Part shown: piece by piece, positions 1 through 34,624 of the stretch
Layout: the number at the start of each line of letters is the position of its first letter
Position numbering within the stretch: position 1 is the stretch's first letter
Origin: a virus
DNA: 34,624 nucleotides
Strand: one strand, 5' to 3'
IMG/VR virus record: IMGVR_UViG_3300041809_003462
Location: 1 to 34,624 of that record
Notes under the pieces: model-generated
Database searches by the model: none
What the model was told of the DNA's origin: nothing
What the model saw: only the letters and a program-made list of their open reading frames with translations
Made by a program: the position numbers and the translations under genes

Positions 1-402
1 ATGGTGGCAGGATCATTTGCTCTGCGAGCGGCCCGGTGCGGGCTGAGCGATGACTTGGACCAGGAAGCGGAGCTTTCGGCGCTCCGGTTCGCAAGGCGGC
101 GGCGTGGCCGGTGCAGCGAGACCGAGTTTCGCGAGCGCGCTGGTCGGCACGTCAAAACCCAGCTGGTGCGTTTCCTTGACCACGAAGAGCGCATGGTTGC
201 AGTGGACAGCGAGGAGTTGGAGCACGCCGCTGAACGGGCCATGGGCGAACAGGAGAACTTCGATCCCGTCCCCTACGATCCCTTCTTCTCCGCAACCGTC
301 GGTGAGTTGAAAGCCCGCCATAACGAATGGGAGGCAGAACGCGCGGCTCGCTGGGCAGATATTCGCAATGGCGACGCTGCTGAGAATGCGGTCGCTGCAT
401 GA
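1..402 (+). CDS. Hypothetical protein, possibly 5'-truncated by the window edge
   Basis: An open frame runs from the first base and ends in TGA at 400-402. The first 40 or so residues are Arg/Ala-rich and unconvincing, while the later part (from about residue 52) is charged and looks like a genuine soluble helical protein with many Glu/Ala/Arg, including an NEWEAERAARW segment near residues 108-118. The next gene overlaps it by an ATGA junction, which supports translation of the 3' part. The real start may lie upstream of the window or further inside. I do not recognise the family and assign no function. Confidence 0.45.
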   Translation: MVAGSFALRAARCGLSDDLDQEAELSALRFARRRRGRCSETEFRERAGRHVKTQLVRFLDHEERMVAVDSEELEHAAERAMGEQENFDPVPYDPFFSATVGELKARHNEWEAERAARWADIRNGDAAENAVAA

Positions 403-749
403 AGAACCTCGATGTTCGTGACCGATCTGGCAATTTCCTCTTTACCGTCCCCGAGCAGGAGGCGCGCGATCTGCTGCGGACCCGATGCGGCAAGCGACGC
501 AAACCGAAGGGCGGTCGAAAGTTCATCCAACTGTACGTAACGCCGCGTTTTCCGGATTGGATGTTCGGGACGAAGTATCACTTCCGGGAGCGATTGACCG
601 ATACGTTGAGTTGCTGGGCGCTCAAGCCGCCCATTCCTCGATTTTATACGGCAAGCCCGAAGAAAAAGCCCCACGCGCCGGCCACTCCTCCTCCCTGTGG
701 CCGGCCGGGGCTTGGGCTCAAAAGAGGGAAGCGAAGCCCGTCAAAGTGA
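399..749 (+). CDS. Small hypothetical protein, 116 residues
   Basis: The start codon overlaps the preceding stop (ATGA at 399-402), so the two are probably translationally coupled. The first 45 residues look like a genuine short phage or accessory protein (RDRSGNFLF, then EARDLL, then a basic KRRKPKGGRK patch). The C-terminal third is Pro/Lys/Gly-rich and lies across a strong DNA hairpin at 667-712, so it may not be selected as protein. The +2 frame from about 540 to 660 also reads plausibly, so an old frameshift near 540 is possible. No function can be named. Confidence 0.4.
   Translation: MKNLDVRDRSGNFLFTVPEQEARDLLRTRCGKRRKPKGGRKFIQLYVTPRFPDWMFGTKYHFRERLTDTLSCWALKPPIPRFYTASPKKKPHAPATPPPCGRPGLGLKRGKRSPSK
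667..712 (-). terminator. Strong hairpin with minus-strand T tract
   Basis: AGCCCC (667-672) and CCGGCCAC (678-685) pair with GTGGCCGG (697-704) and GGGGCT (707-712) around an 11-base loop. On the minus strand the hairpin is followed by a run of five T, the layout of a Rho-independent terminator. No minus-strand gene ends nearby, so it may instead be a structured repeat, or a fence against antisense transcription into the first two genes. Confidence 0.45.
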
Positions 750-896
750 GCTTCCTGCGCCGACATGTCTAAACGCAGCAGCGTTTCTGGTGGGAGTGGA
801 ATGACACGAGGAAGACCGGCAGCCCACCCCGATTCACGGGACCTGATCCTCGCGCGGCGGCCGCGCGTTGCCCCACTGCGCAATCTGCCTAGTTAG

Positions 897-994
897 GGTT
901 GTCAAAGCGGGTTGTCACCCCAGGTTGTCAGCCCAGCTAAGTTGATGAATCTACGGACCGTCACTCCCAATCGGCACGATTCAGGGTGACAACC
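897..994. promoter_or_regulatory. Iteron-like array of GGTTGTCA
   Basis: Three exact copies of GGTTGTCA begin at 897, 910 and 923, a strict 13-base period. An exact inverted copy, TGACAACC, lies at 987-994. The array sits in the gene-free stretch 750-1263, upstream of the methyltransferase genes. Such arrays usually bind a repressor, a partition protein or a replication initiator. Which one applies here cannot be read from the sequence, and no AT-rich unwinding element or initiator gene is visible in the window. Confidence 0.6.
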
Positions 995-1122
995 AGGCCA
1001 AAAATCGCGGACGACGCGGAGCCGCGCTGGCTCGATTCTTGCTTCCGCGACCAGATGTTTTTCCTGCTTTCAGGCGCATGGGTAGCCAGGACTATTCGTC
1101 CCTGCGCATAGCGAGGAGCGCG

Positions 1123-1208
1123 ACGCCAGCGTTGAGGCGTTGACAGCCGGAAAGACGGCTCTCATCGAACGCCGGAGTTCCAGGGCGTGACAGGCCGGAG
1201 AGACGGCC
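1123..1208. repeat. Two-copy tandem hairpin repeat, 46-48 base period
   Basis: Four short hairpins alternate: ACGCC/GGCGT (1123-1140), AGCCG/CGGCT around gaaaga (1145-1160), ACGCC/GGCGT (1169-1188) and GGCCG/CGGCC around gagaga (1193-1208). The second pair repeats the first about 46-48 bases on. It is followed by a tRNA T-arm-like segment near 1236-1255, but no complete tRNA can be folded. This fills the rest of the gene-free stretch before the first methyltransferase and may form structured RNA in its leader. Confidence 0.5.
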
Positions 1209-1263
1209 ACATTCGACTCGAATTCCAGCGGCTGCAAGTTCGATCCCTGCCCAATCTCGGGAA

Positions 1264-2829
1264 ATGAATATCCCAACCCAGATCGTGATGAAGCTGGTGG
1301 AGAAGCTTCTTCCGTTTGCCCGGAACAGCCGGACACATTCGGATGAGCAGATCGCCCAGGTGGCGGCGTCTATCCAGGAATTTGGGTGGACAAACCCCAT
1401 CCTGGTCGATGCGGGCGGGGTGATTATCGCCGGCCACGCGCGCGTGCTGGCCGCCAGGAAGTTGGGGATGGCCGAGGTCCCGGTAATCGTCCTGGATCAT
1501 CTTTCGCCGGCTCAGAAGCGGGCGCTGGTAATCGCCGATAACAAGCTGGCGTTGAACGCGGGATGGGATGAGGAGTTGCTGCACACGGAGTTGGCTTCAC
1601 TTCAGGAGGACGGCTTTGACCTGGATCTGGTTGGTTTTTCTGTTGACGAACTTGACGAATTACTGGGCCCAATTGAGCCACCAGATCAGCCGGATGAAGC
1701 GGCCGAAGAAGTCCCCGAGCCGCCCGTTCAGCCCGTCACCCAAGCCGGAGACGTGTGGCTGATCGGCCCGCACCGCCTGATCTGCGGCGATTGCCGGGAC
1801 ATGGCGGTCGTCAACGAGTTATTCGGCAGCGTGCGTGCGAACGTCGCGATCACGTCACCGCCCTATGCCACGCAGCGCGAGTATGATCCATCGAGCGGCT
1901 TCAAGCCCGTACCGCCGGACCAGTACGTGGAATGGTTTCGCGCGGTCGCCTCCGGGATCGAAAGTATTCTGGAGCCGGACGGTTCCTACCTTCTCAACAT
2001 CAAAGAGCACGCAGAAGACGGCGAGCGCAGCCTTTACGTGAAGGACCTGGTGCTGGCCCACAAGCGGCAGTGGGGCTGGCGCTTCGTTGACGAGTTCTGC
2101 TGGCGGAAGACCGATAATGGCGTCCCTGGAGGCTGGAATAACCGTTTCAAAAACGCCTGGGAACCTGTGTTCCACCTGTGCCGCCAGCAGAACATTAAAT
2201 TCCACCCTGAAGCGGTGGGGCACGCCTCCGCGGATTGCTTCGATTATTCGCCGGACAATCCGACATCGAGATCGGGCAGCGGGCTGCTGGGCACCGGACC
2301 GCGCGGAGCATCGGCGTCATTGCCTCCGAAAGGATCGGAAGCTTGGGGCCACATGCGCCGCAAGCTGGTGGATGGCAAGCACGAAGGCATCGCGCGGCCC
2401 AGCAACGTGATCGAGGTCAAGACCGAGAGCAGCCAGGGATCGCATTCGGCTCCATTTCCGCGCGCCCTGGTTGAGTTCTTCGTGAAAGCGTTTTCGGACG
2501 CTGGCGATACCGTCTACGATCCGTTTTTGGGGAGCGGGACGACGATGGCCGCAGCCCATGTGCTTGGGCGTAACGGCTACGGCTGCGAGATCTCGCCCGC
2601 ATACTGTGACGTCATTGCGCGCCGCATGACAAACCTGGCGGGCCTGACGCCGGCGCTGGCAACCACGGGCCAGGCGTTCGTCGATGTGGCGGCGGCGCGA
2701 GGCGTCCCAGCGGATCAGGCGCTAAACCCAAAGGCCGCGGATTCGCGCGCCATCAAACACAACGGACCGAGGCCGTACTACGGCAGGAAGAAGCAGAACC
2801 AGAATGCCAAAAATGGACAGCCCCAATAA
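1264..2829 (+). CDS. ParB-domain / DNA methyltransferase fusion (SPPY type)
   Basis: The 521-residue protein has an N-terminal ParB/Srx-like domain (about residues 8-130, with ARNSRTHSDEQ and GHARVLAARKLGM) joined to an SAM-dependent DNA methyltransferase. The catalytic motif IV is TSPPY (residues 197-201) and precedes the SAM-binding motif DPFLGSGTT (419-427), the beta-class order. SPPY is usual for N4-cytosine enzymes, so cytosine modification is the likelier reaction, though some SPPY enzymes differ. No restriction endonuclease is adjacent, so it is probably a phage-protective or regulatory methylase. The start was chosen because the N-terminus then aligns with the next gene's. The last 50 residues are basic and low-complexity. 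Confidence 0.88.
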   Translation: MNIPTQIVMKLVEKLLPFARNSRTHSDEQIAQVAASIQEFGWTNPILVDAGGVIIAGHARVLAARKLGMAEVPVIVLDHLSPAQKRALVIADNKLALNAGWDEELLHTELASLQEDGFDLDLVGFSVDELDELLGPIEPPDQPDEAAEEVPEPPVQPVTQAGDVWLIGPHRLICGDCRDMAVVNELFGSVRANVAITSPPYATQREYDPSSGFKPVPPDQYVEWFRAVASGIESILEPDGSYLLNIKEHAEDGERSLYVKDLVLAHKRQWGWRFVDEFCWRKTDNGVPGGWNNRFKNAWEPVFHLCRQQNIKFHPEAVGHASADCFDYSPDNPTSRSGSGLLGTGPRGASASLPPKGSEAWGHMRRKLVDGKHEGIARPSNVIEVKTESSQGSHSAPFPRALVEFFVKAFSDAGDTVYDPFLGSGTTMAAAHVLGRNGYGCEISPAYCDVIARRMTNLAGLTPALATTGQAFVDVAAARGVPADQALNPKAADSRAIKHNGPRPYYGRKKQNQNAKNGQPQ

Positions 2830-2849
2830 CGTCAAGACCGGCTCAGGCC

Positions 2850-4097
2850 ATGGCCACTGATTCCCTTCAGGTTCACTACTGGGCGGTTGACCGGCTGATT
2901 CCTTACGCCCGGAACGCTCGCACGCATTCGGATGCGCAGGTGGCGGAAATCGCCGCCAGCATTGCGGAGTTTGGATGGACGAATCCCATCCTGGCCGGCG
3001 GCGACGGCGTGATCATCGCCGGCCACGCGCGGCTGGCGGCCGCCAGGAAGCTCGGCATGGGCGAGGTGCCGGTTATCGTCCTGGATCACCTGACGCCGGC
3101 ACAACGGCGCGCGCTGGTGCTGGCCGACAACAAGCTGGCGCTCAATGCGGGTTGGGACGAAGAGATGCTGCGCGTGGAACTCGAATCCCTCAAGGAGGAG
3201 AACTTCGATCTGGACGTGGTTGGTTTCTCGGACGAGGAACTCGAAGCTCTGCTTCGCGAGCCGGAAACGACCAATGCCGGATTGACCGACGACGACGCCG
3301 TTCCGGAAGAGCAGGAACACATTGTCACGGTGCCGGGCGACATCTGGGTGCTCGGCGAGCACCGCCTCCTGTGTGGCGACGCTACGCAGATGGGCGATGT
3401 GGAGAAGGTGCTGGCGGGCGGCCTCGCAGACATGGCGTTTACAGATCCGCCCTACAACGTGGCGTATGAAGGCAAGACCGCCAAGAAGCTGAAGATTGGC
3501 AACGACGCTCTGGGTGAGAAGTTCCACAACTTTCTGTTCGAAGCGTGCGAAAACATCCTGGCGGTGACCAAGGGCGCCATCTACGTTTGCATGTCGTCGT
3601 CGGAACTGCACACGCTCTACCGTGCGTTCACTGACGCCGGCGGCCACTGGTCCACGTTCGTCATTTGGGCAAAACATCACTTCACGCTCGGGCGGTCGGA
3701 CTACCAGCGCATGTACGAACCGATCCTCTACGGCTGGCGCGAAGGAACACAGCACTTCTGGTGTGGTGACCGAAACCAGGGCGACGTCTGGGCGATCAAG
3801 CGGCCCATGGCGAATCTGGAGCACCCGACCATGAAGCCGGTTGAGTTGGTAGAGCGTGCGATCCGGAACAGCAGCAAGTCGCGCGACACGATCCTCGACC
3901 CGTTTGGCGGGTCCGGCACGACGGTGATCGCTTGCGAGAAGACCGGACGGCAGGCGCGCGTGATGGAACTTGATCCGAAGTACTGCGACGTTATCGTGCG
4001 GCGATGGGAGGAGTTCACGGGGCAGCAGGCCACGCACGAGGACGGCAGGGCGTTTGCGGAGATGGAAGTGCAGTCTACGCGGCCCGGCGCGGCGTGA
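2850..4097 (+). CDS. ParB-domain / DNA adenine methyltransferase fusion (DPPY type)
   Basis: This 415-residue protein begins 20 bases after the previous gene and has the same ParB-like domain, closely similar over about 125 residues (ARNARTHSDAQ, GHARLAAARKLGM, LADNKLALNAGWDEE). The methyltransferase half differs: motif IV is TDPPYN (residues 198-203) and the SAM-binding motif is DPFGGSGTT (350-358). DPPY with beta-class order points to N6-adenine methylation of DNA. COG1475/COG0863 fusions of this kind are common upstream of terminase genes in prophages. Its last 23 bases overlap the end of the convergent higA gene. Its 3' third is duplicated at 4691-4948. Confidence 0.9.
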   Translation: MATDSLQVHYWAVDRLIPYARNARTHSDAQVAEIAASIAEFGWTNPILAGGDGVIIAGHARLAAARKLGMGEVPVIVLDHLTPAQRRALVLADNKLALNAGWDEEMLRVELESLKEENFDLDVVGFSDEELEALLREPETTNAGLTDDDAVPEEQEHIVTVPGDIWVLGEHRLLCGDATQMGDVEKVLAGGLADMAFTDPPYNVAYEGKTAKKLKIGNDALGEKFHNFLFEACENILAVTKGAIYVCMSSSELHTLYRAFTDAGGHWSTFVIWAKHHFTLGRSDYQRMYEPILYGWREGTQHFWCGDRNQGDVWAIKRPMANLEHPTMKPVELVERAIRNSSKSRDTILDPFGGSGTTVIACEKTGRQARVMELDPKYCDVIVRRWEEFTGQQATHEDGRAFAEMEVQSTRPGAA

Positions 4098-4368
4098 CCT
4101 GACGCTCGATGTTTTTTCCGGACTTTCGTTGCGCCGTCCGGAGATCGTAGAAAGTCTGAAGGTTTAGCCAAAACTGTGGCGTGGTTCCGAAGTAACGAGC
4201 CAGCCGGAGCGCGGTGTCGGCGGTTATACCACGTCGGCCGCGAACGACCTCATTGAGGCGGGCGGTGCCGATGCCAAGTTCCTTGGCCAGTGCGTTGACG
4301 CTCATGCCCAGAGGAACGAGGTATTCCTCCTTGATCGTTTCGCCAGGATGCGGCGGCTTCATGGTCAT
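4075..4368 (-). CDS. higA: HigA-type antitoxin (XRE family HTH)
   Basis: The protein is about 97 residues with the classic HigA/VapI layout: PHPGETIKEEYL at the N-terminus, an XRE helix-turn-helix (VNALAKELGIG, then LNEVVRGRRGIT) and the FGTTPQFWLNLQ signature. It should neutralise the HigB toxin encoded just upstream and repress the shared promoter. The ATG at 4368 was chosen over a TTG at 4386 that overlaps the higB stop; a second ATG at 4362 is also possible. The gene's 3' end overlaps the convergent methyltransferase gene by 23 bases, so the cassette is packed tightly against phage DNA. Confidence 0.9.
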   Translation of the reverse strand: MTMKPPHPGETIKEEYLVPLGMSVNALAKELGIGTARLNEVVRGRRGITADTALRLARYFGTTPQFWLNLQTFYDLRTAQRKSGKNIERQVTPRRAA

Positions 4369-4382
4369 TGCGTTGTTCTTCT

Positions 4383-4658
4383 TCAATGGTAGTTCATGAT
4401 TTCAACATCGGTGGCTTTGCCGTCCTGCCAGACGAAGCAGATCCGGTAACGATCGTTGACTCGAATGCTGTGCTGCCCGGCACGGTCGTTCTTGGGCGCC
4501 TCCAGTTGCATGCCAGGGCTCTTGAGATCGAGGAGCGTCCGAGCTGAGTGCAGGAAGGCCAGCTTGCGATAAGCGGTTTTGGCGATCGCCTCAAACTGCC
4601 GGGACCGGAGGCCGTTGAAAATCTTCTCCGTCTCGGCATTATTGAAACTGGCGATCAT
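4383..4658 (-). CDS. higB: HigB-type toxin (RelE/ParE superfamily mRNA interferase)
   Basis: The product has 91 residues, the normal HigB length. It opens with a MIASFNNAETEKIFNG-type N-terminus and has the family signature SIRVNDRYRICFVW near residues 65-78, followed by a VEIMNYH ending. HigB toxins cut mRNA on the ribosome when free of HigA. The toxin precedes the antitoxin, the usual order for this family. There is no Shine-Dalgarno site. A -10 box lies only six bases before the ATG, so the transcript is probably leaderless. Confidence 0.9.
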   Translation of the reverse strand: MIASFNNAETEKIFNGLRSRQFEAIAKTAYRKLAFLHSARTLLDLKSPGMQLEAPKNDRAGQHSIRVNDRYRICFVWQDGKATDVEIMNYH

Positions 4659-4663
4659 GGGCC

Positions 4664-4693
4664 TATCGTATATCGGTATGCGATAAACTTCAA
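4664..4693 (-). promoter_or_regulatory. higBA promoter with overlapping palindromic operator
   Basis: On the minus strand, TTGAAG (4688-4693) and TACGAT (4665-4670) are separated by exactly 17 bases. The higB ATG follows six bases after the -10, placing the expected transcription start at or beside the start codon. The imperfect palindrome TATCGTATA-tcgg-TATGCGATA (4664-4685; 8 of 9 positions match) covers the -10 and part of the spacer, the expected place for autorepression by HigA. Confidence 0.6.
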
Positions 4694-4948
4694 GAAGACA
4701 AAAACACAGCCAGCAACCGCGAGCATCCGACGATGGAGCCGGTGGAGTTAGCCGAGCGCGCGCTTCGGAACAGCAGCAAGGCGCGCGACACGATCCTCGA
4801 CCCGTTTGGCGGGTCCGGCACGACGGTGGTCGCGTGCGAGAAGACCGGACGGCAGGCGCGCGTGATGGATTTTGGTCCGAAGTACTGCGACGTTATTGTG
4901 CAGCGATGGGAGGCGTTCACGGGCGGTCAAGCCCAGCGGAAAAGCTGA
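4691..4948 (+). pseudogene. Truncated 3' fragment of a ParB-type methyltransferase gene
   Basis: From about 4720 the DNA closely repeats the 3' part of the preceding methyltransferase gene (about 3815-4030), with the shared EHPTM, PVEL, RNSSK and DPFGGSGTT motifs and the KYCDVIV segment. The frame stays open to a TGA at 4946-4948, and an ATG at 4733 could start a 71-residue product. The ParB domain, motif IV and target recognition region are absent, so it cannot be a working methylase. It differs at scattered positions, so the copy is old or came from a related gene. The HigBA cassette lies between the full copy and this fragment. Confidence 0.75.
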
Positions 4949-5037
4949 ACCCCGGCTGGCGGGTCATTCTGCGATAACGCCGTTTTTCGTTTCCGAATGC
5001 CCCGGGGTGGGACAGTGCCGTGATATGATTTCTCGCA

Positions 5038-5487
5038 ATGAGGCTTGAACTCTATCTCAGCCGTGCGCTTCCTGTACTCTGCGTTCTTGCGGCACTTGGT
5101 CCAGGTGGTCAAGTCATGAAACTGCTCAGGGGTCGGGCAGTCGCAAAGGCCATCACCCAATACGGACCACTCCCCGAAATTCGAATACCGGTCCTCGGCT
5201 ACATCGCTCTGTCGTTGGCGATTATATTGCTTGTTGCAGCCCTTCTCGAGTTGACCCGAGTTCCGACCGCCGCGCCGATAGCTTTTCTGACGACACTGGC
5301 GCTATGGGCCTACTATATTCCGGGCCTCTGGGACGAGATTACCGGCAAGATGTGGTTCGCCATGAAACTAGGACGGACCGCCGGCATTTCATGGCAGATG
5401 CTTGTCTACCAGATCGCGGCGATGATATGCACCGGGGTTTTAACCTACGTCCGATTTTGGCCACAATCGCTCTCCAACTCCCGTTGA
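5038..5487 (+). CDS. Hypothetical four-helix membrane protein
   Basis: The 149-residue product has about four hydrophobic stretches: ALPVLCVLAALG near the N-terminus, a long GYIALSLAIILLVAALLEL helix, PIAFLTTLALWAYYIPG, and a helix around MLVYQIAAMICTGVLTYV. It lacks a catalytic motif I recognise. There is no Shine-Dalgarno site, but TATGAT (5024-5029) lies eight bases before the ATG, so it may be expressed from its own near-leaderless promoter. It looks like an accessory cargo gene in base use and position. Function is unknown; it could belong to the DoxX-like group, but that is a guess. Confidence 0.6.
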   Translation: MRLELYLSRALPVLCVLAALGPGGQVMKLLRGRAVAKAITQYGPLPEIRIPVLGYIALSLAIILLVAALLELTRVPTAAPIAFLTTLALWAYYIPGLWDEITGKMWFAMKLGRTAGISWQMLVYQIAAMICTGVLTYVRFWPQSLSNSR

Positions 5488-5569
5488 CCGACGGTGGGAA
5501 ACGATATGTGGGCTTTCATGACATTGACCATCAGTGGACTGGCGGCGGTACCATATTGCTGTACACACG

Positions 5570-5923
5570 ATGCCGAATGAGCGGTTTGTACACGCCGAAC
5601 TGGCGCTCTTAACGATTGTCTTGATCGTTGCGAGGCGGGCCATCGGCGGGCCACCCATTTTCCGGAGCGAGTTCGTCATCGAGGATTTCGTTTTGTTGCT
5701 GTCGCTGGTGTCTTTCGTCGCGCACTTAAGGTTCAAACGTCTTATAGGGCTGATGATCAGCTGCTTGCTCAGCACGACGATGGCACTCGTGGCTTGGACG
5801 AATGGTTCGCGCGGCTTTTCCTTGCTCCTGTTTACGTCGCTTGCGATCTACAGTCTGGTTCTGGCGCTAATTGAACTATCAAACCTACGAAGGCACGGAC
5901 TGAATAGCATCCGTCACCAATGA
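5570..5923 (+). CDS. Hypothetical membrane protein
   Basis: This product of about 117 residues has four hydrophobic segments (ALLTIVLIVARRAIG, DFVLLLSLVSFVAHL, LIGLMISCLLSTTMALVAW, FSLLLFTSLAIYSLVLALIEL) and short charged ends. An in-frame GTG at 5534 could add 12 residues, but neither start has a convincing ribosome-binding site. It follows the other small membrane gene by about 80 bases on the same strand, and the two may be co-transcribed. I do not recognise the family. Confidence 0.55.
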   Translation: MPNERFVHAELALLTIVLIVARRAIGGPPIFRSEFVIEDFVLLLSLVSFVAHLRFKRLIGLMISCLLSTTMALVAWTNGSRGFSLLLFTSLAIYSLVLALIELSNLRRHGLNSIRHQ

Positions 5924-6186
5924 CTGGAACGGAGGGCCCGGCTTGACGCCACTCCGTTCTCGACCATCTTTCCACATAGGGCAACGCCTTGACTGCGGAT
6001 GATCTCTGCGTGAGGGTGCGTCCGTCGCATTTCTTCGCCAATGGCCCTGAAGTGGGGTCATCGGTTGGCTGGCGGCGTCCACCGCAAGTGACTATAGCTT
6101 GGCGGCGTCGAACTCGGTAGCCAGGCGGTAGTCGCCGTCGATGGCCCGCCAGGACCGGGCGGGCGCGGGCGGGTTTGGTGTGCGTG
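5924..6186. other. Intergenic stretch between convergent genes
   Basis: No gene is convincing here. On the minus strand a reading frame ends with GDYRLATEFDAAKL at about 6092-6140, which looks like a real protein C-terminus, but it lacks a start and lies in a different frame from the gene upstream at 6187-6459. It may be the remnant of a deleted gene. Confidence 0.3.
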
Positions 6187-6459
6187 TCAGTAGTGTGGGT
6201 AGCGTTGGAAGTGTTGGAACTCTGGCGTCGTCGGTATGGGCTGGGCTTGCGTCCAGCCGGTTGGCGTTTTGATCCTGCGCCAGAGTTGGCCGTCGATCAC
6301 CGATTCGATCAAAATCTGTTCAGCCTCCGTCCGGGTGGCTGGCTTGTGCTGGACCCGCGCCGAACCCTCCGAAAGGCTGGCCCACTGGACCGCGCCATGG
6401 TTTGTGAGCGTGGTTTTCACAACCTTCCAGTCCCGGCTTTTGGGTTTGTAGTTTGCCAT
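6187..6459 (-). CDS. Small hypothetical protein, 90 residues
   Basis: The ATG at 6459 was chosen because an AAGGAG ribosome-binding site lies about nine bases upstream; a longer frame starting at 6480 would place this site inside the gene. The product is soluble and basic at the N-terminus (MANYKPKSRDWK), with EAEQILIESVIDGQLWRRI in the middle and a Pro/Gln/His-rich tail. It is the most downstream member of a minus-strand group with the DUF3489 gene, but a terminator separates them. No family is recognised. Confidence 0.6.
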   Translation of the reverse strand: MANYKPKSRDWKVVKTTLTNHGAVQWASLSEGSARVQHKPATRTEAEQILIESVIDGQLWRRIKTPTGWTQAQPIPTTPEFQHFQRYPHY

Positions 6460-6530
6460 TGTGCTCGTCTCCTTGAACATGAATTACTCTGGAGCGTCCG
6501 AATTGCAAGGGGATAATCGCGAGAGGCCGT

Positions 6531-6556
6531 AAAAAAGCCGCCCGTTTCCGAGCGGC
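6531..6556 (-). terminator. Rho-independent terminator of the DUF3489 gene
   Basis: On the minus strand GCCGCTCG pairs with CGGGCGGC (one G-T pair) around a four-base loop and is followed by six T (6531-6536 on the plus strand are A). It begins 24 bases after the DUF3489 stop codon and is a textbook intrinsic terminator. Confidence 0.85.
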
Positions 6557-6579
6557 CGGTTTGGAGCGAGGCGTGCCTG

Positions 6580-7221
6580 TTACTTTCCGAGTTTGTAAGT
6601 GCGGTCGCCACTTTCATTCTTGATGGACTCGACGACCAGCCCCATCTTCTTGGTCAGTTGGCCGGAGATGAATCCGCGAATCGAATGTGGTTGCCAGTCG
6701 GTGGCCTTGGCGATCTGGGCCATCGTCGCGCCGCCCTTACGCTCCAGGAGGGCGATCACGATGGCCTTTTTGCTGCCCTCGCGCGGCTCCTTGGCGGCTT
6801 TGTTGCCGGCTGGCTTGGCCTGTTTCTTGGGGCTGGCGTCCTTCGCGCCCTTTTTGGCTTTGGGCGCCTTATTCTGGGCGGTGGCGTCCTTGGTGGCGGC
6901 AGCCGCCTCGGGCGCGACGGGGGCGCCCTGTGGCGCGTCGTTGGCGTTGGGGGCGAGCTTCTGGATGGCGTTCCAGATGCGGGAGACGCCTTGGTTGCGG
7001 TCGGTGAACTTCTTGACCGGCTTCAGGGAATCAAAGGGCGCGACTCCGGCAAAGCCGTTCCAAATCGCGACAAGGCGCGATCCGGGCCACTCGGCGGCCA
7101 GCTTGTAAAGCTCCTTTTGGCTGGCGAAGTGCAACTCGCCGGTGGCGACGGCTTCGGCGGCGTCCTCCGGGGTCGTAAATGCCGTGATGTTGTTGTCGGC
7201 GTCAAGGGTGAAAAGTGTCAT
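6580..7221 (-). CDS. DUF3489 domain protein
   Basis: The 213-residue protein has an N-terminal domain of about 85 residues (FTTPEDAAEA, SQKELYKLAAEWPGSRLVAIWNG), an Ala/Lys/Pro-rich linker (about 90-145), and a C-terminal winged-helix-like DUF3489 domain (GSKKAIVIALLERKGGAT, then TDWQPHSIRGFISG). Proteins of this family are common in proteobacterial and acidobacterial prophages and probably bind DNA, but their role is not established. GAGGAG sits six bases before the ATG. It is the second gene of a minus-strand unit diverging from the terminase genes. Confidence 0.85.
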   Translation of the reverse strand: MTLFTLDADNNITAFTTPEDAAEAVATGELHFASQKELYKLAAEWPGSRLVAIWNGFAGVAPFDSLKPVKKFTDRNQGVSRIWNAIQKLAPNANDAPQGAPVAPEAAAATKDATAQNKAPKAKKGAKDASPKKQAKPAGNKAAKEPREGSKKAIVIALLERKGGATMAQIAKATDWQPHSIRGFISGQLTKKMGLVVESIKNESGDRTYKLGK

Positions 7222-7234
7222 GGTGGTCTCCTCT

Positions 7235-7417
7235 TTATTGCTGGTTGGCGGGGCGGCGCAAGCGGGCAGCCCCCCGGATGCGAACTGCGCGCCCGGTGGT
7301 TAGGTTGGTTCCGTGCCAGCCGCCATACGGCGACTCGCCGGTAATGCGCACTTGGGCCAGCACTCCGCTGACCTTGGCGATGTAAGTCGATCCGGTCTGG
7401 ATCTCTTGCTTCTTCAT
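7235..7417 (-). CDS. Small basic hypothetical protein upstream of DUF3489
   Basis: This protein of about 60 residues (MKKQEIQTGSTYIAK...) contains KVSGVLAQVRITGES and GWHGTNLTTGRAVRI, which reads like a small beta-barrel of KOW or Tudor size, and it ends in an Arg/Ala-rich tail. The start at 7417 has AAGGG just upstream; an in-frame ATG at 7432 is an alternative. The stop lies 13 bases before the DUF3489 start, so they probably form one transcript. Its function is unknown, though its size and charge suggest nucleic-acid binding. Confidence 0.6.
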   Translation of the reverse strand: MKKQEIQTGSTYIAKVSGVLAQVRITGESPYGGWHGTNLTTGRAVRIRGAARLRRPANQQ

Positions 7418-7491
7418 TGCCCTTCGATTCATCACTCGGGTCGCACGGGAAAGCAAGGGAAAGATTCAGACAAAACCACCGGAAAGGTTCA

Positions 7492-8028
7492 ATGATGGGC
7501 ATCTCTCTTCGGGCATACGCGCGGATGCGCGGGTGCAGTTTGACGGCGGTTCAGAAAGCCATCGCCAGCAAGCGCATCACGACGCTGCCGGACGGCACGA
7601 TTGATCCCGAGCGCGCTAACCGGGAATGGGCCAAAAACACATTCGCTGGCAAAACCGTCGATCGAGCGCCGAAAGCGCCTTCGCGCGAGCGGATTCCACC
7701 GGCGCCGGTCCATGAGCCTCCGGCAGCATCGGGAGATCCGGTTGCCGCATACCTGCGTGCGCGGGCAGTTAAGGAGAGCTTCCAGGCGCGCACGGCCCAA
7801 CTGGAATATGAGGAGCGCGCCGGCAAGTTGATCGAAGCTACCAAGGCCGGGGAATACGCCGCTCAGTTTTCGGCGATCGTCGGCGATGCACTTTCGGCTT
7901 GGCCGGATCGAGTAACGCCCCTGGTCGCATCAACGACCGAGGAGAGCGTGGTTCACAAGCTTTTGAGCGCCGAGGTAACGGCATTGCGCCGCAAGCTGGC
8001 AAAGGCGATCGCGGACGCAGGTCTCTAA
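7492..8028 (+). CDS. Terminase small subunit (gpNu1-like)
   Basis: The 178-residue protein starts with a helix-turn-helix (ISLRAYARMRGCSLTAVQKAIASKRI) typical of DNA-packaging Nu1-type subunits that bind the packaging site. A Pro-rich linker follows, then a helical domain (EYEERAGKLIEATKAGEYAAQF...) that would contact the large subunit. The ATG at 7492 was chosen because GGAAAGG lies just upstream; a longer frame from 7417 overlaps the divergent gene. Its stop codon overlaps the start of the large subunit (TAATG), the normal coupled arrangement. Confidence 0.82.
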   Translation: MMGISLRAYARMRGCSLTAVQKAIASKRITTLPDGTIDPERANREWAKNTFAGKTVDRAPKAPSRERIPPAPVHEPPAASGDPVAAYLRARAVKESFQARTAQLEYEERAGKLIEATKAGEYAAQFSAIVGDALSAWPDRVTPLVASTTEESVVHKLLSAEVTALRRKLAKAIADAGL

Positions 8029-9911
8029 TGATGCAACCTTTCTCTATCCACGAAATCGGGGCGGCAGTGATGGAGCCGCCACGCGACATCACTGTTTCGC
8101 AATGGGCGGACGAGAATCGTGTGCTCACCGGCGGCGCGGCGGCCGAGCGGGGCCAGTGGCGCACGCGGCCTTACCAGCGCGAGCCAATGGATGTGCTCAG
8201 CCCGAGCCATCCCTGCAGGCAGGCTGTTCTGTGGTCGGCAGCGCAGCTTCTGAAGACCGAGGTGCTGCTCAATTTTCTCGGCTTCATCGCCGACGTCGAT
8301 CCGGGGCCGGTGCTGCTGGTGGAGCCGCGCGCGGAGGATGCGAAGGCGCTGTCCAAGGATCGCGTGGCGCCCATGTTCCGGGCTACACCGGTGTTGCGGG
8401 GAAAGATCGCACCCGTCAAGTCGCGGGATTCGAGTAACACGACGCTGCACAAGGTCCTGGCGAATGGCGCGGGGCACATCACATTTACCGGGGCGATTTC
8501 GCCCTCTGGCTTGGCCATGCGGCCGATCCGGTATGTATTGCTTGATGAGGTGGATCGGTACCCGGCCAGCGCCGGCAGCGAAGGCGATCCGGTGTCGCTG
8601 GCCATCCAGCGCACATCGGAATTCCAGCACAACAAGAAGATCGTCATGGCGTCGACGCCTACGATCAAGGGCATCAGCCGGATTGAGTTGGCCTGGCTCG
8701 AAAGCGACCAGCGAGATTACTTTGTACCTTGCCCAAAGTGCGGGCACTACCAAGTGCTGGCGTTCGGTGACGGGACCGGACCGGGGCTGGTGTGGCCAGA
8801 GGGAAAAGCCGAAGAGGCGATGTATCGTTGCGCTGGGTGTCAGGAGTTGATTCCCCACCATCAGAAAGCTTCGATGGTGGAACGCGGCGAGTACCGGGCT
8901 GCGAATCCGTTGTCGCTGATTCCGGGATTCCGGGTGTCGCAGTTGATCTCACCAAAGAAGTCCTGGGGAGAGATTGCGAAAGAGTTTCTGGCGGCAAAGA
9001 AGTCGCCCGAAACGCTGAAGGCCTTCAAGAACACGGTTCTGGCCGATCTGTGGGAGGAAAACTATGAAACTCCCACCGACGCCCACGCGCTGTGGAACCG
9101 CTGCGAGCCGTTCGAGGCCGAGGTCCCAGAAGGCGTGGCGCTGATCACCGCCGGCGTGGACGTCCAGGCCGACCGGCTGGAGATGGAGATTGTGGGTTGG
9201 GGCCGCGATGAGGAATCCTGGTCGGTCGCCTATCACGTGATCCCCGGCGACGTTAACCGCAGCGAGGTTTGGGAACATCTCGATTGCCTGCTTCTCTCTG
9301 AGTGCTTGCACGCCTCCGGCCTGCCCATGCGGATTGTAGCGGCGTGCATCGATTGCGGTTTCAAGGATGCAACGGTGCTGGGTTTCACCCGCGACCGCTA
9401 CAACCGGCGTGTCTATGCCACGAAGGGGCGCGCGGGCGAGTCGCCGATCTGGCCACGAACGCCCAGCCGGAAGAACCACACGCCGTTTTTCATGGTGGGC
9501 GTGGACGCAGCCAAGACCGCTATCTACGACCGCCTGAAGATTCAGAAGCCAGGTGCTGGCTATTGCCACTTCCCGCTGGGGCGCGATCTGGAGTATTTCG
9601 AGCAGCTCACCGCGGAGAAGAAGTACACGCGGTATCACAACGGCTTCCCGAAACAGGAATGGAAGAAGCCGGCCAACGCCAGGAATGAAGCACTCGACGC
9701 GCGGAACTACGCTTATGCGGCATTGCACGCTCTGTACGCCAGCGGCTTGAAGTTGGCGGTCCACTGTGACCGGTTCGCCTTGATGGTGAGCGCGCGGCGG
9801 AAGCAGGCAACCGCCCCAGTCGCGGCACAGCCTACGCCGGAGGTGCCGAAGCCACGGGCTGAGCGCGAAGAGCCGTGGATACCTCGGCGGAAGTGGTTCG
9901 AAAGAAACTGA
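8028..9911 (+). CDS. Terminase large subunit (GpA family)
   Basis: The 627-residue protein is a lambda gpA-type packaging motor. It has a deviant Walker A segment SAAQLLKTE (70-78), Walker B LLDE (171-174) in YVLLDEVDRYP, and a zinc ribbon with C235, C238, C268 and C271. The nuclease domain begins at a GVDVQADRLEME segment near residue 370 and ends with the ARNEALDARNYAYAAL region near 545-560. It uses ATP to pump DNA into the prohead and cuts concatemers. The ATG at 8028 overlaps the small-subunit stop; the longer frame starting at 7899 is a shadow of the small subunit. Confidence 0.95.
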   Translation: MMQPFSIHEIGAAVMEPPRDITVSQWADENRVLTGGAAAERGQWRTRPYQREPMDVLSPSHPCRQAVLWSAAQLLKTEVLLNFLGFIADVDPGPVLLVEPRAEDAKALSKDRVAPMFRATPVLRGKIAPVKSRDSSNTTLHKVLANGAGHITFTGAISPSGLAMRPIRYVLLDEVDRYPASAGSEGDPVSLAIQRTSEFQHNKKIVMASTPTIKGISRIELAWLESDQRDYFVPCPKCGHYQVLAFGDGTGPGLVWPEGKAEEAMYRCAGCQELIPHHQKASMVERGEYRAANPLSLIPGFRVSQLISPKKSWGEIAKEFLAAKKSPETLKAFKNTVLADLWEENYETPTDAHALWNRCEPFEAEVPEGVALITAGVDVQADRLEMEIVGWGRDEESWSVAYHVIPGDVNRSEVWEHLDCLLLSECLHASGLPMRIVAACIDCGFKDATVLGFTRDRYNRRVYATKGRAGESPIWPRTPSRKNHTPFFMVGVDAAKTAIYDRLKIQKPGAGYCHFPLGRDLEYFEQLTAEKKYTRYHNGFPKQEWKKPANARNEALDARNYAYAALHALYASGLKLAVHCDRFALMVSARRKQATAPVAAQPTPEVPKPRAEREEPWIPRRKWFERN

Positions 9912-9912
9912 C

Positions 9913-10167
9913 ATGGCGCTAACGATTCAACAGTTGCAGGCGAACCTGGACGCCATCAATCAGGCGCTTGGGAACCCCACGCTCAAAGTGCGCTTCCCCG
10001 ACGGGCGCGAAGTGACCTACCGCACGGTGGACGAACTCCGCAAAGCCAAGGCCGAGATTGAGGAAGACATCCGGAAGGCTAGCGGGCAGACCGGGAATCG
10101 CGTCCGGTTCGCGCAGCACAAGCGCGGGGATGGGCCTACGGGGCCGACGCTGTACGACAGGTGGTGA
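9913..10167 (+). CDS. Head-tail joining protein, gpW family
   Basis: The 84-residue protein starts one base after the terminase stop, exactly where lambda places gpW. It has the family pattern: a helix TIQQLQANLDAINQAL, a short beta segment VRFPDGREVTYRTVDELRKA, a second helix KAEIEEDIRKA and a disordered tail. gpW-type proteins plug the portal and stabilise packaged heads before tail joining. Confidence 0.85.
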   Translation: MALTIQQLQANLDAINQALGNPTLKVRFPDGREVTYRTVDELRKAKAEIEEDIRKASGQTGNRVRFAQHKRGDGPTGPTLYDRW

Positions 10168-10178
10168 GAGAGGATCGG

Positions 10179-10427
10179 CTATTTTGATCGAGCGGTGGCC
10201 GGCCGCCGGGGCGCTTCTTCAGGCCATTGGATCGTTGGGCGGCGCTTCTGGACGGCACAATCTCTCAGAAACAGATTCATGAGGTTCTGATAGGGCATCC
10301 CCATCTCGGCCGCCATTCGCTTGAAGTAATCCACGGTGGTGGCATCGAGGCGGATGGTGATCTGCCGCTTGAGTTGTTTAGCGTAGGGATTCTTACGGGA
10401 CTGCGAAAAGTCGTATTGCTTCCTCAT
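10179..10427 (-). CDS. Orphan BrnA-type antitoxin
   Basis: The 82-residue protein has the BrnA/CopG-like signature: an N-terminal YDFSQSRKNPYAKQLKRQITIRL-type segment, then TVDYFKRMAAEMGMPYQNLMNLFLRDCA, the ribbon-helix-helix DNA-binding fold of antitoxins that pair with BrnT. No BrnT gene is next to it. It sits between gpW and the portal gene on the opposite strand, 11 bases from the gpW stop. It could be an anti-addiction protein, a regulator, or the survivor of a decayed pair. A complete BrnTA pair occurs elsewhere in the window. Confidence 0.75.
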   Translation of the reverse strand: MRKQYDFSQSRKNPYAKQLKRQITIRLDATTVDYFKRMAAEMGMPYQNLMNLFLRDCAVQKRRPTIQWPEEAPRRPATARSK

Positions 10428-10491
10428 CAGAATTCTGCTCGCAGCATTATCTTAGCAATACCAGGCCCGCCCGGTTGAGCCGCAAATCGAA

Positions 10492-12177
10492 ATGAATCTT
10501 CTCGATAAAGCCATTAGCGTTGTGTCGCCGAAAACGGCGCTCCAGCGGGTGCGGAGCCGGGTGGCGCTCCAACTGACTGAGGGGTATCTCCAGCGGCACG
10601 CGCAACGGTTCCAATACGACGGCGCCACGGCGGGGCGGCGCGCCTACGGTTGGTTTGCCGCTTCGACCGACGCCAACGTCGAGTTGATGGGGTCCCTTAT
10701 CTGGCTCCGCAACCGGAGCCGGGAACTCGTCCGCAACAGTCCTTATGCCGCGCGCGCGATTGAAGAGTTGGCCGGCAATGTGGTCGGGACGGGCATCGTG
10801 CCCAAGGCCAAGACGGGCAATACCGCGCTCGACAAGATCATCGATACCGAGTGGTCGTTTTTCGCGGATGAGTGTGACACGCCACAGCGCCTCGACTTTT
10901 ATGGCATGCAGACGTTGACCGTTCGGACCATGGCTGAGAGCGGTGAAGCCATCGCACGGTTCCGGCCGCGTCCGGCCGATGCGGGCCTGCGCGTGCCCTT
11001 GCAGCTTCAAATGCTCGAAGCCGATTTTCTGGACCAGGCGCGCACGATGGGCCTCGTCAACGGCCACGTGATGGAGGGCGTGCAGTTTGACGAACTTGGG
11101 CGGCGCGTCGCCTACTGGTTGTTCTCGTATCACCCGGGTGGCGTTCTGATCCTGAATCCGCGCGGCGGCATTGTGAGCCAGCCCGTGCCTGCGGATCAGA
11201 TCATGCACACGTACCGCGTGCTCAGGCCGGGCCAAGTCCGCGGCGTGCCGTGGCTCGCGCCCGTGATGATGGCGCTCCGGGATTTGGACGATTACTGCGA
11301 TGCGGAACGGGTCCGGAAAAAGATCGAAGCCTGCGTTACAGCTTTCGTCGAGCAGCCCGAGGGTATTGATGGCGATCCGCTGGGTTTGGCCGGCACCGAT
11401 CCATCGAGCAAAGCTCCCGTCGAGACATTTCAGCCGGGGATGGTCGAGTACCTGAAGCCGGGCCAGGCGGTGAAGTTCAACAACCCTCCGGCGGCGGGCG
11501 GCTACCGCGAATACAAGATGACGGAGTTGCAGGGGATCATGGCCGGGATTGGCCTGCCTTATGAACTCGGCACCGGCGACATGTCGCAAGTGAATTACTC
11601 CTCCTGGCGCGGCGGCATGTTGGGCTTCCGCAACACCGTAGAAGCGTACCGCTGGCTTACTTTGATCCCGCTGTTCTCAATGCCGGTGTGGCGGCGATTC
11701 ATCGACACGCTGGTCTTGCAGGGTAAGATTCCGCAGTCTGTTTCCAGAGATCCGAAAACCCGGCTGCGCTCGGTTCAGTGGACCGCGCCGCGGTTCGAGT
11801 CCGTCGATCCGGTAAAAGACGCCGAAGCCGTGTTGAAGGACGTCCGCATGGGCCGGAAGACGTGGTTCGAAGCGGTGCTGGAGAACGGCTACGATCCCAC
11901 CACGCAGCTTGACCAGATCGCGCTCTTCAATAAGCTGGTAGACAAGCTCGAAATCATCCTCGACGCCGACCCGCGCAATACGACGCTCCGTGGCCAGGAA
12001 CAGCCGGCCAGCACGGAAGAGCGCACGCCGAGCAGCAAGCCCGCGCAGGGTAAATCGCAGGGCCAGGGCTTCGCCGCGCTGTCGGAAGAAGACTTGGGCA
12101 TGGTGAAGGAACTGCTCGTTGCCGGAATGACGCGGACGCAAAGCAGTCCGGGTTGCACATCGCGCGTCTACAGTTGA
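10492..12177 (+). CDS. Portal protein, lambda gpB family
   Basis: The 561-residue product matches the lambda-type portal in length and features: RSRELVRNSPYAARAIEELAGNVVGTGI near residues 75-103, LQMLEADFLDQ near 175, a VEYLKPGQAVKFNNP segment near 320 and NYSSWRGGMLGFRN near 365. It forms the dodecameric ring at the capsid vertex through which DNA passes. The tail after residue 500 is Gln/Ser/Pro-rich. It is followed immediately by a minus-strand toxin-antitoxin remnant rather than by the protease gene. Confidence 0.92.
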   Translation: MNLLDKAISVVSPKTALQRVRSRVALQLTEGYLQRHAQRFQYDGATAGRRAYGWFAASTDANVELMGSLIWLRNRSRELVRNSPYAARAIEELAGNVVGTGIVPKAKTGNTALDKIIDTEWSFFADECDTPQRLDFYGMQTLTVRTMAESGEAIARFRPRPADAGLRVPLQLQMLEADFLDQARTMGLVNGHVMEGVQFDELGRRVAYWLFSYHPGGVLILNPRGGIVSQPVPADQIMHTYRVLRPGQVRGVPWLAPVMMALRDLDDYCDAERVRKKIEACVTAFVEQPEGIDGDPLGLAGTDPSSKAPVETFQPGMVEYLKPGQAVKFNNPPAAGGYREYKMTELQGIMAGIGLPYELGTGDMSQVNYSSWRGGMLGFRNTVEAYRWLTLIPLFSMPVWRRFIDTLVLQGKIPQSVSRDPKTRLRSVQWTAPRFESVDPVKDAEAVLKDVRMGRKTWFEAVLENGYDPTTQLDQIALFNKLVDKLEIILDADPRNTTLRGQEQPASTEERTPSSKPAQGKSQGQGFAALSEEDLGMVKELLVAGMTRTQSSPGCTSRVYS

Positions 12178-12196
12178 CCGGAACAGCGCCGGTGGC

Positions 12197-12654
12197 TCAC
12201 GGACGGATTTGGTTCCAGTGTTTCGCGGTGACAAACTGAGCCAGATGCTTCGGATTCGTGGTCGCGACCACGGCTTCGGAAGATGCGCCGAACGAAAGAG
12301 CCTGGGCCGCGATCAGGACATCGATATCGAGTGATGTTGCTTCGGCGGTGGGGCGTCCCTCTTGCCGCGCCCGCGCCCAGAGTTCGGCCGCCAGACCAGG
12401 GCTCCGTCGGAGAGCGGCAGGTAGCGCTCGGCCGTTGCCGCGACGAAAGCATCCAGCCTGCCGACGCTGGCAGTCTTCTTGGCACGCAGGAGTTCCCGCT
12501 TCAATTCGTAGTAAACGATTGCGGGCACGATGACTCGGCTTCCATGCAGCAGACACTGGGAGAGCCACTCGGAAACGGCAATCACTTCCGCGCTGCGTTG
12601 CGGATGAGTAAGGAGACCAAGCGGGCCGGAATCCAGGAAGAGGAATCGGTTCAC
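12197..12654 (-). pseudogene. Frameshifted PIN-domain toxin (VapC-like)
   Basis: The first part reads MNRFLFLDSGPLGLLTHP, with the first PIN-domain aspartate, then VPAIVYYELKRELLRAK, and stays convincing to YLPLSDGAL. The remainder of the domain (AAELWARARQEGRPTA, then LDIDVLIAAQAL, then VVATTNPKHLAQF) continues in another frame to a stop at 12197. Joining the frames needs one missing base near 12394-12400, so the toxin is inactive unless this is an assembly error. VapC toxins are Mg-dependent ribonucleases. The GTG start at 12654 overlaps the antitoxin stop (GTGA). Confidence 0.8.
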
Positions 12655-12884
12655 GGATAAAGGAGCGGCTCGCCGGCGAGGATCCGGTTCGCGTTCATCG
12701 CTTTCTTAAACCCGGCCAACTCTTGCTCCGCGGCGCGAATTTCTTCCGGGTCGTCGGTGGCGTCCTGGAGCCGCCAGTCCCGCAAGAGTTGAAGCGTTAC
12801 GGAATCGATCATAGAGGGGGGCGAAGGCGGCGCAAAGGGCGGAGCTTGGGGCGCTTCGTCCGGCTGCCGTGTCTGGTGCTTCAT
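12651..12884 (-). CDS. Putative antitoxin partner of the PIN protein
   Basis: This 77-residue protein ends at the PIN gene's start (GTGA overlap), the usual antitoxin-toxin order. It has a Pro-rich N-terminus and a helical C-terminus (MIDSVTLQLLRDWRLQDATDD, EIRAAEQELAGFKKAMN, then LLYP), consistent with a flexible antitoxin that wraps the toxin. The ATG at 12884 was chosen for its GGGAGG four bases upstream; an earlier in-frame ATG at 12914 has none. I do not recognise a named antitoxin family. Confidence 0.6.
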   Translation of the reverse strand: MKHQTRQPDEAPQAPPFAPPSPPSMIDSVTLQLLRDWRLQDATDDPEEIRAAEQELAGFKKAMNANRILAGEPLLYP

Positions 12885-12943
12885 AGTGCCTCCCATATGT
12901 ATCGTACCAACCAAACCGCCTAAGAGAAAAGGAGAACAGTTTC

Positions 12944-13429
12944 ATGAAGGGAAACCCGCAGGTCATGACGGGTCTGCAAGAGGCAATAGCTATCGAAAGC
13001 TCGTTGATGATCCAGTATCTTCTCGACCAGCGCGATGTGGAGCGACTGGGCCTGGATTTGGCAGACGGCTTGAAGCAGATGAAAGACCAGTGCGAGGACC
13101 ACATGAAGTGCCTCGTGAGCCGCCTGCTGTTCCTCGAAGGTGCACCCACGATCGCGCCGAAGCCCGCCGCCACGCACGACAGCGTCACCGAAATCCTCAA
13201 CGATGCGTTTGCGGCCGAACAGGAGGCTGTCGCCCGGTTCACCGATCTCTGCCGGCAGTGCTACGACGCCGGCGACATGTCGAACTTCCACTTCGCCCAG
13301 CACCTCATCAAATGGCACCGCGAGGGTGACGACAAGTTCAAGGGCCACATCGCCTGGCTGCAGCAGCAACTCTACCAACTCAAGAAACTGGGCGAGAACG
13401 ACTACATCGCGGTCAACGCGGTGAAGTGA
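12944..13429 (+). CDS. Bacterioferritin-like protein inside the head gene cluster
   Basis: The 161-residue protein aligns with bacterioferritin along its length: MKGNPQV start, E18 in the first helix, SRLLFLEG (59-66), AAEQEAV (90-96) and GHIAWLQQQL (134-143). Bacterioferritins form 24-mer cages that oxidise and store iron. By eye the diiron site is altered: C50 occupies the Glu position three before H53, and F132 the Glu three before H135. The usual haem Met is also replaced. It may have a divergent metal site or serve a structural role. An AGGAG site sits about eight bases upstream, and it begins on the phage strand 12 bases before the capsid gene. Confidence 0.82.
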   Translation: MKGNPQVMTGLQEAIAIESSLMIQYLLDQRDVERLGLDLADGLKQMKDQCEDHMKCLVSRLLFLEGAPTIAPKPAATHDSVTEILNDAFAAEQEAVARFTDLCRQCYDAGDMSNFHFAQHLIKWHREGDDKFKGHIAWLQQQLYQLKKLGENDYIAVNAVK

Positions 13430-13440
13430 GGACGACACCT

Positions 13441-15744
13441 ATGCCGTTATTGCAAACCGAAGTGTTGGACATCACCGCGCAGAAGCCACCCGATGCGACG
13501 GCTGCGGCGGATTCGAAGCCACCAGAGACGATGACCGCCGCGGATTCGAAGCCGCCCGAGGAGCATCCTGACGCGGAGGTATTTTCTGCTGACGCCCAGG
13601 TCGTGCCCAGCACCGCTAACGCCAAGGACGGCACCATCGACGTGGTCTGGTATAGCGGGGCATCCGTCCCGAGGATCGACCGTGCCACCGGCGAACCCTA
13701 CATGCTCAAGCTCGACATGCAGGGCTGCCGCTTCGACCGCCTGAACAACGGCGCGCCCGTTTTCGACACCCACTTCACCGGCGACGATTTCAAATCGATT
13801 ATCGCGGGCAAGGTCGGCACGCGGGCCCAGGTCGGTGTTGTCCGCCGCGCCTGGCCCAACGGCGACAAAGGCATGGCCACGCTGCAGTTCGACCTCGGCG
13901 ATCCGGACGGAGCCGAGATGTTCCGCAAAGCTTCCAGTGGAATCCTCCAGAACCTCAGCTTCGGCACCTGGATCTACCAGCGCGAAAAAGTCGACGCGCA
14001 AGCCGAAGGCATGCCGGAAGGCAAACCGCCGTACGCGAACGACAAAGAAATCGGCATGTTCAAGGCCACCGATTGGGAGCCGTTTGAAATCTCCCCGTGC
14101 ACGGTTCCCGCCGATTTCAGTACCTGCTTCTTGAGTGCCGAACCCAGCGGGGAAAGTATTGCCTCCGCGCCGGAGAATCCCGGTGCGGCCGATTCACTAC
14201 GGGCAACCAGCCCACAAAAGGAGAAACCTGCTATGGAGCAACCCACGCAGGCGACGGGCACAGAGGCCCGTAGCGACGAACAGGCTCTGGCCGCCGCGCG
14301 CGACGAGGCGGTCGAGGCCGAACGGCAGCGCGTCAGCGAAATTCAAGCGCTGAACCTGACCGCAACCAGATATGGCATCGACGGCACGGTCATCAGCGAT
14401 TTCATCGCCAAGGGCATTTCCGTCGATCAGGCCCGCAAGGAACTGTTTGCCCAGCTTGAACAAAAAGGCAAACAGGACGCGAAGGGCAACGAGTTTGTGA
14501 TCCGCGGCGAGCAAGCCTCGGTGACTCGCGACGGCCAGGAGCAACACCTCGCCTGCATGCAGATGGCGTTGCTCCTGCGCTCGGACCCGCAATTCTTCCT
14601 GGCCCGCCATACCGGGACCTCGGAGTATCTGGACGGCTGCGGCGCCGAGCAGCAGAAACGGGCCGTCGAGATGGCGCGGGAGTACCGCACCTTCAAGCTC
14701 ATCGAGATGGCCAAGGAGGCCCTGCAACTGCGCGGCATCAACCCGCGCGGCATGGACGTGACGCGCATCGCGGAGTTGGCCTTGCAGGCTCCCTCGCGCG
14801 GCGCCGAGTTCTTCATGGGCGGCTCCGAGTCGACCTCGGACTTCCCGGCGATCCTGGCCAACGTCGCCAACAAGACCATGCGCCAGGCCTACGAGGCTTA
14901 TCCGCGCACCTTCCAGCCTTTCTGCCGCCAGGTCACCGCGCAGGACTTCAAGCCCATCAACCGCGTGCAACTCTCCGATGCGCCCGCCTTCCAGAAGCTG
15001 AATGAAAAGGGCGAGTACCACCGGGCGAACCTGACCGACAACAACATCAGCTACTCGCTGAACACGTTCGGTGAGATCGTGGCGCTCACCCGCAAGGTCA
15101 TCATCAACGACGACCTGCAGGCGTTCACCCGCGTTCCGGCACTGCTCGGCGTGGCCGCGGCGCAGTTGGAATCGAACACCGTCTGGGGTATCATCACTTC
15201 CAATCCGGCCGCCATCTATGCGGGCGACAAAACCTCCACGACCCTGTTCCACGCCGCTCACGGCAACCTGCTGACCGGCGCCACCAGCAGCATCAACCCG
15301 AACGCGACCAACGCGGAGCCGCTCGAGGCTCTGGGTGCCGGCCGCGCCGCCATGCGGATGCAGAAGGGGCCGCAGGGCACTCCGTTGAACCTGATTCCAC
15401 GCTTCATCGCGGTGCCGACGGCGCTGGAGAGTTATATGCTCCAGTTGGTTTACCCCATCAACCTGGCCTCCTGGCGTCCGGACGCGGTGATTCCGGAATG
15501 GGTGCGCACCTTGGTGCCGGTGGTCGAACCGCGCCTGGATGCCAACAGCACGACGTCCTGGTATCTGATCGCGGACCCGGCGCAGGTCGACACCGTCGAG
15601 TACTGCTACCTGGAAGGGCAGCAGGGCGTGTACATCGAAACCAAACAGGGCTTCGAGGTCGACGGCGTCGAGATCAAAGCCCGCATGGATTTCGGCGCGG
15701 CGGCGATCGATTACCGCGGGCTGCAGCAGAATGCCGGGCAGTAG
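13441..15744 (+). CDS. Prohead protease / major capsid protein fusion
   Basis: The 767-residue protein joins a prohead protease to a capsid protein. After a repetitive N-terminus (two AADSKPPE units), the protease region spans about 60-225, with H111 in FDTHFTG and S173 in NLSFGTW as likely catalytic residues. A linker with a coiled-coil/scaffold-like stretch (about 250-330) precedes the capsid domain (about 440-765), which contains ITSNPAAIYAG and the ending FGAAAIDYRGLQQN. This fused arrangement occurs in Mu-like and other prophages. Self-cleavage would release the capsid subunit. The ATG at 13441 was chosen over a GTG at 13426 that overlaps the ferritin stop. Confidence 0.88.
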   Translation: MPLLQTEVLDITAQKPPDATAAADSKPPETMTAADSKPPEEHPDAEVFSADAQVVPSTANAKDGTIDVVWYSGASVPRIDRATGEPYMLKLDMQGCRFDRLNNGAPVFDTHFTGDDFKSIIAGKVGTRAQVGVVRRAWPNGDKGMATLQFDLGDPDGAEMFRKASSGILQNLSFGTWIYQREKVDAQAEGMPEGKPPYANDKEIGMFKATDWEPFEISPCTVPADFSTCFLSAEPSGESIASAPENPGAADSLRATSPQKEKPAMEQPTQATGTEARSDEQALAAARDEAVEAERQRVSEIQALNLTATRYGIDGTVISDFIAKGISVDQARKELFAQLEQKGKQDAKGNEFVIRGEQASVTRDGQEQHLACMQMALLLRSDPQFFLARHTGTSEYLDGCGAEQQKRAVEMAREYRTFKLIEMAKEALQLRGINPRGMDVTRIAELALQAPSRGAEFFMGGSESTSDFPAILANVANKTMRQAYEAYPRTFQPFCRQVTAQDFKPINRVQLSDAPAFQKLNEKGEYHRANLTDNNISYSLNTFGEIVALTRKVIINDDLQAFTRVPALLGVAAAQLESNTVWGIITSNPAAIYAGDKTSTTLFHAAHGNLLTGATSSINPNATNAEPLEALGAGRAAMRMQKGPQGTPLNLIPRFIAVPTALESYMLQLVYPINLASWRPDAVIPEWVRTLVPVVEPRLDANSTTSWYLIADPAQVDTVEYCYLEGQQGVYIETKQGFEVDGVEIKARMDFGAAAIDYRGLQQNAGQ

Positions 15745-15820
15745 GGGCGCGGCCGACGTAGGGCAACCAAACAGAGCGGGGCGGTGTGAGCCGGCCTGCT
15801 CGGAACAGGAGAAAGGAACT

Positions 15821-16183
15821 ATGCAGAATTACGTGCAGCAAGGGAGAACGGTAACGGTGGTCGCGCCCTACAACGTGAACTCCGGTGGCGGGGTGGAGGT
15901 TTCGGGCACCGGCTACGTGTTCGGGATTGCGGTGAACAACCAAAACCTGGGCGACAGCATGGAAATCGCCGTCGAGGGTGTTTTCGATCTGGCGAAGGAT
16001 GCCAGCACCTTTGCCAACGGCGATTACGTGTACTGGGACAACACGAACAAAGTCGCTACCTCCACGGAGACCGGAAACAAGAAGATCGGCGTGGCGGTTC
16101 TGAGCCAGCCGATCGGCGTGAACGCGCCGGGCGGCAATGCCGGCGACGCGACGGTCCGGGTGCGGCTGAATCCGGCGTTCTGA
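15821..16183 (+). CDS. DUF2190 capsid decoration (cement) protein
   Basis: The 120-residue, beta-rich protein has the DUF2190 pattern (MQNYVQQGRTVTVVAPYNV, GTGYVFGIAVNN, EGVFDLAKDASTFANGDYVYWD, and a C-terminal GDATVRVRLNP). These proteins decorate and stabilise the capsid shell after expansion, and the position directly after the major capsid gene fits. A strong AGGAGAAAGG ribosome-binding site precedes the ATG at 15821; the longer frame from 15731 overlaps the capsid gene. Confidence 0.88.
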   Translation: MQNYVQQGRTVTVVAPYNVNSGGGVEVSGTGYVFGIAVNNQNLGDSMEIAVEGVFDLAKDASTFANGDYVYWDNTNKVATSTETGNKKIGVAVLSQPIGVNAPGGNAGDATVRVRLNPAF

Positions 16184-16477
16184 GCATTGCGTCAATTCTG
16201 GGGCGGCCATGGTGCCGCCCCGCATCATTATATAAGCGCCATTGCGCGGTGAGCGGATGATAGACGGGGGTCACGTAAGAAAACTAGTGCGAGCGCAGTT
16301 GACGCGGCCCTATCGCTTAGCGCCAAGCCGCAGACGAACAAGCCGTTGTTTCGGCTGTCGCATCCCTATCCCGTCGCTGCTGCGACGAGGTCTATACATA
16401 CTTGAAGTTCATAGGCGATTAAACACCACAGAACTCCACTTATCACTCTTCTTGGTGGCGATACAATACAGAGGAAG
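16184..16477. other. Intergenic stretch with terminator and moron promoter
   Basis: No gene is seen. The 5' part holds the hairpin listed separately. The rest is poorer in GC than the phage genes around it. TACAAT (16462-16467) is a good -10 box ten bases before the next start codon, without a clear -35. Confidence 0.4.
16200..16221 (+). terminator. Hairpin after the capsid decoration gene
   Basis: A perfect 8-base GC stem, GGGGCGGC (16200-16207) with GCCGCCCC (16214-16221), has a six-base loop and starts 16 bases after the stop codon. The following bases are AT-rich but not a clean T run, so it may terminate weakly or only protect the very abundant capsid mRNA. Confidence 0.5.
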
Positions 16478-16987
16478 ATGGCTCGCGAAACACAGCACAT
16501 GCAGCCCGTTCAATGCACCCGATGTGGCTTGCTGAGTCCTCCTGGTTCCGAGCGATGCGAGTGCGGTTTCGTATTCACTGATCCGAGTTCCTCACTGATC
16601 AGGCGCTCGGTTCCGGGATCGTGGAAGCGTCTGATCGGATCGGCAATTGTTCTATATCTTGGGATTGCCTTAATAGTCGGCGGCCTAAGGCCCCCGATCA
16701 TTCCCGAACTCATTACGGACGGTGCAGCTATGATCTTGTCTGCGGTCGCATATCGCTCGCGCAAACGGACCCTAATGCACCTTCGTCGTTTCGGCCGCAG
16801 ACGGCGGTGGCTCGAATACGCAGCGATATGCGGTTCAGTTGGCGAGATGATGCTTCGGCCTCCTTCCCCGCGCTACCATTACAATCTGGCCTTCAACTTG
16901 GTCTTTTCCGTTGGCACAATTGCCATGTACGCATACCTGGTTTTGCAGGAGCGCAGAGCCGGCGGAAAGCGTGGATTCGCGGCGTAG
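16478..16987 (+). CDS. Zinc-ribbon membrane protein, unknown function
   Basis: The 169-residue protein starts with a compact zinc ribbon (C13, C16, C27, C29, in CTRCG and CECGF), followed by two hydrophobic helices (about 50-90), a very basic RRFGRRRRW segment, and a last helix (LVFSVGTIAMYAYLVL). It looks like a host-type small membrane protein carried as a moron between the decoration and head-tail joining genes. The ATG at 16478 has GAGGAAG touching it; an ATG at 16499 is possible. The function is unknown. Confidence 0.6.
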   Translation: MARETQHMQPVQCTRCGLLSPPGSERCECGFVFTDPSSSLIRRSVPGSWKRLIGSAIVLYLGIALIVGGLRPPIIPELITDGAAMILSAVAYRSRKRTLMHLRRFGRRRRWLEYAAICGSVGEMMLRPPSPRYHYNLAFNLVFSVGTIAMYAYLVLQERRAGGKRGFAA

Positions 16988-17063
16988 GTGGAAGAATAGC
17001 CACGTTGCGGTCGTGAAACGGCATTCCAGGAATTTCTCCATCAACCTATCCCGACTATTGTCT

Positions 17064-17411
17064 ATGTCCTATTGGTCCGCGATCGACGCTGCGGCAAACA
17101 GCGTCATGCAAGATGCCTTCGGCGAGCCGGTGGTGTATCAGCCCATGCAGGGCGGCGCCGCAAACGGCGGTCCCCTGACGATCACCGCCATCCGCCACGC
17201 GCGTGTGCGAGATGAATCCGGCGGCGCGTCGAACATGGAAGAGATTTCCGTGAATCCCGCGGACCTTCCGAATTTTCCACAGCGTGGCGACGTGGTTACC
17301 GCTTGGGGATCGCAGTTCGTGGTGATGACCGCGCGCCAGCCCGACCCGTACGGCTTGGTCGAAATCACGTTGAGCCTGCGGGCGACGCCCGCGCCTCCAC
17401 CTGCTTCATGA
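17064..17411 (+). CDS. Head-tail joining protein (gpFII-like)
   Basis: The 115-residue protein begins MSYWSAIDAAANSVMQDAFGEP and has a beta-rich body ending FVVMTARQPDPYGLVEITLSLRA, the pattern of lambda gpFII-like head-tail joining proteins. The position after the capsid genes and before the tail completion gene agrees. The start was chosen as the ATG at 17064, since the longer frame overlaps the upstream membrane gene. Its stop overlaps the next start (ATGA). Confidence 0.7.
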   Translation: MSYWSAIDAAANSVMQDAFGEPVVYQPMQGGAANGGPLTITAIRHARVRDESGGASNMEEISVNPADLPNFPQRGDVVTAWGSQFVVMTARQPDPYGLVEITLSLRATPAPPPAS

Positions 17412-17902
17412 TTAACCCGAAAACGATTCTTGCGGAATGGGTCACGGCGCTCCAAGCCCTTCCCAACCTGGTCGAGGCCCTTGGCGACGCCAGCAACATC
17501 CAGTTCTATTCTGAGAACCGCGTCGTCTTCGGCAAGCAGACGCAGAACAATATCCGCCTGGCGATCATCAACATGCCGCCCGGCTCGATCATGGTCGCCT
17601 GGCATAGCAGTGGGCCGGGCCGCCTTGGTTCCGCACTGGTCTTCGTCCACAAGTTCTCGATCTATCTCAAGGCGCCGGAGACTCCGGACGTTGGCTACGA
17701 GGACTTATTCAACTGGATCGTGAACGACATTCCGGAGGGCAGCACGCTCAAAATGCTGCACACCAACGTAGATCCGGCCTGCGAGCCGATGGATTTCTAC
17801 CTGCCGTCGGCGCAGCGCAACACGGTCGTGATCAGTGAGGACGGCGCCACCTTCGAATACTTCGAGGTCCCTGTGGCGCTGATTGAGGCAACCAATCCCT
17901 AA
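17408..17902 (+). CDS. Putative tail completion protein (gpZ/gpU-like)
   Basis: The 164-residue protein begins at an ATGA overlap with the joining gene. It has an N-terminal helix (PKTILAEWVTALQALPNLVEAL), then strands with FSIYLKAPETPD and a C-terminal FEYFEVPVALIEATNP. In lambda-type genomes this slot, just before the tail tube, holds a tail terminator or completion protein. The assignment rests mainly on gene order and size; the family itself is not recognised. Confidence 0.55.
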   Translation: MINPKTILAEWVTALQALPNLVEALGDASNIQFYSENRVVFGKQTQNNIRLAIINMPPGSIMVAWHSSGPGRLGSALVFVHKFSIYLKAPETPDVGYEDLFNWIVNDIPEGSTLKMLHTNVDPACEPMDFYLPSAQRNTVVISEDGATFEYFEVPVALIEATNP

Positions 17903-17919
17903 GCGAAAGGACAAGCACT

Positions 17920-18147
17920 ATGGCAAGCGTTTTCCTACGTGCCCCACACAGCGATGAAGTGAAGGAAGTCGAGGCGACCGCTGAACGTCTCACGCCCTAC
18001 CTCGTCGCTGGTTGGCGCCAGGCCCCGGCACCTGTGGCCCAGAAGCCTCCGGTATCTCCGGCCCCAGTTCCAGCAGCCCCGGATCCGGCACCTCCAACTC
18101 CGCCGCATCCAGAAGCGTCGCCGGTTCCGGCCAAGGAGGACCAGTAG
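17920..18147 (+). CDS. Small proline-rich tail-region protein
   Basis: The 75-residue protein has a short folded N-terminus (VFLRAPHSDEVKEVEATAERLTPYLVAGW), which resembles short phage proteins that carry a capping motif, and a Pro/Ala-rich tail of about 40 residues. AAGGA lies eight bases upstream of the ATG. It ends one base before the tail tube gene, so the genes are co-translated. The function is unknown. Confidence 0.65.
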   Translation: MASVFLRAPHSDEVKEVEATAERLTPYLVAGWRQAPAPVAQKPPVSPAPVPAAPDPAPPTPPHPEASPVPAKEDQ

Positions 18148-18148
18148 A

Positions 18149-19174
18149 ATGGCCAACATCCAGGAACTGCTGGAAGGGTGGAGCTTTGGAAAGCAGACCG
18201 CCATCGGCACGGCCAACGGCACCGCTATCTGGCGGCACACGAATCTCAATACCAAGCCGTGGGCCAAGGTTCCGACCAACGAGGACGATGCGGCGGAAAT
18301 CGGCAAGGGCCACGAGTTCCCGACCGAGCTTTTCCGAAGCCACTACAACATGCCGACGTTCGAGATCTCGAAGTATGCCTCCTCCGAGATCCTCGCATGG
18401 CTGATGGCGTTCTCCCTCGGCAACGTGGTGGTGAGCGGCACCGGGCCGTACGTCTATACCGTGGTGCCCGCATTGGGCGCAACCAATCCGACAGGTCTGG
18501 AACTGCCCTACTTCTCGTTCGTGCAGCAGATCCGCCCCGGCGGGTCGGCGCTGCTGGACGAGATGCTGGTGGGCTGCGCGGTCAAATCCTGGAAGCTCTC
18601 GGTGAAGAGCGCGCCGGGCCGCGCCAGCGCCGTGGTCACCGCGGAGTGCGTTACGACCGGGCAGTATACCGCGCCCAGCGGCATCACCCTGCCCGCCGTG
18701 ATGCTGCCCCACGAGTTCAACGCCGGCATGATCACGGCCCTGAACTTCAACGGGGTTGACTACCTCACCGGCGGCGAGGGCAAGCAGTTCGTCTCGATGG
18801 ATGCCTCCTGGGACAACAACTTTCGGCCCGGCTTCTTCCCCGGCTCGGGCATGCAGGACGGCTACCAGATCCAGGGACGCTTCGAGTGGGGCGACCGGAA
18901 GTTCGTGGTGCAGTTCGTCGTGCGTGTCCAGGCCGGATCGGTCGAGTATTCGAACCTCATCAACCTGACCACCGGGACGGCGACGTTCACCATGACGCGC
19001 GACACGAACAACTCCTTCACTATGCTCATTCAGAAAATGGGCTTCAACGTGGTGGAGCTTGGAAACACGGATGGCATCGTGACGATGGCGATCACCGGCG
19101 TTCAGCTTTACGACCCAACCAACGGGCTGGTAACGATGACCGTGACCACGCCCCAACAGGGCATTTGCCAATAG
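18149..19174 (+). CDS. Major tail tube protein (gpV-like)
   Basis: This 341-residue, beta-rich protein occupies the gpV slot between completion and assembly genes. It has repeated strands and Thr/Gly-rich segments (VSGTGPYVYTVVPALG, FEWGDRKFVVQFVVRVQAGS, TGTATFTMTRDTNNSFTM). It would polymerise as hexameric rings to form the non-contractile tail tube. Its stop codon is only one base from the end of the convergent hicB gene, so the toxin-antitoxin cassette is inserted with almost no spacer. Confidence 0.8.
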   Translation: MANIQELLEGWSFGKQTAIGTANGTAIWRHTNLNTKPWAKVPTNEDDAAEIGKGHEFPTELFRSHYNMPTFEISKYASSEILAWLMAFSLGNVVVSGTGPYVYTVVPALGATNPTGLELPYFSFVQQIRPGGSALLDEMLVGCAVKSWKLSVKSAPGRASAVVTAECVTTGQYTAPSGITLPAVMLPHEFNAGMITALNFNGVDYLTGGEGKQFVSMDASWDNNFRPGFFPGSGMQDGYQIQGRFEWGDRKFVVQFVVRVQAGSVEYSNLINLTTGTATFTMTRDTNNSFTMLIQKMGFNVVELGNTDGIVTMAITGVQLYDPTNGLVTMTVTTPQQGICQ

Positions 19175-19175
19175 G

Positions 19176-19604
19176 CTAGGCCGCGTCACGGATGTCGATG
19201 GTAATTTCCTTCCCGATGACGCGGAAGGCTGCTTCGATCTGGTCGAGACGCGATTTATGGTTCAGGTCGAACAGCCGATCCACGATGCCTTTGGAAATAC
19301 CGAGACGGCGCGCCAGCTCGGCTTTGTGGATGCCCGACGCATGGAATGCCGTGTATAACTCCGCTTTCGCACTCTGCAATGCGGAAAGTCGGATCATGCG
19401 GTATTTCTTACCGCGCGGTTTGCCGGGCGCGGGTAACACCGTCCCTTGGCGAATGTGTTCCTGTACCAGAGTTTGCAGTAATGCGGTAGCCATCGACCTG
19501 GCGTCATCTTCGTCATCGCCTTGCGAGACGCCCCAACCGAAATCGGGGAACGTGATAACGAAGCCGCCGTCTTTTTCTTGTTCGTACAGCGCGGGATATT
19601 CCAT
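19176..19604 (-). CDS. hicB: HicB-type antitoxin with HTH domain
   Basis: The 142-residue protein has the HicB partial RNase-H-like fold at the N-terminus (YPALYEQEKDGGFVITFPDFGWGVSQGDDEDDARSMA is the usual pattern) and a C-terminal helix-turn-helix (IHKAELARRLGISKGIVDRLFDLNHKSRLDQIEAA). It should bind HicA and repress the promoter upstream of hicA. It follows hicA by four bases on the same strand, the toxin-first order usual for this family. Confidence 0.92.
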   Translation of the reverse strand: MEYPALYEQEKDGGFVITFPDFGWGVSQGDDEDDARSMATALLQTLVQEHIRQGTVLPAPGKPRGKKYRMIRLSALQSAKAELYTAFHASGIHKAELARRLGISKGIVDRLFDLNHKSRLDQIEAAFRVIGKEITIDIRDAA

Positions 19605-19608
19605 GGGA

Positions 19609-19791
19609 TCACTTTCTCTTTATGCCAAGTTGCTTCAGGATCTCGTAGTAGGTTCCGGTCCTGACCTCTTTGGATGGATGGCGAGGAATCGTGGTCTGGA
19701 TGCCATGGTAGGAAACAATCCAATGTCTGGTTCCGTCGGTTACGCTGCATCCCTCTTTCTCCAACCGCCGCTTCAACTCGCTCGCCTTCAC
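19609..19791 (-). CDS. hicA: HicA-type mRNA interferase toxin
   Basis: The 60-residue protein has the small double-stranded-RNA-binding HicA fold: KASELKRRLEKEGC, then DGTRHWIVSYHG with the catalytic-type His, then TTIPRHPSKEVRTGTYYEILKQLGI. Free HicA degrades mRNA. The GTG at 19791 gives the normal family length; longer in-frame starts add an unrelated N-terminus. A -10 box ends six bases before this GTG, which also supports the choice and predicts a leaderless mRNA. Confidence 0.9.
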   Translation of the reverse strand: MKASELKRRLEKEGCSVTDGTRHWIVSYHGIQTTIPRHPSKEVRTGTYYEILKQLGIKRK

Positions 19792-19797
19792 ATTTAG

Positions 19798-19839
19798 ATG
19801 GTACTCATTATGGAGAACCCGGTCAAGGAAAGAGTACTC
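19798..19839 (-). promoter_or_regulatory. hicAB promoter with repeated GTACTC operator sites
   Basis: On the minus strand TTGACC (19821-19826) and TACCAT (19798-19803) are separated by 17 bases, and the hicA GTG follows six bases later. GTACTC occurs at 19801-19806, overlapping the -10, and again at 19834-19839 inside the perfect palindrome GAGTACTC (19832-19839), upstream of the -35. The 33-base spacing is about three helical turns, suitable for cooperative HicB binding. Confidence 0.6.
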
Positions 19840-19867
19840 GTATCTGCGAACCATATTTAGGGGAATC

Positions 19868-20503
19868 ATGAAAAACGCAAAGGAAGTATCGAAAGTAGAA
19901 GTGACGGTCCGGCCGCTGTTTGACGCAGCCAAACCGTTTGTGGTGCCGATCCTGTCGGGCGGCGAGAAGAGGTGCGAGGTGCGGTTTCCTTCGGACGAGG
20001 AATGGTGTTCTTGGGCCCGCCAGCAGCGCACCGTCCGGCGGTTCCTGGGTCGCGGGAAATCGCAGACGGAGGATCTGCACCTCGCCGAGGTCAACGCGGA
20101 ACTGTTCGCCAAGATCCGGCTGGATAAAGACGGTCCGGAGTTCGACGACGCCGAGGCCGGCATGGTGATCGGCCGCATCGAGCGGTCCACCGTAACGAAC
20201 ATCGAGCGCGAAGGCATCAATTACCGGATCGAGATGAAAGTTCCCGGCGCGCGTGTGGTTCACGTACTGCGCATGCCGACCGCCAAGGAGATGCAGGACC
20301 ACGAGCGGTCCTCGACCAGCACTGTGGCGGCTCGACGGTCGATTGAGACACGGGCGTTCCTGGAGCCGAGCGGCGCTCTTTACGACAAGCTGCATGTCTC
20401 ACACGAGGGCTATGCCGGCACGGTGCCCATCGTGCATAAGTCGGCTGCGGTTTCCGAGGTCCTCGCCCAACTCGCAATCGAGGCCGACGACGACCCGGAA
20501 TGA
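19868..20503 (+). CDS. Putative tail assembly protein (gpG position)
   Basis: The 211-residue protein lies between the tail tube and the tape measure, the slot of tail assembly chaperones. The content is soluble and mixed (EVRFPSDEEWCSWARQQRTVRRFLGRGKS, a central EDLHLAEVNAELFAKIRLDKDGPEFDDAEA-type helical part, a C-terminal EVLAQLAIEADDDPE). The ATG is preceded by AGGGGA. Its stop overlaps the next start (ATGA). No recognised family signature was found, and there is no evident slippery heptamer for a gpG-T type frameshift. Confidence 0.6.
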   Translation: MKNAKEVSKVEVTVRPLFDAAKPFVVPILSGGEKRCEVRFPSDEEWCSWARQQRTVRRFLGRGKSQTEDLHLAEVNAELFAKIRLDKDGPEFDDAEAGMVIGRIERSTVTNIEREGINYRIEMKVPGARVVHVLRMPTAKEMQDHERSSTSTVAARRSIETRAFLEPSGALYDKLHVSHEGYAGTVPIVHKSAAVSEVLAQLAIEADDDPE

Positions 20504-20940
20504 CGGCGCCCGGCGACTGGCCGGAAGAACCGGGCGTGCATTTCCTAATCCGGGCTGCTCTGCAGCAGGCAGCGCTTTGCAAGTCTGAGGAAGAGTGCCC
20601 GGATCACGTCTACCGGTGCCGCAAGTGCGGGTACTTCGCCAAGCAAGAAATCGATGGCTGCCCGGAGTGCGGTGCGGGCTGGAAAGCCATCGACGTGAGC
20701 CACGGGCCGGAATGTCCGAAGCGGCTGCTCGACGAAGCCATGGAGACGGCGAATGGCGGCCTGGTCCGGCGGTGCTTCCGGCTCCTGAACGCGAAGCAGC
20801 TTGGGTTGACGATTACGCTGGCAGATATCACGGAGGAGGAGTTCCGAGTGCTGGAGTTGATTGAGGCGGAGCGGCAGGAGCAAATTAGGAGCGGGGAAGG
20901 TGACCCTGAGCGCTTTCAGAAACCGCTGCTTCGCAAGTGA
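20500..20940 (+). CDS. Zinc-ribbon protein in the tail assembly region
   Basis: The 146-residue protein overlaps the previous gene by ATGA. It carries a zinc ribbon with C40, C43, C54 and C57 (CRKCG, CPECG), plus C27 and C33 just before it, and a helical C-terminus (ITEEEFRVLELIEAERQEQI). In lambda the second chaperone part (gpT) occupies this place, made by frameshifting; here it is a separate coupled gene. It could be a tail chaperone partner or a regulator; the family is not recognised. Confidence 0.65.
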   Translation: MTAPGDWPEEPGVHFLIRAALQQAALCKSEEECPDHVYRCRKCGYFAKQEIDGCPECGAGWKAIDVSHGPECPKRLLDEAMETANGGLVRRCFRLLNAKQLGLTITLADITEEEFRVLELIEAERQEQIRSGEGDPERFQKPLLRK

Positions 20941-21021
20941 TGGCAGTACCTTCCCCATCGGCGGTCACTTAGCGAGTTCGTGCTTGCGGCTCATCTAGGG
21001 ATTTCGTATCGTGGAGGTGTA

Positions 21022-21258
21022 ATGTCCGCGGCGACAAAAATCCGTATGAGTGAGATCGTCTTGGTCGATGCGGACCTGATGCACGGGACTCCCTGCTTTC
21101 GTGGAACCCGCATTCCCGTTCATCTCCTCCTGGACGATCTCAAGAGCGGATTTACGATAGAGGACTTCCTTGCAGCGTGCCCGACTGTCACTCGAGAACA
21201 GGCGGAGCGTTACCTTGAGTTGGTGCAGGACTTGGCTACCGAATGCGCCGTGTCCTGA
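21022..21258 (+). CDS. DUF433 family antitoxin
   Basis: This 78-residue protein has the DUF433 core: VDADLMHGTPCFRGTRIPVHLLLDDLKSG, then TIEDFLAACPTVTREQAERYLE, a small helix-turn-helix-like fold. DUF433 proteins are the antitoxin halves of systems with DUF5615 PIN-like toxins, as here. GGAGGT sits just upstream of the ATG at 21022. A TATCGT box nine bases before the ATG may act as -10, although it would exclude the ribosome-binding site from the mRNA. It is the only intact toxin-antitoxin locus on the phage strand. Confidence 0.85.
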   Translation: MSAATKIRMSEIVLVDADLMHGTPCFRGTRIPVHLLLDDLKSGFTIEDFLAACPTVTREQAERYLELVQDLATECAVS

Positions 21259-21548
21259 TCGACGAGTGCATCAATCCCCGACTCGCAGGCCATCTTCGCC
21301 GGGTTCTTCCTCAGTGTTCTGTGGATACGGTCGGAGATTTGGGCTGGGCTGGTCAGCGGGACCACGTTCTCATTCCACAAATCCAGGGCCGGTTTGACAT
21401 TTTCCTGACAATCGACAAAGGCTTTGAATTCGAACATAACTTGAAGAAGTTTTCGTTCGGAGTCATCGTGCTGGAGACGGCCAACAACCAGATGCCTTCC
21501 TACGAGAGAGTACTGGAAGCTCTGGTCGAGATGATATCGAATGCGTAG
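21243..21548 (+). CDS. DUF5615 PIN-like toxin
   Basis: The 101-residue protein starts inside the end of the DUF433 gene (16-base overlap). It shows the DUF5615 pattern: RRVLIDECINPRLAGHL with the first acidic residues, then VDTVGDLGWAGQRDHVLI, then DIFLTIDKGFEFEHNL with a further aspartate, and FGVIVLETANNQ. The fold is PIN-like, a predicted ribonuclease held by the DUF433 partner. It looks intact. Confidence 0.85.
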   Translation: MRRVLIDECINPRLAGHLRRVLPQCSVDTVGDLGWAGQRDHVLIPQIQGRFDIFLTIDKGFEFEHNLKKFSFGVIVLETANNQMPSYERVLEALVEMISNA

Positions 21549-21616
21549 CACCTGGCCAGGTGGTCCGCATAGCTGATCCACAACGCTGAGGCCGCCACTG
21601 TTTCAGCGGGAAGTCG

Positions 21617-21796
21617 TTACCGGATTCCCCGGCGCGCGGCGATCTCGTGTTCCAACTCTCTTCGACTAAGCAGTTTGCCGCCAGAGGACACATAGGCGTC
21701 AGAAATTTTGCGTAGTTCCCGGCCCAGATCGGAGACTCCCGTTCTTGGCCGACTACCATTCTTTCTTGGCGCCGATTTCTTGGTAGCTCTTCCCAC
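21617..21796 (-). CDS. Small basic protein, possible orphan antitoxin
   Basis: A 59-residue frame from GTG at 21796 to TAA at 21617 has a Lys/Arg-rich N-terminus and a helical C-terminus with LGRELRKISDAYVSSGGKLL followed by SRRELEHEIAARRG. This pattern is common in small proteins encoded next to PIN or DUF433 genes. No toxin follows it. TAAAAT lies six bases before the GTG, the same spacing as in front of higB and hicA. It starts five bases after the end of a DUF433-like remnant, so the two were probably once one operon. Confidence 0.45.
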   Translation of the reverse strand: MGRATKKSAPRKNGSRPRTGVSDLGRELRKISDAYVSSGGKLLSRRELEHEIAARRGIR

Positions 21797-21800
21797 GGCT

Positions 21801-21926
21801 CTATTTTATCGCAGATGGTGATCCGATACGCCCCGATTTGAATACGCGGACGATGAGATCGAGGGTAACCCGGCTACCTGCAACACGGTATATGCCGTTC
21901 GCGACCCGGGCAACCGCTATCGGGAG
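21801..21926 (-). pseudogene. Remnant of a DUF433-like gene
   Basis: The minus strand reads VARVANGIYRVAGSRVTLDL, then IVRVFKSG, in one frame ending at TAG (21801-21803). This resembles the GxYRVxGTRVxLDxxVxxFxxG core of DUF433 proteins. There is no plausible start codon, and the second half of the domain is missing, so it appears to be a truncated copy. Similarity was judged by eye over about 30 residues only. The rest of the stretch 21549-21984 holds no other recognisable gene. Confidence 0.35.
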
Positions 21927-21984
21927 CGCGGCGGCTGAATCGATGCCGGCAAACCAAGAACCGAGCGCTGAGGTCGGGGATACG

Positions 21985-22383
21985 TCAGGGCTGTTCTTCC
22001 GAACTCAGGATCTGCGTCCTTAGCTCTACCCGGCGGGCATCATTCACCGCCAGAAGTTCCACAGTGGGGCGCCCAACGGCAGTGATTCCTACGATTCGCT
22101 CGCGCTCCAAGACGAAGTGCTCAGCCCAGTCGCTATTCCGTGGGTGAAATAGCGGAACAACCTCGCGTGTTACTGGGTCGATTGCCGTTAGGTTCGGCCC
22201 TTTGTGCAGGTTACACCGGTGGCACGCCAGTGCCAGATTGCTGGCATCGTCGGACCCGCCATGCTGTTTGGCGACGATGTGTTCAATATGATGGGTCAGC
22301 TCACTGTATTCTTGGGAGAGAAGGCAGTACTCGCAACGGCCACCCGCCCGTCGCCGCACAAACTCGCGCGTCGAGGCATCCAT
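21985..22383 (-). CDS. HNH endonuclease
   Basis: The 132-residue protein has a complete HNH nuclease: CEYC near residues 17-20, HHIEHIVAKQHGG (31-43) with the catalytic His, DDASNLALACHRCNLHKG (45-62) with the Asn, the second CxxC and the last His. It would cut DNA with a divalent metal. The remaining half carries no further domain I know. It begins four bases after the stop of the gene upstream. Phage HNH proteins can assist packaging, but its minus-strand position suggests an accessory or mobile role. Confidence 0.88.
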   Translation of the reverse strand: MDASTREFVRRRAGGRCEYCLLSQEYSELTHHIEHIVAKQHGGSDDASNLALACHRCNLHKGPNLTAIDPVTREVVPLFHPRNSDWAEHFVLERERIVGITAVGRPTVELLAVNDARRVELRTQILSSEEQP

Positions 22384-22387
22384 CGGG

Positions 22388-22645
22388 TTACATGCAAATC
22401 GGGCGCAGGTGCTGGCGGGCCTTGAGCTTAAGGATCGAGATGAAATCCGCGGCGTTGATCAACGCCTCATACTCAGTGGCCTCTTCGCTGGTAAGCACGC
22501 CCTCGTTGGCTCGTTCGGCAAGCACGTCAATGCGTTGCTGCACAGGCGGGGAGACGCGCAACTCGACAACGCGCTTAGCAGACTCGGCGTCTAGGCAGCG
22601 GCCCAAGGGGTCCAGGAGACCGTCGAGGACGGAAGCAGCACTCAT
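22388..22645 (-). CDS. Conserved hypothetical partner of the HNH nuclease
   Basis: This 85-residue, mostly helical protein (ASVLDGLLDPLGRCLDAESAKRVVEL..., QQRIDVLAERANEGVLTSEEATEYEALINAADFISILK) resembles small proteins often encoded directly before HNH genes in cyanobacteria, planctomycetes and acidobacteria. That recollection of neighbourhood is from general knowledge and was not checked. The two-gene unit could be regulatory or antitoxin-like. TACTGT sits six bases before the ATG and there is no Shine-Dalgarno site. Confidence 0.7.
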   Translation of the reverse strand: MSAASVLDGLLDPLGRCLDAESAKRVVELRVSPPVQQRIDVLAERANEGVLTSEEATEYEALINAADFISILKLKARQHLRPICM

Positions 22646-22693
22646 GCTATTACAGTACCACGAAGTTGCCGGTCGTCTTTTCGGAAGCTAGCC

Positions 22694-23155
22694 GTGGCCA
22701 GATTCCAAACCGTCATCCGCCGCGCCCGCTTCGTTTATTCGCCCTATACTACGCCCGAAATGCTGGGCTTCGCGCAGCTGCTGGCGGATTCGATCCGGTC
22801 GCGCATTCAGAGCGGGCAGAATATCTATGACCAGCCGGCGGCGCCGCTGAAGCCTGGGACGCCGGGCCGACGCGGGTACCCGGATTACAAGACCGCACGC
22901 GGCCTCAAGCCCATTCGGGATTGGACCTGGAGCGGGCATACGCTACGCTGCCTCAAGGTCCTGACCGCGAACGAGAACCGGGCGGCAATTGGGTTTTTGG
23001 ATGAGGCCAAACCCGGTCGCCGGCAAACGGCTTCGCAGATAGCGTTCTACAACAACCAACGGGAGCGGCAGTGGGGCGTGTCGCCGCGCGACCGTCAGGC
23101 GCTAATTGCGGCGATTTTGGGCGAACACCCGATTGTGCTGGTGAAGGCGGCATAA
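22694..23155 (+). CDS. Putative virion morphogenesis / minor tail protein
   Basis: The 153-residue basic protein has an Arg-rich N-terminus, a Pro/Gly-rich middle (YDQPAAPLKPGTPGRRGYPDYK) and a C-terminus with YNNQRERQWGVSPRDRQALIAAI, a pattern seen in Mu gpG-like and other tail-completion proteins. It starts at GTG 22694 and ends one base before the tape measure gene, so it belongs to the tail operon. The first part could start slightly later; the family assignment is tentative. Confidence 0.5.
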   Translation: MARFQTVIRRARFVYSPYTTPEMLGFAQLLADSIRSRIQSGQNIYDQPAAPLKPGTPGRRGYPDYKTARGLKPIRDWTWSGHTLRCLKVLTANENRAAIGFLDEAKPGRRQTASQIAFYNNQRERQWGVSPRDRQALIAAILGEHPIVLVKAA

Positions 23156-23156
23156 C

Positions 23157-26100
23157 ATGGGCGATCAAGTCGAAAAGGTAATCCTCGAAGCCGAAGATAA
23201 CGTAACGCCGATCACCAACAAGGCCAATACCGGCCTCGACAGCTTCGAGAAAAAGGCCGAGTCCTCGCATGGTAAGGTAATCCGGATCACGGACCAGACC
23301 AGGACCAGTGTGCAACGCCTTATTGCTTCGCTCGAAAAGCAGGCGGAGGTCTATGGTAAGAGCGGCGTGGACCGCCTCATTGCTCAGCGCGACCAACTTC
23401 TCCAGCGGTACGCGAAGGAACCGGCGGCTGTTGACGCCATTACGCGGTCCTACGAGAAGATGATCGCCACGCAGAAGCAGATGGACTCCGCAGGTAAGTT
23501 CGACGGTTTTGCCGGTCGCGTAAAGCAGTTCATCGAACATCCGATGGAAGCCGCCAAGGGCGCGATCACTGGGGTCCTTACGGCCATGGGACCGATGGGG
23601 CTTGCGGTGCTCGCGGGCGCCGCCGCGCTGGGTAGCATCGCATTGGCCGGTTACGAAGCGGCCAAGAGCCTCGGGGAATATGGGACGCAGGTCAAGGATG
23701 TGGAATTGCGCACGGGCCTGACTGCACGAGAAGTCGGGCAGTTCGGCTTTGCCGCGAAGGCGGTCGGACAGGATGTCTCGATCTTCGAGAGGATGATGCG
23801 AGGTTTGTCGCGGGCGGCGGACGACACCTCCAAGGAAGGCGAAAAGGCGCGGGTGACGATGGCCAAAATGGGCGTCACCATGTACGACACGACCGGCGCC
23901 ATGAAACCCACCTCGCAGGTCCTGGAAGAAATCTCGGAAGGCCTGGCGAAAATGCCGAACTCGCTCGAGCGCGACGCGGCGGCGATGAACATTTTCAAAC
24001 GCATCGGCGTCGAGGCCATCCCGGTGATCATGGAACTTCACGAGAACCTGGCCATCGCGAGAGCCAAGGGTTACGGCCCCAGCGAAGAAGAAATCACGCG
24101 CATGAAGCAGTATCAGCGCGAACTCGCGGAGGTCGAAACCTCCTGGGGGCGCTTCGCCAGGAACATCAAAGAGCCGTTGGCCGCGACGGTTTCTGTGACG
24201 TTTAAGCTGCTCACGCAGGCCGGCGAGATGCTGGCGCTGCCGGGAAAGGTTCTGGGCAATCTGCTCTTTGGCGGGAAACTGACCAAAACCGATATCGAGA
24301 TGCAGGAAACGGGCGGCTGGGGTTATGGCGCCTCCATGGACCGCTTCGCGCACCGGCGCGAGCAGTCCGCCATCGCGCGGAACGATCAGATGGTCGCCGC
24401 GGCGCAGGCGTCGGATCAGGAACATAAACAACTCGAACTGGCGGAAAAGAAGCTCGCGGAACTCCAGGGCGAACTGAAGACCGGCGTGATGCCCTCGGTG
24501 AATGAGCCGACGTTGAAGGAAATCGCAAAGCAGCAGGGCATCATTGCGGGGATCAAGGCGCGAGTCGAAGCGGAGAAGGAACTGAAGGAGTGGCGGCACC
24601 AGGCGGCCGAGTTCGAGAAGAAGGGCGATGAGGAAGAGTTGGGCACGCTCGGGAAAATCTACTATCAGCGGGACCAACTTCTGGCGCAGGCGCAGAAGGT
24701 AAAGGCTTCCGAGGCGGATATTGCGGCGATCCGCAAAGCTGCCGACGAGCAGGCATCGGCAGCGGGGAAGAAGATCGACGAGGCGTTCCAGAAGCAGGTC
24801 GAGAAAGACACGGTCAAAACCGGCGCGGACAACATTCGCCTGGGCCTGGTCGGTCCCAGCAAGGACCAGATCAAAGAATGGGAAGAGGGCTATAAGGCCC
24901 AAGAGCAAATTGAGAAAGCCATCCTCGGCTACCGCGAGGAAATCGTCAAGCTGACCAACGGTCCCGGCGGCGAACTGGAGACGGCCAAACAGGTTCTTCA
25001 GTTGCGGCTGCAGGCCGCGAAAACCGACGAGGAACGCGCGGTCGCAGGAATCGACTACTTGAAACAGGCGGCGTCGATCCGGCACAAGGAGGCGGAAGAA
25101 GCGGCGGCCGAGCAGCAAGAACAACTCGATAAGCTGGTGAAAACATCGCAGGGGTTGTTCCACACGCTGTTCACCAAGCCCAAGGACTTTGGCAGGGAAC
25201 TGGCCAACACCATCCACGCATCGCTTCTCAAGCCGGTGACCGAGGGCCTGGGCAATGTGACTGCCAACGTGCTCCACCCGATCATCTACGGCGCGGACGG
25301 AAAGGGCGGTTTGTCGGGAATGATGGGCGGGCTTTTCGGTGGCAAGCAGGCAGACCCGGTGAAGCTGGCCACGGATATGAACACGTCTGCCACGATGCAG
25401 AATAGCGCGGTCATGGCGTCCCTGACCGCGGTTCTCGCGGCTGCCATGGGCGTGTCCGCACCGGCAGTGGCTTCGACGACTGGCACCACGGGTCTTCCTG
25501 GACTCTCTATGCCGTCGATCTCCGCGCCCGCCGTCGCGGGCAGTGATCCACTCTCGGGTGTGAGCCACTGGAGCAACTTCGGCCCGGAGGGATGGACCGG
25601 CGGCGGATCGCCGTCGATCTCCAACGTCAGTGGACGGGGCGGCGGCGGTTTCAACCTCAATTCGATCTTCGGCGGCGGCCCGCTGCCTGGTGGGACGGGC
25701 GCCGCCAGCACGCCGCCATTTGTGGGTAACGGCACGAAGCAAGCTGGCGTTGGCGGGCCTGGGTCCGCGCTCGGGATGCTGAAGAACTTCAAGAACATCA
25801 ACTGGGGCGGCTTCACGCACTCCGGCGACGAGGGGATTCCGGGTGTCGATGGCCAGCCCGGCACGGACGAGGGCGCAAGCGGTGGCAGCATCACCGGCGT
25901 CAACGGCATGGCCGGCGCGGCGCTATTCACCGGCGGAAGCATGCTGGCGCAGGCGGGCTTGATGGGATCGCGGCGCGGCACCTGGGGCGGCGTCGCGGAA
26001 TCGACCGGCGGTGGCGCGATGATCGGCCTGGAAATGGGTGGTCCGCTTGGTGCGGCCATCGGTGCTGCCGCAGGATTTGCTGCGGGCGCGTTGGAGAAAG

Positions 26101-26711
26101 CGTTCGGCGTCGAGTCGCCGCAGAACGAGGCGAAGCGCCTGATCAAGGACATCTACCACGTCAGCATTGGCAACGATGTGGCGAACCAGGTTGTCGGCAT
26201 GGCCGGCAAGTATGGCGGGAAAGTGTCGCTCGTGGTGCGGACGCCAGAGGTCCGCCAGCTTGTGGAGCTTTACGCTGCATCCACCGGGCAGAAGATTCCG
26301 CTCTCGGCCACGACGCCGCATGCGGGGTCGATCTCCGAAGTCAACGGCAGGCTTTACCAGGACCCGTCCTACGTCTACGGGCAGTCTTACACCTACTCGT
26401 CGTCGCTGCCGACGGCGGGCGGTTACGCCAACCTGCCGCACTTCGATACGGGCGGCACCGTGCCCGGTGCTTACGGAACGCCGCAGTTGATTGTGGCGCA
26501 TGGCGGCGAGAAGATCACTAACCCAGCCATGGGCGGCGGCACGATGATGCTACAACTAGTTGTGGGCGACAAGGGCGCGGCCGATTTCATGACCAAGCAG
26601 TACGTGACCGCCGAGTTCGTGCAGCAGCAGTGGTCCCGAGCGGCCGACGACAGCAATGGCCGGCTGAGCAACTCGGCCGCAATCCAGTATCCCGGCCTGC
26701 TTATCAGCTAA
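23157..26711 (+). CDS. Tape measure protein
   Basis: The 1184-residue protein sets tail length. It has an N-terminal charged helical part, a hydrophobic segment at about 140-165 (GPMGLAVLAGAAALGSIALAGYEA), a long Lys/Glu/Gln-rich coiled coil (about 410-680), a Gly/Pro-rich low-complexity part (about 770-920), a second small-residue helix (GAAIGAAAGFAAGALE) and a C-terminal domain with FDTGGTVPGAYGTPQLIVAHGGEKI. The hydrophobic segments would help DNA cross the host membrane. It starts two bases after the preceding stop codon and its own stop overlaps the next gene (TAATG). Confidence 0.93.
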   Translation: MGDQVEKVILEAEDNVTPITNKANTGLDSFEKKAESSHGKVIRITDQTRTSVQRLIASLEKQAEVYGKSGVDRLIAQRDQLLQRYAKEPAAVDAITRSYEKMIATQKQMDSAGKFDGFAGRVKQFIEHPMEAAKGAITGVLTAMGPMGLAVLAGAAALGSIALAGYEAAKSLGEYGTQVKDVELRTGLTAREVGQFGFAAKAVGQDVSIFERMMRGLSRAADDTSKEGEKARVTMAKMGVTMYDTTGAMKPTSQVLEEISEGLAKMPNSLERDAAAMNIFKRIGVEAIPVIMELHENLAIARAKGYGPSEEEITRMKQYQRELAEVETSWGRFARNIKEPLAATVSVTFKLLTQAGEMLALPGKVLGNLLFGGKLTKTDIEMQETGGWGYGASMDRFAHRREQSAIARNDQMVAAAQASDQEHKQLELAEKKLAELQGELKTGVMPSVNEPTLKEIAKQQGIIAGIKARVEAEKELKEWRHQAAEFEKKGDEEELGTLGKIYYQRDQLLAQAQKVKASEADIAAIRKAADEQASAAGKKIDEAFQKQVEKDTVKTGADNIRLGLVGPSKDQIKEWEEGYKAQEQIEKAILGYREEIVKLTNGPGGELETAKQVLQLRLQAAKTDEERAVAGIDYLKQAASIRHKEAEEAAAEQQEQLDKLVKTSQGLFHTLFTKPKDFGRELANTIHASLLKPVTEGLGNVTANVLHPIIYGADGKGGLSGMMGGLFGGKQADPVKLATDMNTSATMQNSAVMASLTAVLAAAMGVSAPAVASTTGTTGLPGLSMPSISAPAVAGSDPLSGVSHWSNFGPEGWTGGGSPSISNVSGRGGGGFNLNSIFGGGPLPGGTGAASTPPFVGNGTKQAGVGGPGSALGMLKNFKNINWGGFTHSGDEGIPGVDGQPGTDEGASGGSITGVNGMAGAALFTGGSMLAQAGLMGSRRGTWGGVAESTGGGAMIGLEMGGPLGAAIGAAAGFAAGALEKAFGVESPQNEAKRLIKDIYHVSIGNDVANQVVGMAGKYGGKVSLVVRTPEVRQLVELYAASTGQKIPLSATTPHAGSISEVNGRLYQDPSYVYGQSYTYSSSLPTAGGYANLPHFDTGGTVPGAYGTPQLIVAHGGEKITNPAMGGGTMMLQLVVGDKGAADFMTKQYVTAEFVQQQWSRAADDSNGRLSNSAAIQYPGLLIS

Positions 26712-27127
26712 TGCCCGGCAACGTCGCAGCAGCATCCCCGGTGGGAGTGTTCCCGCAGGAACTTTGTACTGCCTTCACGGAAGTGAGCCAGTACCCGATC
26801 CTGGAGAACACATTTCACGACGCCACGCTCATTCGTGGGCAGCTGGCCGCGACGCCGCGGCGCACGTGGCGGCTGACACAGAAACTCGACGCCGCGGCGC
26901 TGGCCACGCTCAAGTCGTTTTATGACGCGCACAACGGTGGCCAGATTCCGTTCACGTTCTACGACCCGTTTGCGGTCGTACCTGGCGCCGCGCCGGGTTC
27001 GAACTATGACCCCACCGGCGTGAGCGTCGTGGGCGCGGTGTGGTGCGTGTTTCGCGGTAACTGGAGCGAGACCACCGGTCTCGCGCGCACCGATGGCTTG
27101 CAATTGGAACTTGTCGAAGTCCAGTAG
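26711..27127 (+). CDS. Distal tail / gpM-like minor tail protein
   Basis: The 138-residue protein overlaps the tape measure stop (TAATG). It contains RRTWRLTQKLDAAALATLKSFYDAHNGGQIPFTFYDPF-type sequence, with a pattern shared by gpM/DUF2460-like distal tail proteins: strands, a helix that ends before GG, then a strand with Phe/Tyr. It would form the ring joining the tail tube to the tip. A similar stretch occurs at the start of the next phage gene, beyond the inserted BrnTA pair. Confidence 0.75.
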   Translation: MPGNVAAASPVGVFPQELCTAFTEVSQYPILENTFHDATLIRGQLAATPRRTWRLTQKLDAAALATLKSFYDAHNGGQIPFTFYDPFAVVPGAAPGSNYDPTGVSVVGAVWCVFRGNWSETTGLARTDGLQLELVEVQ

Positions 27128-27142
27128 ATCCCAAAGCCGTTG

Positions 27143-27448
27143 TTAGCTTGCACGACGTTCTTTGCTGAGAGCCTGATGAAGCAGCATCTTCATGTACGTT
27201 TGGTAGGGCAGTCCCTTCTTCTCGGCCAAGCCCCTGGCTGCCTCAATGTCAGACACGGCCAGGCGTATGCTGACGCTTTTTGTCGGGGCTTTGTCTACGA
27301 CGGCCACCGCCCGCTTCCCCACGATGGCAGTCCCGTCCGCAATGCCTTTTTTCATCATTTTGGTCACGTACTCGGGATGCTCATCCCACCAGCGGGCTTC
27401 CTCCGCCTCCGTGGCGGCTTCCGACCAGTGTTTAGGTTTGCGTGCCAT
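27143..27448 (-). CDS. brnA: BrnA-type antitoxin
   Basis: The 101-residue protein carries an N-terminal WDEHPEYVTKMMKKG-type region and a C-terminal ribbon-helix-helix (SVSIRLAVSDIEAARGLAEKKG, then PYQTYMKMLLHQAL). It follows brnT directly, with only the stop/start boundary between them, and should bind BrnT and repress the operon. It stands 15 bases from the end of the distal tail gene, tail to tail. It is only distantly similar to the orphan BrnA at 10179-10427, so the two are unlikely to be a recent duplication. Confidence 0.85.
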   Translation of the reverse strand: MARKPKHWSEAATEAEEARWWDEHPEYVTKMMKKGIADGTAIVGKRAVAVVDKAPTKSVSIRLAVSDIEAARGLAEKKGLPYQTYMKMLLHQALSKERRAS

Positions 27449-27724
27449 TTACTTGGTTCCTTTCATTCTGACGTAGAGAGCGCGTTGGCTCCGGTTCGCG
27501 GGATAGGCGGTAACCACGCGCGTTTTTTCGCCACGTTGGGTCGTAACTACAACCAGCACCTTCCCGCGTTCCGTTTGCCCGATCAGCACTGTCCTTGTTT
27601 CCCTGTTGCGCTCCACTTGCCCAATCTCGACCGGGTTTCCGGCTGCCACCTCCTCGGCCTCTCTCTTGCTGATCTCGTGTAGCCGGACGTGCTCCGTGTT
27701 CGCTTTGTCCCAATCGAATGTCAT
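27449..27724 (-). CDS. brnT: BrnT-type ribonuclease toxin
   Basis: The 91-residue protein has the BrnT pattern: FDWDKANTEHVRLHEISKREAEEV at the start, GKVLVVVTTQRGEKTRVVTAY in the middle, and PANRSQRALY near the end, equivalent to the ARRANRKERRLY region of the family. BrnT is a RelE-fold ribonuclease neutralised by BrnA. It appears intact. There is no Shine-Dalgarno site before the ATG at 27724, and the promoter predicts a leader of only about five bases. Confidence 0.87.
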   Translation of the reverse strand: MTFDWDKANTEHVRLHEISKREAEEVAAGNPVEIGQVERNRETRTVLIGQTERGKVLVVVTTQRGEKTRVVTAYPANRSQRALYVRMKGTK

Positions 27725-27735
27725 CGCGTAACTAC

Positions 27736-27764
27736 AGTGTATATACGTACAAAAGCGAAGTCAA
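27736..27764 (-). promoter_or_regulatory. brnTA promoter
   Basis: On the minus strand TTGACT (27759-27764) and TACACT (27736-27741) are separated by 17 bases, and the brnT ATG lies 11 bases after the -10. The palindrome GTATATAC (27738-27745) overlaps the -10 and is a candidate BrnA operator. Confidence 0.55.
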
Positions 27765-27805
27765 GGACGGCAGCCGTAATCGCAACAACCGACTGATTCC
27801 TAACC

Positions 27806-30800
27806 GTGTCTGACCAAATCGGACGAATCTACGTCGTCGGCCCCGTGGCCTCGGGTCTGACCTTCCCGCCAGATCTGGTGACGAACTTCCCGTTCGGCTT
27901 CTCGCAGGCCCGGCCTATCGTCGTGCACCAGTTCGGAGTGCGGGACGCGAAGACCGAGCAGCGGTTCAAGGTGGGGTGGGGCCGCGGAAGTTCCAGTTCA
28001 AGCGCACGAACCTGAACTATGCCGAGCGCCACATGCTGCAGGATTTCTGGAGCGAGGTCCAGGGACCGTGGAAATCGTTCACCTACAGCGTGCCCAACGC
28101 GGACGGCACTACGACCGCTACCAGCGTGGTCTTCGAGAACGAGCCACTATCGCTCAAGCACCTCACCAACGCGGTCGAGGCGGGCCTTACCTTCGTCGAG
28201 AACTTCGATCCGACGACGGCGCCAATCTACACGGTCGCATCGACCTGCGTTCGGTTTCCGTCGTTGGATTTGCAGTCGGCTCTGCTGTCGCAGGACCAAG
28301 AGCTTATTCCGCTGATCCACATCCGGCCCGTGGAGTGCAACCAGCCGGGCAGCACGCTCCCCGACAACATTTATCTTTCCGACCGCCGCTGCACCGTCGG
28401 CAGTCAGCTTTATCTTGCGCGGGTTCTCGACATCGGCGATTCGAAGGACGTGCTGCTTTCGCAATCGCTCTCCTCCAGTCAGGATGCCGGCGGATCGGAT
28501 ACCACCACGTTCGTTTTCGCCAACGCGGATCGCGTGATGACCCAACTGGCGGCCGACACGGACCTTACCAACGCAACCATCGACCTTTGCCTCTATCACG
28601 TCAACACCGAGACGCTCATCCAACTGTGGTCGGGCTTCATCGTTCCTGGTGGTTTCGTATCGGACGGCACGGAGAAGTTTACCGTGCGCGCGAGCGACGG
28701 GCTTTACCAGACGACGCTCCAGTATCCCAATCGCGTGGTCTCGCGGAGTTGCTGGAAGACGTTCAGCGACGGCTTGCATTGCCCGTACGCCTCGGCACAC
28801 ACCGCGCCTGCTCCGGGATTCGCGGCGGGCAGCCCGCTGAGTTGCGACTACATGTGGGACTCCGTATGCGATCCCAGCGCCGGCGAGAACCCGGATGGCA
28901 CTCTGATCTTTCCCGGCGGCTGCCTCGCGCACGGCATGTGGCCCTACTTCGGCGGCCACCCGGCACAGCCGCAGGGCGTCCGGATCAAAGACAACACCAC
29001 CGGGATCTGGGGCATCGGCCGGAGCATGATCACCGCGACCAGCATTATTTCGGACACGGTCTGGGGGCAGGCGTTGCCGGAGATCTGGTGCAACTATGAC
29101 GGCGACGCGAGCCGCTCGTTTATCGCCAAGGCGCTCCTGATCGCGGGACGCGACGAGAGCGACTTCTACGACGCACTGGGAATCATCGGGTTGGGGCCGA
29201 TCGGCCTCTATACCCCGATGACCACATTCCAGAATCTGGACGGCTTCCGCTACATCATCGCGCCGATGCTCGACGGGCAAACTGCGATTGGCTTCACGGT
29301 GAACGGCAATACGCAAATCCTGACGAACAGCCAATCCGGTTTGCGGCAGTCTGTCGGGAACGATCCTCCCGATATTGTCGATAACTGGGAGGGTTTTTCG
29401 CTGAGCCAGGCGCCGGCTGGCGCGACGAACGGGTCGCCGTGGCCCTCGCCGACCCTCCTGACCGGCGCCGCGGCGGGCACAGCCTTTACCGAGATCCGGC
29501 GCACGGACCCATCGGGCGTGCAGCCGTCGCTCCTCGATCAGCACGACATGGAAGTGCCGATTGCACTGGGGCTGAGCGGCCGGACCTGGGACGCGTCGGG
29601 GAACCCCTCCTGGGTTGCGGGCATGAGAAACCCGTTCTGGATCGCGGTGAACAGCTTCCTGCGCGCCATCGGCCTTGCGCCTCAAGCGAACGACTCCAGC
29701 ACGACGATCGCAAACCAGCTATCGAAGTTTGTTTTGTCGTCGGTTTACGTGGGCGACGGCAGCGGCACCGCCGAGATCGCGGACACGCTGGTTTCTCCGA
29801 TTGTGCAGTCGCAGAGCGACCAGATCCCTATCGGCGCCACGCTTCCCATCACCGGCATCACCTGTGGCAACCCGACCATTTTCAGTGCCCCGAGCACCTC
29901 GGGGATGAGCACCGGCGACATGGTGCTGATTCTCGGCACGGCGGTGGACATGTACGGGAATCCGGGCGGCTGGTGGGGCGGCGTGGTCGGCGCGCAGTGG
30001 ACGATAACGGTGCTCGATGGCACGCGTTTCTGTGTTCCCGGCCTCAACAGCAACAGCCAGAACATGGGCAAGGCTGGCATAAAGAATGGCTCGGTGCAGC
30101 TTTACACGCCTGCCAATGGGAACGAGTTGCAGTTCCAGTTTCAGGGTTGCCTTAGCCAGCAGAAGCCGTTCCGCGATTGGCTCACCGAGATTCTGGCGGT
30201 GGGCCTGGGCTATTACACCTGGGAGTTCGGCAAGCTGAAGCTCGGTTGCCGGTGGAACGCGGTTCCAACCGACGCCTTCACGCTGGGCAACATGCTGTTC
30301 CAGAGCCTGACCCTCCGGCCCATCGAGCCGACGTTCGAGCACCTGCTGATCGATTACGCCGATGTTGCGTATCAGTATCAGCTAAACACCGCCGAGTATC
30401 AGGACAAGACGCACGCCTCCTATTACGGCCGTGCCGGTTCTCCGCTGACGAAGCGCCAGCATTCGGTCGGCTGCTCGACGCTCTCGCAGGCCTTGCGCCT
30501 GGCCGCGATTCGCACGCGCGAAGAACTGGGCGGTGTGAACGTGGCCGAGTGGACGGCCGCGCGCCAGGGGCAGTTTGGAACCACCATCCTCGCGCTCAAT
30601 ACCGAAGTCGGCCAGGTCGTCTCGCTCACGCACCCGGATCTCGTCTCCACTACCAACCCGACCGGCTATGGTGTCTTCCGCATCGTCTCCTGGCGGCTGA
30701 TGAAGGACTGGTCCGTTCAAATCGGGCTCAAGACAGTGACGCCGTCGATGTACGACTTGACGCAGGGGCCGCCCGTCACCGGGACGTTGCCGCTCCCGTT

Positions 30801-32376
30801 GCCTGGGATGAATTACCCGATCCCGTCCGGCCCGGCCTGGGCGCCCTACCAGATCCAGGCGCCGGCCAACGACGCGCTGTTTCCGGGCGAGTGGAATTTC
30901 GCCAGCGATCAGGAATATCCCGTCGAGGCGAGCGGGGCTGCTACCGCCGAGTTGGTCGTTACCGGTAAGCTCCCGGTCAATGAATTCAGCCCTGTCGCGG
31001 TCGTGCCGCCCATTATCGGCGGCATAACCGAGAGCACGACGGGTGGATCGATTCCAGGCGGCGTCACACTGCGGGTCGCGGTTTGCGCAGTCGATGCAAG
31101 CGGGTTGCCCTCACCGCCCTCCGCTATCGCCATCGTGCAAATTCCGCCGGGAACGAACACGAACTCGTTCAGCCTGACGAACATCATTTGGCCGGCGGTC
31201 GCGGGATTGACCGGCTATTTCGTCTTCGTCTCGACGCAGGATGACCTCATCTGTGCGCAATCGAACGGCGGCCTTACCGCCGGAGCTAACTTCACCTATA
31301 CGCCGGGCACGTTGAACATGGGCGGCCCGTTTACGCGCTCCACCTGGGCGCTGCCGTCCCCCAATGTGGCTCGGGTGCGGGTCAAGGCCAAGCTCAGCAT
31401 CAACAACGGTGTGGCCGGCGTGGAAGTCATGGGCATCACCTCCGGGAATATTCAGTCGGATTGGCTGATCGACACCAGCCCGCCCGCGACGCCGTTCAAT
31501 CCAGTCGGCCGCATCGTTTCCGTGATCGGACGCCCGACCGGCCTAACGCCTTTCGCGAGCTTCAACATCACCGGCTACGACGCCGCGACCGGGACGCTCA
31601 CGGTTTCGCCGGACCCGACCGCGACCGACCCGAATACCGGCCAGCCCTTTGTGCGAGTGGGCGACGCCATCGTGATTCGGAACCTGGCCGACGCGGCCAA
31701 CACGGCGAATCCGACCCAGATTACGGATTCCGGCTACAAGAACGTCACCAGCAACTACACCGGCCTCGTGCCGGGCTCGCTGGTGGGCTGTCTGATCCGC
31801 GTGATTGCGGGCACCGGGCGCGGAACGCCGCCGCGGAACATCGTCGCGAACACCGCCACCCAGATCACCTGGGATCTTCCCATGCCGATGGATCACACCT
31901 CGGTGTGGATCGTCGAGGAGCCGACCTGGTCCTATTCCGCTGATTCCACCAGCATCGATAACGGCAGCCCGGCCACGCCTGTGTCCATCAGCGTGCCAGC
32001 CGGAAACTTCCTCCAGCAGCCCGTCGTAATCGCAGGCTTCACGGTGGATGTGAACGGCGTCGAGTCTTCGGACGGCGACGCGCCCATTCGCGAGGACTGG
32101 ATCTACGGGGCGCAGGGAACCCGCACCATCACGGCCAGCAGCACGATGCTCGCGACCGATGGCCTGGTGCTTTGCGATACGACCGCAGGCGACCTCACCT
32201 ACACGATGCTGCCGTTTTCCGAAGTCCCGAACCAAGAGGTGCTGGTAGTCAAGGTAACCGGCGACACCAACACAGTGGCGGTTCAGACGACTGCCGGGGA
32301 CACGTTCGATGACGGCTCAACGCAAATCACTTTGACTTTCCTGGGGGCATACACGGTGGTGAAGATCCATGGGTAA
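27806..32376 (+). CDS. Giant fused tail-tip protein (distal-tail + gpL/DUF2163 + hub), with a -1 frameshift
   Basis: The frame opens at GTG 27806 and reads to about 27976, then continues one base back as an open frame from 27976 to the TAA at 32376 (1466 residues). Read together, KVG joins VGPRKF smoothly. Domains: an N-terminal distal-tail-like part; a DUF2163/lambda gpL-like part with a C-x9-C-x20-C-x7-C motif beginning near 28750 and a following FGG, matching the gpL iron-sulfur site; a hub-like part (about 30150-30760, FGKLKLG to [12 protein letters not shown]); a fibronectin-like Pro/Thr region; and beta-rich repeats. It should form the tail tip. No separate gpK-type peptidase is seen. 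Confidence 0.85.
27971..27981 (+). other. Frameshift site in a G-rich run of the tail-tip gene
   Basis: The sequence GTGGGGTGGGG separates two frames of one protein. Restoring a single G, or a -1 slip at GGG, gives a continuous domain. A lost base in a G run (real mutation or assembly error) is likelier than programmed slippage, as no classic slippery heptamer is present. Confidence 0.6.
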
Positions 32377-34624
32377 GGCGTCCATACTTGCGGGCAATGG
32401 CGTGGCCAGCGGCGCGCTGCTTCCCTGGAGTCCGAAATACGCCACCCCTCTGGCGGGCGACGCGTTCGGCCCTGGTCTGACGTTCACCGCGCAAGTTGTC
32501 TACTCGGCCAATGCGGCGGGTGTGGTTCTCTCCACTGCAAAGATCACCGGCTACCTCCCGGTCAACGTGGGGCCTGCACCAACGGGCTACACGCTGGACC
32601 CGCTGGTAAAAACGCTGGATGCCGAGTTGTACCTCATCGCCCATTCCGGCGTGCTCGGGACCGCGCTTGTGGGTGTGACGTCCAGTACGTTGACGCTTGG
32701 CGGCACTTGGACGACAGCCCAGTGCGCCCTCTGCGTGGGCCGCGTGCTCTCGATCATTGGCAAGGGCGACGGCAGCGTCATTCCGGTGGCGAATTTCACC
32801 GTCACGGCCGCAACCACGGCGGGGGTATTTACGGTTTCGCAGGACCCCACCAGCGTGGGAATCGTCGCGGGGGATTTGGTGGTCTTGCGGTCCCTGCCCA
32901 CTTCGATAGCCGGCAACCAGATCATCGACACGCTTTGGGATAACCCCCTGGAGCACAGCGGACTTGGCTTGGCGCCCGGCGTGGAGGTGGGAAATTACTT
33001 CCTGGTTTTATACGGTACCGGCGCCGGGCAGATCCAAGTTATCACCGCCAACGACGCCACATCGATCACCACCATGCCCTTCGCCGTTCCGCTGGATGCA
33101 ACCTCCATCGGGATCGTGCTCCAGGGCTACAACGTCTTTGCGGATTACGCCACTGGGCCGATTTCGAACTCGCAGGCGTCCATTCCGGTGGTGATGACTC
33201 CGGCCATCAACAATGTGCTCGGGGAGACGGTCCTGATTGTGGTGAAGACCGTGAGCGCGTCCGGCCAGGAATCGAGTCTGGCCGTATCCCCGAAGCGCGA
33301 GGTTTACAGTTTCGGCGCCGGCGGCACCCGGCTCATCCTGGCTTCGTCCAACCAGTCCATGACGGATGGCCTGCTGCTCGTCAATGACGGGAGCGCGTCT
33401 CCGCACACCACCACGCTTACCGAGGCTGTCTCAGCCACGACCAACACCATCCCGGTTGCCGATGGCGAGTACGTGGTCAATGGCGCCTGGATACAGATCG
33501 GCACGGAAATGCTGTCCGTCGAGGCCAACGGCGGCACGGTAGGAGCGGCAAATCTGGTTTGCGTCCGCGGGGTGGCCGGAACAACGGCGGCCGCCTATGC
33601 CAGCGGGACGACCGTCAATATCCCTGGCCATTCTGTTGTGAGCCTATTGCCAATTGGGGGTCAGCCCAACAACAGAATCACGATCCAAAAGCTTAACGCC
33701 GGGATCAGCAGTGGGCTGAGCTACACGGTGGTGCAGGCGGCGCCGGGAGATACGTTCCAGGGCGGCGCAACGCAGGAGTGTTTGCTCGATAGCACGGCGG
33801 AACTTGGGACGCTGGCGCTCACGGCTCCGGCGACTGGCTCGACCTGGACCGTTACGACCGGCCCCGCGCCGCTGGTTGCGGCTGCGTCTGGTGGCGGCGG
33901 TGATGTGAACGGTCCTGCCTCCGCGGCGGATGGAGATATAGCGGTTTACGACGGCACAACTGGCAAGCTGATAAAGGACTCCGGTGTTACGCTGGCCTCC
34001 TTCCCCGCTCCGACAACTCCCGGACCCGCCGATATTACCTTCGTCATCGACGGCGGCGGCGTGGCCATCGTCGCTGGCGTGGCGGGCTATCTCTCGGTCG
34101 ATTTCCCCTGCACCATCACGGAAGTCACGCTGCTTGCGGATCAGACCGCGTCGGCAGTCATCGACATTTGGAAGCTCAATATCGCGTCGGGGTACCCGCC
34201 GCTGGTTGGCAACTCGATCTGCGCCTCCGATCTGCCCACGCTGGCGACGGGCCAGACCTACCAGGATGCGACGCTCGCGGGTTGGACGACCAGCATTGCC
34301 GCTGGCGACGTGCTCGCCTTCAACGTGCAGAGCAACACCGCCGCCCAGAGGATCACACTGGTCCTCAAGGTGACGCGCACGGGATCGGCCGGACCGGTGG
34401 GTGCAACTGGCGCGACAGGTGCCACCGGAGCGACCGGCGCGACTGGACCCACGGGGCCGACCGGTGCAACTGGATTGACGGGCGCAACCGGAGCGACTGG
34501 GCCGGCAGGACCAACCGGCGCGACCGACCCGACCGGGCCCAATGGCAGCACCGGCCCCGCAGGTCCTACCGGGCCGCAGGGACCGGCTGGCACCATGGGC
34601 GGCCCCTCTTCGTCCACAGATGGC
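32369..34624 (+). CDS. Tail fibre / receptor-binding protein with collagen-like end (incomplete)
   Basis: The ATG at 32369 overlaps the tail-tip stop by eight bases, and the frame stays open for 752 codons to the window edge. The first 430 or so residues are beta-rich modules, several resembling segments at the end of the tail-tip protein ([16 protein letters not shown]-like, AGDLVVLRS). At about residue 520 is [19 protein letters not shown], a segment common in phage fibres. A globular domain follows (about 545-670), then Gly-X-Y collagen-like repeats from about residue 672. The protein would form the trimeric host-contact fibre. Confidence 0.85.
34382..34600 (+). repeat. Collagen-like Gly-X-Y repeat region
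   Basis: In the fibre frame about 24 triplets of the Gly-X-Y type, mostly GAT, GPT and GPA, run almost to the window end. One break occurs where GAC (Asp) replaces a glycine codon in GATDPTG, and another near the end (TMGGP). Such repeats form trimeric stalks and are prone to length change. Confidence 0.85.

Follow-up and report, generated by a model that had tools for sequence, protein, structure and literature searches.

The ferritin-like gene and its surroundings

The window analyzed here, the whole stretch of 34,624 nucleotides, is a virus record in its own right. Its plus strand contains an ATG open reading frame of 161 codons at 12944–13429, which we count as a real gene and which codes for a ferritin-like protein. 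The gene belongs to a head module with the order terminase, head-tail adaptor, portal, ferritin-like gene, protease-capsid fusion, cement. The main features of this region are:

8085–9911, plus strand: terminase large subunit
10492–12177, plus strand: portal, lambda family (PF05136; Phage_portal_2)
12929–12934, plus strand: ribosome-binding site AAGGAG of the ferritin-like gene, read directly
12944–13429, plus strand: ferritin-like gene, bacterioferritin fold, altered ferroxidase ligands
13441–15744, plus strand: prohead protease-major capsid protein fusion (phrog_4523, PF25209)
15812–16183, plus strand: cement/decoration protein (PF09956, phrog_122)

The original prediction described an unusual bacterioferritin-like gene in the head region, and this observation was confirmed overall. 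The strong ribosome-binding site it reported is the AAGGAG motif, and Pfam and PHROG matches agree with the portal, protease/capsid, and cement neighbors it named. The distance to the capsid gene, given as 12 bases, is 11 when counted to the capsid ATG at 13441. In the window, 766 bases separate the portal gene from the ferritin-like gene, and two minus-strand open reading frames lie in the gap; most relatives have a gap of about 35 bases.

The two minus-strand frames (12313–12654 and 12651–12914) overlap and are possibly a toxin-antitoxin pair. The first matches PIN weakly (E 0.12), and the second has a relative at the same place in locus L049. A BrnA-like antitoxin gene (10179–10427, minus strand) lies between the head-tail adaptor and portal genes with no visible BrnT partner. 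It is also found in L002 (91% identity), and in L218 a BrnA-like antitoxin adjoins an open reading frame that resembles BrnT by eye. HicA-like toxin and HicB-like antitoxin genes are located amid the tail genes (19176–20220, minus strand). Consecutive plus-strand genes at 1264–2829 and 2850–4097 each code for a protein with a ParB-N domain and an N6/N4 DNA methylase.

A bacterioferritin fold with an altered metal site

The window protein matches the Pfam Ferritin family (PF00210) with 46.6 bits against a gathering cut-off of 24.5 (E 4.4e-12), and 29 of 32 relatives match the same family at E ≤ 0.001. The prediction that it can be aligned to bacterioferritin (Bfr) along its length was borne out by a phmmer match to a PDB Bfr over residues 1–159 (E 1e-9) and a TIGR00754 match over residues 1–157 (E 2e-9), the latter scoring 37.6 bits, below the family cut-off of 125.55. 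Structure prediction and superposition on Bfr, which had been suggested as a check, also returned the Bfr fold. The AF2 model (pLDDT 96.3) is a four-helix ferritin bundle that superimposes on Bfr with a TM of 0.92 and a Z of 24.4 (VIA-align Z; rmsd 1.1 over 155 residues), and a fifth helix (residues 151–158) is present in this monomer model. The protein failed Dps family profiles (13–14 bits against cut-offs of 158–250), had no PHROG family match below E 0.09, and was not assigned to a defence family by PADLOC. The only match in a phage record, MT835709, was rejected as an ordinary cellular Bfr encoded behind a Bfd-like ferredoxin rather than a phage gene. Three phage entries in BFVD annotated as 'Prohead protease' (A0A6J7XDU5, A0A6J7WIS1, and A0A6J7WPK9) weakly match the ferritin fold (E 0.03–0.13) and are perhaps natural fusions.

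We compared the metal ligands of the phage proteins to those of cellular Bfrs. In Bfr, Fe1 is held by H54 and E18 and Fe2 by H130 and E94, with E51 and E127 as the bridging ligands (PMC3467274). All six diiron ligands and M52 are kept in 13 of 13 cellular acidobacterial Bfrs; none of 32 phage sequences keeps E51, M52, or E127. The corresponding features in the window, with counts among 68 distinct proteins, are:

12995–12997, plus strand: codon of E18 (Bfr E18), Glu in 64/68, Leu or Gln in the others
13091–13102, plus strand: C50-E51-D52-H53, where C50 corresponds to bridging E51, E51 to haem M52, and H53 to H54
13217–13219, plus strand: codon of E92 (Bfr E94), invariant (68/68)
13316–13318, plus strand: codon of H125, at the helical position of bridging E127, invariant (68/68)
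13322–13345, plus strand: inserted loop (residues 127–134; a 7-residue insertion), splitting helix D
13346–13348, plus strand: codon of H135 (Bfr H130), invariant (68/68)

As originally predicted, E18, H53, E92, and H135 remain when the protein is aligned to Bfr, and the haem Met is lost, its position being E51 in the window and Met in 0 of 32 sequences. The claim that the Glu of both ExxH motifs is replaced was right for one partner and wrong for the other. C50 does replace E51, with Cys at this position in 64 of 68 proteins, but F132 is not the partner of E127; it lies within the inserted loop that follows helix 112–126. Because this helix is continuous in the model, the register places H125 at the E127 position instead. 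The loop is 4–5 residues longer in some relatives, and other subfamilies have Y, D, F, or A in place of H53. E92, H125, and H135 are kept in the distant L256 protein and down to 33–36% identity, and H120 is likewise invariant among the 68 proteins. H116 and H120 are invariant across the family alignment, even at 33–36% identity (L256 protein, 4001–4480), and may line a subunit interface or channel.

Judged from the aligned residues, the diiron ferroxidase pattern is lost, and E92, H125, and H135 could form a Glu/His/His site for a single metal ion where Bfr holds Fe2. Because the haem Met and both bridging glutamates are lost in all 32 aligned sequences, we conclude on sequence grounds that the protein has the Bfr fold but is not a Bfr by function.

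The gene is an accessory of phages that infect Acidobacteria

Relatives of the gene were found on about 100 IMG/VR contigs, down to 33–36% identity, and in a few acidobacterial genomes. A Bryobacterales bog MAG (L065) carries the gene, a second Acidobacteria MAG has a remnant, and in another genome of Bryobacterales' order (L216) the gene lies in a prophage-like region. The carriers are viruses of soil and peat Acidobacteria. Within that order, phage-type proteins score at least 200 bits and cellular Bfrs at most 68 bits. In the family tree, the phage proteins cluster as one group, set apart by a long stem (0.73); local support is poor. The median pairwise dN/dS of 0.096 indicates purifying selection.

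The position of the gene is conserved. The first 54 contigs that were readable on both sides all have it between the portal gene and the protease-capsid gene, and nearly all carriers fetched later keep this slot. The original prediction had named a lack of conservation next to capsid genes as evidence against it; the slot is instead kept among relatives. No ferritin gene is present in 10 of the 80 best portal relatives, at portal identities of 79–89%, and in the cultured relatives RcOceanus, RcKemmy, S1, LPPA33, MinM1, and PBb001 the portal gene is directly followed by the protease-capsid gene. Since close and cultured relatives do without it, the gene is an accessory rather than a core head gene and is not essential for assembly.

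Some loci bear traces of loss or exchange of the gene. In L131 and L146, a deletion scar fuses the leader, start, and NPQV codons of the ferritin gene to the capsid-precursor linker, so that the capsid precursor (MNPQV...) uses the ribosome-binding site and first codons of the ferritin gene. Subfamilies have also been swapped between backbones; in L114-L116, portal identity is 88% and ferritin identity is 55%.

Searching other head operons, another check proposed at the outset, located the same protein in three unrelated head modules. L112 and L113 have an HK97-type module (PF04860 portal, ClpP-like protease, PF05065 capsid) in which the ferritin gene overlaps the portal stop and precedes the protease; L220, the sister contig of L113, has no ferritin gene. 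In L254-L259, a portal-MuF fusion is followed by the ferritin gene and then by a head maturation protease (phrog_9427). This protease has a relative in Brevundimonas phage Polewnik, which lacks the ferritin gene. Across the three modules, the constant neighbors are a portal before the gene and a prohead protease after it.

A protease tag co-occurs with the ferritin-like gene

A short tag at the N-terminus of the protease co-occurs with the ferritin-like gene, which is a new finding of this analysis. The features in the window are:

13441–13461, plus strand: tag MPLLQTE at the start of the protease-capsid precursor; every ferritin-carrying relative of the module has M[PAS]L[LIT] here
13462–13572, plus strand: variable Pro/Ala-rich linker from the tag to the protease domain

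In every carrier with a readable junction, across all modules, the protease encoded by the next gene starts with M-[PAS]-L-[LIVMT]. Among 77 distinct capsid precursors of the window's module, the tag is present in 63 of 63 ferritin-positive and 0 of 14 ferritin-negative cases (Fisher's test 1e-15, ignoring the relatedness of the sequences). Tag and ferritin each change four times on a tree of these 77 precursors, with no discordant tip. The pattern appears at only 2 of about 358 other open reading frame starts in these loci. The unrelated protease of L113 starts with MSLLSPQ, and that of the ferritin-less L220 with MKQHAIK. Proteases of the third module (L254-L259) start with MAL[MV]RAK, a hydrophobic variant whose position 4 falls outside the first pattern (L/I/T); the Polewnik protease has no N-terminal extension.

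We spotted the tag in the data and widened the pattern at position 4 to M/V for the third module. Because the tag was found by inspection, strictly independent support comes from the loci fetched after it was noticed. Among these later loci, L229-L231 and L249 fit, with starts that include MSLLGQT and MPLLETE, and the third module has its MAL[MV] variant.

The tag is conserved at the amino-acid level. Leu3 is fixed in 62 of 62 sequences through five codons and Leu4 in 60 of 62 through six, which indicates selection on the peptide. We rejected the idea that the tag is kept for translation start because the Leu codons vary. The start Met could be removed, given that residue 2 is small in every case, and the linker is the most variable part of the precursor. 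The tag and the ferritin gene are 11–25 bases apart. Joint loss is weak evidence on its own because one deletion can remove both, as in L131 and L146. We also used AF2 to model a natural read-through sequence that joins ferritin to tag (L113, 19 sequences; one subunit, short linker); the tag came out disordered (pLDDT below 50), with no sign of docking.

A model for recruitment into the prohead

We propose that an altered ferritin cage binds the N-terminal tag of the protease and is drawn into the prohead as a core or cargo, a reading to which we assign a probability of roughly one half. A phage lineage of soil Acidobacteria would have acquired a bacterioferritin and made a head-assembly accessory of it. 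This accessory would keep the Bfr bundle and short fifth helix, with haem binding and the bridging carboxylates gone. A loop has been added at the ferroxidase centre, and the fixed Glu/His/His set, located where Bfr holds Fe2, may bind one metal ion. The ferritin-like protein would be made late, together with the head proteins, and would bind the free [PAS]-L-[LIVMT] peptide on the protease's flexible linker, whether the protease is separate or fused to the capsid protein. Since prohead proteases do their work in the prohead interior, a ferritin particle attached to one would be carried into the head during assembly and would form an internal core or cargo there. The binding, the prohead location, the oligomeric state, the metal content, and the benefit to the phage are the parts that we infer. 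A broader reading is that tag and ferritin make up a transferable two-part device, in which a tag of three residues at the protease N-terminus pulls an altered ferritin cage into the proheads of at least three unrelated modules and which mirrors encapsulin loading. We hold this view tentatively, at somewhat less than even odds.

The original prediction listed possible roles without ranking them. Capsid cargo or a repurposed bundle, either one tied to head assembly, is favored by the fixed slot in three modules, the ligand loss, and the co-occurring tag. A cement role is unlikely given the separate cement gene (PF09956, 15812–16183) and the location of the tag at the protease end of the precursor, and iron scavenging is weakened by the loss of both bridging glutamates. 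We found no virion proteomics for these phages and no literature on a prohead protease with Dps or ferritin-like proteins. Host Bfr peptides were reported in AXL1 virions (PMC9206674), where they may be contamination.

The alternative that survives best is a chaperone or inhibitor that holds the new protease inactive or soluble via the tag and then leaves, never entering the particle. A role of this type fits nearly as well as the cargo reading: the gene lies directly before the protease, the tag is always at the protease N-terminus even when the capsid gene is separate, and a partner acting on the protease alone accounts for all three modules. However, relatives with a nearly identical protease-capsid protein do without it, and a full cage-type fold with a fifth helix would be an unusual choice. 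We regard this role as unlikely.

An auxiliary metabolic gene comes next and is doubtful. The product would be a late cytoplasmic iron-storage or anti-oxidant protein, with the head slot reflecting late expression and the tag persisting as a linked relic. Some viral Bfr genes have been described as auxiliary metabolic genes (PMC10904782), Dps-like genes occur in cultured phages, and E92 and H135 are kept. Yet every member tested has lost the bridging Glu pair and the haem ligand, and subfamilies show further decay of what is left of the site (H53 to Y/D/F/A; E18 to L). The two cultured-phage Dps-like genes that we examined sit in nucleotide-metabolism regions rather than head operons, and an auxiliary function leaves the tag unexplained.

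Ranked below these, and improbable, is a linked cassette in which breakpoints in the linker move ferritin and tag jointly; the tag would serve protease maturation or portal contact, and the ferritin would act independently in the head. The highly variable linker, the backbone swaps among subfamilies (L114-L116), and the L131/L146 scar that spans the ferritin start into the linker are all consistent with such exchange. A cassette accounts for joint loss, but not for the fixation of Leu3 and Leu4, a sign of selection seen only with ferritin present, nor for tags on three unrelated proteases. An active metalloenzyme at E92/H125/H135 (for example mononuclear iron, manganese, or zinc) delivered with the head is very improbable: the three residues are invariant in 68 proteins and at 33–36% identity, with H125 at the E127 position, but they could be structural, and no substrate pocket is known.

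If the ferritin-like protein is indeed recruited as a core or cargo through the tag, a ferritin-fold component would be added to tailed-phage head assembly, and a short transplantable signal would tie the prohead protease to a cage protein. It would then be possible to test directly if phage heads are loaded with metal-binding or structural cages. Such a system would bear on the possible origin of encapsulins as domesticated HK97 shells with ferritin cargo, and the tag together with the ferritin gene would be a sequence marker for finding further examples.

Comparison with known systems

We compared the phage ferritin-like protein to related systems. It resembles bacterioferritin (TIGR00754; E. 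coli and Blastochloris viridis Bfr) in its full-length homology, its fold including the fifth helix, and the positions E18, H54, E94, and H130 that the window protein keeps. Unlike bacterioferritin, it lacks haem Met52 and both bridging glutamates, has a loop that splits helix D, scores under the family cut-off, and is encoded in a phage head operon. Bfr and Dps auxiliary genes of Streptomyces, Lactobacillus, and Grimontviridae phages (PMC10904782) are also ferritin-superfamily genes in phages, but we found none reported to be tied to a prohead protease.

Family 1 encapsulins with ferritin-like cargo (PMC8346489) likewise pair a ferritin fold with an HK97-type shell through a short peptide on a flexible linker, a pairing that is putative in our phages. 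Classical encapsulins carry the peptide at the cargo C-terminus, whereas the phage tag is at the N-terminus of the protease/shell precursor, and the family alignment shows no peptide extension at the C-terminus of the ferritin-like protein. The phage shell is also, unlike an encapsulin, a capsid with portal, terminase, and tail, as its neighbors (portal, terminase, PF25209, cement) indicate. Internal head proteins of phage T4 with a capsid targeting sequence offer a second parallel, being non-essential proteins that a short N-terminal signal directs into the prohead. In T4, the internal protein bears the signal, which the protease cleaves; in the phages described here, the protease bears the proposed signal, and a ferritin fold would be recruited.
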